A stretch of 64,000 bases of DNA from Capitulum mitella (taxonomy: Eukaryota; Arthropoda; Thecostraca; Pollicipedomorpha; Pollicipedidae). The stretch spans positions 24,307,398-24,371,397 of the forward strand of contig CP099841.1 in the NCBI GenBank assembly GCA_030062745.1, read 5' to 3'. Position 1 is the first letter of the stretch; each line of letters opens with the position of its first letter. A program made the position numbers and the translations under genes. This document shows positions 1-64,000 of the stretch, in pieces. The notes beneath the pieces were generated by a model. That model saw only the letters and a program-made list of their open reading frames with translations. It searched no databases and was not told the DNA's origin.

Positions 1-2054
1 TGAGGTATCTTTGGTTGCCAAACTCGGATTTATTGCCAGAATTTACCCCAAGATACCACAAAACAAGGTCTATGACACTTCGTGAAGTTTCCGCCATTTG
101 GCTTAAATTGGGTTGAGGCATGAATTTAGGCATAAGCACTGAACCAGGCATTTCAGATTACATATCATCTATTGCAGTGTTGTGAGACCTACAAAAATAG
201 TTCATACATCTTGGCGCTGTGACAAACGGTTTTTGCGAAAAAGGCGAAAGTCTGGCGAGTCGCAGCAAATCTAACCCCTTTTGACTTCATTTGGCCTTGA
301 AGGTCTCATTTTAGAAACATCAAACTTTTAAACGAGAGAGTTTTTAGAGTTGCATGTGCGCCACACATTTGATGGATCTAGTCCCGTTAGTTTTTGAGAT
401 CTTTGAGGATCAAATTGATCCTCCACCTGAATGCGTTATATTTGACTGGCCACCCATGCGAGTGTTAACAAAGATGACATCTATCAACAAACTTGCCGCT
501 GAAATCCTCGTTAGTTAATTTTATTTTTTCTCAGAAATTCGTAGATTGTGGGACTTTTTTTGTTACTTACTGGCAATTCAGGTCATGCGGACTAGCGGGC
601 GAATAAGTTATCGAAAGAACGGGGGCAGGCTAGTCATGCGGTTTAGTCAAATTGTGCGTGGTAGAGAAAGAGCCACTTCATTTCGCGGAAGCACGCTGCA
701 TATAAATTGACAGGCAGGTCATAATGTTATCACAATCGGTGCGTGTGCGTATGTGACAAGTAAGTAACGTTTGATGAGTTATGGATAAGTGCAGTGCAGG
801 AAGCTTTATCATGTTGATATCATTAAGTTCACCGAAATCTGTGAGGTGTTTTGAACAGTCGCACCAATGAAACAATTAAAATGCTGATGGCAACAACTTC
901 AGGAATGGTACTGAAATAATGGAATAAAAGAATATGGCGTCATTTGAGGGAATGGGTGGAACCTCGGAAAGATTTCTTTTCTTTTTGTTTACCAATTTCA
1001 AAGGTCTGGCGCCGTCCTTGAGTGCACTAATTGTTCAGGGCAACACACGAGCAAAAAACATTCTGGTTCATTTCAAAGGGAATATTCCACGCTGCGAGCA
1101 TGGTTTCAGCTGAAAACCAAGGTATAGCTTGTAATCGTAAAAAACATATTTCAAACATATGTTTTTCAACACGCGATGTGAATGAAACTTCAAGCTACTT
1201 TCGGTGAATATCTCCTTTATTCTATTTATCTATGCCCTGTTATCCGCTGTAGCCTGACATCATCACCGCATGGACACTTACGAAATTTAACAATGAATCG
1301 AAATGCATTACTATCTGTTCCAGTTTCAATTTATTGGCGAATTATGGTTGGATTGATATGCGATTCGAAGTAATATAGCAAACGAAAAACAAACCGGGGA
1401 TGGCGAACTCAAAAATGACAAATGGGATAATGAAATGATAGGATATGACAGAAAGTGTCACACGCAGGAATCATGAAAAAAAGCACTACGTGCACACCAA
1501 GTAAACAATTCACCATTAAGACCATCGGAAATACAACGGTATGCAGCGTCATCACCAGTATTGTAAAAATAGTTGCAGCATGTCATATGGTGGTGCCTCT
1601 TTTTGAATTCAGAACAAATTCATGGTGGGCTCGAGAGAGCGTGACGTCCGGCAGCAGACGACCCCAAGGAGAGGCCGCTCAATACGAAAAAAACCCTGCG
1701 CGACGACTTCAGGCGCAAGACCGGCAGCTCCAGCGCGCCTGCTGAGGTCGCTCGCGTGGAGCGCTGAGACACAGCGGCGCGCAGAATGAACAACGACCGG
1801 ACCGCCACGGAAGCACGCCGGTCGCTCACGACCCTGAAGACGGCGACGCTGTCGCGGTAGGTGACTAGGTCACGAACAATGCGCAAACTCAGAACCGTAG
1901 GGCCGGAGAGCTCGATGTCGACGGTTCACTCTGGAGGCGAACAGGGCACCGAAGTTCACCACCCTCTGCAGCCTTGCCATGTGACACATGCCAGCCCGCC
2001 TCAAACTGAGAGATTTTAGGGGACGTGGGAAAACATGGGTCTAAATGATCAGTT
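1..2054. other. no recognisable gene; AT-leaning sequence with one GC-rich patch
   Basis: I see no conserved coding signal, RNA gene or element end here. The patch at about 1620-2000 is clearly richer in CpG than its surroundings and is open for 88 codons on the minus strand, but the translation is arginine- and serine-rich and matches nothing I know. It lies downstream of the LINE remnant in that element's own orientation, so it could be element 3' flank. Confidence 0.5.
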
Positions 2055-3430
2055 TACGAGTCTTAGATGTAGGATCGTGACGTGTTTTTGTACTGACCGA
2101 GAAGAGTGGTACTGCGCTTTTTGACAACCTGTCCTGTATGCTCCTGCCAGGATAAGACCTGGTCAACTGTGGCAATTCCAAGCATCTTCAGGGACGGTGA
2201 AGGCGTTAGTACGTGTCACCTAATGGTAAGGTGGAAGGATGATGGTTTCTTAAGACTAAGAGAGGTCGACTGCCGACATAGTAAAGGATTATTTTGGTGA
2301 GTTGATCTTTAGTTTCTCCGACGCGAAGTAGAATTTGACTGCAAGGATGCTTTTCTCCAAAAGTATTTTCAGGATGAGCATTCGTTCAGCATGCGCAGTC
2401 CAGCAGCTGGCTATTTTCGGCGTAAGATGTTAGACATCCGTGTGATTGCTAAAATGGGAGATTGTTAGTGAAGATCCTCAATAGGGTAAAGCCAACATGG
2501 GATCCCTGGGGAACACCATGCAACTTAAGAAAGTGATAGGGACCGCCTCTCACAATCTGCCGCCGGTCGGCCAGGTATCTCTGGAATCATATCGGGCCAA
2601 CTTTGTACCACTGAAGTTTGATTAGGAAGACGCCATGGTCATCGCTGTCGAAAGCGCGGCCGAGGTCGATGTAAATAGCAGCGACAATGCGGCCTCCGTA
2701 AATGCGCTGAACAATCCACTCAACGGCGTCGACCAGGGACCGGGGACCAGGGACCTATTGTGGGTGACAAAATGAGCGGACAGTTGCATGCATGCCCTTT
2801 TTTACACACTTAACATTGAACCATGGAGATGGGCCTAAAACTGCCAGCCACGTCCTGAGAAACTAACTTGAAGTGGCAAAACTGAAGCTACCTTCAGATA
2901 ATACGTATGCCTATGCTTTGAAAAAAGGCATACGAGGCTAAATAAGTGTTGGCCAAGCAATGGAAATGTGTTCCAAATGCAGGAAAACACGCCCAAATAG
3001 CTAGCAATGGCACGCCGTCGAGGCCCACTGTCTTGGACGGAACAGCTTCGCTCACACCCTTTGATAACTCATGGAGCGTCACATGTTGCTGCTTGAGGCC
3101 AGCAGTAGTAACGCACAGTGGCCGTGAGGGGACAGGATCACCGTTTCTGCTAATGTGCAGTGCAGTGGTAGTCTGCCGGCTGGCGGAGGCAGAAGAACGA
3201 ACAAATTCGTCCGCCTGTTCTACCGACAGTCTGAAGGCAACACTTCCGGTTTCCCTGCGCTCCCTCCTCGCTGCCGTCGACTGTAAGGTTGAATCCCGTA
3301 CACCACTCCAAAACTCCTTACGGACATTGAACATTGCTGCACACAAGAAGTCTCTCCTGGTCAGCGAGCAGACCCTTCAGACAGTAACGCTGGCTTCAGG
3401 ACAGAGCCAGGTTGGTTTTCCCTCCCAACC
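2055..3430 (-). mobile_element. degenerate non-LTR retrotransposon (LINE) reverse transcriptase
   Basis: Read on the minus strand, several frames together spell a LINE ORF2 reverse transcriptase. From the 5' side there is a linker ending in TVGLDGVP (about 3005-3030), then RPISMVQ (about 2840), then the catalytic block IDLGRAFDSDDH (about 2637-2672). GVPQGS follows at 2500-2517 and SYAEN at about 2413-2427, where active enzymes have YADD. A KMLGI...LSWQEH...VVKK segment at about 2110-2190 matches the conserved region after the palm. The block order is that of jockey/CR1-type elements. Frameshifts, in-frame stops (one TGA about 2588 in a tryptophan-like position) and the D-to-N change in the active site show it is dead. 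No endonuclease domain or tail is visible, so it is a 5'-truncated or fragmented copy. Clade assignment is uncertain; its nature as reverse transcriptase is not. Confidence 0.85.
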
Positions 3431-3756
3431 TTAATGCCCGGGGTCATCATTCCTTTGCCGCAGTCTCTGGAGGTCCGGATTATCCTGCATCCTGCATCAG
3501 GGAGAACGGCGAGCAGTTACCGGCCCAAGTGAGCAGTGTACGTCCGCGGAGTTCTGCCACTGTCGCATGAACCCATCCAGTTTATCATTAGTCACCACCG
3601 CCCGATACATAGGATCCCATTCCGACTGCAACAGGTGCAGACTCAGCGAATACCAATTAACTTGACGCCACGGGTGGACAGTCTCGATCAAAGGGTCGCA
3701 GTCGGCGTGAGGTGAGTAAGTGCAGTGATCAGCTGAGATAAGTCGAGGTCGTTTAG
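3431..3756. other. unassigned spacer between LINE remnant and TTAA element
   Basis: No motif or repeat recognised. A 112-codon minus-strand frame crosses it, but it runs straight into the end of the neighbouring transposable element, so it is not a gene. Confidence 0.4.
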
Positions 3757-3936
3757 CCCTATCCCGTGCAGGTGAAACCCCCTCCGATTTTCTGCTCGCC
3801 ATTCTCGGGCTTTTCGGATCTGCTTCACGAAACACGTTGACTTTTCCTAATGATGTTTTTTACGTGCTATGATAAAATTTCAGAAATTCACCTTCTGCAG
3901 AGGTGGTTTCAGCACACGCACCTGAGAGGCACTTTT

Positions 3937-3999
3937 GATGAATATCGTGCTTCCTGGAGATCGCGTATAACGCGATCTTCAGGAAGCACGATATTCATC
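3937..3999. repeat. 63-bp near-perfect hairpin (29-bp arms, 5-nt loop)
   Basis: Arms 3937-3965 and 3971-3999 are reverse complements with one mismatch; the loop is TATAA. It breaks the alignment of the MITE copy it sits in: other copies have no such palindrome at this point. No second copy of the arm was seen in the window. A recent template-switch event or a tiny fold-back insertion are both possible. It is also long enough to fold as a small-RNA precursor. Confidence 0.9.
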
Positions 4000-4379
4000 A
4001 CTTCGACGTGGTCATATAATATTTTGTGTCTTTTATAACATCACAGATGGCTCAGATGAGCGACATGTCTCCAGCATTCACACCTTAAAGTATTTTTAAG
4101 TAAGAATTTTGGCCAATGGCGGATCCAGAGGCATGTAAAGGGAGATATTTATGTTTTCTTATTTCAAAGAACTTACGACTCATTGCATGAATAAACCAAA
4201 GTTAACGTGTGATGCAGACAAATGTATCTTGATCTGCGAATGCAGTGCACCTGCATACTGTCAGGGGCGTCTTCATTCATCGTTTTTGGGATCATATTTC
4301 TCCCAATAATATGTTCAGCGGGCCTAGAAGACATATGAGTTTCTGTGATTGGTATGTTAGGTCCACATACATTATGATC

Positions 4380-5160
4380 AAAGAACGTATATTTCAGTGA
4401 AAATAAAAATCAGATGCGGCTTCAAGATAATGTAAAAAGTCGTATTTTATTTCTCCTTATTCCCGAAAAACTGAGCCTCGATTTTCGGAATAAAACACAG
4501 CAATCATCATGTAATTTTTGACCCCCTTTATTTGGCAGATGTATCCGCCTATCAGCACTTGCAATGTGTACATGCTGTGGCATGTTACACAAATCGAAAT
4601 GTTTTCTTGACATACAAACTCGCCAGGTTAAAAAAAAACATAACAAAAAGCTTAACCTTTTCCCAAAAATTGTCCCATTTATGTGCCCTGTTTACGCTTT
4701 TGATCAGTTATTGCAAAATGCGATGCGTTTATGTTCGCAAAATGCGGACTTAAATAACAGTTCAACATAGTGCTCACAATATGCTTGAATATGATAGCCA
4801 GTTACCAATAGTTCATCATGTAGAAACTTACCCTACTTTTTCTGGCAACTGGATCCGGCTATGGGCACTTATTATATGTGCATGATATGGCATGCGGCAG
4901 ATATCAAAATGTTTTCCGGACACAACTAGGCTAGCAATGCTCGAAATGTTTCTTGGAGTGAATTAACATTTCCCGAAAACGTATGCCTGTCTTTATGCAC
5001 CCTGGACACGCCCATGAATTCTGAAAATCGATCTCCTTCGACATATGGGATAGACCTATGACGTTCCGGTAGAATGCCACGAAGTAGCACAAAGTGGAAA
5101 ATAAAATGTGGTCAGAATGCTGGTATAAGTAAACCCCTATTTATGGACGCATTTTGACCT
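4380..5160 (-). repeat. two diverged copies of a MITE interior segment in direct orientation
   Basis: About 4530-4790 and 4845-5160 align to each other. Both begin with a (G/C)GCNNCTGGATCCGCCTATG-like block, followed by a CATG(C/A)TNTGGCATG block and a GAAATGTTTTC-like block. Both also align in reverse complement to 31260-31380. This explains several short reading frames here, none of which is a gene. Confidence 0.6.
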
Positions 5161-5292
5161 ATTCCTCTTTTCTGACAATGTTGATATTTCTGATTTTGTC
5201 CGTCTGAAGTATACTGAAAACTCTGCTTATGTTACATACTAGAGACCAAACGTTCGAAAGGCCATTAGTAATAGTAGTAGCCAATAGTAGGT

Positions 5293-5294
<2 letters not shown>

Positions 5295-5340
<46 letters not shown>
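5295..5340. repeat. (AT)n microsatellite
   Basis: About 46 bases of alternating AT with one interruption near the right end. No element end was seen at its borders. Confidence 0.95.
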
Positions 5341-5341
<1 letters not shown>

Positions 5342-5374
5342 CAGTAGTAGTCAATAGTAGAAGTACCGAATACA

Positions 5375-5650
5375 AGGGGGACGTTCCGTGGGGTCACGCT
5401 GGAACGCCTGGACGGCTGAGGAGTCTGCCGCAAGGTAGACGGCCAGGTACGATGAATGTTGGCGTCGGCCGGCTGACGAGATCCGCTGCCGCACGCGCCG
5501 GCAGAGGGCGGCTGATGACGGCGCCTCGCCGTCTCCATCGTTTGGCTGCGGCAGACGCGGCCGGTCTCGGCAGGGCCCAGCACGCGGCCGGTGGCGGCTC
5601 AAAAATAGGCGCACCGGACTGCTAGATGGAGTCTCCTTCGCGCCGCGAGA
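5375..5650. other. CpG-rich block next to the AT microsatellite
   Basis: GC and CpG content rises abruptly from 5375 and falls after 5650. Minus-strand frames of 100-114 codons overlap in two phases, which is expected from stop-poor GC-rich DNA. No splice-site pair or protein motif supports coding. Confidence 0.4.
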
Positions 5651-7832
5651 CATTGTTCGGCTCTAGTATCGCCGAGCGAACGATATTCATGCCCTCAAGA
5701 CGGAAAAAAGAAATGAGCGGATTATGTCAAAGTGTAATTTGTGACTGATTACACTGCAGATGATCGTGGATGTATGCCATAAAAAAGGCTGTAAACGTTA
5801 TCAGCATTCCTGCGACCAGCCAAATTCGCTACCGAAAAGTATACAGAAGTGAAACATTGCGTTTCAAACAAGAAAATCATCAGCATGTTATCAGTTATTA
5901 AGAACGTAAAGGAAATACCCGCAGGCTGAAATGTAAACAATTGAGAAAACATGACGTAGACGTGGCAATATCCTCTTATGAGTGACGGACGATTTTGCAA
6001 TCCTTGAGAAGATTTGGCGGTTGACACCTGTTGTGTTTCATGTTGTTCTATGTTCTTCTATCTAGGTCCGATAAAAACTCAAAAGTGGTAGTGATGTGTT
6101 GTCCGCTTCAGAGACGCATAAACAGAACATGAATGGCCATAATGCAATTTCACATGTTTTGTATTTCATAACCAATAATGTTTGTGCAAAAAACGCCCTG
6201 AGAGAAGCCTAGATCAAGATATGAAATGAGGGAATGACTTGTCCTTTTATCTTTTAAATCCCCGTTATCCAGAATTCCGCTAGAAGCTTAACAGCTTAAT
6301 TTCCTTCGTTGTATCTGAAATATCTTAGTTGCTAGAACCACATTTATACCATAAAAGAAGCTAACAGTACTGTTCAAAGGTAACAGATCAGTGAGTGGGT
6401 AAACTCATACTGCGATCGTCCGGCACTTATTATTTGAAAACCTTTGAAGCTGAAGCTAAAGAACGCGTGTCTAGAATGGAAAGTGGGGTGAAAAGCAAAA
6501 TGACGTTAACAAATCATGACGTATGCGGCAAATTACAAACGATTTTCGGTCGTCACTTGTATTCACCACCTGTCATTTCTGGCTTTCAATGATGCGCGAT
6601 TTCCAGAAACACCATACATTCGTAGGAATGTCTAGCTAATCAACATTTAGCCATTTTTAAAGAACATGAATCGGTCACCATGCAAGTACAATGCGATTAA
6701 CGCCATCTGGGGCCTTTCATAAATTAGTTGTATTTTCTTTTAATCTCGATATCAACACACCAGGTAAGAGAGAGGGAGGATGCAAAAAAGATTATACCGT
6801 TCGCTCCAAATTGGCTACATATACCTTGGATGTAACGCCCGTGGGCCACTTTAAGCACAACAGAGAAATGTGAGATGGCCGGTTGACATAACTCATTCTT
6901 CAAATGTTTTATTTAACCTGCTAGTAAGTGGAGCATGTTTCCTTTGTTCTTTCCCCGGTATAACTTTTGAACGCAAAAACAATCAACCTCAAATCTTTCA
7001 ACCCCTCCCTGAAATACAGCTACCTTTTAGCAACTAGCTACTTGTAGATCATAAAAGGCGGCTTATCAGGTCATCTTAGGATAGGTTACACCACCTCATA
7101 ACCAAAGTTATATGCTTGGTTTTCAAGCATTGTATGTGTTGAAAGAAAGTCATCAGAGGTAACACCAAGACCACGTAAGTCGTACGTCGCCTCATTGTTT
7201 TACTTTTAGCAACGGTTATTTCATGGCGTCGTGAAGTGGCATGTATATATATAGTGACATGAATGTGGTTCTGTCAACCTCAGTATTTAAGCTACAGCAA
7301 GAACTGTCACTTTATTTGAAGTGAAATGAGATATTTGCAACACAGGTCAAAGATCTGGCCATGAATTCACTCAGCCTCGTGACTATGGTCGATTCCAGGC
7401 TACTTGTGGCATCAAATTTTTTCCTGGCGAAAAAAAGTTCGTTTGACTTACGATAGGGCAACTTCCGACAACACGTTCATTGTGCATACGCTTCTGAAGC
7501 CGTCGACATATAACCGTCAATTTCAGGGCTTTGGCCTGACCTGTGGCGTCATCGTTCACCTAGAGATTGATAAATGGGTCTCATCTGGGCCCTCAGGGTG
7601 CTGGGCCATCGATTTCTGTTTGAACCACTGATTCCGATGGTTGGGTCTCTAGAAAGACTAAGGGCGAAAGCCTCCAGCAACCGGAACGTGGCGAAATACC
7701 TCATTAAATGTCAGTCTAAGAGGGAGTGCAGCGATAGCGGGAATGTGAGTTTTGAATCAAAACGTTAAAACTCCATAGAAAGTTTACCCAGATGAAGTCT
7801 GTTCCTGACTGTTTAAAGTGCCCACTACATCT
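5651..7832. other. no recognisable gene or element
   Basis: AT-leaning sequence with short, uninformative open frames (the longest is 92 codons, minus strand). I found no element ends, tRNA boxes or repeats shared with the rest of the window. Confidence 0.5.
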
Positions 7833-7836
7833 TTAA

Positions 7837-8249
7837 CCCTATTCACGTATCCATAGCGCTAGGACGCATTCCTGTATGACGGCCGGCTTATTCGCCCCCT
7901 CCCCCCTCCCTTCGTGAGATATCGAGAACTACCCGTCCGATTTCATCGCATCAAATGACGATCAGTTCGCCATGACGTGGGCTATCTTTGTATAAAAAGA
8001 AGTTCCGAAAATCTAAAAAGGGTGGAAACAGGGAAGCAAAACAGCCAGAAAGGCGTATTATTCACTTGTTATAACTCCGCTGATTGAAATGTCGAGAAAC
8101 TTCGCAGGCGCTCAAAGGGCCTCGAAAGTGGGCAGAATATAGACATATATATATATTGCCGACCTAGTTAACAGGAAAGCTGAAGATATCTTTTAAGCTT
8201 TTATTAGTCATGTTATACTGAAGAAGTGCATTCTATATATATTATGATA

Positions 8250-8285
<36 letters not shown>

Positions 8286-8816
8286 TAGTGCATTTTAAAA
8301 CGTTCACATGGGCGGCACCAAGAACGTGAAAGAGGGTAACTGTTATGGTCGCTTGTTCATCAGGTTGGCTTGTGACCTTTGAACCTTAATGATTGCAGAT
8401 GACCCCTGAGTTACATGAAATGACGTATGGCTTATTTCATACCGTTTGGAAACGTTTCCAGTCGTCTTTATTTACTAACTTCATAAAACTCTCGTTTATG
8501 GCCGTCGTTATATAAGGAAAGCGTGCGGGCATTTTAGGTCATAACTCCGTGACCTGACCTGATACCAGCCTGAAACTTGAAACACAAGTAGAGAGCAATG
8601 TGCGAGATCGTATACGTTGCGGATTGTGCACTTTAAAAATGACCCGACCTCGTAAAGCAGCCTTAGATCACCAAAACTACGTTTTCATGTTTACCCAGTA
8701 ATTTACATATGCATTCATTTAAAGTATTAAGTTCTATCTTAAAAGCTCTATTTTGGTCTGCCAGTTTCCTTTTGTCTGGGGCTTTATCAGACCCCCTCCC
8801 TCAAACGGGAGAAGGG
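7837..8816 (+). mobile_element. diverged TTAA-type MITE copy
   Basis: It is preceded by TTAA (7833-7836) and starts CCCTATTCACG. It then follows the family consensus: GAGATATCGAGAACTACCCG at 7916, TATAACTCCGCTG at about 8069, TTTTAGGTCATAACTCCGTG at 8532, and ATCTTAAAAGCTCTATTTTG at 8735. It ends near CGGGAGAAGGG, a damaged form of CCGGGAATAGGG, and has lost about 200 bp of the 3' section. A long AT microsatellite sits at the spot where other copies have an imperfect palindrome. Non-coding. Confidence 0.75.
8234..8283. repeat. (AT)n microsatellite inside the MITE
   Basis: Alternating AT with a central TATTATGATATG interruption. It occupies the MITE position that reads ACAAATCGCATTGCATTG in the intact copies, so it expanded or inserted after transposition. 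Confidence 0.9.
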
Positions 8817-9535
8817 TGTCCTGGAAATCCAAGCTGTGGAATGACGTTTCTCGCAGTTTGTAAAATAAATAAGATAAAAGTAATGCAACCCGCTGACACC
8901 ACGCAAATATTTCACATGCAATGGAATTGCATGTCAAATATACCAATCATACTCGAGTGCAGTTAAATACTTCATTCGCTGGACACATTTTTCCGGTGGT
9001 TCATAATGACTGCGTTGAGTAAAAATTTGAGTTTTGTCCGCAGAACTAAATACCGCATTGCAGTTTTCAAAAAAGACCTACGGACTCACTGGCGGGAGAG
9101 AGTTATTTTCGGTCATCGCAAGAAAGGAGCGCGGGATACGGCCAGTCTCGTCACGAGGTAGCAGAGTACCTTCTTCCCGCTTAATTAATCGGGCAGTATA
9201 GTGAGAGAGGTCACATTATCCCTCCCCTGAGGCAAACAGATGCTATGGTCCAAAACAACGTTATTTTTCGTATTGTGTAGCGCATGTACAGTTTCTGAGA
9301 GCGGAAAAACAAGAAATAGTGTGCTTCAGGATATCTGGCGTGTCTTAGAAGCGTTACACCAAAATGAGAGAATGCGTTCCTCGATTTTGGAACGATAAGC
9401 CATGTAACACCCGAACCTTTGGACAAAATAGTGTCTAAACCGTACAAGGAGTACGTCTGCAGACGTGCATACCGACAGCCAAGAAATGACAAAAGCTATA
9501 TCAGATTCACACACAGCAGGACAGGGTGGATGAAT
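8817..9535. other. no recognisable gene
   Basis: Short frames only (up to 93 codons on the minus strand, overlapping in two phases). No motif, RNA or repeat was identified. Confidence 0.45.
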
Positions 9536-9885
9536 TCCAGCTGCCGCCGCAATCGACGGCGCTGGCAGCCGAGTCCGATCACTGTGTCGGTCCCGGTACT
9601 CTTTTCAGCCGATCGTTTCGCTCCCACGGCACGCCCGCGGCCAATCCCGACTGATTTACGTCCGCCGTGACGTCACAAGTGTGCCTCTCCGCCGGCTCAG
9701 CCGCCCGGCTTCTTTCATATCAGCGGCCACGGCGTCCGAGACTGGCGCCGTCAGAGAATTTCCGGCGACAGTGCCTCACGGCACAGCTCCGGTCGGGGGA
9801 TTTCCTGCGGCCGCTTCAGGCGCCGCTGCGGTCGCCGCAGTTTTCTGGCAGCACGTGCTCTTCGGCAGGAGTTTGGTGAACAGCT
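9536..9885. other. CpG-rich block with a perfect CRE palindrome
   Basis: CpG density is high from 9540 to 9880. A perfect TGACGTCA palindrome (the CREB/ATF site) lies at 9668-9675, just after a run of GC boxes such as CCGCGGCC. This resembles an unmethylated promoter island, but no initiator, first exon or donor can be fixed, so promoter function is inference. Confidence 0.35.
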
Positions 9886-9935
9886 CCTGTTTTGGACGGA
9901 ATGTCAGGCATTGACGTGTGCAAACTGGAACGATG

Positions 9936-10205
9936 ATGCCAATCCCTCAGTCACTTCAGAATCAGCGAATGAAACAAACAGAACTGAAACCTCAGTAGGT
10001 GCAATCAAGCCCATAGATCATGCAATTCACTTGCCTCGTCCAAATTGATGGCCTCGGCATAGCCCAGCAGTGCAAATGCACTGTGCCAATAAACTGTAGG
10101 TATTGCCAATCACCAGCCCGGTCGCTTCAAAAATAGACGATGGGACAAAAAAATGAAACCTCAGCAGGTGTAGCCACACCCTCATATCATCAGATCATCT
10201 CACTC
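9936..10205 (+). repeat. duplicated segment also found beside the hAT remnant
   Basis: About 9936-10020 and 10103-10205 are diverged direct copies built round TCRCTTCAGAAATC and GAAACCTCAGYAGGTG. A third copy lies at 17305-17385, immediately before the hAT transposase remnant, which suggests this is non-coding hAT element sequence. Between the first two copies, GGCCTCGGCATAGCCCAGCA (10044) recurs in altered form at 13243. Confidence 0.55.
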
Positions 10206-10859
10206 CACTCCTCTCGACGGAATAAACCCTCGTCCGACCGTCACCCTGATATGGGCAGCCGGAGCCCGCGAAGGGCGGTGCGTTTCTACTCACCCATCCC
10301 TCTATCTCGCGGGCGAAACGCCGGAAAAATCAAAACTTATATCCACGGAAAGCTCGCCATGAGCACATATTAACACACTCAAAATTTGTTGGAAAATTTC
10401 CAAAACTAACACAACGTTTTGACCTTGATATGAAAAACATGGTTTTTTCAAGAATAGCAAAAGCTACGCCCCTCATAAAGATAGAGCAATTCTGGACATG
10501 CCAAAGGAAAGCGAATGAAACGTAGATTACGGTGGTATATACTTTATAACATGCAGGTAATTACATATCGCATCAGGTAGCCTGATGTAATGCCGTTTTT
10601 CATTTCGCTATATTTGTGAGGTTTTTGAACGTTGCTGGCGAGTTGTTGTTCAGTCTAGAACGCTTCCATAACGGTAGCAATGGTTTGTACGAACACTTTT
10701 TCAATACCAACAGACTAGAAGGCCAATGACTCGACGTGCCCTGACCTCTTGTGACCTTATCTACATTGAACAGTTTTCTCCGCTTTATTTCGTCTTCAGT
10801 CAAGAATCAATAACAAGTCAAACAAAAGGGCAAGGAGTGTTTTTGGACTGAAACTCCTT
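10206..10859. other. no recognisable gene
   Basis: Nothing beyond short open frames. A TGACCT-type motif near 10739 marks the approach of the next repeat unit. Confidence 0.45.
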
Positions 10860-11630
10860 GGGCTGATCAATACAGCGCCATATAAGGTCCGTCATATGAC
10901 CTGACCTCACGGAGGATCATGACCAGATTTGAATGTGTTGAAAATGATGTGATGTGATGTGATGAAAATGATCACATCCAAATGTGAACATTTGGATGTG
11001 ATCTTTTTATGCCTACATCTGCCATTTGTTCCTGGAATAAATCGCAAAGATGAAGCGGACATCTGGATATGAACTTTACTCCTGCCTCAGTCACCTCGCA
11101 TGAACTCAAGTGACCTAAGCTTATTTCAAAGTTTGGAAGCGTCTTGATGCAATTTTGGACTGCAAAATCGACTGCACTGCCTATTTTTACTCCAAGGATG
11201 AACAAAATGGGGTTTTAGACTCCTTTTGCTACTTCCCCAAATACGTCCTGATCTGGCCTCGTGACCTTTCATGTGGGTCAATATTATTTGTCATATTTAG
11301 TGATTTAGTGAATTCCTTGGACCAGGAATGCATTTCACCTTCTATTACGTTGACCTCGCATGACCAAAGGGGCGTAAGGTCATTTCACAGCTTGGTATGG
11401 TGTGATTTTGTGCAATTTTGGAATACAGAATCGGCTTTTGCCTATTTGTGTATCTGCCTAGCGCCTATTTTTACCACAGGGATTACCAAAATGTGGGTTC
11501 AGACTCCTTTTTGCCAGTTCGTCCAAAACGTGATCCAAGCTGACATCATGGCCCTTCATGTGGATCAACATTATTTGTCGTGTTAGTGGCTTCCTTGGCC
11601 CAGGAATGAATTTAAGGCATCAACAAGCCG
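10860..11630 (+). repeat. tandem 265-280 bp repeat units rich in TGACCT-like motifs
   Basis: Units at about 11087-11350 and 11350-11630 align along their length. Each begins CCTCGCATGA and passes through TGCAATTTTGGA, CCTATTTTTAC and AGACTCCTTTTTGCY. Each then has a CATGTGGRTCAACATTATTTGTC block and ends CTTGGMCCAGGAATG. A third, more decayed unit precedes them (about 10860-11087, with CCTGGAATAAAT at 11031). The 143-codon frame at 11155-11586 runs across the units and is an accident of the repeat. The units abut the MITE at 11645 but do not share its ends. Confidence 0.75.
10970..11003. repeat. perfect 15-bp hairpin with 4-nt loop
   Basis: The arms are GATCACATCCAAATG and its exact reverse complement, and the loop is TGAA. 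A short GATGTGATGTGATGTGATG run lies just upstream and shares the GATGTGAT word, so slippage or template switching between these words could have built it. No T-tract or RNA gene context is present. Confidence 0.95.
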
Positions 11631-12189
11631 AAGAAACGGTTTAACCCTATTCCCGGAGGGCTAGACGGTATGGCCGATTCCCGGGGGGGGGCGGATTCGG
11701 CCCCCCCCTGAGATCTCGAGAACTACTTATCCGATTTCATCGCAACAAACGGCAATCGATTTGCCGTGACGTGAACTACATTTTTATAAAAAGAAATTTT
11801 CAAAATTTTGAAATTTGTGGATACAGGGGGGCAAAAATGTCAAAATAGGGGGTACTTTTTGACTTCTTATAACTCCGTTGTTTATGGACCGATTTCGATG
11901 AAACTGGCATGAATCGAGAGATTATGAATAGGGCTTTTACCATGGGTATGCAAATTTGAAATTTTTTAGAAAATTCATAGGCGTTGACAGGGTTTCAAAA
12001 ATAGAGGGATTAGTTTTCTAATAACGGAATGAACAAAAGAGGCCAAAACACTTTTTTAGCTTCTGCTAGTCATGTTATGCGAAAGAAGTACAAATCGCAT
12101 TACAATGTTTGTATAATGTTAGCATAGGCGGTGCCAGGGACATAAAAAAGGGGGAACTGTCATGGTCACACGTTCTCCAGATCAACTTG

Positions 12190-12230
12190 TGACCTTTGAC
12201 CTTAAATGACCTCCAGTGACCTTGGGGTCA
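12190..12230. promoter_or_regulatory. ordered array of nuclear-receptor-like half sites in the MITE
   Basis: On the plus strand the array is TGACCT, 1 nt, TGACCT, 4 nt, TGACCT, 4 nt, TGACCT, then a GGGGTCA inverted half. In receptor terms this is one DR1 and two DR4 arrangements of AGGTCA on the minus strand. The same order and spacing recur at 36657-36697. That the motif matches the half-site used by RXR-type receptors is established knowledge. Binding in this animal is inference. Confidence 0.5.
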
Positions 12231-12496
12231 CCTGGAACGATGTCGTGTGCATTCAATATTATCTGTAAACGTTTTTAATCGATTGAATTCACTCTATTCC
12301 AAAAAATTCATTTTTTGGCTTTTGCGATATAGGGTACGTGCACTGACATTTTAGGTCATAGCTCCGTGACCCGACCTGATATCAAGCTGAAACTTGGTAC
12401 ACTAGTAGAGGGCATCTTTCTACGTCATATATATTCCGGGTTTGGCATTTGAAAAAGCGGCGCCGAAATTATTGCAAAAAAACAAATTTTGACTTT

Positions 12497-12526
12497 TGAC
12501 CTTGACCTGACCTTGTAAAGTGACCT
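12497..12526. promoter_or_regulatory. second TGACCT array in the MITE
   Basis: TGACCT-TGACCT directly abutting, an overlapping third TGACCT, then a fourth after GTAAAG-type spacing. It is repeated almost exactly at 36963-36992. Its retention between copies that differ elsewhere may reflect common ancestry only. Confidence 0.4.
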
Positions 12527-12879
12527 CAGATAAACAAAATTACATATGCACATTGCCCAACTATTTAGCTATACATTCATATAAAATTTTAAGTTCTATC
12601 TTAAAAACTCTGTTTTTGGCAGACATTTTCCTTTTACCCTCAACATGGCCAAAAATGACCTGAGGTGCCTCCCAAAAACGTTGCCTGGCTCCGCCCCTGA
12701 GCAAAATAGAATTTCAAAATTTTGTCACGGCGCGTAGAAGGAATAGCTAGGAAAAGTCACCAAGTTTCGTGAAGCTGCGTTAAAAAGCCTGGAATTGGCA
12801 AGCAAAAAATCCGAGGGGGGGCGGATTCCGCCCCCCTGCCGGGAATAGGGTTAATACCGTTTAAAAAAGGGAAACACGG

Positions 12880-12916
12880 CGAAAATTAATCCGACTTCAG
12901 GTCGGATTAATTTTCG
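12880..12916. repeat. perfect 16-bp hairpin with 5-nt loop, 30 bp outside the MITE
   Basis: The arms CGAAAATTAATCCGAC and its exact complement flank the loop TTCAG. It lies just past the right target duplication of the 11645 MITE and is not part of that element, because the 36107 copy lacks it. Confidence 0.95.
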
Positions 12917-15708
12917 GTCATTGACGTTAACTTTCACAAAAATTCGAAATAGAGCAGTTCTCAGGAATGTCCTCAACAACTATCCTAGAACGTTTCAGGT
13001 CGGCCGATCGAACGACGTGGTTCGTGGAATACATTTTAAAAATTCGGAGGCCGACCGTCACCTAGGTCAGTGAACTGACAAGACCGGGAGCAAACAATCC
13101 TACAGACATGCGTTAAGGAGAAGGAAATGAAAGTTCCAATGTGCTGCGCGCGATGTTTTTATTTGCTTTTGCCTTCAACAAAAGTCTTTGGGGGGCGGGG
13201 TGGTGTCGAAACGCTCTCCCGACCTAAGGAAAAGCGAGGGTTAATGGTCTCGGCACAGCCCAGCCAGCAGTGCCATTCAGAGTAATAAACGGATAAATCC
13301 AAGTCGAACCGATCCCATTCGTAACCGGTCAACGTAACCGGATCCGGTTCAAATGCATCAGTTTCTTCCAACGCTGATCCAGTCCGGATCCGATCCGTTA
13401 TAAACAGCAAACCAAAACCTAGAGAAGCCAGAATGGGAAACCTCTATGTCCAATCTAATGCAAATCTGTGTGGTAAAATATCGGTTAGTAATGGTTTAGT
13501 TTTAGATGAGGGTAAACCATTTGCCATTTGCCTTCACAATATGTTTTTCAAGGCATGCCATCTCTGCTTAAATTTCACCAACCAACATCTGGATTCCTAT
13601 AACCATCACTTGATGGAAGAGCAAAAGCACTCCATCCAGACGAACGGGCCAAACGCTTCTGAAGATGATTTATGAGGGTCATAATTACCAGTTTCCAAGA
13701 CGCAGAAACTTCATAAAGTTTGGAAGGAAGAGATGCAGATTTAGCCTCTCTGTCAGTGCGATGCAATTAGGTTAGTACTAAATTCTGCACAAGTCATGGA
13801 AAAAGTTTTGCTTCGTTTCCCTGTGCGTACACGAGTCCAAGAATGGTTTGTGACCGAAACATCATACACAGGCTTTGTAAACCTATTTTGCATTGCTTTT
13901 TAAATTCATCAGAAGAAAGCCTACCGTCTAAGTTCGAAGTATGTTCCAGCTGATGTTGGAGGTCATGTTTTTCTGATTTCATCTCCAATGTCCACAAATG
14001 TCAATGAGTACTTGTGCTGGGTGCTGAATGCTAACTAGAAATTGCGTGGGATTCGTGAAAAGATTGTCATGTATTTAGAGAGCTAGAAGGTCCATAGCAC
14101 AAATCGTGGGCGGTAAAGCGGGGATTGGGATCCTCGAACTCTGGCATCATCCGTGTTTTGCGATCATTTCCCATGGCATGTTGACAGTACCACAAAAGTT
14201 GGTTTAGTTAGTGAGCATAGCCTGCTGCTAAGCATTGCTAAATTTCCTTACATCGAGTCTTCATTTTATTCTGCTCTGCACTCAGAGGCCACGAACCTTC
14301 CCTCCCCCCCCCCCACCCGCTCCTTAACCTCCAATAAATGCCAAAAATTGCGTTGATAAATCTTGGCAAGCGCACGAATAATACATGGGGGGGGGGGGAC
14401 ACCGGATAGCGCATGCGATTGACGCGTCTCCACCACAACTGAGCCCAAAGTCGAACTATGGTAGCAACACCGCCCATGTTTTTTTGTTTACTTAGTCAGA
14501 AGAGGTCGGAAAAAAGGAGTTAATCAACATCCACTATTCCCGGCATACGCAAAGTTCGAACTTTTCCACGCGGAGCACAAATTTTACTTACCTAATTCAT
14601 ATGTGGCTTTTCTGCATAGCGCAAGAAGACATGTGCTTGCGCGATGCCGTAGGCACCGAAACAAAACTGATGCGGGAAAACCGTATAAGAATATTTCTCT
14701 GACTATCAACAGGTGTCAGAAACGAATCGCTTCTTAGGCCGCTTTGTCCGGTTGTATGAAATGCACTGGTGCTCGTAATGGTCGCAACGGTTGAGATCTG
14801 GAAGGTCAAACATGAGCTGTATACAAACGGCGAGATAAGCACTGGTGTTTCACCCTAGCCTGACTCTTATCACATTTAGAGTCCAGCTTCCTGGTTGACG
14901 CATCCACGTTTTTAGATACTTCTAGATTTTGTGCATGTCGATTATTCGATGTGTAAGATACTGAATTCCTCAGTGATGCAGCCTTTACACTTAAAATAAA
15001 CTTTGCTAGGACTGGGCACATGTCACGCAACATGATGACTGAATCACTGTTGAAATCAGTCTCTCACGTTGCAGCAGACCATGGTCCAATGCCTAAGACC
15101 ATTCCCATTATTATGGCCCCTCACCTTAGGGGAAAAGCGGGTATGGCCGCACACGTAAGCTTTTTGGAGCCTATTTATTAACCGTAAACCTGGTTATCAC
15201 GCACTAAGCTCGTGCTCGTCCCCAGCGCTGATTAACAAGGAAATGGACTTCAGTGTCATGGTGTAAAACTACATTTTTGCTTTGCTGCCAGGCGGCAAAA
15301 TGTCCCGATAGCCTGCTGTCCCATATTAACTGTTGTCCGATCATACCCGACTTTTCCCTCTCTACCTAGATGATTCTGTTTGATTGAAACCCATCGCAAA
15401 ATTATGGATGTGCTACAGACTGAATCCAACTGGGCGTTAACCTGATCGTAATTATTCTCCATTGCCTTGTTAAACCCGACAGTAATATTGGAGGGGTCGA
15501 AAATCCTTATTTCGAGGGGGGCCGGCATGGCCCCTCCAAAAGAATACAAACCGACAACCCTGGTTGTTGACTGAGCATGGTCTTGTTTATAACTGGCCTT
15601 GACATGTCTTCCAGTGCCAGATGTTGTCATTGTTGATTCATTGACCCACGTTCCTGTCCAGCTGATAGTAGAATATTTCGTTAATGTAGGCGGATTATTT
15701 TTTGGGTA
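12917..15708. other. no recognisable gene; a few short repeats
   Basis: At 13243-13295 there is a diverged copy of the CTCGGCATAGCCCAGCA segment seen at 10044. At 13300-13395 GATCCAGTCCGGATCCGATC words match 17190-17270. G or C homopolymers lie at about 14298 and 14387-14399. Open frames of 60-124 codons on either strand (for example 15256-15630, minus) have no motif I recognise. Confidence 0.45.
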
Positions 15709-17044
15709 CAGGGTGGGTCCGAAAGGACTCCCTACTTTGGTTTGGCCACTGTAGGGCTAAAAATCAATTAAACATGAAGTGAAAAATGTTTTTGGAATGA
15801 ACGTACATTGGAAAATTTCATGATATGGTGTTCCTCATTCCTGAAAATGCGCCCGCTCAGCAACAGAGAAAAAGCTCAAGTGGTACAACTTTACTGCAAA
15901 ACAAGATAAATAAGAGGAACTCAGCGCGCTTTCCGATCCACCTTCGACGTCCGTTACGCACACGATCCCAAGACTATCAGAAGACATTCTGAAGTTTTTG
16001 GCTCAGGGTAGCATTGAGAAGCTCATCCGAGGACGCAGTAGGCAGAGGACGCAGCCATCGTCCCCGAAACCCCCCGCGACGTCAATCAGGAAAAATGCCA
16101 CCCAAGTTGACCCCAGTTGCAGTACGGTACGAAGAATTCCCAGAAAAAGATCTTGGACTAACACCATACAAAGTATCGGTCCATTAAGCATTGCCTGGAG
16201 GCGGCAAGACTCAAAGCGTTACTTTTGCAAGCTGGTTCTGTCGTCAGTGCATTGCTGGAGCTGGCTTCATCAAATTTGGTTTAGTGACGAGACCCATTTT
16301 TTGCTGGATGGGGCTGTGAACACTCAAGATTGCAAGACCTGGACCAACATCATCCCATGCACAGTAATGGAAAAGTTCCTGCACGTCGAGAAGGTTACTG
16401 CCTGGCGCGCCTTAGGGGACCATCGGTCCCTTCTGATTCCAGAGCAGCACCGGCTCCACTGTCACTATCACCAGAGAGCGTTACGTCAGGAGTTTAATCG
16501 CCTCTGGATCAGCGTCTGCAAGCACTACGGAGCCTCCCAGAATACCATGTAGTTCCAGCAAGATAGAGCCACATCTCGCACGTCCCATAAGGCGTTTGGC
16601 TGGCTGGAACAACACTTCGGGAGCGCTTCATTAGCCACAAGGCGCACTACGCCTGGCCGGCTCATTCTCCAGACTTGACACCTGTGTACTTCTTCCTGTT
16701 GGGCAATCTCAAGAGCAATGTGTACCAGAAGCCTCCCAAGAGCCTCGAAGAACTCAAGCAGGCAGTGCAGCACGAGGCCCAGAGGATCTCGGCAGACACG
16801 TGAGCCCGGGTGATGGAGGAGGTGAAGAAGCGCGCGGCTCTGTGCGGCAAGCGAGAGGGCTGCCACCTGGAGTATATCCGGTAACTAACATATGAAGCTT
16901 GTCATTGTTTCGAAGTGTATGACAGTTGATTTTATTGTGTTCTCCATGAGTTTTGGATTCGCATGATGAAATGCACATATACAAGGATTATTTGTCCTGT
17001 TATCAGAAACAAAAGGTAAGGGATGCTTTCGGACCCATCACGTG
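15709..17044 (+). mobile_element. dead mariner-like (IS630/Tc1/mariner) transposon with both ends
   Basis: The left end starts CAGGGTGGGTCCGAAAGG directly after a TA. The right end reads CTTTCGGACCCATCACGTG in reverse, followed by CA where a TA would be expected. The inverted repeats continue for nearly 30 bp (GACTCCCTACTTT against GCATCCCTTACCTTT). The 1.3-kb length, TA target and encoded transposase all agree with the superfamily. It is an old copy: the ends differ at several sites and the gene is broken. Confidence 0.85.
15847..16884 (+). pseudogene. mariner-like transposase pseudogene
   Basis: The enzyme would have cut and rejoined the element's own ends in the nucleus. Translation starts MRPLSNREKAQVV, meets a TAA after about 20 codons, and goes on through QRAF and PKTIRRH, the helix-turn-helix part. 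It then shifts frame near 15998 to give STVRRI. The catalytic triad is still readable: SDETHF with D at 16286, FQQDRAT with D at 16562, and SPDLTPVYF with D at 16672, about 36 residues after the second. A TAG at 16550 lies just before FQQD, a frameshift near 16618, and a TGA about 16801. The C-terminal RVMEEVKKRAALC...GCHLEYI ends at a TAA (16882). At least two shifts and three stops make it inactive. Subfamily (DD34D to DD37D range) is uncertain. Confidence 0.85.
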
Positions 17045-17159
17045 CATGATTGTCCTGGCACCAGTTACGATTGGCTTTGTTCTCAAATGCTTAATTTCAG
17101 ACCAAACTTCGACATGTTCTAACGTAAATATCATAAGCTGAGAGAAGTCCAAATCTGAT

Positions 17160-17285
17160 CCAAATCCATGTTTTGAGCATAGTTATCGACCTAGTCCGGA
17201 TCCAGTCCGGCGGACTGTATCGGACTCTAAGATGCGCCGGATTGATCCAGTCCGTTTCGCACACTGGTACTAATGCACTCTACCG
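17160..17285. repeat. GTCCGGATC-type degenerate short repeats
   Basis: Words such as CTAGTCCGGATCCAGTCCGG and GATCCAGTCCG recur within 100 bp and again at 13300-13395. They lie between the mariner end and the hAT remnant. They may be subterminal repeats of the hAT-related element, but I cannot show its ends. Confidence 0.4.
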
Positions 17286-17400
17286 TTAAAATGCATCGTT
17301 AATTATCACCCCGTCACTTCAGAAATCAGCGGAGGAAACAAAGGCGACGGAATTCGTAACAGGTGCAATTGCACCACCATACCTCAAGTGAAGTCGCTCA

Positions 17401-17977
17401 CTATTCCGACAGTATTCCGAGGTGCTGAACGCCTTGGACGCCCGGCTCACTGAGCGATTCTGCCAGCCGGCTTTTGACAACGTGTGAGAGACCGGAAAGC
17501 TTTTGGAGGACGCCGCGGCCGATGGAATCTTCACCGTCCCAAAAGTGGTACCGGATGTGCACGGAGCAGACTTGAACCTGTCACGGCTACAGGTGCAGCT
17601 GAAGATGCTGCCGGACATCTGCCAGCTGCAAGACAAGGGACGCCTCGAGGTGAATGAAATCGCCAGCACAGTGAAGGCCACCAGCACAGGCGGGGCTGTG
17701 GTGCAAAAGATATCGAGTGAACTCATCACCCTGCTCTGGCTCTGCATCCACCCTGTGACCACTGTCGCCTCAGGAAGAACCTTCTCGGTGCTCAGACACA
17801 CCAAAACGTACCTGCGCATCACCATTCCAGGCAAGGCTGAACGCGACTGTAACGGGTCAGCCACGAGGAACGCGGTGGTCCATCCACAAACACGCCACGG
17901 ATGCCCTCGAGCTATCGGCCACCGCCACCGAGTTCAGTGGCGCCAACGACAGCCGCCGAAGCCATTTCGTCGTATAG
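17401..17977 (+). pseudogene. hAT-family transposase C-terminus, broken
   Basis: The frame from 17401 gives EVLNALDARLTERF, crosses a TGA (17485-17487), and continues KLLEDAAADGIF. After a stretch containing VNEIASTVKA it reaches TVASGRTFSVLRHTKTYLR, the hAT dimerisation motif, whose usual form is roughly TASAERSFSALRRIKTYLR. A frameshift after about 17830 moves the tail into another phase, where WSIHKHATDALELSA and a final VV-stop (17975-17977) match the ending common in ZMYM-type hAT proteins. The N-terminal zinc finger and the catalytic core upstream are missing. Two disruptions show it is not functional. The repeat at 17305-17385 just upstream is probably part of the same element. Confidence 0.75.
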
Positions 17978-19139
17978 GTATGCCGAGTTGGCCAGGCAGT
18001 AGTGTCTGAGTGGGTCGAGGTCACGATGCTGCTCACCGTCGCCATCCAGCTGATTCGGGACTGTCCGTTTTCCCGGCCGTCCCACGCGTCCTTCGAGATC
18101 CGCCTGAGCCGCTGTCTTGGCCGCATCAAACATTTCTTGACATGCTGCATCCGTTCGCATTCGCCGGTGCATGCCCTGGCCGTAAACCAAGAAACTGCCC
18201 TGCCTAGAATTACAGAATACATCTACCCTGCAAATATGATTTCAGCATTCATGGTAGAGGCAAAGCAGCTTCTTTACTTTCACCAGCTTAATCTACATAT
18301 GAAATATCAAAAAGTCAAGGAGCGCTGCTGTCCAGAATACTGAACACAGATGCCCTGAAAATGCGATTTTATTTTCATCCTTGCTTTTCGGCAAGGCGGT
18401 ATCTTGACTTTCACCAATTCAGCGTACAATGAAACCATACCGACTGTCTGCTTTTCAGTCGAATGACTTTTTAGTGCGGTGTTTTGCTTCTATTTTCTAA
18501 TTCTGGGTGATTTAATGTTCAGAATTGATAACCTGTGTTATTATGTTTTTATCTTAATTGCTGCGATGCGCGTCTTGATTCTGAAAACGGGGAGGAAGGT
18601 AGGTACTACACTTAGAAACGTGGGAAGCCTGTCCCCCCCCCGTTCCTAAGTCTGTGGGCTTCACCACAAGTTTTTCTAGTCTTCTAGACAAGATGCTGTT
18701 TTGTAAAATAATAACTCATTTTCGGAACAATTTAAATGTCTTCGTGGGGGTTTCAGTGGTGCCAAGTACGCAAGGCACCAAAAGGAGACAGACATAGGTC
18801 AGTTAGTTCATTCTTGGATGCCAAACACCACTGGCTGACGATGAGATGCCAACATATGTCCAAATATATTTGAACAGTTTACCTCACATGTACTGGAAAA
18901 GACCTGGTGGGCATCGTCACCACAGGTCTAACGGTGAAGAAACGGTCTAACGGCCTTTTCCCGAAATCACTGGCGCTAAGGTTGTGCTGGGGATAGGAAA
19001 ACAAAGTTTCTCCCGTTATCGGATCCAATGACCTCATGGGTCAGGAGCTCAGTAAATTCCAGACTGTAGGTGTGTTAGCAGCTACAACATGATCAACTCG
19101 GTATCAAAAACGGCTGTAGTTTGCCTTGATCCAGTATAC
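17978..19139. other. no supported gene; one imperfect inverted repeat
   Basis: A 113-codon frame at 18002-18343 and antisense frames follow the GC-rich hAT end and have no motif. An imperfect inverted repeat lies at about 18610-18651 (ACTTAGAAACGTGGG against CCCCGTTCCTAAGT) around a C-tract. Confidence 0.4.
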
Positions 19140-19640
19140 CAAGCAAACCCCGAAACCACGCTGCCGTCGGCCAGCAGCTTCGCATCATGTCCACAGCGCG
19201 TCAATTCTGGCGCGGTGTCACGTCGCCGCTGGCGCCACCACGCCACCAATCATCAACTTGCGGCGTGTGGCGCCAGAAATACCGCGCCGGCGCCGCGGCG
19301 TGCCATCGCCGCCGAGAATCAACCGCTGATTTATGGGATTACCTCGCCTCGCCATTACGACACGAAATTTTGAACATCGATTTGTCTGCAGATTGCCACA
19401 GGGGAGAATGGTCGCTGGGCATTTTATGGCCGCCGTAAATTCCCCCGCCTTTGTCGGCATCCGCAATATCAAGAAGGCGGCGCGCGGCGCGGAGAGGCCG
19501 CAAAAGTCGCGTCTAACTTCGGCCAGTGCGGTATGCGGACGCTTTCCGCCGACGGTAGGTTTTACCGCGTTAACCGGCCCCCGCCGCCAGCGCTGTGGGC
19601 TCCGTGGACGGACCGCCGCATATCAGCTGCTACTGCTCCG
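19140..19640. other. CpG-rich block
   Basis: Very high CpG from about 19150 to 19620, with frames of 67-112 codons open in several phases at once on both strands. No splice donor with GTAAGT or GTGAGT context stands out. It may be a promoter island or a distal exon cluster; I cannot decide. Confidence 0.35.
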
Positions 19641-20598
19641 AAACAAAATTCCGAGTGCATTTTTTTTTTAAATCATGCGATAACTATCTTACGTGACGTT
19701 TTTGTCAGGTACAGTCAAGCGTTTACTTCTTATATAACTGGACTCGACGTCAAATCATAATTGGCGTAGACAGGATCACCAGAAACGTAGCTAGACAAAA
19801 CATACCAAGGACGCAAAGGTGAAAAATTTCTACAAAAACGGATTGCCAAGCAAAATGATCTTATATTACTCAGAGGGGTGGGCATATGGCTCTTTTTGGG
19901 GGGAAGAGGGGCGGAACAAAAGCTCTATGTCCTTTCTTGGTAGCTACAGGCCTAGTTTCACAACAATGAAGCTACGGATGTGACCCGCTATGACCTGTTT
20001 AACATTCACGCTACGAAGGAATGGAGAATTTATTGGTACTGCTATGGCTTAAAATCGTCCTCGTATTTCAGGTATGAAGATGAAATCTGCATTCATTGAG
20101 TCTTAAAAATTTCTAAACTTGAGGGACCATTTTGGGTCACACGTAGGTAACAACTGTAACTTCATGGTTGTGAAAACGGATCACATGTCGAGTCTCATAT
20201 TAACTTATCCAATGCCGGGACATTCCATTGTCCTGCATGTCAGAACTTCACTTTTTAAAATCATGTGTCATATTTTGTGCCAGGATTCGTTTCGCGGTGA
20301 TGTTTATGAGCATTATTTGCTGTTTTTCCATAACAATTCCACCACCAGCATGTTCCCCAAGTGAGACGGTTTTCATAGAATTTGGTAAAAGAAAAACCGA
20401 TTTTACCTTAGTTTGAGGAAATCATCTGTAAAGTTTGCACATATGCCTATGTTCAGTCACTGTTTCAAAGACAATGCTCAGAAGGTCATACCTATCAGTA
20501 TGCAAATGCATTAGCAAAGGATGATTTTTGGACAGCGGCACCGTGTGAAATCCTCACCATCTTTTTATGTTCATCCCATTCCCGCACTCATCATACAA
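19641..20598. other. no recognisable gene
   Basis: AT-leaning sequence without element ends or motifs up to the start of the next MITE. Confidence 0.45.
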
Positions 20599-20999
20599 CG
20601 ACGCATTCCCGTTGGGGACTAATTTGGCCTTGGATTTCGAGACCTGTCCGTCCAAGTTGATTGCAAAAGACGGCAATCGATTCGCAATGGAGTTAAATAC
20701 ATTTTAATCAAATGATGCCCTGAAAATGTTGTAAGGGGTAAATATGGGACGAAGGGAGCCAACGAGCAAAAGGGAGCATTTTTACTATTGTATCTCCGAC
20801 GCTTATTAACCGATTTTGATGGAATTGGCATGAGCTGGGAGTTGATTGGTATCAGTTTTCCTTTTGACACACATATTTAGAGTTGGACAGAAGTGATAGA
20901 AGCGTGCACAGTGTTTGTAAAATGGTAAGTACATGTATTTTTCTAACTGAGAACACAGACGTTGTAAAACTTTTGGTTGGTGCTTGTCATTTTGTACCT

Positions 21000-21032
21000 A
21001 GAGAGAACAAGTTACATTAAGTTGTTCTCTCT
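21000..21032. repeat. 11-bp perfect hairpin inside the MITE
   Basis: Arms AGAGAGAACAA (21000-21010) and its complement (21022-21032) with an 11-nt loop. The reference copies have only an imperfect palindrome here (ACAAATCGCATTGCATTG...), so this copy has been corrected towards symmetry. Confidence 0.85.
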
Positions 21033-21586
21033 GGAAATCCACGTTGGCTTAGGGGGTGCCAGGGGCTCAAAAAGGTTGAGTTCATGGTCGAATTTTCCTC
21101 GGCTCAGATTATCACCTTTGACTTCCAATGACCTCAAGTGATAACAAAATGGCCTTTCCTTATTTCATGTCTGAAAACGACTCCACTTATTCCAGTTCAC
21201 CATACTCCTCAACGATCTGTTCATGACCGCCGTGATATTGGGTACGTGCGCGAATATTTTAGGCCATAGCTCCGTGACTTGGTCTGATATCACCTTGAAA
21301 CTTGACACTCAGGTGCATGGTACTGTGCTGAACCATATGTGCTCCTGCCTTTTCATTAAAACACTGGCGTAAAATATATACATGTGACCAAATTTTGATT
21401 TTGAAATTGAGTTGACCTTGGAAAATGACCTGAAGTCAATAAAACATTTCAGACACATTTCCGTTTATTCGGTTATTTACTCCTAAACTCATCTAAGCTT
21501 TAAGCTCTATTTTGAAAAACCCTTTTTAGCCAGCCTTTTTTTATTCCACGTTCAGCGATGTCGAAAAGGTCTGAGTCGCCTCCCAA

Positions 21587-21616
21587 AAACTTGTTCGGGT
21601 TTTCCCGAACAAGTTT
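21587..21616. repeat. 13-bp perfect hairpin with TTTT loop inside the MITE
   Basis: Arms AAACTTGTTCGGG and its exact complement. In the 11645 and 36107 copies the same place reads AAAACGTTGCCTGGCTCCGC, with no palindrome, so the hairpin arose within this copy. Confidence 0.9.
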
Positions 21617-21791
21617 CCCTCCGCACGGCAAAATTATAAAAAAAACTGACACGATACGTAAACAAAATAGCTGGGAAAGATCACCAGGAGAAATCATGAA
21701 GTTTCGTTAGGGCTCTCCTAAATCCTGGAAAGGGTGAGCAAAATTTCGGAGGGGGATTCTGAAGACCGATTTCGTACGGGAATAGGGTTAA

Positions 21792-22577
21792 GCAAATTTT
21801 CCTTGCATCATTTATAACTCCAAGAAGAGTCGTTTAGTTTGTTGTGTTTATGTGTTCACTCCGATTTTTGTTGCATTTTGTATTGTTTCATGAGTCCTTG
21901 TAGTATATTGTGGCATATAAAGCTTGGTGGTTATGTAACAATGAAAAACAGCAGGTAAAGCTGTTAATGCTGTTAAGGCTTGTGAAGGTTTGTAAATGTT
22001 TGGAAAGCCATTTTTGCTTTACGGCTATGCTGTTCCCTTAAGCCACTGTTCCCTTAAGCCGCTCATTCGGTTTCGGTCGCCGAACTAAGCCACATCTGTC
22101 CTTCAGGCAAGTGAGTGCAAGATGTTCGTAGTAAAAAAGGGGGTTTAATGGTCGTCGACATCATTTATGGCTTACACAGCATCCAAAACCAAAAGTGGTC
22201 CAAGACTTTGGGTTGATTGTGTGCTGACAATGGCAATGGAATGCGATTTCAAATTTCGCCTGTTTGCGTTTGCTACGAAAACGGTATAGACCACAGTCCG
22301 TATGTTAAACATCTCTGTCTTACATGTGAAGGGGAGGAAAGCTTTACGCGTCACATAACCTCTGTACTTGTAAACCACTTCGTCCTGCCAGTGATTACCT
22401 ACCACTCACTCTGCCTTGACTATTGGATTATTGGACGAAACTCGCAGTCTCGTCGCTTCCAAGTCTCGCGCACTTTTATCAACCTGAGATGGTCCACCCG
22501 TGTTCCAATGACCATTTCGCGCCATTCCAGATGATGCAGTGAAGACGTCAAACTAAGCTTTCGCCAGCGGCACAGAG
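21792..22577. other. no recognisable gene
   Basis: Short frames only, the longest at 22217-22534 (105 codons), with no recognised motif. Composition turns GC-rich after about 22540. Confidence 0.4.
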
Positions 22578-22623
22578 ATGGAGCCAGCTGCCGTTAGCTG
22601 CGGTGGTCCGCCCGGGCCGGGAG
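22578..22623 (+). CDS. weak candidate first coding exon
   Basis: An ATG in good context (G at -3 and +4) opens a 15-codon stretch, MEPAAVSCGGPPGPG, that ends in a GAG|GTAAGA splice donor at 22624. The exon sits in a CpG-rich patch (22540-22860), as a first exon would. No partner acceptor could be matched, so this rests on start and donor alone and may be chance. Confidence 0.2.
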
Positions 22624-25600
22624 GTAAGATGGATCGATGAACCTGCCTCAGCTGATCGCGTCAGCCGTGCCCGTTGCCTCGCCGCATAAAGCTATCCGGG
22701 TAAATGGATCGGTCGCAGCCCTGACCAAACTGCTAACAGGCTTCCGGGAGAGTTGTGAACGTTCGCGAGCCAGGTATTCAATCTGCGGTCAGCACCGGCT
22801 ACAGCGTGGAATTCCAACTTACAATGGCACTCCGAAAACACGGCGTTCACGTTAATGAAACGCTTAACGAAGTTCGCTGTGCAGAAGTATCGAGGGACCT
22901 TTGCTATAACTAATGTGAGTGATGAAACCGAGAAATTTAGTCTCTCACCCGACATTTCGTGAGGTTTGGACTGAGCAAAATGAACTTCATGGAGCGCAGA
23001 GTAGCAGCTAAAAGCAAGTGGACGGATGACTTGGACCAAGGAGTATCTAAGACGAACAAAATTACAGAGCAGCCTCTTCCCAGGGTATCTTGGGGAATCT
23101 ACACAGGTGGGTTGTCTGTGGTTCTGACAAAGCGCGGACGGCGAAGAAGACCGGACAGACAGGGCCTGCACAGCGGTAGCGTATTTCCTTTGAAAGAAAC
23201 TTCCCGGAATGGTCATCTCGGTAACCACCTTCACAGACGACTCCAGAGGAAAAGCACGAAAGGCCGATGACATATCGCAGAAACAGGCCCTTCGAAAAGC
23301 GTCCTAGCGTCAAATCCTCTTGTCCGTCAAATCCTCGGTCCTACTGAGAAGACCCATGCAGATGTAGTCGGGATGAAAGGGTTTTACGCAAGCGAACCTC
23401 ACGCTTGTTTTCGATATGTCCACTGGTTGATTTGTGTGGAGACCATGAGGCCATGCTATTTTTTTCTCCTGTGGTATCATAAGCCTCGTAGTATGACAGT
23501 CGCTGTGAGATTGCCATACAGAATCGCAGCAATATCTCCCAGTGCCGTCTTCTTTTTTCGTCCTTGCCTTTCCGGTGATATGTTACCCTGTCAACGTGAA
23601 GAATCCATTTGTTAACGCCTGAAACGCTCATCAGACCTCACGGCCACCGCTGGCACCGGGCGGCCCCGCTGCTGTAGCGAAATTAATCTGCGCGGTCAAA
23701 TGTGACGAGTCCTCGGCAAACGCACGGAACTGGTGAAAAACTACACCCGGTTAAGCATGCGCTTTGTAATTAAATTTTTCAGAGTATGCGTGAGTAAAAT
23801 GTGCATGACGTCATTAAAAAGCCCAAATAAGTCGTCCACAATCAGTCCATTCCTATTTGACTTCTCACAAGACCTGTAAACAGTCTGGGAAAATACTTCT
23901 ATAATATAAAATCCGCAGGCGCAACCGGGGGGGGGGGGCGGCGACTCCATCTAGCCCGAATTTTTGTGAAAACCATTGCGCATCGTCCTTCTGGCAAGTG
24001 GTTTTCGTATGATTTCAGTTCACAATGAGCTCCGCCACCCTCCCCTTAAAGAGAATCCTGGCCGCACTCCTGGTAAAATCCATTTTATTCACATGTGCAC
24101 CGAGAAATCTTATCACCATTAACCAAGTTTAAAATGTCATTACGGACTCGTGCCCTTAAAAGTCAGTTTCTGCATTCATCGTTATTTTTTGTTTGTGTTT
24201 TTTTTTGGAAATGAATATGAATCAAATATAGTTTGGTCATTTCTTGTCTCTAAATAATAGCGATCGTCATTTTTTGCGGTTGAGACGACCAATTAAAAGA
24301 TATCTTCATTAATGTACATCAGCGGTGAGAGTGAACGGAGTTACGGTATCAAAAAGCTACATTCGGGTTAAGAAGTAAATAGGCGGGCATGGCTCGTCTT
24401 GCTGGACATGACTGGACTACCAAAACGTTACGTCGCTGCTCCACTTTTCCCTCTCGCGGCGCCGTTAAATAATTTAAAACAGGCCAACTGCATAAGATCA
24501 CATCAGTTACTTGTCTTGGTGAAATGTTTCAATTCTTAAGCAAGAAAACAACCCATGTTACGTCGTTTTCAGGAATATACCTCCTATATTCCGGGAAAAT
24601 ACGTCATATATCCCGTCTGCAGATATTTATCTCCAGGTTCCACTTGCTGTTTTAAGTTACTTAGCCCGGTTTTGTAAGCAGCAGAAACGTTGTCTAAACA
24701 GGGTCATTGTAGCAGATTTCTAACTGCCTGCGTGGTAGCTGAACTAGTGACGACCTCGCTCGTGTCAGTCTCTTGCGAGTCAGTCAAAGAGAAAATCTTC
24801 TAAGTCCAACTTCTATTCACTTCAGTCATTCACCAAACACCTACACCGGCACCTAAACGATACAGTGATCCTTTCACTATGTTTTGAAAATCACAAGCGC
24901 CTCCGTGACGACGAGCGTGGCGCTATTTATACTCCCTACAAACGGAAACGATCTGGGCCAGGAGGCACAAAACTGACGTGATGTCAACCAATGATAGACG
25001 GAAACGTAATCAAACCGGAGGCGTAAATCGGTGGTGTGAGGAAATCTGGACCAATCAGAGTTGGCGGCACCGTATAGCGATTCCAAGAAACATCGGACGC
25101 TGATCTGCATTGTTTGTCGCTTGCACTGACTTTTTCACGGGAAATATCGAGTCACATTTTTGATAAAGAATGTCGTTCAGCGCAACACTGCCATTGATGA
25201 AAACGAGAAGACCTTGGGCATCCCAGACACTTTTGTCTGGGACGTCGAACTCAGCCTTGAACGGCTGAACAATGGGACCGTTCTACTAATGGAAATATTT
25301 ATAGGAATTCTTTAAAATTTTTGCTTTCAGCTACTTCAGAACCGAAGAATTTTTGGGTCACGAAAATAGTTTTGTTACAAACATGCGATAAATATTTATT
25401 CATACGAAATGCATATGCATTCTTCATACGAAAATCCGATTCGTTTCGTCGGAGAGCATGCGTGGTTCACCAACACCAACCGTCTGCCCTACAACGGAGC
25501 GATATCTCAAGAGCAATTCGGCGGCTCCAGCCGCTCTCAGCATCGACTCGCTCCTGTGAGGTGAAGAATTATAGACGTTATATATCATAATTTGAAGCAT

Positions 25601-26699
25601 TATACGTCAGTAACCCTTTTACACAAGCAGTTTCCATGTGGATCTGGCCTCAGATAGTTCCAGGATAGCGTAGCCTTGATTCTAACACTGCAGTTTGCGA
25701 TGGAGCGTTGCCTCCTCAGCAGGCCGACGAAACAGCCAACGTTAGTGTCCGCACCATGGAACCTTCCACAGCACAGTCAAAAGGGTTGGAAAGATAACGG
25801 CTGTCATAAGACAACTGCACCTATTGAGAAGACATTATGGAAGTGATAAAGCGAATGGCCCAGACCAGCGCCCTGGACTGCGTTGGACCGGACATTGTTT
25901 TCCCATGGCTGGGGTTATAACGTTCTGCAGGCTTTTTTCGAGGGGAAACATGTGAAGAAGTCTATCTGGCCCCTAGTTCCGTCCTCACAAACCATTCGGG
26001 TCGAATTTAAAAAAAGGATGTTGGCTGGACGTTGAAGGTTTGTGTAGGCTAGATTTGAAATTGGACAGGACATCCGATTTCAAGCTGACAAGTGGCGGCC
26101 ACTACCTTATATCATAGAAATATTCAGATATTCAGGAACCGTGTGATACGTGGTATGCCCAGGGCAATTATAGAAAAGCACAGAATAATGTTCCGTGATG
26201 TGTAATAATCGTGAGCAAAGCCACTTTCACCTGCCGCCGGCAACCGATGTTTGGTCAGTTTTATTGTCTGAGAGTCCGGCTTCACTGGCTTCGGTGATTG
26301 ACTGCCGGAACAGCGTTGCTGACTTCTGCGCATGGACAGTTTTAAAATATCGGTCATGGAAAAACGTAGGCAAGCGCGTTTTCATGATCTCTGGTGTACC
26401 CATGGACCTTCTCTTGGACCTATGGTACGGTTTTCTCCCCATCCGTGAATACGTTTAGGAATATTCATGTTGGAGAATTTATTACAAGTGACATTTTTCC
26501 CTGGCAATGTGCGATGGTGTCACCGTAGCAAATTGCGGTGCCCATCTCGTTTCAGATAGCAAAACGAAACCGACTTCGCTGACGCCATCGCAAAGATGGT
26601 GGCGTCCATTAACGCTAAGATCCACTGATTATATTAGTCGGCGGCTGAAATCGAATTGTGGCAGAATAGCGCTGGTCTCTGGGAGCTGTTATTACTGAA
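22624..26699. other. no supported gene
   Basis: A 193-codon frame at 22692-23273 on the minus strand is long for this composition, but an overlapping 103-codon frame opposes it and no domain is visible. A G homopolymer lies at about 23926-23939. The remainder is AT-leaning with short frames and no element ends. Confidence 0.4.
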
Positions 26700-27390
26700 A
26701 CTGGAGGGAGGGAGAGAGGGAGAGAGAGAGCAGGGAGGCGTCGTAGCCCGCGGTCTGGAAACATCCTGGGGCAGACCCAGGAGTCTGGAGAGGGCACAGG
26801 ACGGCCAGACTGGACAGGGTCAAGGTCGGGTGACGGAAGAGGCTGTCTACGGGCCTGGGCAGAGCACAGGGCGGCCACGCTGGACGAGATCAGGGACGGA
26901 TGACGGACAAGGCTGGTCTGGGAGCCTGGACAGAGCACAGGGCAGCCAGGCTGGACGTCACGGCGCCACCATCAGGGACGCGCGGCAGACGAGGGCACGG
27001 TCGATCGCCCCCACGGAACGAGCCAGCGATAATGCGGCCGGCACTTACGCCGCCGACGGCCAGCGGCTGCGGATGGCGCGGAATGCTGATTTGTCGCGCC
27101 GGCCTGTTATACGCCCGTGTTTTATTGGCAACGGCCGGCAGCGATAAATTCCAATCATCCGGCCAGTAATGGTCATCACAATATCGTGCACCCCTGGGGA
27201 TGACGGGGGTCAATTATCCGGAGCCGATAGTCCCAGCAGCCAGGGCCGGTGGGAGGCGGCCGCACTGAGCCCATGCGGCTCCAGTGAGACTTGGGCTCCG
27301 ACACTGCAACTGTGCCTGCCAGAAACTGCGATGGAAAAAGAACAGAAAGCGACGGAGGATTATGGCCGACAGGGCAGGAGAAAATGAGTA
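26700..27390. other. GC-rich block containing a 70-bp minisatellite
   Basis: Starts with a purine run (GGAGGGAGAGAG) at 26701 and continues CpG-rich to about 27380. Frames of 72-163 codons overlap on both strands. The translation of the longest is low-complexity and follows the repeat, so I do not call it coding. Confidence 0.4.
26751..26970 (+). repeat. minisatellite, about three units of 70 bp
   Basis: AGAGGGCACAGGACGGCCAG at 26789 recurs as AGAGCACAGGGCGGCCA at 26861 and AGAGCACAGGGCAGCCAGG at 26932, spacing 70 and 71 bp. GGTCTGG and GACGGA words recur in each unit. Confidence 0.75.
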
Positions 27391-30340
27391 GTTCCATTAT
27401 TTTTGGTGTACTTGAAGTATTCGGGAAGCAGGCAGTTTTCCTTAACATGCTTCCAAGAGTGTCATGTCATGCTTCAACTTGTGATAAGCCAACCAATCCT
27501 CAAGTTTGATGGATCCAGGAAATCTGGCATTCGAGAGGTTCGTCTCTGGGTTTTAAAAGTAATGTCGTTTAAGTGCAGGTGGTACTTACATGCTCTTATG
27601 TGCAACATAATCGTTGCTGAACTAATGGCGTCTAATGCTTAAACCTTCTCTACCGGTAATAACTTCGGTTGTGATACCAAGTCCTTGCATTACTTAAACG
27701 AGCTGTGGCTTAACCGAAAGCAGATTTTGAAATATAAAAAGAAACACTTTGCTTGAGTTTTCAGCCCGGGGATGAAAAAGTTGCCTCTATCGGTTGTAGC
27801 AGGTGATATGAGTTAGCGGATAATACTGTTATGATGTAACAGAATAACCTAATGTTGGTTACATTCTGCGTTACTATACTATATTATGTGTGATATATTT
27901 GTGCCTAGTCGTTAAGTGCTAGCCGGGGTGCGGAAAATTGAAAACAGATGCAGTGAAAATGTGGAGGCACGAGGTCAAAGAGTCAGAGCCGGTCTGTTAT
28001 CCCGAATATGCCGTATAACCTCTCGATTTGCTTCCGTTCACTAAATGTTTCACAAGTGCCGTCATTACTCTGTTCACTGTGATGCCCTGTGGACCTTGGC
28101 TGGAGATTTCCGAAAATTCCTGGGTTCTGAGAAGAATTTCGATTTAATCCTTTCCGGTCATTGCTTAAAAACTAGGGTTCAGTTATTGAAAAGTGGAGAT
28201 CGGCACCGCCCATGCCTCAGTATTTTCAACGGTGCTCGTAACCAAGAAACGCATACAGCACGACTAAAAGTATAGCCATGCCCCTAAAATTTGGCGAACA
28301 TTAGATTGGTACCCGTTTCATTTTTGTAGGTTCATTACTCCGTACTACTTCATACCGATATCATTAAAAATTTAACGAGAACCTCGGAACGACAGTCTAT
28401 ACCCTCCTGGTGTCCGGGATCCTATACTAAACAAATAACATGCGTCCAATATTTATTTGGTCTCATGAACGTCCGAGCACTGTAACATTACTGGCGGGGA
28501 CGGCTTACACTAGAGTTCCATCGGAATCCGGCGTTCGTCAAATAGGACAGAAAACAAAGGATATTAATCCATCAAACTACTTCAACAACAGCTGTCGAGC
28601 GAGAAGGTGAGGTGTCAGAAGCTCATTGTTCTGGAAGATCCTTGTAGCAGGAATGATGATGGCCTGTCTCGTTAGCTATCGCTTCATGACAGGATCGTTA
28701 AGAGTAAGAGAGGTGCAGAAAAAGCCAGTCCCCGAGCTTCTAGGTGGGTACGTTAACCCCCCCCCCCGGACTCGGCGTCTAAAAGCCAGGAAATTACGTG
28801 TCCAGGGAATTGCGTAATTTTCGTTTCCACGCGAGGAAGGTTGTAGCTCTCTTCATGAAATAGAGCAATGATACCCAAATTAATCGTTGGCCATTTTTGC
28901 CGTAACATAAACTGCCATGTCAAAAACAATACATCTGTGACGTGCTTTGATAATCCTGACTATTTCACTAAAACCTCCGACCAAAGCTGCATTTACTTAC
29001 TTAAAAATTGGGCGAAAAACGAGAAGTTTTGAAGTGCTTCGTATAGCGTAACTATTATAAAATCAAACCGCCACTGACTGTGGTATCTGACACAACGAAA
29101 TTGATTGAAAGGGATAAAAAACTCACCCCAGGATTTCTCTTGAACTGATGAAGTGATTCCAGCGACTGAAACGGCAATCGATAGCCCTGCGCCGTTTTAC
29201 ACTTTCTTAGAACAAGAATTAAGTCGGTGTATTAATGAGGTCACAGATAAAGGTCAACTTCAAACTTTTATATTTTTAACATCGTACCTGGGCAAGGTAA
29301 GATGCCTTTACAACATATTTTCACAGCATCGCCATTAACTTAAATGCGCGAAGTATATCATGCACGCCGACAACGCCTAATTTTTTTAGGTTTGTGTCAA
29401 CGGTCGTGGTCATTTCGGGCCAATATCATACGGTGTAATGTTCCAGGAACTAGTGAATCAATTGATGCAACCGAAAGTCAATCGACGACCTATAGTGTAC
29501 GATGTCGGAAAAAAATCTCACACAAACTTCAATGGCTGTTTTAACTCCTCTTGTGAATCATCTTCTAAAAATTACAAAGGTAAATATATGGCAGTGAACT
29601 AAGTAGTGGGGACAATAGTGTTTTACTTACTGAGGTGTCATGAGACAATGACATGCTTTGCATGATACCATTATCTTGACCCTTACGTAAAAGGGGAAAT
29701 AACAAGGGAATTCAACGTACAAAAAAAAAATCCATAAGCATGGTCTCCTTTATGGCGTCATGTCTGACTTGAACTTGAATGGCCTTCACGAAAATTATTC
29801 CGACATGTGCGGAATTCACGTAAGAACTTAACATTATCGGCCATTTCGCGGCATTAGTATCTCTTTGAAGATCAAGCAAAAGTTAAAAAATCGGTATGAT
29901 TATAAAACTTCACTGTCTTTATGACGCCATTCGATGACTTTGACAATGCCGTTGCCGCTAAAATGTGCAGAATTGATGTACCGATGGATGCTGAAAACTT
30001 TGAGGCGCTGCCGTTTGGTGCGGGAGATAAGCAGCGGAGAAAAAGTGGGGTTCCTGACCCCCTCCCCAGCATGTATGGGTTAAACTGCATCATTCTTTGT
30101 TCATGGATTTTTGCTATGCAAATGTAAATACATCGCACTGACAGTTTCCCAGCGGCCCTTGAAACAGACGTGCGCTTGCATTCCGAACTGTTCATGGTAA
30201 TGTTGTATGTACATCATGCCTTGATTTCACTCAGCCATGGCAGCAAAAATGTTACGGAGAATTCGGGACTCGTTTTGTGGTGGGCAAGAACATCCCAATG
30301 TCAGATATCCTGGCCCAACAGTATCTTTCTTTTGATCGCG
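27391..30340. other. no supported gene
   Basis: Nothing recognised over nearly 3 kb. A C homopolymer lies at about 28759-28769. Short open frames (up to 107 codons at 29872-30195, minus) have no motif. Confidence 0.45.
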
Positions 30341-30720
30341 TGAAGTGTTCGGAAGCATTCCTCGCCACGTTCTGGGCGCTGCCAGTCTGTCACCGTCAGG
30401 ACGGGCCGCGTGCCTCTGCCCGCCACGCACGCGCGGCGCGTGCCACTGCAGACCCCGCCTGGCCGCCGCATACCTGCCCTGTCTGAGCGCCAGCCGCCTC
30501 CTCCCCGAACGCCCCCCCCTCCCTCCCCCTCCCACCACCACCGGAAGACTGCCGTCGGCCGATCACCGCTGCCTCCGCCGCTGTCGACGACGCCGGCAGC
30601 GCGTGACTCCACTCATTTGGGAGGAGGCCAGCGAGTGGAGCTCCCTCCGCACCAGGAACAAGTTAATCAGCACACGCAGTCTTTGGCCGGTGTCCCTGGG
30701 TGGAGGTGAATGACTCTGCG
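30341..30720. other. CpG-rich block
   Basis: GC-rich with a strong strand bias (C-rich plus strand, CCCCCCTCCCTCCCCCTCCC at about 30510-30529). Frames of 99-122 codons overlap in several phases. A weak donor, GGAG|GTGAAT, lies near 30707. No product is recognisable. Confidence 0.35.
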
Positions 30721-30870
30721 AGCTTCCTGCTCGAAGTGGCCGAAATCCGGCCCGATGGATTGCTGCTACGTCGGATGATTTTGCAATTCAACATGCATCA
30801 CGAAAATGCACTTGTTTCTCTGGCTTTTGCAATTTTTTTTAAGAAACACTAATAAATTGTTTTGACTTAG

Positions 30871-31930
30871 CCCCATTCCGTGCTTCTGCCCCTGCGTACC
30901 ATTCCGTGCTGGGGGAGCAAATTCTACCTCCTTTGCAATCTCGAAAACTATTGGCCCAGTTTTTTAGCGGAAAACGGCGTCGATAACATGTAGCGAGATC
31001 TACATGTCTAGAAAAGAAATGATGAAAACTATGAAATTGGTGAACAGATGGTCGATTAAGGGTATATGTAGGGGTTTACTTACACGCGCTTGCTGACCAT
31101 ATTGGTTATCGATTTTGTCCTAAATCATGCCATTCTGCCGACAATCAATAGCTCTGTCACACGTGTTAAGAAGTCAATTTGCAAAATTCGTATACGCATC
31201 CAGAGTAGAGAAAAAGGCGAAAACGTTTTGGAAGATGATCATCCATTCTACAACATATTTTGCGTCTAGTGAGCTCATTTGCGTTTGGAAAACATTTCCA
31301 AATGTGTCATATGCCATATTATGTACATGTGACAAATACCATAGGCGGATCCAGTTACCAGAGAAATGGGGCAACTTTCGACAGGCTAAATTGAATCGTC
31401 GTTTATCGGGAAAAAAAGAAATAAAGTGCTCATTTTACATGGCCCTGGGCCGCCCCCGATGTTTATTTTCACTGGACTATGTGGCATTTCGTTGTAATAT
31501 ATGTTGAACTAATAAAACCTATCGCATATATCCAGATATCTGGTAGGCCCTCGGATGTGCACCCCAAAACCGATGCCTTGAGACGTTCCTGACAGCACTG
31601 AGTTATACGCGTAAATTAGGACAAATATGTCTTTATTATACCCGGGCCTCGTTTTATTCGCACAATAAGTCATACATTCTTCGGAATAATAAAATATACA
31701 TATACAGCTATCAGTTATATAGCTTGATAGCATATATATAACATGTGTACCTAAGAGGTCTTCGAACCGCCTCTGCAGGAGATAAATTTTCCTTAAATTT
31801 TGTGGCAGCATGTGGAAAAGATACCAAGGAAAAGCCGCCAAGTTTTGTGAAGCGGCTCCTAAAACGCCGGGAATGGCGAGCGGAAAACCGGAGGGGAAGG
31901 GGCAGAATCTGCCCGCAGCACGGAATAGGG
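30871..31930 (+). mobile_element. TTAA-type MITE, divergent subfamily with CCGTGC ends
   Basis: Flanks are TTAG (30867-30870) and TTAA (31931-31934). The left end starts CCCCATTCCGTGC and the right end is GCACGGAATAGGG, so both ends share the variant CCGTGC in place of CCCGG. The 5' part matches the family at TTGCAATCTCGAAAACTATT (30937), and the 3' part at CGCCAAGTTTTGTGAAGCGG (31836). Landmarks inside are CCATAGGCGGATCCAG (31339) and GGAAAAGATACC (31812). The interior matches 4380-5160 in reverse complement. Confidence 0.75.
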
Positions 31931-31934
31931 TTAA

Positions 31935-33869
31935 GTTGCTAGAAACAACGGCGCTTTCAAACTGCTCGCACCTCGATGTAGAACGAACAAGAGCGCGAAC
32001 GCACAGAGTCTGATGCAGTTATGAGCCAGGAATAGATAGATAGTTGAGATAGAGCGGTTGAGAACTTGGCATTCATCAGCACATTAACTTAAGCACCATC
32101 AACGTCTTCTTTGCAAAAATAATGAGTTGTTAAAAACTGCCAACAGCTAATGCATTTCTGTTCGTAGTCAGGTTACAACGTTTCCATTGCCCCGGAGTCG
32201 CCTAGCTCCGGTTCCATCGAACCTGCGTATGCTACGAATACCACTGACTCTGCATTCTGACATGATCATAAATCGGCTTTTGGCGGACAAACATTTACTT
32301 GTTGAATGTGTTCGAGGTGCAGGTACTGGCGATTATATGCTGCTGCTGCTGTTTCTGCAGGCTAGTTTTATAGCGCACTGACGAAAGTTTTAACTATGGC
32401 TCCTTGCTGGGGGGAACGAAGACACGTGGAAGAGCTGCCAGCGCAACTTAGCGTGGAACTGGAAACTTGTCAAAAGTGCCGGGCGAGGCTGACAAGGCGA
32501 GCAAGTTGGTGTCTATGGGCCATTGTGCAGTTAGAAGCAAATCTGGAATATCCTCACCACTCATGATGCGCGAGAGCTTACAATGACACGCTGCGGAGGG
32601 TGGCCCAGGTTGCGACGGGCGACGGCACTCTGCAAATTCAGGGAGGGTTGGAACCGAGCTGGCCGACTGCCAGCGAGCGCACCGCGCGGCCGATACTATT
32701 TCTGGTTCGACCTGCACTTTTCCCGGAAATACCGGCCAAATTCTGCGCTGGCGGAGGCGGTCCTGGAGAATGTCGGAATCTGCGCTGGGTGACGACACGG
32801 TGAGCGTCGCGGCAGCCAAGCCAAGGAAAACCTCTTTCTGCTCGGTTGCATAATCTGCTTTCCCTCTGTGGATAAGCAGTGTTACCATGAAAGAATGTAC
32901 AGAATGCGAATCGAACAGAAATTTTGCAGGAACACGTGGCAATGATAAATGAAGAAATATCTGAACCCAGTGCAAAAACGCTGCGCCAGCATCCTTGACA
33001 TAAGAGGTAATGCGAGTAAATGGAAGACGGGATGATGAGGGACGAGCAATAAACTCGCTTATGTTTCGCACAGCAACACTGCTTCAGACGATATCACTTC
33101 AACGTTAACTGCCGCGGTGCAAGGCGGCATGTTCACTTGCTGGCGTCGTCTGACGTAGTTTCCCGCTAGTCCTGTGTGAGACCCATCTTTTCCCGTCGCT
33201 GGCAATCTGAAAGGTCCCTGGGGGCGCGTTCTATGACCCGGTGTCACGTAACCAGAGCTATCGCCGCTGCTGAGAGGATATTGGAAACAACGGCAAGGCC
33301 CAAACGGTTTGCTGCCTGACTTGTTGGTAGAGGAGAGGGTGGTTGGGACGTTCACTTCGCGGGAAGTGCTGGCTGATGTGCTTACTGATAACGGTGTGAG
33401 CTTTTAGAGCTAACAAGGAAACCGGACAAAAGATATGATCATTATGCAACCACAATGAACATTTCGAAAAGACTGCACAACAGAGGCCTTCATAACGTGC
33501 GAGAAGACGTGATGATCGATCGGTGATGATTCGATAATCGACGAGCGCTCCGGACCAGGGGATTTAATTGAATGAAGCGTGAACGAAATCTGGATGAAAT
33601 GCAATGGAACTGAAGAGTATGGCATCACGGGGCATTAAATATTAGTCAAATTCATTCTGCTTGGCGTGGCACGAAATACAAACAGTTGTGTTCTATGCCT
33701 CTCCACAGCTCGAATGCATGGTCGTGCACCGTCTGATCAATCTTCTCGGGGAAGGGGACTGTCCTCAGGCCTCGCTCTTGCAACGTCGTTTCTCAGATAT
33801 TTTGGGTCTTGTCACGGTTGCAGGAGCTGACTACGTCTATCCTCAAAGAAACAATTCCACGGCGCGGCG
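31935..33869. other. no supported gene; one long unexplained minus-strand frame
   Basis: A 207-codon frame runs from 33071 to 32448 on the minus strand, with its central part in a moderately GC-rich stretch (32580-32800). I recognise no domain, and no splice or promoter signal supports it. Short plus-strand frames overlap it. Confidence 0.35.
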
Positions 33870-34380
33870 TATCCGGGTCTGCTCCGCACTGGCCCCCGGT
33901 CTGTTTGGGTACAGCCGCGGCCCTCGCACCGCACGACACGCGCCGCCGGTCGCTACAGAGTGCTGCGAGCGCTGCGTTTCGGACCGTGGTCGCCTTCGCG
34001 GAGCACTCGCCGGCTGTCAGGCTGGCAGTGCTCGGGCTGAACGCCGGCTGAGGGCGATGTCCCAGACGGCCGGCCGGACCACCAACCGGCCGGGCCTGTC
34101 TCAGATGACGGGCCAGAGGGAACGTCTCGGCCGGCCAGCCTGGGCAGCTGGTCGGGGTGGCGATCCCCATCGATCGGGCGGCGGATGCCGCAGCCGCCGC
34201 CGCCGCCGCCGCCGCCGGGATCCAGCTTGCTCTCAGCTCCCAGGAGAGTCCGTTCAGGTGCGCCGCACGGCCACAGGGAACTGCAGCTGGCAAGGAGGCT
34301 GCAGGGAGCCGGCAGACTGCTAACAGGGGGCCACAGGGTGGGCAATGGCGGTGGCGCTTGCGGTAAATGGGGCTGGATGC
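33870..34380. other. CpG-rich block with a CCG trinucleotide run
   Basis: Dense CpG with frames over 180 codons on both strands (for example 33661-34323 plus and 33793-34416 minus). Opposed long frames of this kind arise from GC-rich composition. A (CCG)8-like run is at 34194-34217. Promoter-island status is only a guess. Confidence 0.4.
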
Positions 34381-35774
34381 TTCCAAAGCGGATGTGGCCT
34401 TCAACTTGGTGAACATAGTGCTCTCGGGGAGTTAAAGTATCACAATGAGAAGGGCGAAAGTCGCAGCTCCAGAAAGAGAACAGAGGTCTTGGTTTCGAAA
34501 ACGGGTGCCGTTTCTTAGCCACTGGTAGGCCCCAGTGATATGATAATGAGCTCAGTAGTACATTGCCCCGTCATCATATGTGTAGTGTATCACAGGCCAC
34601 GGGGCAACCTCAGTACCAATTTGTCTTCCAATACCTTCCAGTACAATTTGTCTTCCAATACCAATACCTTCCAGCGTCAAATTGTTTTAACATTCGCTAT
34701 ATGATGCTGCATAAAAAGAAACTATAAAAAAATGAAAATCACACCAAGGGTTCGCAGGTTTTGTGCATTCGGAGACATTTTTGGGCGTAGTAGTCTCCGC
34801 TGGAAATACACGGCGTTATACCAAGCAAAATAAAATCCGTCATAAACTACGGGCTACCTAGACGTCAAACGACTTGTTCTGTGTGGATGCCAGAGGACTG
34901 GAACGTTGCACATTGGGGTCTTTTATTTACAGACCATACAAGGAAGCAACACATGCAAATGAACGTCTGCATTCTGACATTCCTCCTAATGGCAGAAGAG
35001 AGCTAACTCAACATGAACCAGCAATCTCTACTGGCAACTGAGGCCCAGGTTATGTTACTTGGTGTTAGCTAAGGGCATCAGTTCACGCAGCTCGACCCAG
35101 CTTTAAAGGAACCCGTCACGTTTCTCAAAGTCGCTGAGGATTTTCTGTGCCTGAGGTACAAGCTTTCATCCTCTTCCCACGCTGTGCGTGTCGTTGACAC
35201 ATTCTCCACCATCAGCCACGTACCTGTCCTGAACAGGTTCAGTCTGGCTGGTAGCAATGTCGGTAGTAGGTGCTGGTTCGCGCATCGCTGTTTTGAACTA
35301 ACCTATCAATTATGTGCCGCGTGTGAAGTTAAGCTCTGGTAATTGGAACGACTGAACCGAGTCGCCCCCTCTTACCCGGTTCGTAGCCGCAGAATGCTGC
35401 CTACAACAACATTTTCGGTAGTCATAATTGAAAGAAGCGCGTTTTCAAGATGTGCGCTGTAGCCATTGCAGGCGATAGAGGGATGCACTGTGTTCTGCAT
35501 CCACTTGTTCAGAAGGTGGCACTGCTTTGAGCTTTCAAAACACATGGTATTCTGTAGCGCACTGAGGTGCTCTGGCTGAGACTTGATCTTAAATTACACG
35601 TGTCCACACGACCACTGGTTGGAGACTCCTTACTGGTCATAGCTACTGACCATGTACGCGCCATTGCGGATTGATACCCAGTAACCATTCCGAGAACGAA
35701 AGAATATGTCTCGACGGCTTACAGGTGATCCAACTCGTGAACACCGGGGGCAAAGAGTGCAAGATTAAACATAA
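34381..35774. other. no recognisable gene
   Basis: No open frame of note over about 1.3 kb and no repeat that I can match, apart from a local duplication of CAATTTGTCTTCCAATACC near 34617-34668. Confidence 0.5.
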
Positions 35775-36106
35775 TCCGTGATCGATAGCTCAGTTGGTTG
35801 AACGCCGTCCTGGCAAGACGGGTTCGAGTCGCCCCGGCAATCGATATTTAGCCTGCGGGCTAGCTGGCAACTGGCCAACATAGAGTCAAGCTGACTGCCA
35901 TACGGAAGAGTCCAGGAACGGAGCTTTGCAAAAATGATGGGGGCGGCGGGCAGACGCTAATTTCGACTAATTCTGATGTTTTTAAGGCAATTCTTTCCAT
36001 GCATAGACCTGATGTTAAAAACCCCAAATTATTGGGGGGAGAGAGGGGTCCCAAAAAAACCCAAAGTCCCACTCTTAATTGAGTCTCACCCTTTGCGGCA
36101 CGTTAA

Positions 36107-37323
36107 CCCTATTCCCGGAGGGCTAGACGGTATGGCCGATTGCCGGCAGGGGGGGGGCGGATTCGGCCCCTCCCCCTGAGATCTCGAGAATTACTCGTCC
36201 GATTTCATCGCAACAAACGGCAATCGATTTGTCGTGACGTGAACTACATTTTTATAAAACGAAATTTTCAAAATTTTGAAATTTGTGGATACAGGGGGGC
36301 AAAAATGTCAAAGTGGGGGTACTTTTGGACTTCTTATAACTCCGTTGTTTATGGACCGATTTCGATCAAACTGGCATGAATCGAGAGATTATGGATAGGG
36401 CTTTAACCATGGGTCCACAAATCTGAATTTTTTTAAAAAATTCATAGGCGTTCACAGGGTTTCAAAAACAGGAGGATTAGTTTTCTAACAACTGGATGAA
36501 CAAAAGAGGCAAACACCCTTTTTTGGCTTCTGCTAGTCATGTTATACTAGAGAAGTACAAATCGCATTGCATTGTTTGTATAATGTTAGCGTAGGCGGTG
36601 CCAGGGACATGAAAAAGGGGGAACTGTCATGGTCACACGTTTCTCAGATCAACTTGTGACCTTTGACCTTAAATGACCTCCAGTGACCTTGGGGTCACTT
36701 GGAATGATCTCCTGTGCATTTAATATTATCTTTAAACGTTTTCAGTCATTTCAATTCACTCTATTTCAAAAAATTCATTTTATGGCTATTGCGATATAGG
36801 GTACGTGCACTGACATTTTAGGTCATAGCTCCGTGACCCGACCTGATATCAAGCTGAAACTTGGTACACAAGTAGAGGGCACCGTTCTACGCGTATATAT
36901 TCTGGGTTTGGCATTTGAAAAAGCGGCGCTGAGATTATTGTGAAAAAACAAATTTTGACTTTTGACCTTGACCTGACCTTGTAAAATGACCTCAGATGAA
37001 CAAAATTTTATCTGCACATGGCCCAACTATTTAGCTATACATCAATATAAAGTTTTAAGTTCTATCTTAAAAACTCTGTTTTTGGCAGACATTTTCCTTT
37101 TACCCTTAACATGGCCAAAAATGGCATGAGGTGCCTCCCAAAAACGTTGCCTGACTCCGCCCCTGAGCGAAGTAGAATTTTGAGATTTTGTCACGGCACG
37201 TGGAAAGAATAGCTAGGAAAAGTCACCAAGTTTCGTGAAGCTGCGTTAAAAAGTCTGGAATTGGCAAACAAAAAACTTGAGGGGGGACGGATTCCGCCCC
37301 CCCCCCCCCTGCCGAGAATAGGG
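36107..37323 (+). mobile_element. near-complete TTAA-type MITE inserted in a SINE
   Basis: TTAA duplications at 36103-36106 and 37324-37327. The left end is CCCTATTCCCGG; the right end is GAGAATAGGG with one change. It is nearly colinear with 11645-12850, differing mainly in homopolymer length near the right end (C-tract at about 37298-37310) and in scattered substitutions. No reading frame of transposase size exists. The flanks rejoin into SINE sequence that matches 45119-45370, which fixes the insertion site exactly. Confidence 0.9.
36657..36697. promoter_or_regulatory. TGACCT half-site array, second copy
   Basis: Same order and spacing (1, 4 and 4 nt, then an inverted GGGGTCA) as at 12190-12230. 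The companion array is at 36963-36992. Confidence 0.5.
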
Positions 37324-37440
37324 TTAAACTTTCGCTACAAAATTATCTGTTTCCTGGAATTGCGCGACCGGATGCAATGCAACAAGCTCTGATAGTACAG
37401 TCACGGATTCCTGCGACGCACTGATCAACACTGAATTCAT

Positions 37441-38519
37441 CAGTCAGATCAAAGCTGTTAAAGATGAGAGGTACGTGGCTGACAGTGGAGAGTGTGCCAA
37501 CCACACACATAGCGTGGGAAGAGCGGTGAGGCTTGAAGCTCGGGCATCGAGAACCGTCTGCGGCTATGAAAGGCGCCACGGGTGCTTTGTACCCATGGTC
37601 GTGTCGCGTGAGTTGATGCTGTCGACCACCATCAAGAGGCATCGCATGGTTTTCAGCCTACAGTCTAGGAGGTTTACCGCACCAGTGACGCTGTTCATCG
37701 CGTCTCTGCCTGCGCGGAACGTAGGCCAGCGGGCCTGCCACGACGCCCCACAGATCAGCAGAATGCTTCCGTTGCCACGTCGCAATTCAGCATGACTGCT
37801 CCAGCTAACGCTGCGCTACAGATCCTCTACCGCGGCAGCAGCTCCTGTAGCTTGAGAAACATTGATGCCGCAGAGCTTCAAAATGCGTAGGAGCGACGGC
37901 AGAAAGCGTTTTACTACGTGTCTGCCACTGCGGCATGCAGTCGGCCGGCTCTGCCATCTTTCGTTTGCCATTCTGTGTGGACCACTTCCAGCCACATCGT
38001 GCCCTCGATCAATAGTCTCGGAGTGCTAGCAGGAAAGAGTTTGAGATAACTAGAATCTGCTTGTTTCCCGGCTATATTTCTCATGTTGCTTCGCGGTTAT
38101 ACGGAGCCTTTGTAGGAAGTAGCTGGATGTCTGTGAGACCCTGGCAGCATTCTTTTCATGCAATATCTTTGGGTGTTTGGCGAGTTATTTAAGGCAGCAA
38201 AACGTTTCTCCAGTTCTTAAGCTATTTCACATCTTAACTTCCTGTGTCCATTGCTGCATTGTGGTTCGTTTGTTTTACGCTGATGTTGGAGACTGTGCCT
38301 GATGCGTTACGATCTAAACACCACGGCCTTGACCCACAGAGCTGTCGATACGACACGTGTCGCAATCCTAGGCAGACGAACATCTCCATTGTTCATCTCC
38401 AGCATTGTTCAGAAAGAATACATTTGGTCTAGACTATGACCCCTGGACTGCGCTCTACCCTGCCGCCAGTCTTTCATGTGTTTCGCTATCAGCATGAAAA
38501 GGTCACATGAAAATAGGCA
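37441..38519. other. no supported gene
   Basis: Frames of 73-106 codons oppose each other at 37343-37795. The minus-strand translation is hydrophobic-rich and reads through two stops, but I cannot assign it. It abuts the end of the split SINE, so it may belong to an older repeat. Confidence 0.35.
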
Positions 38520-39500
38520 CTCCAGAGCAGTCTCCTGCAGGTCGCTGCCGCGGACCGCATACGTGGCAACGCCAAATTCCCGCCCGAGCTCGTCTCTGCC
38601 TCACAGCAGAAAGTCTGCCGCGGGAGCTGGTGGCTGGTCCGCCGTGGGCAGTTTGCCGCTGCAGACTGTCTGCGATCACTCTCCGCTCCGATCGCACTGA
38701 GAACACTCCAGTTTTCAGCCTGAATTGATCTGTGGCCCACTGCAGACAGTCTACCACCGGGCTGGTCTGCGTTCTGCTGTAGACAATCTGCTGCTGGGGC
38801 TGATCTGCGGTCCGTTGCAGACGGTCCCCAGGCTGGTGTGCGGTCCCCTGTAGACAGTCTGCCGTCAGAGCTGGTCCGCGGTGCGCTGTAGACAGTCTGC
38901 CGTCAGAAGTGATCTGCAGTCTGCTGCAGTCAATCTGCCGCCGGGGCTGGCCTGCAGTCCGCTGCAGACAGTCTGTCGCCGTGGCTGATCTGAAGTCTTC
39001 TGCAGAGAGTCAGCGGCTGAAGGCTGCCTACGATCCCGCCAATGTGCGCTGGGACGGCCTCAGGGCACCCCATGCCGACCTGGGCGGTCCCGGTCGCTGA
39101 CGCGGCGGCAAAGGCAGCGCCTCCGCTTGCACGCCGGCCGTAGTATCGGAGCACGTTGTGTCTATTTCGGCGGCGCGCTGGCGCCGGCGCCGGCGGCGGC
39201 ACGGCGCAGGCGTGGCCGGCGGCGGCGGTCGGCGGCGGCCAGTCTCGAGCCCCGGCCGCCGGCGGCGCTCGCTCTGCCGACCTTTCCCCGCGAACAGGTG
39301 CCGGCAGAGCGGCGGCAGACAGGCGCGCCAGTGCACGCGACCCGCTCGAACGGCGCCGGCGACGGGGCGCGGCGGAGGGCGGCGCTGCGGAGCACGCCGG
39401 CCGCGGAGGCGGACCAGGTGACGACGGCCCGCCGGCCGGCCGGCCCGCCGGCGACCGCCGGGAGCGGGCGCTGCTGCTGGGGGTGAGCCGAGGGATGGCG
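38520..39500. other. CpG island with minisatellite on its left side
   Basis: The 39110-39490 part is the most CpG-dense DNA of the window, with GGCGCCGGCG-type runs and frames open in nearly every phase (up to 203 codons, minus). A GTGAGC donor-like site lies at about 39483. This looks like an unmethylated promoter island, but no transcript can be traced from it. Confidence 0.45.
38735..39015 (+). repeat. minisatellite, about eight units of 38 bp
   Basis: The core (C/T)GCAGACAGTCTGCCG recurs at about 38745, 38783, 38816, 38851, 38889, 38926, 38965 and 39002, each followed by CTGGTCTGCGGTCC-like sequence. Two weaker units lie further left (38609 and 38663). Many units contain CTGCAG. Confidence 0.8.
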
Positions 39501-40377
39501 CATTCCGGGGTCCTGTCCGAGGAGCGGCAGCTGGCGTTCACTCAGGCTTTATTTGGGTCCGTCTCAAATATGCTGTCTTTTGGGAGCCCATGTTTACCAT
39601 GCTTTGAAAATGGAGGTCGGAGAAATTTGCTTTGATTTAAAGTGCGCCGCACTGTAAGAGTTCTTGTATGCAAATTTAAACAGAGGGACAGATATATAAA
39701 TCAGGTCGTTCTGAGAAAGGAGAAGAAGCGATTAGATATCGAACAGTTTCATTAACCCCCTTCAAGATCCAACGTTTTGACCTGATGATGACCTTCATCG
39801 GAGGGCTCCTGTTATTGGTGAATAGCCCCTGCACGTTTCGCGGTTATACTTTTCCCGTTAGAAGGGTGTTGTGGGTGTTATCTGACCTTTTGACCGTGTA
39901 CGTGGTCAGACCTCATAACGACGCACGTGGCCTTTCAAACGAACGTTGAGCTCTTGAAACAATTTTCCTTCATTGGTATATGATATCCCTGCTGGAATTA
40001 TGGAGGTTCAAGATCGCGAAACTGTAACAAGATGGTGGTGCCAAGTGCCAGCGTCCCCCCCCCCCCCCCTCTTTACATCCTCGGCGAGATCCACGAGCAA
40101 GTCCTTTACGTGTGTAGAAACAAACCTGCCGTCCTTCGCAGCCAAGAAGTGCTGGAGGCATCGCCAGCTCGAGTATGCGTAGGGACGATTGTGATCCATC
40201 GGAACGTTCGTAGACTGTAGTCCACTGTAAGCTGACAGTAACAGCTGTAACAAACACTACAAACTGTAAGACACCGATACAAATAGGACACGGACAAAAC
40301 ACTGCAAGCTATTAACGTAGTAACTAATGATAAACGATAAGGTTAAAAAACTGAGTGTATAAGCGATGGACACGCTA
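39501..40377. other. no supported gene
   Basis: A 13-nt C homopolymer lies at about 40056-40068. Opposed frames of 60-110 codons (39970-40302) carry no motif. The minus strand here is downstream of the LINE tail and may be its 3' flank. Confidence 0.4.
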
Positions 40378-40620
40378 CTGCTCCTTTTGAGCACCTGGGT
40401 CACTAACGGCACTCAGGAACGATGACAATGACGGACGCACAGCGATGGTGACAGGCAGATGGTTCCATGCTACAGCTGCGCAGTAGCGGAACCCGCTTTA
40501 CATGCAGGCCAGCCGGCATTTCGGCATCTCCAGCTGTTCGGCTTCAGTAGAACGAATGGCGCTGCGCGACACCTGAGCTGCTGAAATGTGCATTACGTCC
40601 AAAGGGGTCTTGCTCACATA
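40378..40620 (-). mobile_element. LINE ORF2 C-terminal tail fragment
   Basis: The minus strand reads SRSAIRSTEAEQLEMPKC, then a stop, then SGFRYCAAVAWNHLPVTIA followed by SLSSFLSAV. This matches the ending usual in jockey- and CR1-type ORF2 proteins, roughly SFRYRAAKLWNSLP and then PSLSSFKSKL. One TAA interrupts it (about 40500) and no reverse transcriptase is visible upstream, so it is a short 5'-truncated copy. It may or may not be the same family as the remnant at 2055-3430. Confidence 0.65.
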
Positions 40621-41453
40621 GGAGGTAAGGTTTACCAATGCGCTGAAATTGCCGCAGAAATTGTGGTCTTATTTGAATAATATCGATCCGCCTATATGCT
40701 CACCTTAAAGCATTTCACGGTGGCCTGGAGCAAGGAAGTCTTCCGTGTGATCCTGTACAAACTGTCACCCTTTCCATGAGCAAGATGCGAGTTTTACAAT
40801 ATGCCGTAACTCACGCTTAATTCCACATAATCCTCAGACAGCTGTACTGCAATCCTCTGGCGCCAACCATTGAGCCTTATTTATTTAGCCTTACTATTTT
40901 ATTACGATGGCCATTGCACAAAATGTTGCAATGTTTCAGCAGCTCCCTGAACTGCGATAAATGACCAATTAATCTCGGCAGATCGGTAATGATTATCAAC
41001 AGACAGATTTATCTGAGCCTCGTTTATTACTCGCTTTACCGCAATCAAAGTTACTTTCCCAAGCTTTCTACTCAAAAACTCCTGGTGATTCATTTTCGTT
41101 TCCTGAGGCAATAGGACGCATATCACCTGCCAGCAGTTAAAGCCCACTGATTTAACCATCATCTTCGGCCTCCCTCCAGTTTTACGCTTTTCTAAGGGCT
41201 AGTGCGGTAATTTCATTGGACTTTTTGGAGACACTGCCGCAAGAGGTAAATACAAAATTTTCAGTTCTTATATGTCTGCAAGGGTGCTTGTAAATCTTGT
41301 GATTTCGAAATAGCATAAAAAACGTTATTATTATTATTAAGTAAATTGCCGAGTCCTTTGCTTTTGTCATGTAAACCGCAGAAACACGACAGCATAAAAA
41401 ATGATATGTTAAGCACTCACGCAAAACATTCTGGGTGTTCAGTGTTCGATGTC
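40621..41453. other. no recognisable gene
   Basis: Short frames only. A run of ATT trinucleotides lies at about 41326-41338. Confidence 0.45.
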
Positions 41454-41667
41454 CAGTACTTGCGGTTCAATATGCCCAAATGAAAATACGCTGGATACAA
41501 AAGCTTCTCCCTTGGTTGCAAAGTGCCTCATGCACATCTGAGACATCTTCTGCATTTCTTTCAGTACTTGCAGTTCAGTATGCCGGGATGAAAATACGCT
41601 GCATACAAAAGTTTCTCCCTTGCTTGCAAAGACCCTCATGCACATCTGAGACATCTTTTGCATTTCT
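41454..41667 (+). repeat. 108-bp direct tandem duplication
   Basis: Copies 41454-41559 and 41562-41667 differ at a handful of positions. Shared blocks include CAGTACTTGC, TGAAAATACGCTG and CACATCTGAGACATCTT. The period is a multiple of three, so one frame on each strand stays open through both copies. That alone does not make it coding. Confidence 0.9.
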
Positions 41668-41848
41668 AAGACAAAATTAAATTGTTCTTAATTTGTTGTT
41701 GTAAAATGAAATGTTCTAATTCTAAGACAAAAAATAAAGAGGTCATCCCGCGATTTCGCATGGCCTCTTAAAATCGTCCATTCGAGCGCTCGAGTATTCT
41801 ATCAAATGAAATATATCCTGTCAAATTGAAGCATTGGGATATGACTAG

Positions 41849-43117
41849 CCCTATTCCCGACAGGGAAGGCTAAGCCCCCTCCCGTCATTTTTTTTTTGCT
41901 TGTTAGTCCCAGGTCTTCCGACGTGTTCTTTTACTGCGGCAAAATTCTGTAACTTTATTTTGCTCAGGGACGTTTTTTGCTTGTCAGTTCCAGCTTTTTA
42001 ACGCAGCTTAGAAAACTTTGTCACTTTTCCCACGTGTTCTTTCTACTGCGCCGAAATTTTATAATTTTATTTTGCTCAGGACGTAGCCAGGCCGCGTTTT
42101 TAGGAAGCACCACAGAGTATTTTTCAGCCCTGTTGAAGATAAAAGAAAAATAGCTGTCAAAAGAGTTTTTAAGATAAAACATTAAACTTTAGATGGTTGT
42201 ATTCGTGAATAAGTGTACAAGTGCTTAAAAATAATTTTGTTAATCTCAGGTCAGTTCAGAGAGATAGGTCAAGGTCGAAAGTAAAACTTTGGTTGTATTT
42301 TAATGATTTTCGCGGTAATCTTAAAATGCAAAACGCGAAATACATATGACTTCCAAGAGTGTCCTCTACTTGTGTACCAAGTTTCAGGTTGATATGGGTC
42401 GGATCACGGAGCTATGACCAAAAATGTCAGTGCGCTGGCGATGTATCACGAAGGCCATAAACTGGAATTTTTGAAACAGAGCCAATTTTAATGACTGGAA
42501 GCGTTCCCAAACAATACAAAATGCACTCAAGGTCATCCCATGAGGCTCTGAGGCCGTTGGAGGTCATTCAGGGTCAAAGTTCGTAAGTTGAACTTATGAA
42601 CATGTGCCCATGAGTGTTCCCATTTTTCTTGTCCCTTGGCGCCGCCTATGCCAACATTATACAAGCATTGCAATACAGCTTGTGGTTCTCCAATACAACA
42701 TGACCAGTGGAAACTGTGTTTTTAATGTTTTTGTTAACTAGCTTTTTTTAGAAATACATCTCCCATTTTGATGCCCTGTGAACGCTTAAGAATTCTGTCA
42801 AAATTACAAATGTATGGGTAAATAATAAAAGCCTCATCTTCAAGTTCTCGACTCATGCCAATTGCGTCAAATCCGTCCAAAAACAGCGCAGTTACAAGTT
42901 CAAAAATAACGCCCTTTTGAATTTTTGTCACTGTATCCACCCCTTTCAGGATTTTGAAAACTTTGTTTCATAAAAATATGGTTAACGTCATGGTGAATCG
43001 AATGCCGTTAGTTGCGCTGAAATCGGATGTGTAGTTCTCGAGATCTTGGGGGAGGCCCAATTCACGCCCCCCCCCCCCCGCTAATCGGCTTTATTGTTTG
43101 GTCTTCCGGGAGAAGTG
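41849..43117 (-). mobile_element. diverged TTAA-type MITE, reverse orientation
   Basis: The left boundary is CTAG then CCCTATTCCCGACAGGG (the family's right end reversed). The right boundary is CTTCCGGGAGAAGTG then CTAA. In between, the reversed consensus is clear: GTTTCAGGTTGATATGGGTC (42382), GGAGCTATGACC (42409), GGCGCCGCCTATGCCAACAT (42639) and GTAGTTCTCGAGATCTTGGG (43031). An 85-bp piece near the left (AAAATTCTGTAACTTTATTT and AAATTTTATAATTTTATTT) occurs twice. Both flanks have lost the exact TTAA. Confidence 0.8.
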
Positions 43118-43796
43118 CTAAAAAGATTATGAAAATTCTGTACTTTGTGAAAGCCAGAAGCTTTCCGTTATGACATCGGCTTCGGAATTCTTAGAGCTGC
43201 TTTTCGCGGGATGCTGGTGTCGGCAAAATCGAAGCGCAGTTTGAGATCGCATGTTCTTTAATCATAGCAATGGTCCAGCGAAATGCCATGGGGAACAAAC
43301 GTGCAGATGAAACGGCATGGTAGCGGAGCGAAATACTATGCATGTACGTTGTAGGTTTTTTTGTGTTTCACTGCTATACAAGCTTCGAAACGTGAAGCTG
43401 AGTGCCCACATCCGCCCGTTTTTCTGTGATTTTCGGCCTTGTAAGTTCTAATTTGGCAGCAGAAAACATTTTTCTGTTTTCCTTTGCATGGGAAATAAAT
43501 GCCAAGAATCCAGGCATGGACTAAGGCCCATCGAAACTAAGAAGCATGTCTCTCCTTTGCAGTCTACAGTTCTCAGTCACTCGATTGGTTATCGCAACAC
43601 ATGACCAGGCGTTTGTTTCTGTTGCTGGGTTTCACGACATTTTCTCCTGTTTCGTTTGGTTGATTTCTTGAAATGATATCACTTCAGCTCAACCAGCTGC
43701 AGATTTAGCGGGGCCACTGAAACGCACAACGTGAGAGACCGGTGACGCTAAACGACCCCTGGCGTTTAATGCGCCGTTAAAATGACTCGCCATTAG

Positions 43797-43799
<3 letters not shown>

Positions 43800-43879
<80 letters not shown>
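43800..43879. repeat. (CT)40 microsatellite, uninterrupted
   Basis: Eighty bases of pure CT. The arginine-glutamate run on the minus strand is its translation, not a protein. Confidence 0.97.
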
Positions 43880-43882
<3 letters not shown>

Positions 43883-45118
43883 CACGTTTTGTTTCAATTC
43901 TACCTCTTATCCTCTCACCCACTTAGCATGCCAGTTAATGGGAGGAGGGATCACTGCTTTTTTTGTCCCAGTGCCTGGCGACACCGCCACATTCCATGCA
44001 GTAGCGTCTCCCTCTCCTCGTGAATGTCGCTGCTCCCTGGCTTGGCGTCTTCGTCACGATTTTGGTCCCAGCGATGAACAAACAACACATAAATCACTTC
44101 TTTTGGCCGTATTGGAAAGTGCACTTCGTGTGTAACAAGAAAGCATAGTCTAAAAGAACACCTATCTCGGTATCAGGTCTTGTTTTTTCCGTCGTGTTTG
44201 GACGGGTATAATACCCTGGGGGTTACTATATTTCTTAGTCCTAAAGCATGTCTCAACTACAAGCTAGATACACAACGGCTTTTCGCAACGGCGCAGACTT
44301 TATTAGGGGACATTATCTCTGGAGACCATCCTTTAAGATGGTGTTGACAAAGACCTACCAAATTAGCATGTTGCAGTAACAAAGCACTTGGCTTACTTCT
44401 AAGCTGTGATATCTTACTTCAAATTATGATTACATTATTAGTTGCAGAACAGCTACTTATTAGGTAAGGATAACGTTGTAAACTAATGGTCGTTTATCAC
44501 TGATGCAGGTCGCCGTTTCTGCAATCTCCGCAATCGGAGGCGGTCCGAAGTAATGCATAGAGAGTACAAAAACAAAGACCCTCAGAAAACCTATCTGTAC
44601 ATTAAGAGGCTCATATGCCCGGAAATGGTACTGACCAACTCCACATATAAGAACTGCAAAAATGATGTCTGCGGCTAAAACCCAGCCATACAACAGAGTC
44701 AATTGCATATGTGTTCATCAAACAGACCATGGCCGGGTTCTCAGCAAATAAGATGAAAACGCTCTTGAAACACGTTGATCCTGACCCGTTTTCTCCAAAA
44801 AAAAATCACAATAAAACAATCCGCAGACGAATTTGTAATGAAAACATACAGCAACAGAAAACGCAACGGTAACCTCCTTAACTGGATGGCTCTGAAATCA
44901 GTGCCGATCTCCAAATGAGCGTGATGCGCGGGCGCTTGTGCTGCCTCCGCCGCTCCGTATTTTACTGAACGTAATTCTCCCAAGCCATTGGTCATTCCCC
45001 AGTCACCGAGCATGAGCACACCGCAGGATTGCACGGCGCATGACGCGTGGTACGGGTGACTGACGAAAATTTGACAATTACGTGTTTTTGCGGCAAGTGC
45101 GGAGCTGTATGAAATTGC
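43880..45118. other. no recognisable gene
   Basis: No element ends or motifs. A 180-codon minus-strand frame (44741-45283) runs through the neighbouring SINE and is therefore not a gene. Confidence 0.45.
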
Positions 45119-45370
45119 CCTCATCGGTAGCTCAGTTGATAGAGCGCTGGTCTCCCGCCTTGGCGAGACGGGTTCGAATTGCCCTGGCTCTCGATATTTG
45201 GCTGACGGGTCAGCTGGCAACTGGCCAATATGGGCCATGCTAACTACCACATGGTCGCATCGCACCCTTGGCGGCAAGTTCAACTTTCCGCCACGAATTC
45301 AGCTGTTGCCTGGAATTGTGTGGTCGCGTAAAGGGATCGAAGTCTGTTCAGCAAGCTGTGCTTAACACCA
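45119..45370 (+). mobile_element. tRNA-derived SINE, uninterrupted copy
   Basis: A box GGTAGCTCAGTTGA (45126) and B box GGTTCGAATTG (45171) are about 45 nt apart, a normal polymerase III spacing. A tRNA-unrelated body follows, sharing TCGATATTTGGC and CAGCTGGCAACTGGCCAA with 35775. It extends through ACCCTTGGCGGCAAGTTCAA (45266) to TTGCCTGGAATTGTGTGG (about 45307), and matches the other copy to about 45350. There is no simple-repeat tail. The arms do not fold into an intact tRNA, so this is not a functional tRNA gene. Confidence 0.75.
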
Positions 45371-45413
45371 ATTCCGATCCCTAACATCACTTAAATCACC
45401 ATTCGAATCGAAT

Positions 45414-45433
45414 GATATATACATATATATATA

Positions 45434-45481
<48 letters not shown>
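45414..45481. repeat. (AT)n microsatellite
   Basis: About 68 bases of AT with ATAC and GTAC interruptions on its left side. It lies shortly beyond the SINE 3' end. Confidence 0.95.
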
Positions 45482-45484
<3 letters not shown>

Positions 45485-47653
45485 GGGCCGTCGCATGTTC
45501 TTTTCCTTGTAGTCCCAAAAACCCTACGAAGGTTATGGTGGAATCAGAAACTGCCATATGTTTGGAGAGTTAAGCTTTTCTGGAGGCGAAAATTATGCCA
45601 TCTCTCGGCAGTCTGCTGAGTCATGGGCTTAGTAAATGTTGTGTTACCAACTTTCAGAAGCAACCTAACTGGCTTAAGTTTCGTAAAGCCGTGACAGAAT
45701 TGCAGCCTAATTGTCCTCATTAAACGTTAGCTGTAGTTCTGGTATGACTGAAGTCGTGGTTGCTAGGGAGAGCGTTGACTGGATCGCCGCCCTAGGTTTG
45801 AGATTCGCTGACTTGTTGAGTTTGATTTCCGAGTATGCAATGCTTGTTGGCGGGAATAGCTTGCTCACTGTGGGGGAATGTTCTACCTTGGTCGAATTTT
45901 CACGGAAACATTGGGTTGGTTCGAAAAATGACACTCTTCGTGTTGTTATTCCCAGCTAATTTTTATGGGAAATGCCTAAAGCATAAAAATGCAATTCCCA
46001 AAAGTAGTGAAATTAGTGAAAAACACTTTGAAGCTTGTCCTGTTAATCCATCTTAATTGAATACGTGCGTCGTTTTAGCTGTTTATGGTTGTCATGGGAT
46101 GCTTTAGAAATTATCTAACGCAGTTCCCCAGATTTTGTAAATCCCCACCTTGTAACGTTCATTATAGGTACTGTGTCGTCTCGGAATCAGTGGCATGGCG
46201 CGGGCCCCCATCGTTGCTCTTCCGGATGTCCCATAGTTTATGTAATGCTCCATGTCGATGTATCTGTGGCAGGCTTTTTGCTTTGGACATTGGTGTAACA
46301 GTTCATTCCCTGCCTCCGAGAATATTATTTGCCTTGCCTGTTGTAACAAGCGTTCATAATTTGCAGGCTTTCTTAAAGCATTTGACGCGTTCCAACCAAA
46401 TTGGACGTTTTTATAACCTCCTTTATAGGAACCACATTTTTTATCTGTTGCCAAAGGAGTGTTTATAGAAAGTTGTTCAAAAATATGCGTGACTATTGCG
46501 ACCTATTATGCTCTCAATGACCAACCGCTGTTGTAACTGGAATGCTGTTGTAAATCGAATTAATGGCAAACTCATGCAGGGGTGCAGGAACTCCTCCGCA
46601 GCAGGGGGAAGGAAAAGAAACATTTCGGGTCGATTCTTTCCAGCAAACACCCATAGGGTCAATGTTCAATTACAGGAAAGTTGTGGGCAGTTGCTTCCCC
46701 CCGCCCCCGCCCCCGCTTCCCGCGGCCTTGGGCTCATGATCACCTTGGTACGGCAGAAGGCATTTTTAGTCACGATTTGATTCAGGGTCGATGAACTAAG
46801 GGACAGAATCAGATTTGAACTGTTTTTCCTTTAATCCTGGCCGGCCGGGGTGATCATCAGATCGCTCCCCCCCCCAATGGGTTTTCGAGGATAGTCGGAA
46901 AATGAAGATGCGCACGGATATGAAACGTGTGATGCACCTCGATGCAGTCTTTTTGTACATGATGCTAATTGTTTCACTTGAGGTGGCTTCAGGTCATTGA
47001 CGCACAACAGATCATGTAAGACCTTGTTCCAAAAAAGATAACGTCATAACTTTTTGCAAAATGTATCGATTAATATGAAACTTGCTACACTGACAGAGCA
47101 GGACAGTTGCATCAATTCTGTTACCTCAATTTTCCCGAATATGTCAAAACCAGTGACCTTAGGCCAGCTAAAAGGTCAGCTTTTTTACGCTGTCGATGAT
47201 TGTGGGTCTAACTGGGTTTACCTTTTGACCCGTGATCTGAGGTCAGGTCAAGTTTTATTCCGAATTTTGAGATCCACGGCCGAATACGATCCATCAATTT
47301 ACGGTCTTTGAATGCTTGTCAGACGTCATACGTGCTTAAGAAGCACTCTGATATGTGGTAAGAACTTACTTTCCAAGATTGACTTAATCCCATTTGGCCC
47401 AGGCTAACATTTTGAAAAATGCTGTTTATTTTCTGTACGTACACACTTTGTATGACCGCAGATGATCAGAACCACACCTTTACTTTCTTTCTGTTCAAAT
47501 TTTCCTGCCTCAGTTCTTTTATTTTTGGTCCCCGAAATAAAAACCCTTGACGTCGCTAAAATAATTTCCCGTCATATATTACGTTTTTATATTGCGACTG
47601 CGCCCGCCGCCCGGTGTCTGTGTGCCTTGCGTAAAAAAAATGTTCTGGGGTCA
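45482..47653. other. no supported gene; TGACCT-type words near the right
   Basis: Opposed frames of 116-127 codons at 46085-46468 and others up to 94 codons carry no motif. C-rich runs lie at 46697-46720 and 46867-46875. Between 46980 and 47260 AGGTCA/TGACCT words recur (for example CTGAGGTCAGGTCAAG at 47238), as in the MITEs, but I could not align the ends. Confidence 0.4.
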
Positions 47654-47932
47654 GGCACGTAGCCTGGATTGCCCTCGGGGGGGGGGGCAAATGTCAAATT
47701 TTGTCATATGCCTCTGGCATATGACGAAGTTTATACGAAAAGGCAGCAATTTTATGCAACTGACCTCATATTTAACCCACAGGAATACATATCATGTTTG
47801 CTTTTGCAACATATATATATGATCACTATTCCATACTCGTGCGAAATCTCTATATATCTAGTGTGAATCGCTTGGGTCAGGGGAAGGCATTGCCCCCATG
47901 CCCCCCCCCCCCTTGGCTACGTCCCTGTTTGG
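47654..47932. mobile_element. short terminal-inverted-repeat element, about 280 bp
   Basis: The left end AGGCACGTAGCCTGG and the right end CTTGGCTACGTCCCT are inverted repeats with two or three differences. Each is followed inwards by a G- or C-homopolymer of about ten bases and a GGCAATGCC-like word. The interior is AT-rich and non-coding. The target duplication is not clear, so the superfamily is open. Confidence 0.6.
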
Positions 47933-48399
47933 GGCATGCGTTTTGCGACATAGAACGGATATTATATAAAACGATGCTGTTGGATTTTACTCTACTTATA
48001 TGTCGCACCTGATTATGCGATCGCCTGAAATGCGACAGGTGATACGACAGACACTAGAAACTACCGACGGATATGCGTCAAGAGTTTGACCTAGGCTAAC
48101 CTTGTTTGACTTCCGTGAGCTAGCCAAAACATAGTATTTTGCAATGAGGATAAACGCGACTTCTGCCCTGGCAAAAAAACGAAATTCTTCCCTAACTTTC
48201 AGTCTTTGTGAAATGGCAAAATATGGCACTGGTCTTATTTTACTGTATCAAATTAGCAAATCACGCGTTCTTTTTATGTCTAACCTCTTTGGAGGCACGT
48301 AAGCCACTTGGTTATCAAAATGTTAACAAGGATTTGACCTGAAATGACCTCCGGTGACCTCAACATTGAGCTGACTGGACTAAATCTGGATGTTTTCTC
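47933..48399. other. no gene; TGACCT-type words
   Basis: GATTTGACCTGAAATGACCT at 48332, followed by another TGACCT, resembles the MITE half-site array, but in the orientation opposite to the MITE end at 48531. The two pieces are therefore probably not one simple copy. Confidence 0.35.
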
Positions 48400-48531
48400 C
48401 TGGTTTCACCAACGCCTTCCCAACGGCGTTTTTGTTTGTTCTGTGTAAGTTATAGTTCTCGAGATATCGGAAGGGCGGTTCTCATGAACCCCCAGCCAGC
48501 GAAGGTGATCCGGAGGCCGGCCCGTCGAGGG
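48400..48531 (-). mobile_element. 5'-end fragment of the TTAA-type MITE
   Basis: TTATAGTTCTCGAGATATCG (48449) followed by a GC-rich stretch and TCGAGGG-TTAA (48532-48535) is the reversed 5' end of the family with a damaged terminal repeat. The rest of the copy is missing or unrecognisable. Confidence 0.5.
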
Positions 48532-48535
48532 TTAA

Positions 48536-50289
48536 GTCTGAGCCCATAAAGTCAGAGTCGGTGAGCTTTAAAGGTGAGCTCCACCTTAACACGTGCTTTG
48601 AACTGAGATGGTTCAGTTGTAGCATTTAGTCTTGAAGAGGCCAATCTGTAACAAACATGTCTCAAAATGCTACGTTTGCGGGAGCTCAAAGCGATTTGTC
48701 ACGGTTCCCATGCGTGTCCAATTTGGCCATGCCTTCCTTACAGCTGTTTTGTGACGTTACGACGAAACGCAGGCCAGTGAACGCTTGCGTTCACTGCGCA
48801 GGCCTGTTTTACGTCCTATCGGCGAATGGTTACGGATCACAGCCTAATTAATTAAAGGGCATCCCTGAGCTTCTAGATATGGTTCAGATAAGTAGGTACT
48901 GAAAATGTTACCAATGCTTTTTTTCAGATGAGTCAGTTCAATTTATGAGAAGTTGACTAAGGTGGAAAATTGTCTTAATTGCGTGCCGAGCCCGACTCTG
49001 AAAAACTACCAGTTGCATTCGACAGAGGCTCCCTTGCCAGCCAGTCCCGACGTCTTCCTCCTTGGAAAGACTCTGAACTTTATTTCTGCTCATAAACGTC
49101 GGAAACCACGTTGTCGCAGATTGAAAGTTCCTTTTGATCTCTTTCTTGATACGGACTAATACACGGAAAATAGAGCGGGAGCCGTCACATCTTTGTCATG
49201 TTTTACGGTTTCGTGCGGCAATCATTTATTTCAGCTTAGACGTTATTATAGACGTGTCCGTAAGCCACGTCAGTGACGCCACCACGTGACCACAGTGGAC
49301 GTTTCTAGAGGACGAAGGAACATTGAAGCAAACTATTTTGAGCTTGACAAAAACATTTTCCAGGTCTGTGATGCCGGCGTCACTGATCTCTTCCGGGGAA
49401 CCGCACGCACTTGCAGTCTAAAATGAAATATGCCCATTTGAAACGTGCTATGAGTCTGCCTATTCTTTGTCTGGTATACTGGAAAACATGTTAGACTAAT
49501 AGCCCTTCAAACGGCCCGTAACCCGCAGCGGTGGTTCATCTTTTCACAAGCTGATGAACGTGATTTCTAGGGTTTTCGACGAGGCTCTTGTGTTCACCAT
49601 TCGCAATCTACAATAAAATCGTATTTTTGAGTGTGTTGGTTTTGCCTTGGACCATGACCTGCGATATACTTCGAAAGACGGATGGATACTTATACTGACA
49701 GAAATCTTGAATCGGTATTAAAACTTTGAATCGAATAAATTCGGGATGAAAACCTTGGAATCGAATGAAATTTGAGCATTAGTCAAAATTTCGAGTAATG
49801 CTACAATAAGCAGCTCGACCATGGTGATACCTCTTATAATGCACCGATGTATCTTGAATAGAGAACGAATCCTTTCGTGTCCCCGGCCCAAAGGTTGAAT
49901 CCTCTGGGCTGGGGCTGGAGAAGGCCGCTATTCAGCTCGTGATAACACAGAATGTGCTTCCTGAAGTGTCGGCGCCGACGACTGTCTGAAATAAACATGG
50001 CCGGCCAGTACGGCTACATCATGTCGGTTTTCCCGTGAACCTCAGCGAACTTCGAACTCGTGAAGGAAAGTTCGCTTACATTGTTTTCGACCGCGTCATC
50101 TGATGCAAACCGATCCCATGTTGTCCTCGGGTTGGCTGCACCACGGAAAATATCGTATTGCTCTGTTGCAAACGCAAGCCGCTTTTCTGCCCCAGGCTGC
50201 CGCTGTGCCATTAACGACCTCATGAATTACCTCGCACGGGCTCACGGTTTAGAATTCCCAGCACGCGCCTTCTTTATCAATTTTCCCTC
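48536..50289. other. no supported gene
   Basis: An imperfect palindrome lies at 48762-48785 (AGTGAACGC, short loop, GCGTTCACT). GAATCG words recur at 49711-49763, as they do in the intron at 59880-60240. Frames of 64-81 codons have no recognised motif; the one at 48953-49159 is discussed under rejected items. Confidence 0.4.
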
Positions 50290-51465
50290 CCAAAATGTCA
50301 CGTGATGAGGTGGGTCCCTCTCATCTCCCGCTGCCACGCAGCGGGCATGGCCTGTGGCGCTCCGACGGGTCCGCGCCGCCGCCGACGCGCCCCCGCACTC
50401 CGACGTCCTGACGCCGCGGGCCGGCTCAGCGGGTAATGAAGCGATACAGAGCAGGCGGCCGCGCAGAAGGGGTGTCATCGAGCAAATGGCGTCCGGACCG
50501 CGGTCGGGCTACGAGAGCCGAGTGAATGCCGGCCGATCTGCGGCTCGGCTCCGTCGTCACGTCCGTCCCCAGACGGCCTGGCGCCGGCTGGGTCGGACCA
50601 ATGTTCGGCCTGATGGAAACGACCCCGTCTGTCGGTCAGTGCGCCGCCGGAACTCGGCTTTGCAGACTCTCCGCCGCTGGTGCGCGTGTCTGAGGACAGT
50701 AGATGGCCGCGGCGTAGCTCCGAGGGCGGCGCGTGTTCGGTATCCTTGGTCCGGGGACTGCCCACCGCCGGAGCGTGCGTCCCAGAGCAGAATGCCGCCA
50801 TTCAGGCCGGGGAGAGACAGCACGCGGGCCCGGGAGAGTAATGAGAACGGGACAGGGTACTTGGCCTGACAAAATGCCAGCCTCTAAGGGTCGGGCGCGC
50901 CAGCAGGACTGCACGGAGTCGCGCCGCCGCCGTGTAACTAATCAACCCTCGGTACTCGGCTCACTGCGTGGCCCGGCGAGAAGCCATGAATATGAGACAC
51001 TGAGGAAAACTGCCGGCACGCGCCGCCCGTCTGCCGCCGGCGGCCGCGCCTCTGCGCGGCGGTGGCCGCTGCTGCGTCGTTAGCGTCGGCCGGCGGTGGC
51101 GTCCGGCGAGCTGTCGGACGGATGGCTGCCGGCGGCGCCGCGTGGCCGGCTCGGAGGTGGCCGCCCGCCTCCGGCGGCGGCTGCAGGGCTCCGCACCGCG
51201 GGAGGCAGTCAGCGGACTGAGGGAGACACCGGGGAGACACCACTGACTGAGGGAGACGCTGGGGAGGCACCACTGGCTGAGGGAGACGCCGGGAAGGCAC
51301 CGCTGACTGAGGGAGACGCCGGGGAGACACCGCTGACCGAGAGACATGATGGGCGGATACCACTGACTGCGGGAAGCTCCGGCCGACCGCTAACCGTGGA
51401 AACATTAGCGAAATGCCACCCGGATGGCGACCGGAACGCTTTCGAGCGATACGAACGATAATAAT
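50290..51465. other. large CpG-rich block
   Basis: About 1.2 kb of CpG-dense DNA beginning at a TCACGTGA E-box (50298-50305). It holds the longest open frame of the window (244 codons, minus, 50938-51672) and a 171-codon plus frame (50354-50869). Both are arginine/proline-rich and overlap other open phases, so composition explains them. A 30-bp minisatellite lies near its right end. Confidence 0.4.
51216..51365 (+). repeat. minisatellite, five units of 30 bp
   Basis: Five consecutive units of ACTGAGGGAGACGCCGGGGA-type sequence with exact 30-bp spacing. In frame they give ten-residue repeats close to TEGDAGEAPL on the plus strand, ending at a TAA at about 51459. Codon-length units preserve the frame, which is compatible with a coding repeat but does not prove one. 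Confidence 0.85.
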
Positions 51466-52472
51466 GAGAAAGAAAGTGAGTTTCCGCCAGCGGAAAACCG
51501 AATTTTTATTGTCCGACAGCGCAGGTTTCGCTGTCTCCGCGAGGACTGATGTGCAACGTTGACCGCTGCAGTGTCCGAGAAGCTGATTAGGCATATCTGT
51601 CGTGTTTGTCGCCGAATGGTAAAAAAACTGCGGGACGTTTCGCAACGTACAGTTCATTGATGCAGCGGACATGCAACGTTCGTCGGTAATTTTTGCTTTT
51701 TTTCAACATAGAACTCAGTTGCACTTGGGCTTTGCGAGAACAGTCAGAACATAAATTACAGTTCTGATGGTCACGAATCACCCAGTCTCTAGCATTATCC
51801 CACCACGGCTCATTGGGTCGCACCGCATCAAACTCGGACGAGCGCAATGAGACGTGACGCAAGATCCGGACATCAGCCAGCTGTGCCGCCGGGGAGCGCC
51901 GCCGGGCCAGAGGCTTCTCTGCCGGCGAGCTGCCGCAGACAAACATCCTGGCCCCGAGCGCACGAGCGCAGCGTGAATGGTTGGCCGTTTGCCGCAGCCG
52001 GCCCGTTTTACCCGGCCCGGCTGCGTCACAAATCAGAGCGCGCGGCGTGCCGAGTTCAGCCTGGAGCGCTGGCAGCCGGAATACATCGTGGACAAGTCCG
52101 TGTGTTTACGTCTTATAACGGAGGGGTCGGAGGCAGTCGCCCATTGTGATCCAGGTCATTAGATGAAAGCATAAGCAGCACACATATGTACACAGCATAT
52201 ACCCGCAGGGTTACACGAGGAGCAGATTTGTCCTACAAGATCGTAGTCATGCACAAAGCAGGTTGAAGCGCGCAGTCGTTTAGTGTGCATATCACGAACT
52301 CTGTGGAAACTTCAAATATCCGCGATGGTGGATATTTGTTGTCTGAAAAGTAAAAAATGGCCGCTGCAAACGGTAGAAAGCTTACTGGAAGTGGCACCAA
52401 TATAATCTGACCCTGTTTCCACGCGTTTATGATGTACATGTATGTGGTTGCCTGGCACATTGCTCTGATCGC

Positions 52473-52473
<1 letters not shown>
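51466..52473. other. no supported gene; second CpG-rich patch
   Basis: The patch 51840-52110 is GC-rich, with opposed frames of 83-119 codons. The flanks are AT-leaning. No motif was recognised. Confidence 0.35.
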
Positions 52474-52509
<36 letters not shown>

Positions 52510-52512
52510 GTA

Positions 52513-52556
<44 letters not shown>
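52474..52556. repeat. compound (CA)n-(TA)n microsatellite
   Basis: About 30 bases of CA followed by about 50 bases of TA with GTA interruptions near the junction. Confidence 0.97.
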
Positions 52557-52559
<3 letters not shown>

Positions 52560-53689
52560 ATTGAAATGTTAAAGTTGTGCGATTTGTCTGAATTTCAGGC
52601 GACGTATTAGGCCTTGGTTTCCATGTTAACATATTTAACTTCAGGAAAACCATTCCATCCTTCCACCTCGCCTCATCAACCTCCGTTCAATTAAAGTTGC
52701 AGCTGATATCACGTGGAGTAAAGCCGATCTCAACAGCCTTTGAGGAGGGTTTATAAAGTGATCTGGCATGGTCCAATACATATTCACCCCCAATGCCTGC
52801 CATCAACCAGGAACACAATAACGTGTTTTTTTCCAACAGAACGGCAGACATCATGTCAATGATTATCATTACGCTGTTAAAAATAAAAATTGAAATAAAA
52901 TTAAACAAATAAACAAGACATTTAAAGTAACCCAGCAACAGTTATTTTGAAAGTTCTAATCGCAAGAACAAGGACGAAATAAGATGCATACTATGTGCTC
53001 ACCTTTTCTGCCAGTGCAAGCCAAATTCTGAACGTCTGGTATCAAACCATCAGGGTTATCGAGATATAGCACAGCATTCCGGCACTTGCGTCTTCCTGCT
53101 CGCCGACCGTTCCGGACGCTGCACTAAATATTTGATTGATCACTTTGTGTTTTGACACCCAGCACCGACCTGCGCTTGTTTTTCAACTTTGCCTAGCTAA
53201 GGATAATTTCGAACTTCTGAAATAAAAAGATGCCTTCCTTTGGATGGTGGTAAAATAGCGGACAGTAAGGTATGCGGTCTGAATGCATTTCTTGTCCCCG
53301 TTCCATGCATCTGTTCCATATACAGTGGAAGGTTGAATGCGGTTCCTCCCAAAGGTTCCGTGACAATAGAATATTCATGAAGTGAAATGTGTAGCCTTGG
53401 GCAGACATTTCCTGCCCATAATGTCTTGAAGCAAAGACTTTAAAATTCAAATCGCTTCCGGAGGTTTAATGGAAAGGTTTCGTGGCCGAGTGCGTTTACC
53501 AAAACAAAACCGAAACGGAAACGGGAGGCTCGGTCATGTAGTGGGCAAAGCGATAGCTGCAACCATTCGTAGACAGTCCTGTCTACAAACGGTTGTAACT
53601 ACCTCTATCAGCTATCTACATTAACTCCTCAGTGAACGTTTCCGACCGTGTTCCGCTGGAGTCTTTTACGTCGTCTGTCAGTCACCCCC
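52557..53689. other. no recognisable gene
   Basis: AT-leaning, with short frames only and no shared repeats seen. Confidence 0.45.
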
Positions 53690-54190
53690 TCTGCCATTGC
53701 CTCCGCCGTTCTCGGCCACCGCCTGCCGTTCGGCTCACGCAACGGGCAGAATGTCTAGCCCTCGCGCTGTTGGCGGCCCCGCGCCGTCCGCCGGCCTGCC
53801 TCCAGGAGCGGCGAGCGTCTCGCGTCATCGTCCTGCGGACCGCGGCCTTCTGCTGATGGGCCCGGCTCCTCAGGCCCGAGTCACGGCCGCGACAGCAGAC
53901 ATGTGACGTCACGGCAGCACGGCTGACGGAGACCCCTGTCTCTCCGACACTGGGATAGTCCGGCCGACACGGCCGGTGTGTTTCTCTGTTACCATGGCAG
54001 TTAGGCCGACAGGGACGGTTTGTCTCTCTGACACTATGACAGCCCGGCTGACAGGGGTGACGTCTCTCTGGCATCGTGACAGTCCGGCTTGCAAGGACGG
54101 GCCTTCTTCCCAACATCATGACAGACCGGATGACAAAGACGGTCTCTCTGACATTATGGCAGTCGTGGTAGAAGGTGGCTCGACTGCTGT
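53690..54190. other. GC-rich block with a CRE palindrome and minisatellite
   Basis: CpG-rich from 53690 to about 53960, with a perfect TGACGTCA at 53904-53911. It then passes into a 40-bp minisatellite. The 188-codon minus-strand frame follows the repeat and shows an imperfect 13-14 residue period. Confidence 0.4.
53930..54170 (+). repeat. minisatellite, six or seven units of about 40 bp
   Basis: Units resemble TCTCTCTGACACTATGACAG followed by YCCGGCTGACANGGACGG. They start near 53938, 53980, 54020, 54062, 54105 and 54143. They are diverged but clearly periodic. Confidence 0.8.
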
Positions 54191-55510
54191 TGGTCAGCAA
54201 ATTCATTACTATTAAATTCATGCGCTTTTCCGGTTTCCTCCTTATCACCTGTCATTCCAGAGATAAGTGGTGAGATCTTCAACCTGCATAGAAAAAAATA
54301 GCGCCCGCCTGGCTAGGACGAAAACATACGTCCACTGTTTTTTCTAAAGAAATCCTGTCAGATTTTCCTCGCTTTCATTAAAAAGTCTGTGTTGCTTAGT
54401 CGGGTTGAAGCGCTTTTATGTCTCCTCGTCCTGAATTACTCATCGGTTATGCCGCCGAGCTTGTTTGGAACTTCTCTGAAAAGCTTGATTGGAAGTCGGG
54501 GAAGTAAACAGACGCATTTGCATTTAAACCGTCATCTGGATAAAAAATTCAACGGTGATCACCTGTGACATAGAGAAGATAAACAAACCGAAAAATACGC
54601 GGCCGGAAGGCAGAGTTCGCATCATTTCTTGCCGCCTGCGGTTTTCATAAGACGTGCAGTTTAATGCCCGTTTGTCGGACAGAGTTTGTTGGACAATGTA
54701 GCCTGCTTTGAGTTGACTGAGGCTTACATCTTGAGTAGCAAAAAGACCATTTGATACCTCGTGGTGGATCAAGAGGAAAGCACGAACCTGATGACAAGCT
54801 AATAGCCAGTGATACCAATGTAATACTAGCCAGGTGTATTCGTGACGAACAAGGCCTTTTGCGTCGCTCTGGAAATCTGAAGGAATGTTTTGAATGTTGT
54901 TTGACATATGCGCTATCTGGCTGCGTTTTCCCAGTCCCAAAAGATGTTTGCTGGTCTGGCAGCATGGTGCACACGAGCAATCACCGGAAATAGTAAACTT
55001 TTTCGAAGTCAGTCAAAATATTTACACCTTTAACTGACTTTCTTTGCTGATACTGATGTTGATACTGACATTGATTCACAACCAAGAACATAAAATCCGC
55101 TAAAAAATACCTAGACCCTATTTGTCGGGCTACGGTATCTTGCAGCAGTCTAACACGTCCTCACGGCGACGTCCGACGCTACCTGTCGACGTGACCATCC
55201 TACCCTGTCATTCACTGACAACAGCCGATTGCTGCAAGTTTGCACAACCTATTGTCACAGCACAGAAATACCATGAACGTTTTGTAACTTCAGGATGCGT
55301 TACGCTTAGCACTGTACATAGATCTCCAATTTTAGCTGGCCTCATGTCAGGACATCTTCAGGCTTTCGGCTCTGATGTCCTGTGCCGGTGAAAACCTGCG
55401 AGTGTCTCCTCTCTTCTGGCCACTTAGCGTCCCTCGGTATTCGTCGTGCCTGCAGTTGACAAATCATACCTGCTGACATCACTGCAATACGGTGCGCTTC
55501 GTCCTTACAG
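54191..55510. other. no supported gene upstream of the gene model
   Basis: Upstream exons of the gene starting at 55511 should lie here or further left. They must end in phase 1, and I could not identify one. The longest frame (54524-54940, minus, 138 codons) has no recognised motif. Confidence 0.4.
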
Positions 55511-55599
55511 GACCGTTGGCCGCGAACAGCCGCTGGACGCTCGCCAGGGAGCCCCTCCGCCCGGCGCAGTCGTTCGATCATCTCGACGCCTGCTGCCAG
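55511..55599 (+). CDS. candidate upstream exon of the unknown gene
   Basis: The acceptor CGTCCTTACAG and strong donor CTGCCAG|GTAAGTG bound 89 nt. Using the frame that ends in phase 0, as the next exon needs, gives 29 open codons ending AQSFDHLDACCQ. The exon then joins in frame to VDISYEV at 57621 across a 2.0-kb intron. Two leading bases must complete a codon from an exon I cannot see. The block is CpG-rich, and a 152-codon minus-strand frame runs through it, so the evidence is the splice sites and the phase only. Confidence 0.4.
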
Positions 55600-55734
55600 G
55601 TAAGTGTGAACGCGCAGCGCTGCGCGTGCACGGCACCACGCCATTGACGACACAGATCCGGCGTCAGCGACACAAATAGTACAAATCAGCCGCCGGGGAA
55701 ACGACACGACTGCCGTCGCGGAGCGGCGTCTCGC

Positions 55735-56115
55735 CGTGACGCACGCAGGCGACGCCGTCAGTGCGCGAATCAACGCCGCCGGTCGGCCGCTCGCCCGCAT
55801 GCCGTCGCACCTGAGCGGCGCCGGCCACGCGCGGCCGACTCCGGGACGTCCCCCGAGGCGGCCCGTCAGCGCCAGCCCTTATAACGACGCCGCCGGCGCC
55901 TGTCCCCCCCCCCGCCGAGCCGGCTCGTCGGAGGCGGCAGCGCCGGAGGCGATCGACCTGCTGGACGTGGCCGCCCTGATGCAATACGTGCCGTGCTCGG
56001 CGGTGGGGTTGCGGGCGGTTGTGGGCGGCGCCGGCCGGTGCGGGGGGAGGGGCGCCGCAGCGAGACGCCTCAGCCCCCCCCCCCCGCGGCCGACCTGGTG
56101 ACGACTCACAGGGGC
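55735..56115. other. CpG island in the first intron of the gene model
   Basis: Very GC-rich, with C-tracts at 55906-55913 and 56075-56085 and open phases on both strands. It could be an internal promoter for a shorter transcript starting before 57621. No initiator or start codon is assignable. Confidence 0.35.
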
Positions 56116-57620
56116 GGTCCGCGCCGCCCTAAGCTCTTCCTGGTAAAGCACTGGTCGTAACGAGCGGACTGGGGGAATGGGAGCCATCCGGACCATCGTT
56201 AGGAAGCTGGCTATTCTGAGGATTTAGACATCGCGATAATTCATCTACCCTCATATACATCACGATAACTGATCACATCATCTGGCAGGGAATTTGGCTC
56301 GTCTTGTGGTGCATTCTGACGAAAAACTTGTCCATGACCTCTTCATCAAAGTTTAATAAACAACGCTAAAACTTACCAAAGATCCACGAAACCAGAACAC
56401 TCAAACCGAACTAACAACATCTCGAACAAATTCCACCGAAATGGTTTTTAGTCAGGCGACAAGCTGACAAGTCTTCCTTGTGTGAAACATTTCGAGTTGG
56501 CTTTGATGGACAGACGGTTATTCAGGACGACAGACAGCAAGATGCCTTTTGCAGACACAGCAGTCATCCGTAGGCGTGGCGAGAGGAGGGGGAAGACAGG
56601 GCATTGGGACGTCGCGTAGGTAATTCTGGCTGCAGTCAAGTTAGCGGCATTTGCGACAACGCCCGCGACGACAGTGTGAGCCCAAAATGCTCGACGAGCA
56701 ACCATCAGATACCAATTAAACGAAATCTCTTGTCATGACCAAATATTGGGCATGTTTCCAGTTCCGATCCAGGCAACGGACTGATCTTTAATTCTGGGAA
56801 TTCTCAGGGTTCACTGATTTTGAACCCACAGTATCGAAGATGATTTATGCGGGGGTTTTGAGGTCTGGCGATGGTCACTGTTCCACCATGGCTTAAGAAT
56901 AAAATCTCTGGTACCATTTGTTTAGCCTCACTACGTCAGTTGCCAATTATAAAGACCTTCTCGTATGAAAACCAGGACGCGGAATACCACTCACTTCATG
57001 TTTTTGCCCCGACAGAGGTGATTGTCTGAGCTTGACTTTACGCCAAAATTCCCGTCGTCGTTTTTGGCCCAGACTCGACTTTTAGACGAGGTCAAGACTT
57101 ATGCTGGGTATGACCTGTACCGTGTCAAGACTTATGTGGGCTGTGACATCTGGTAAAACGGTGGCCTCTATTATGCCACGACTTGTTTGGGCTATGACAG
57201 GGACAGATTAGCGGCAAGCTGTGAAAAATATGTGTGATCCTTCAGACGGGAGCAGGAATGCCTGTTCTCGTCTATGCAGAATCCAAGCGAAATCACAGTG
57301 TTCGTAACGGAGGTCGAGTCGCTGTGTCTGGGAAACATCGTGCCCCTGGTGGAAGACATTATTGATTTACCCCAACTGCGCAAGCATTCTACAGACGCTT
57401 CATCGCAAACCCCGCCCAACGTCTTGAAGTCGGGCGCGCTGTCTGCACGAAGCCGAGTTCCACCGTTTGATCAGCCGTCAAGTGCCATTGGCCCTGACAC
57501 ACGCTGATGACTTAAGCCAGGTTAATTGCGTGTCATAAGCAGAAGCGCGGCTCTTTCTATGTCTGAACGTGCCAGTATGGCCGTTGCCATTCCGCTGACG
57601 TCACGCGCTCCTGTCTCCAG

Positions 57621-57824
57621 GTTGACATTTCGTACGAGGTGATATCGTATGATTCTGACAACGAGATGGGCCGGCGGCGGCCGCAGCTGACGAGGAACAA
57701 GCGGGGCACCCCTGTCTACTCCAAGGAAGACATCCGAGAACAGTACTGCATCAACGACAAGGAGGTGCACGTGCTGGAGAGGATCACCGGCCGCTCCATC
57801 CTCAACTGCTTCTCCGAACGCAAC
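57621..57824 (+). CDS. core exon 1 of an unrecognised, probably nuclear protein
   Basis: The acceptor CTCCTGTCTCCAG and donor CGCAAC|GTAAGAG bound exactly 68 codons, phase 0 at both ends. The peptide starts VDISYEVISYDSDNEMGRRR and continues RNKRGTPVYSKEDIREQYC and NDKEVHVLERITGRSILN. It mixes an acidic patch, a basic patch and a predicted helix. Codon use is GC-rich at third positions (for example GAG GTG CAC GTG CTG GAG), unlike the AT-leaning flanks, which is the best sign of coding. I do not recognise the family. A TGACGTCA palindrome lies just upstream at 57596-57603. Confidence 0.65.
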
Positions 57825-58426
57825 GTAAGAGCTTGTATGGTGCGTCACAGTATCACGGAAGCATCAGATACGGCGCCGGGTCTGCGAACGGCTCCCCGAC
57901 CGCTCGCAGGCCGGGCGGCCGCAGATGTACATTCTCTCGTGCCGTCAGTCTGCTGGGATGAGCCGGCTTAACCTCGACTGTTCCGCTGATACCTCATTTA
58001 CAGTCGTTTTCGGAAATGCTCTGCCTCATCCCCGACTATCCCAGGTAGCGTCAGGCCTCATCCCTGGCCATCTCACGGACGCATCATCCACTTCTGATAC
58101 GTTCAGGGCACACCCGGCCCCTGGCCATTCAGAGAAACATCACGCCCTATCCCCTGTCGCTCTTTGGTTGTCTGGACCCTTATCGATCTTGGAATCATGC
58201 TGAGTTCCCAGAATTCTCGAGCGTGCCAGTGTCTATGCATCTGGCTGCTCGGCGGCTGCTTTTGTTAAACGTCGCAGCAACGGAGAGCGGTCGTCATTTT
58301 CCTAACACGCAGACAGATAATATGCAAACTTTCCTCACTTGATGGCGTTATTTGTAGTGGTGCAGTGTTGCAATGCGGTGGTGTCGACATACCTTTCACA
58401 AACTGAATGTGATCCCTTCTTTTCAG

Positions 58427-58587
58427 CCGAGTCCATGCAGGAAACAGAATCTCTTAACGTCTTGCTATAAGCGCAAACGAAAAGCCGACCAACCAGGAGA
58501 GTACGCAAGACCTCTTCCTAGACCGAAAAAGACCTGGCAGGGTTCTGAAGATGATTTTGACGAACAGTTTTTCAGACGGAGGCCCAG
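58427..58587 (+). CDS. core exon 2 of the unrecognised gene
   Basis: A strong acceptor (GATCCCTTCTTTTCAG) and a donor AGGCCCAG|GTATTG bound 161 nt, entering in phase 0 and leaving after two bases. The peptide includes a basic run, YKRKRKADQPGEYARPLP, that resembles a nuclear localisation signal. An acidic segment, WQGSEDDFDEQFF, and then RRRP follow. The two trailing bases AG join the first G of the exon at 59357 to give arginine. The donor has a weaker +3 to +6 context than those of the neighbouring exons. Confidence 0.6.
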
Positions 58588-59356
58588 GTATTGTGTGCTT
58601 CACATACGGAAAACTGTGCAGAGCAGTGTACACGGGAGAGCGAACAAAACCGAACCAGTCTCTTAAGAGGCAATTCAACGATAAAAACAACGAATAGGAC
58701 ATAGGAATAGGAAGCAAATAGGCAAAACATACTCGTTTCTAAGCATCAACCAAAAACCTGCGTTAATGTAGCTTTTCAGTTACTGACAAACTTTTCTTTA
58801 ACGTTGTAGTCAAATGAAATACACGTTTGCGTCCACGACGGAAACACATTAATTGTGCTCACATCGTAAGCTTGTTCAGTTTATTGGCCAGGTCAGTCCG
58901 TAGAAGATTCCAACCCATTTGCCATTGCTAAAAGTCGTGAGTTCAGGCACATCCACCCAATATCCAGTCCTGCGCCTATTCAGCACAGCAGGTACACCAC
59001 TTCGTTAGTTCCGGCTGAGCTTCCCTGCATCGACGGCTCTCTCAGCACCGCGCCACGTGGAGCCACAATAGCATGCCGCGATGCATAAACGACGCCTCGC
59101 CGAGGTGCGGCGGATCCGGCGCGGCGCGTCTGTTTGCGCGCGGCCATTGTGGCGCGCGGCCGATTGCCGCGCTGGCAGCGGCGCGCTAATCTGGCCGGCC
59201 AATCTGGCGCTGCCGCGGCCGGACACCGTCCTGGCAGCCGGCGCGGCCGCGGCCACAATGCGGTGCCCCTCCCGGGGGAATCGCGGCGAGCGAGCGAGGC
59301 GGTCTGTCCAGTCCCCTGCGGCCGCCGCTAACAATGTGCCCCTCTCTGTGTGCCAG

Positions 59357-59414
59357 GGTCTTCTGTTATACGGATCCCAAGCGGTACACGTGGGCCGAGG
59401 GAGATCTGGCCAGG
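59357..59414 (+). CDS. core exon 3 of the unrecognised gene
   Basis: The acceptor CTGTGTGCCAG and a near-ideal donor GCCAGG|GTGAGTAAG bound 58 nt. The first base completes the split codon from 58587; 19 codons follow, VFCYTDPKRYTWAEGDLAR, ending in phase 0. The aromatic-rich peptide and perfect phase match are why I trust the join. It lies directly after a CpG-rich intronic stretch (59085-59335). Confidence 0.6.
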
Positions 59415-59879
59415 GTGAGTAAGCCAGGCTCGATCTCGATTCTTTGGTCTGGGCGTGAGTGGTGTTTGTTGGCATTGTGTTACGAGGGCAGAGTTTCCAG
59501 GACGCTTAAAACAATACGAATTAGTTAAGACAGTTGTGTATGTGTGTGTTTGCGTGCCGCACAAATGTGTAGTGGCAAATACAAGAATAGAGACAATGAT
59601 GGGAGAGGGCGGATGAAAACCGGGTGATGGCGACGGAGGATAAAGGGTCCATGAACTCTCCAGGGTAACTAGGGATTCCAAGCTTTTTTGTATTCAAAGT
59701 ATAATTCCAGTCATTTACCCCCAGCCTGAACATCTCACAGACGTTTTCTGCAATTTAAACGAGCAAGGTACAAAGACGTATGAAAGGCGCAACTGTTCTG
59801 CACAACACAGGACTCATTTGTATGACGTGCAGTTATTAGTCGTGCCTAGAAGAAAGACCATTACCAAAGCACGACGTAC

Positions 59880-60240
59880 TTGTATAGATCTGACTTGAGC
59901 TCGATTCCATCGGAATCAGAATCGACTCTGGAATCGAGCCCGTTCCGGCCAGAGTGACAATAGAAGTCGACCCCGCTGACAGTGCCAGAATCATGATGGG
60001 AGCTGAATCACACGGTTGTTTACGGCATAAGAATTGGTATCTGTTCCAATGGCTTAATCCAATCCAATGCACTCTAGTGAAATCAACTCCGTAATCTAGT
60101 CATTTCATTTTGAGTTCGAATCGGAATCGATTCAGTTTTGGGAAACAGCGTTGATTCAGAATCTGAATCGATTCAGCAAGCCGCGAATCAGATTTGGAAT
60201 CCCCTCCTCCCCCAAGTGGAATCGAGCTCAAGTTTGGAAT
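59880..60240. repeat. degenerate GAATCGATTC-type repeats in an intron
   Basis: Words such as GAATCGATTCAG, GGAATCAGAATCG and GAATCTGAATCGATTCAG recur many times on both strands over about 360 bp, with weaker echoes at 49711-49763. The symmetry of the word makes this strand-neutral. No element ends were found. Confidence 0.6.
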
Positions 60241-60603
60241 ATGCCAATTTCGAATTTACTTCCGGTAAACAATTCGCTTATAGAAATGGGTCCTGCAGCT
60301 CACTTTACACTTCTTGAAATTTCCCCCGTATTTCATTGTTCCTGGAACTGCAGCACAGATATTAAATTAACCGACCATTTTTGAGGCCGTCGACATTTTC
60401 TTTCTTTTCACCGTCAGTTCTTTCTCGTGACATTTTGCTCACCACTGTTGCCCTTTACCCCGACACCTCTTCATCTGCCTTCCAGTCTGCCCCGCCCCGC
60501 GCCGTCCCGCCGGCTTGCCGCCGTGTCGCTGACGACGTGTACTGACGGGCCCGCTGACGGCGTGTACTGACGAGCCCGCTGACGGCGTGCGCTCCGGTTG
60601 CAG

Positions 60604-60718
60604 GGCCGCCAGCCGCGGCCACGCTCGCCGGACGCTGGCCGCCGGCCAAACCAGCTGCCGCTGCGCGACGACGCCGGCCGGCCGCCGCTCGCTAGACGAC
60701 GCAACGGCAGCGCCGACG
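60604..60718 (+). CDS. probable penultimate exon of the unrecognised gene
   Basis: The acceptor GCTCCGGTTGCAG and donor GACG|GTCAGT bound 115 nt, phase 0 to phase 1. The peptide is arginine-, proline- and glycine-rich (GRQPRPRSPDAGRRPN then LPLRDDAGRPPLARRR). It lies in CpG-dense DNA, where open frames are cheap, and its pyrimidine tract is poor. Its support is that it supplies exactly the phase needed to enter the next exon in its only long open frame. Skipping it would end the protein after nine more residues. Confidence 0.35.
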
Positions 60719-60855
60719 GTCAGTCACGTGACGCCGGCCGTCAGCTGACGCCGCCGCCCGGCCGTCGGCCAGGGAGGAGGGGTGACCTCCGGACGCGTTC
60801 GCATGGCTGGTGATGGCGCCGATTTAGTCGGGCCCGTTGATGGGTTTCCTTGCAG

Positions 60856-61157
60856 GGTCGATACACATCGCGGGCGTGTCGGTAGATGACGCTCGGTGCC
60901 GGAATCGTTATGGTGTGCTGTTATTTAACGGACCGTCGTCCTGGATCCTCATTAAAAAAGGTTCGTTGAGGTTGATCCTCATTCCGTTATTTTTATCTCA
61001 GCCATGCGGTGACCGATTAAGGTTTTCTGCATTCCCCTATACGTCTCCGGACCTCCCCAGTGCCTCTGCTCCATCGCGAATAGAAGAATTGTTCCTATTC
61101 GATGTACGGAGCCTATTACCCACCCACTTACAACAAAGTCCTGACAAAATATTATAG
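60856..61157 (+). CDS. probable terminal exon of the unrecognised gene
   Basis: A good acceptor (GATGGGTTTCCTTGCAG) precedes two bases that complete the codon begun at 60718. About 99 codons then follow to a TAG at 61155-61157. The peptide begins SIHIAGVSVDDARCRNRYG and is less biased than the previous exon. From 57621 the five exons total 840 nt, 280 codons including the stop. A polyadenylation signal follows 150 nt downstream. I see no domain. Confidence 0.4.
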
Positions 61158-61305
61158 CAAATGGATCTTCCATTTAGCGGGCACTTTGTGTATCATTACG
61201 TTCGTGGGAACACGAAGCCATTATCCGCGGCGCTGATGCTGACATTGGCGAAAATAGGACATGAGCGCCATTGTTTCGGAACCACGTTTTTGAGTCTCCC
61301 AGGCT

Positions 61306-61315
61306 AATAAATAAA
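61306..61315 (+). terminator. polyadenylation signal AATAAATAAA
   Basis: Two overlapping AATAAA hexamers about 150 nt after the TAG at 61157, a usual 3' UTR distance. GT-rich sequence follows (TCGGTTGTTTTTAATAAAAT at about 61331). In AT-rich DNA the hexamer is common, so the support comes from its position. Confidence 0.45.
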
Positions 61316-64000
61316 GTGAAATGCAAAGCGTCGGTTGTTTTTAATAAAATTATATGTTTTGGTGTATGCAAAATAATAGCAATAGAGGTAAAACCTTGAT
61401 TTTGTATGGATGCATTCGTATTGGCTGTCGGAGGAATTTAACACTGACATGTCTTCTGAATATTGCACACAATGTGCATGCGTTAAAAATATAAAAATGT
61501 TGCAGAAATGACGTGAAAAACCTTCCATTTATCCCGTCTTTTTTTCGTATTATGCAGCGCAGTAGCATAAGATGGTTTTCCGCCCATGACCAAGATTATT
61601 TAACTATTTTTCGTAAAGCGTTTCGACTGCAGTCATAAAAGTTAACACCGAAAAGTAAGCAGGGGCAATTAGGTACCAATCTCAAAGTTGCCAGAGCTGA
61701 TTTGACCGAATTTTCTTATTTAAGAAAAGATTAAGAAAAGAACGGGGAATGACATTTAATTCTTTTCGACTTTTATACGCACTGGGTAGCAATACGAAGA
61801 ACTTCCCTGATCGCAAAACCCAGTAATCCTTATCAGGAGAGAAAAGCAAGTTTGGGTTCAGTTCGGTTGTCTTCATCTGTTGAATATTTGGAACGATTTC
61901 TGGCTGGTCTCACCACCTTGGCGTATTCTTTTGCATTCCTCACTACAGTTCCGAAACGGCGGGAACCCAGTCCACAGAAACATGGCCGTCTGTTCAAAGG
62001 AATTGCAGAGCCGTGCAGTCAAAAGCAACGTGTCTTCTTCGCGCCGGGTTTGTTCGTCAAACGACGCGAGCCGACGGCGCCGTCGCAAGAGTGGTGAAAT
62101 CGCGTCGTCTCGGAACGCTTCCCGTCGGAGCGGGGTTCATCAGCTGAACCATTCACCTGGGAGCGAGTGCTGTATGCATTGCGCCAGCCGGCTCCCGTTG
62201 GACGACCCGCGACGCCGGGGCCAATTTCCTCGGCGCCCACAGCTGCTGCAAGTCGCTGGAATATTCCCTCCAGAGTGTAGTCGAACCGGATGGGATCTGA
62301 GATATGACGCCGGGCGAGATGTCTGCTTCTCATGTGTTTAGCAGCCCACAGGGGTGGTGCGGCGACGGTCTTTCCATCTTGGCGCTGGCCCTACCAACTT
62401 CGGGCAGTTTCAGTATGAGTTCTATGGTCGTGCAGGGGAAGAAACTGACCAAAAATGATTCTACGCCTGCCAACACTGAAAATGTTCCTAGACCGATACT
62501 TCTTAGCCCGTGCCAAAGCTGTTCCGGTAACCTTCATTATTCTGGCAGATTGCTTTTTGTAAAAGCACCTTTCATTTGTCTAGGAAGATTGCAGAAAACC
62601 AGGCCTGAACACAGTTGTGCCAAAGAAATCATTGTGGCAAGGTTACTTTAATGATAAAAGGTTTTCGTTCTTTTGTTCACATCAGGCGTGTTCATTCCTG
62701 CGCTACTTTTTGGCCGGTATGATCTTAAACCATCTCAAAGGGTCGGATGATACATTTAGATACACATTGGGCAGCTGATGTGATGGCCCTACTAACTGGA
62801 TAGCCAGCTTTAAAATAGAACATCACCTCAAAACGGCTTTAGCCCTAACAACTTTCAAAGTGGTCCTGCATTAATGTAACGCTTGTGAGATGAGCAGCAT
62901 GATGAATGTTTCCTGGCATGGACAACAGTCCGGAAAATCTGGACAAGTTCGTTGATTTTGTTGTGAGGACATCACAACCTTGCGACAACTTCCAAACGAG
63001 AAAAAATAGGACTTGCGAAAATAATGATTATTTCGACCAGAACACAGATGTATTAAAACTGTGATGGCGTCATAAAGAAAATTTTCAAGCCGGCACTGAC
63101 TGGGACATTTCGCCACCTTCTGTTGGCTGGGGGAGGGAGTTAAACGCTCCCTGTCTTTCTCAGCAACCAATCGTCTGAACAGGCTGCTTCGAACGCCAAT
63201 AGAAAGCGCGGAATCTTGCCGTCTGGTCTCATATATATTTTTTTATTTATGGGTCACTGATGACGTCACAGATCAGGCCACACACAAAAAGTGGCCATTT
63301 TCTCCAGAGTCACCCAGTCACAATGAAAAACAGCCTGAGACTGAAGTCTGCGTGCCATTGTGCTTCTAGAAGTTTAATCTCATATTCTTAAAGTCACCTG
63401 ACCCAAGGTTATGCAAGGTCAAGGTCACAGATCTGGTCAAATTTGGCCTCCGTTACGACTTGTCATGCGATGCATGTTTCCTGCACAGTTTGACATGGAG
63501 ATTCTAAAAAAAGACCCTTTCAGAGAGTCTGGGGCGCAAAAAAAAACGTTGACATGAACCCAATTATCGTGGACATGCAACACTGCGACATTTTGTAGTT
63601 TCAAACTTGGAGTACCATGAACAGGCAAACGACGTCCGTCTGACATCTCTGGATGACCTTACAAGCCAGTTTGTCCATGTTGCACATTTCCACGGAATGT
63701 TGCTCAATATTGAAAAGGCTGATATCTCAACACCAGTCATCCACGTCAAACAGATGCCACCAGTCTACTCGCTAAGCTGAAATCTGCTTAAAACCACCAA
63801 AGGTCAGATTACAAAGAAATATTGCAACGTTGCAAGAAACGCTGTACGTGCAATGTACCGCAAAAAACTGATTATCTGATCTTACCCAAAAATCAGTTTA
63901 TGCACCTCCTTTTCATAAATGTGTTCTCGTTTGACTCGAAAAGAGAAAAATACGCATTTGGCCTAGGACAACCTAGCATAAAATCAGGAATTTTGAATTG
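61316..64000. other. no supported gene to the window end
   Basis: A moderately CpG-rich patch at 61950-62300 holds opposed frames of 81-153 codons without motif. AGGTCAAGGTCAC at about 63417 is a directly abutting pair of half sites like those in the MITEs, followed by GATCTGGTCA. I found no element ends here. Confidence 0.4.

What the first reader, a model, noticed from the sequence alone, without database searches (positions are those of the whole stretch)
55511..61315. An unrecognised multi-exon gene reconstructed from splice phase
Core exons at 57621-57824, 58427-58587 and 59357-59414 have good splice sites, and their phases fit without adjustment (0-0, 0-2, 2-0). Exons at 60604-60718 and 60856-61157 continue the frame to a stop, and an AATAAA follows. 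The peptide has a KRKRK-type basic run, acidic patches and an aromatic YTDPKRYTW segment, and matches no family I know. It may be a lineage-specific nuclear protein.
Basis: partly seen in the sequence, partly recalled or inferred. Interest (0 to 1): 0.75.

Follow-up and report, generated by a model that had tools for sequence, protein, structure and literature searches.

The report
First exons of a larger gene
The sequence holds a few real protein-coding exons that were joined to a false ending; they most likely form the front of a longer scaffold-protein gene that continues beyond the window, so the finding is mostly a matter of gene annotation.

Summary
The five named exons have the stated splice borders and phases. 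By codon composition, splice strength and shuffled controls, 57621-57824 is a real coding exon, 59357-59414 probably is, and so is 55511-55599, which enters 57621 in phase. The exon 58427-58587, which carries the KRKRK run and the acidic patch, lacks the very high GC3 of this genome's exons (0.45; 0 of 40 sampled family-defined exons are at or below 0.50) and is unproven. Beyond the window another strong exon (71892-72018, window numbering continued) is followed on the same strand by exons of a protein with one PDZ and two PH domains, stopping at 134252. The core is most likely the 5' part of that gene; a separate orphan gene is the main rival. The core found no relative in Pfam, PDB, IMG/VR, GTDB genomes or elsewhere in its own genome; other animals could not be searched. 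The genome is perhaps a barnacle's. Low interest.

The parts
55511..55599 (+). Coding exon, enters with 2 bases of a split codon, leaves in phase 0: PLAANSRWTLAREPLRPAQSFDHLDACCQ
   Evidence: GC3 0.93, best-ranked donor of the window; score 4.0 against a shuffle maximum of 3.4. It lies in GC-rich DNA, and the trained codon model gives only +1.9 bits.
57621..57824 (+). Coding exon, phase 0 to 0, the best supported of the set; an in-frame ATG with a good context lies at 57666
   Evidence: GC3 0.84; +27 bits under the trained codon model; score 4.5 against a shuffle maximum of 3.4; single copy at DNA level; ATG at 57666.
58427..58587 (+). Doubtful bridging exon, phase 0 to 2, with the KRKRK run and the acidic patch
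   Evidence: One of 3 possible bridges from 57824 to 59357; GC3 0.45 and -64.8 bits under the trained codon model; the free gene chain preferred another bridge, 59046-59104.
59357..59414 (+). Probable short coding exon: VFCYTDPKRYTWAEGDLAR, leaves in phase 0; alternatively the end of a first exon starting at ATG 59334
   Evidence: Acceptor top 0.1%, donor top 0.4%; GC3 0.74; score 3.0, reached 3 times in 8 shuffles of 290 kb; codon model -1.3 bits; ATG 59334.
60604..60718 (+).
   Evidence: Best single phase-0 exon after 57824 in 57825-61000 by the mixed codon score, 15.6, but in DNA of 81% GC where two frames score alike; one of 3 bridges from 59414 to 71892.

Best explanation
Most likely the gene runs past the window (exon 71892-72018, then 95479 onward) to a stop at 134252 in continued window numbering (C3:24441649), about 79 kb in all, and encodes a long scaffold protein with one PDZ and two PH domains. 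Shown: the coding signal of these exons; the PDZ and the last PH above Pfam's cut-offs; the first PH as two halves below the cut-off; all on one strand. Inferred: that the core and the domain exons share one transcript; and the mechanism, from general knowledge of the domains: PH domains hold the protein at phosphoinositide-bearing membranes, the PDZ domain binds the C-terminal tails of partners, and the core exons supply a flexible charged N-terminal stretch.
For: Coding signal of 55511, 57621 and 71892 above every shuffle and of 59357 above nearly all. In 290 kb these four, the downstream domain exons and a few weak calls are the plus-strand calls between -66 kb and 134 kb. PDZ E 3.8e-13, last PH E 1.4e-15, first PH halves E 0.009 and 0.004, joined exons and the stop at 134252. 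Phase-compatible bridges exist: 3 candidates from 59414 to 71892, 22 from 72018 to 95479.
Against: No bridge between 59414 and 71892 or between 72018 and 95479 has convincing composition. Possible separate first exons of the downstream gene start at ATG 95499, 102177 and 102303. Reading 71892 through its donor gives a stop at 72022, and 57621 through its donor a stop at 57971, so either could be a last exon. The free gene chain did not join the two parts, though it also broke up the domain gene. No transcript evidence.
Confidence: 0.48

Rival explanations
1. The core exons, perhaps with 71892-72018, are a separate smaller gene of unknown family that ends before 95 kb; the PDZ-PH-PH gene is its neighbour.
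For: First-exon candidates for the neighbour at 95499, 102177 and 102303, and possible read-through stops at 57971 and 72022; 23 kb without a convincing exon between 72018 and 95479.
Against: Apart from those read-throughs, the last-exon candidates after 59414 are short or weak in composition; the read-through stop at 72022 follows almost automatically from a GTGAGT donor in that phase.
Confidence: 0.37
2. One reading: a five-exon gene ending at 61157.
For: Borders and phases fit; 60604 is the best single phase-0 exon of the stretch.
Against: 60856-61157 has GC3 0.50 over 100 codons and -139 bits; tails as long arise in 46 of 400 shuffles; 58427 also lacks coding composition.
Confidence: 0.05
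3. A decayed gene or chance pattern with no protein product.
For: 58427 shows no coding composition; the 120 kb upstream has almost no exon calls.
Against: 57621 keeps one open frame with GC3 0.84 and strong splice sites, and 55511, 59357 and 71892 add to it.
Confidence: 0.1

Closest known systems
PDZ and pleckstrin homology domains 1 (Pdzph1); name and layout recalled, its sequence not compared here
   Same: One PDZ followed by two PH domains and no other Pfam domain found in the parts scanned
   Different: Orthology untested; the core exons of this finding have no counterpart known to me in it
PDZ domains of P-Rex2 and ARHGEF11 (Rac/Rho exchange factors)
   Same: Best PDB sequence matches of the PDZ, E 1.3e-11 each (query with one guessed residue at the junction)
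   Different: No RhoGEF (DH) domain in the 5 large exon pieces scanned by Pfam at E up to 1; the small exons were scanned only in part
PH domains of PLEKHA4, SKAP2, cytohesin-3 and IPCEF1
   Same: PDB matches of the last PH, E 1.2e-7 to 9.2e-6
   Different: Similarity at the level of the domain only

Membership tests
Protein-coding gene of this genome | Exons with the genome's high GC3 | tested here: met
   57621, 55511 and 59357 have 0.84, 0.93 and 0.74 against 0.54-0.98 in 40 sampled family-defined exons; 58427 (0.45) and 60856 (0.50) do not meet it
Protein-coding gene of this genome | Spliced transcripts | not testable with these tools
   No transcript data
Lineage-specific nuclear protein | No relatives outside the lineage | tested here: inconclusive
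   No relative in Pfam, PDB, IMG/VR or GTDB genomes, but no other animal genome could be searched
Lineage-specific nuclear protein | A nuclear localisation signal in a real exon | tested here: inconclusive
   The KRKRK run lies in 58427-58587, the exon without coding composition
PDZ-PH-PH scaffold (Pdzph1-like) | PDZ and two PH domains in the gene | tested here: met
   PDZ E 3.8e-13 and last PH E 1.4e-15 above cut-offs; first PH only as two halves below the cut-off; applies to the downstream exons
PDZ-PH-PH scaffold (Pdzph1-like) | The core exons belong to the same transcript | tested here: inconclusive
   Same strand and possible phase bridges, no convincing bridge
Pipsqueak-type helix-turn-helix protein | Rest of the domain in a following exon | tested here: inconclusive

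The most novel reading that the evidence does not exclude
The core exons are a gene of their own, specific to this lineage (for example barnacles), with no relatives elsewhere and an unknown role.
Probability: 0.2. Interest if true: 0.3.

Novelty: new member of a known kind. Interest (0 to 1): 0.13.

Why it matters
It corrects a gene model: several exons are real but the ending is not. It also gives a simple yardstick for this genome (sampled coding exons have GC3 near 0.9) by which candidate exons can be accepted or dropped. Beyond annotation the consequence is small.

Tried and rejected
Pipsqueak helix-turn-helix reading of YTWAEGDLAR: pattern and rough profile gave no convincing hit. A likeness to the C-terminal domain of DNTTIP1, recalled only and not aligned: not supported, as phmmer listed no PDB chain for the core at E up to 10. 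Transposon or repeat origin: exon 57621 has one match in the genome, itself; 60590-61180 has itself and a 50-base partial match on C1; the same search for 58400-58620 did not complete. Second copy left by a genome duplication: the core's only other matches have E 1.4 and 4.9; for the downstream gene the best other match is a PDZ-region match on C1 at 33% identity, E 1.1e-8. Telomere repeats as a clue to the phylum: 7 contig-end stretches, one wholly N, one isolated CCTAACCTAA in another; uninformative. PADLOC scan of the core: nothing, and not needed. Plasmid matches at E 4 and 5: dismissed. Structure prediction of exon 57621 never started: queue full at all five tries. Rfam and tRNA scans of the window: nothing.

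Full report
What was checked. The window lies at C3:24307398-24371397, plus strand, of a 477,042,490-base assembly in 16 contigs.

A yardstick for coding. I took 20 of 123 kinase matches and 20 of 62 BTB matches listed in the same genome, choosing stretches of modest length without internal stops. Their GC3 is 0.69-0.98 (kinase) and 0.54-0.98 (BTB); 0 of 40 are at or below 0.50 and 1 of 40 is at or below 0.60. Against this, 57621-57824 has 0.84, 55511-55599 0.93, 59357-59414 0.74 and 60604-60718 0.84, the last in DNA of 81% GC where two frames score alike; 58427-58587 has 0.45 and 60856-61157 has 0.50. A caution: two unconfirmed acidic stretches of the downstream gene have 0.69 and 0.54, so fast-changing exons may fall lower, and exon 58427 is doubtful rather than excluded. 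Both samples are conserved domains, which may favour high GC3.

Chance controls. A codon model was trained on 24 neighbouring exons (1,417 codons) that had themselves been picked by an earlier composition scan, which is why the family-defined exons were added. It gave 57621 +27.0 bits, 55511 +1.9, 59357 -1.3, 58427 -64.8, 60604 +12.1 and 60856 -139.2; with splice sites 57621 (run on to another donor at 57839) scored 21.1, against a maximum of 14.3 in six shuffles of 290 kb. A second scan, by GC3 and splice sites, reported 27 exons on the plus and 22 on the minus strand of 290 kb; eight shuffles of the plus strand gave 2 to 9 each, best score 3.4. The exons 57621, 71892, 55511 and 59357 scored 4.5, 4.2, 4.0 and 3.0; three shuffle hits in all eight reached 3.0. 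Splice ranks among 3,529 AG and 3,635 GT sites: 55511 top 1.6% and best-ranked donor; 57621 0.6% and 2.8%; 58427 4.4% and 5.5%; 59357 0.1% and 0.4%; 60604 7.4% and 3.1%; 60856 acceptor 2.8%. A tail of at least 138 codons after 59414 arises in 46 of 400 shuffles, and AATAAA occurs 36 times on the plus strand of the window.

What lies around. From -66 kb to 55 kb the plus strand holds one exon-like call, at 17593, in what looks to me like a transposon remnant; a Pfam scan of nine open frames of the window listed nothing but MscL at E 0.08. Beyond the window, in continued numbering, come 71892-72018 and then candidate exons at 95479, 102426, 102891-104471, 104622-105298, 112398, 121340, 122328, 122954, 124394, an open stretch from about 125.4 to 128.5 kb, 128785, 132146, 133334 and 134198-134252. 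They encode a PDZ domain (E 3.8e-13), a first PH seen as two halves below the cut-off (E 0.009 and 0.004) and a last PH (E 1.4e-15) that ends in a stop. Five large pieces of these exons gave no Pfam family at E up to 1. Farther on are exons matching thioredoxin, Ras, HMG-CoA reductase, carboxylesterase, HNH and, below the cut-off, PWWP families. The PDZ-PH-PH layout recalls Pdzph1; that name and layout come from memory. Two paper searches listed 6 and 5 papers; I saw the listings only and opened none.

Are the core and the PDZ-PH-PH exons one gene? Possible starts of a separate downstream gene lie at 95499, 102177 and 102303, and reading 57621 or 71892 through their donors gives stops at 57971 and 72022; the latter is nearly forced by a GTGAGT donor in that phase. 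The chain did not join the two parts, but it also split the domain gene.

Relatives. The core has no Pfam match at E up to 10, and exons 55511 plus 57621 and exon 71892 have none at E up to 5; no PDB match at E up to 10; no relative in IMG/VR (4 pattern hits, none confirmed) or in GTDB species genomes (41 pattern hits, none confirmed). In its own genome the core matches its own three exons and two places at E 1.4 and 4.9. None of these collections is one of animal genomes, so lineage specificity is untested.

The organism. Sixteen contigs, 477 Mb, C1 of 45.52 Mb and C16 of 18.35 Mb resemble the barnacle Capitulum mitella (16 chromosomes, 482.98 Mb of scaffolds, longest 45.43 Mb, shortest 19.66 Mb; PMC8416341, passages seen); another assembly of that species has 512.06 Mb (PMC11331182, passages seen). 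Two closely similar kinase exon pairs among the 20 sampled would fit the genome duplication reported for barnacles (PMC11331182, highlights in the listing and passages seen). This is suggestive only.

Verdict. Several real exons, an unsupported ending, an unproven nuclear role; an annotation matter of low general interest.

Noticed in passing
window 48496-48573, + strand: Possible further upstream exon (SEGDPEAGPSRVKSEPIKSESVSFK) whose exit phase fits 55511; GC3 0.64, weak support.
   Followed up: partly
window 15914-18006, + strand: Open frames that look to me like remnants of DNA transposons (recalled motifs); Pfam lists nothing at E up to 0.1.
   Followed up: partly
C3:24402876-24441649 (window numbering 95479-134252): Exons of a long PDZ-PH-PH protein with two TQT motifs that recall dynein light chain binding sites (STQTE, SATQTE; motif recalled).
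   Followed up: partly
L038/L039 and L048/L051: Closely similar kinase exon pairs on different contigs, as an old genome duplication would leave.
   Followed up: no
L070 and L074 (contig C14): Nearly identical BTB exons about 1.2 Mb apart, a likely recent duplication.
   Followed up: no
C3, window numbering 168894-173546: Exons of a protein with an HNH_3 endonuclease match (E 1e-7), unusual in an animal gene.
   Followed up: no
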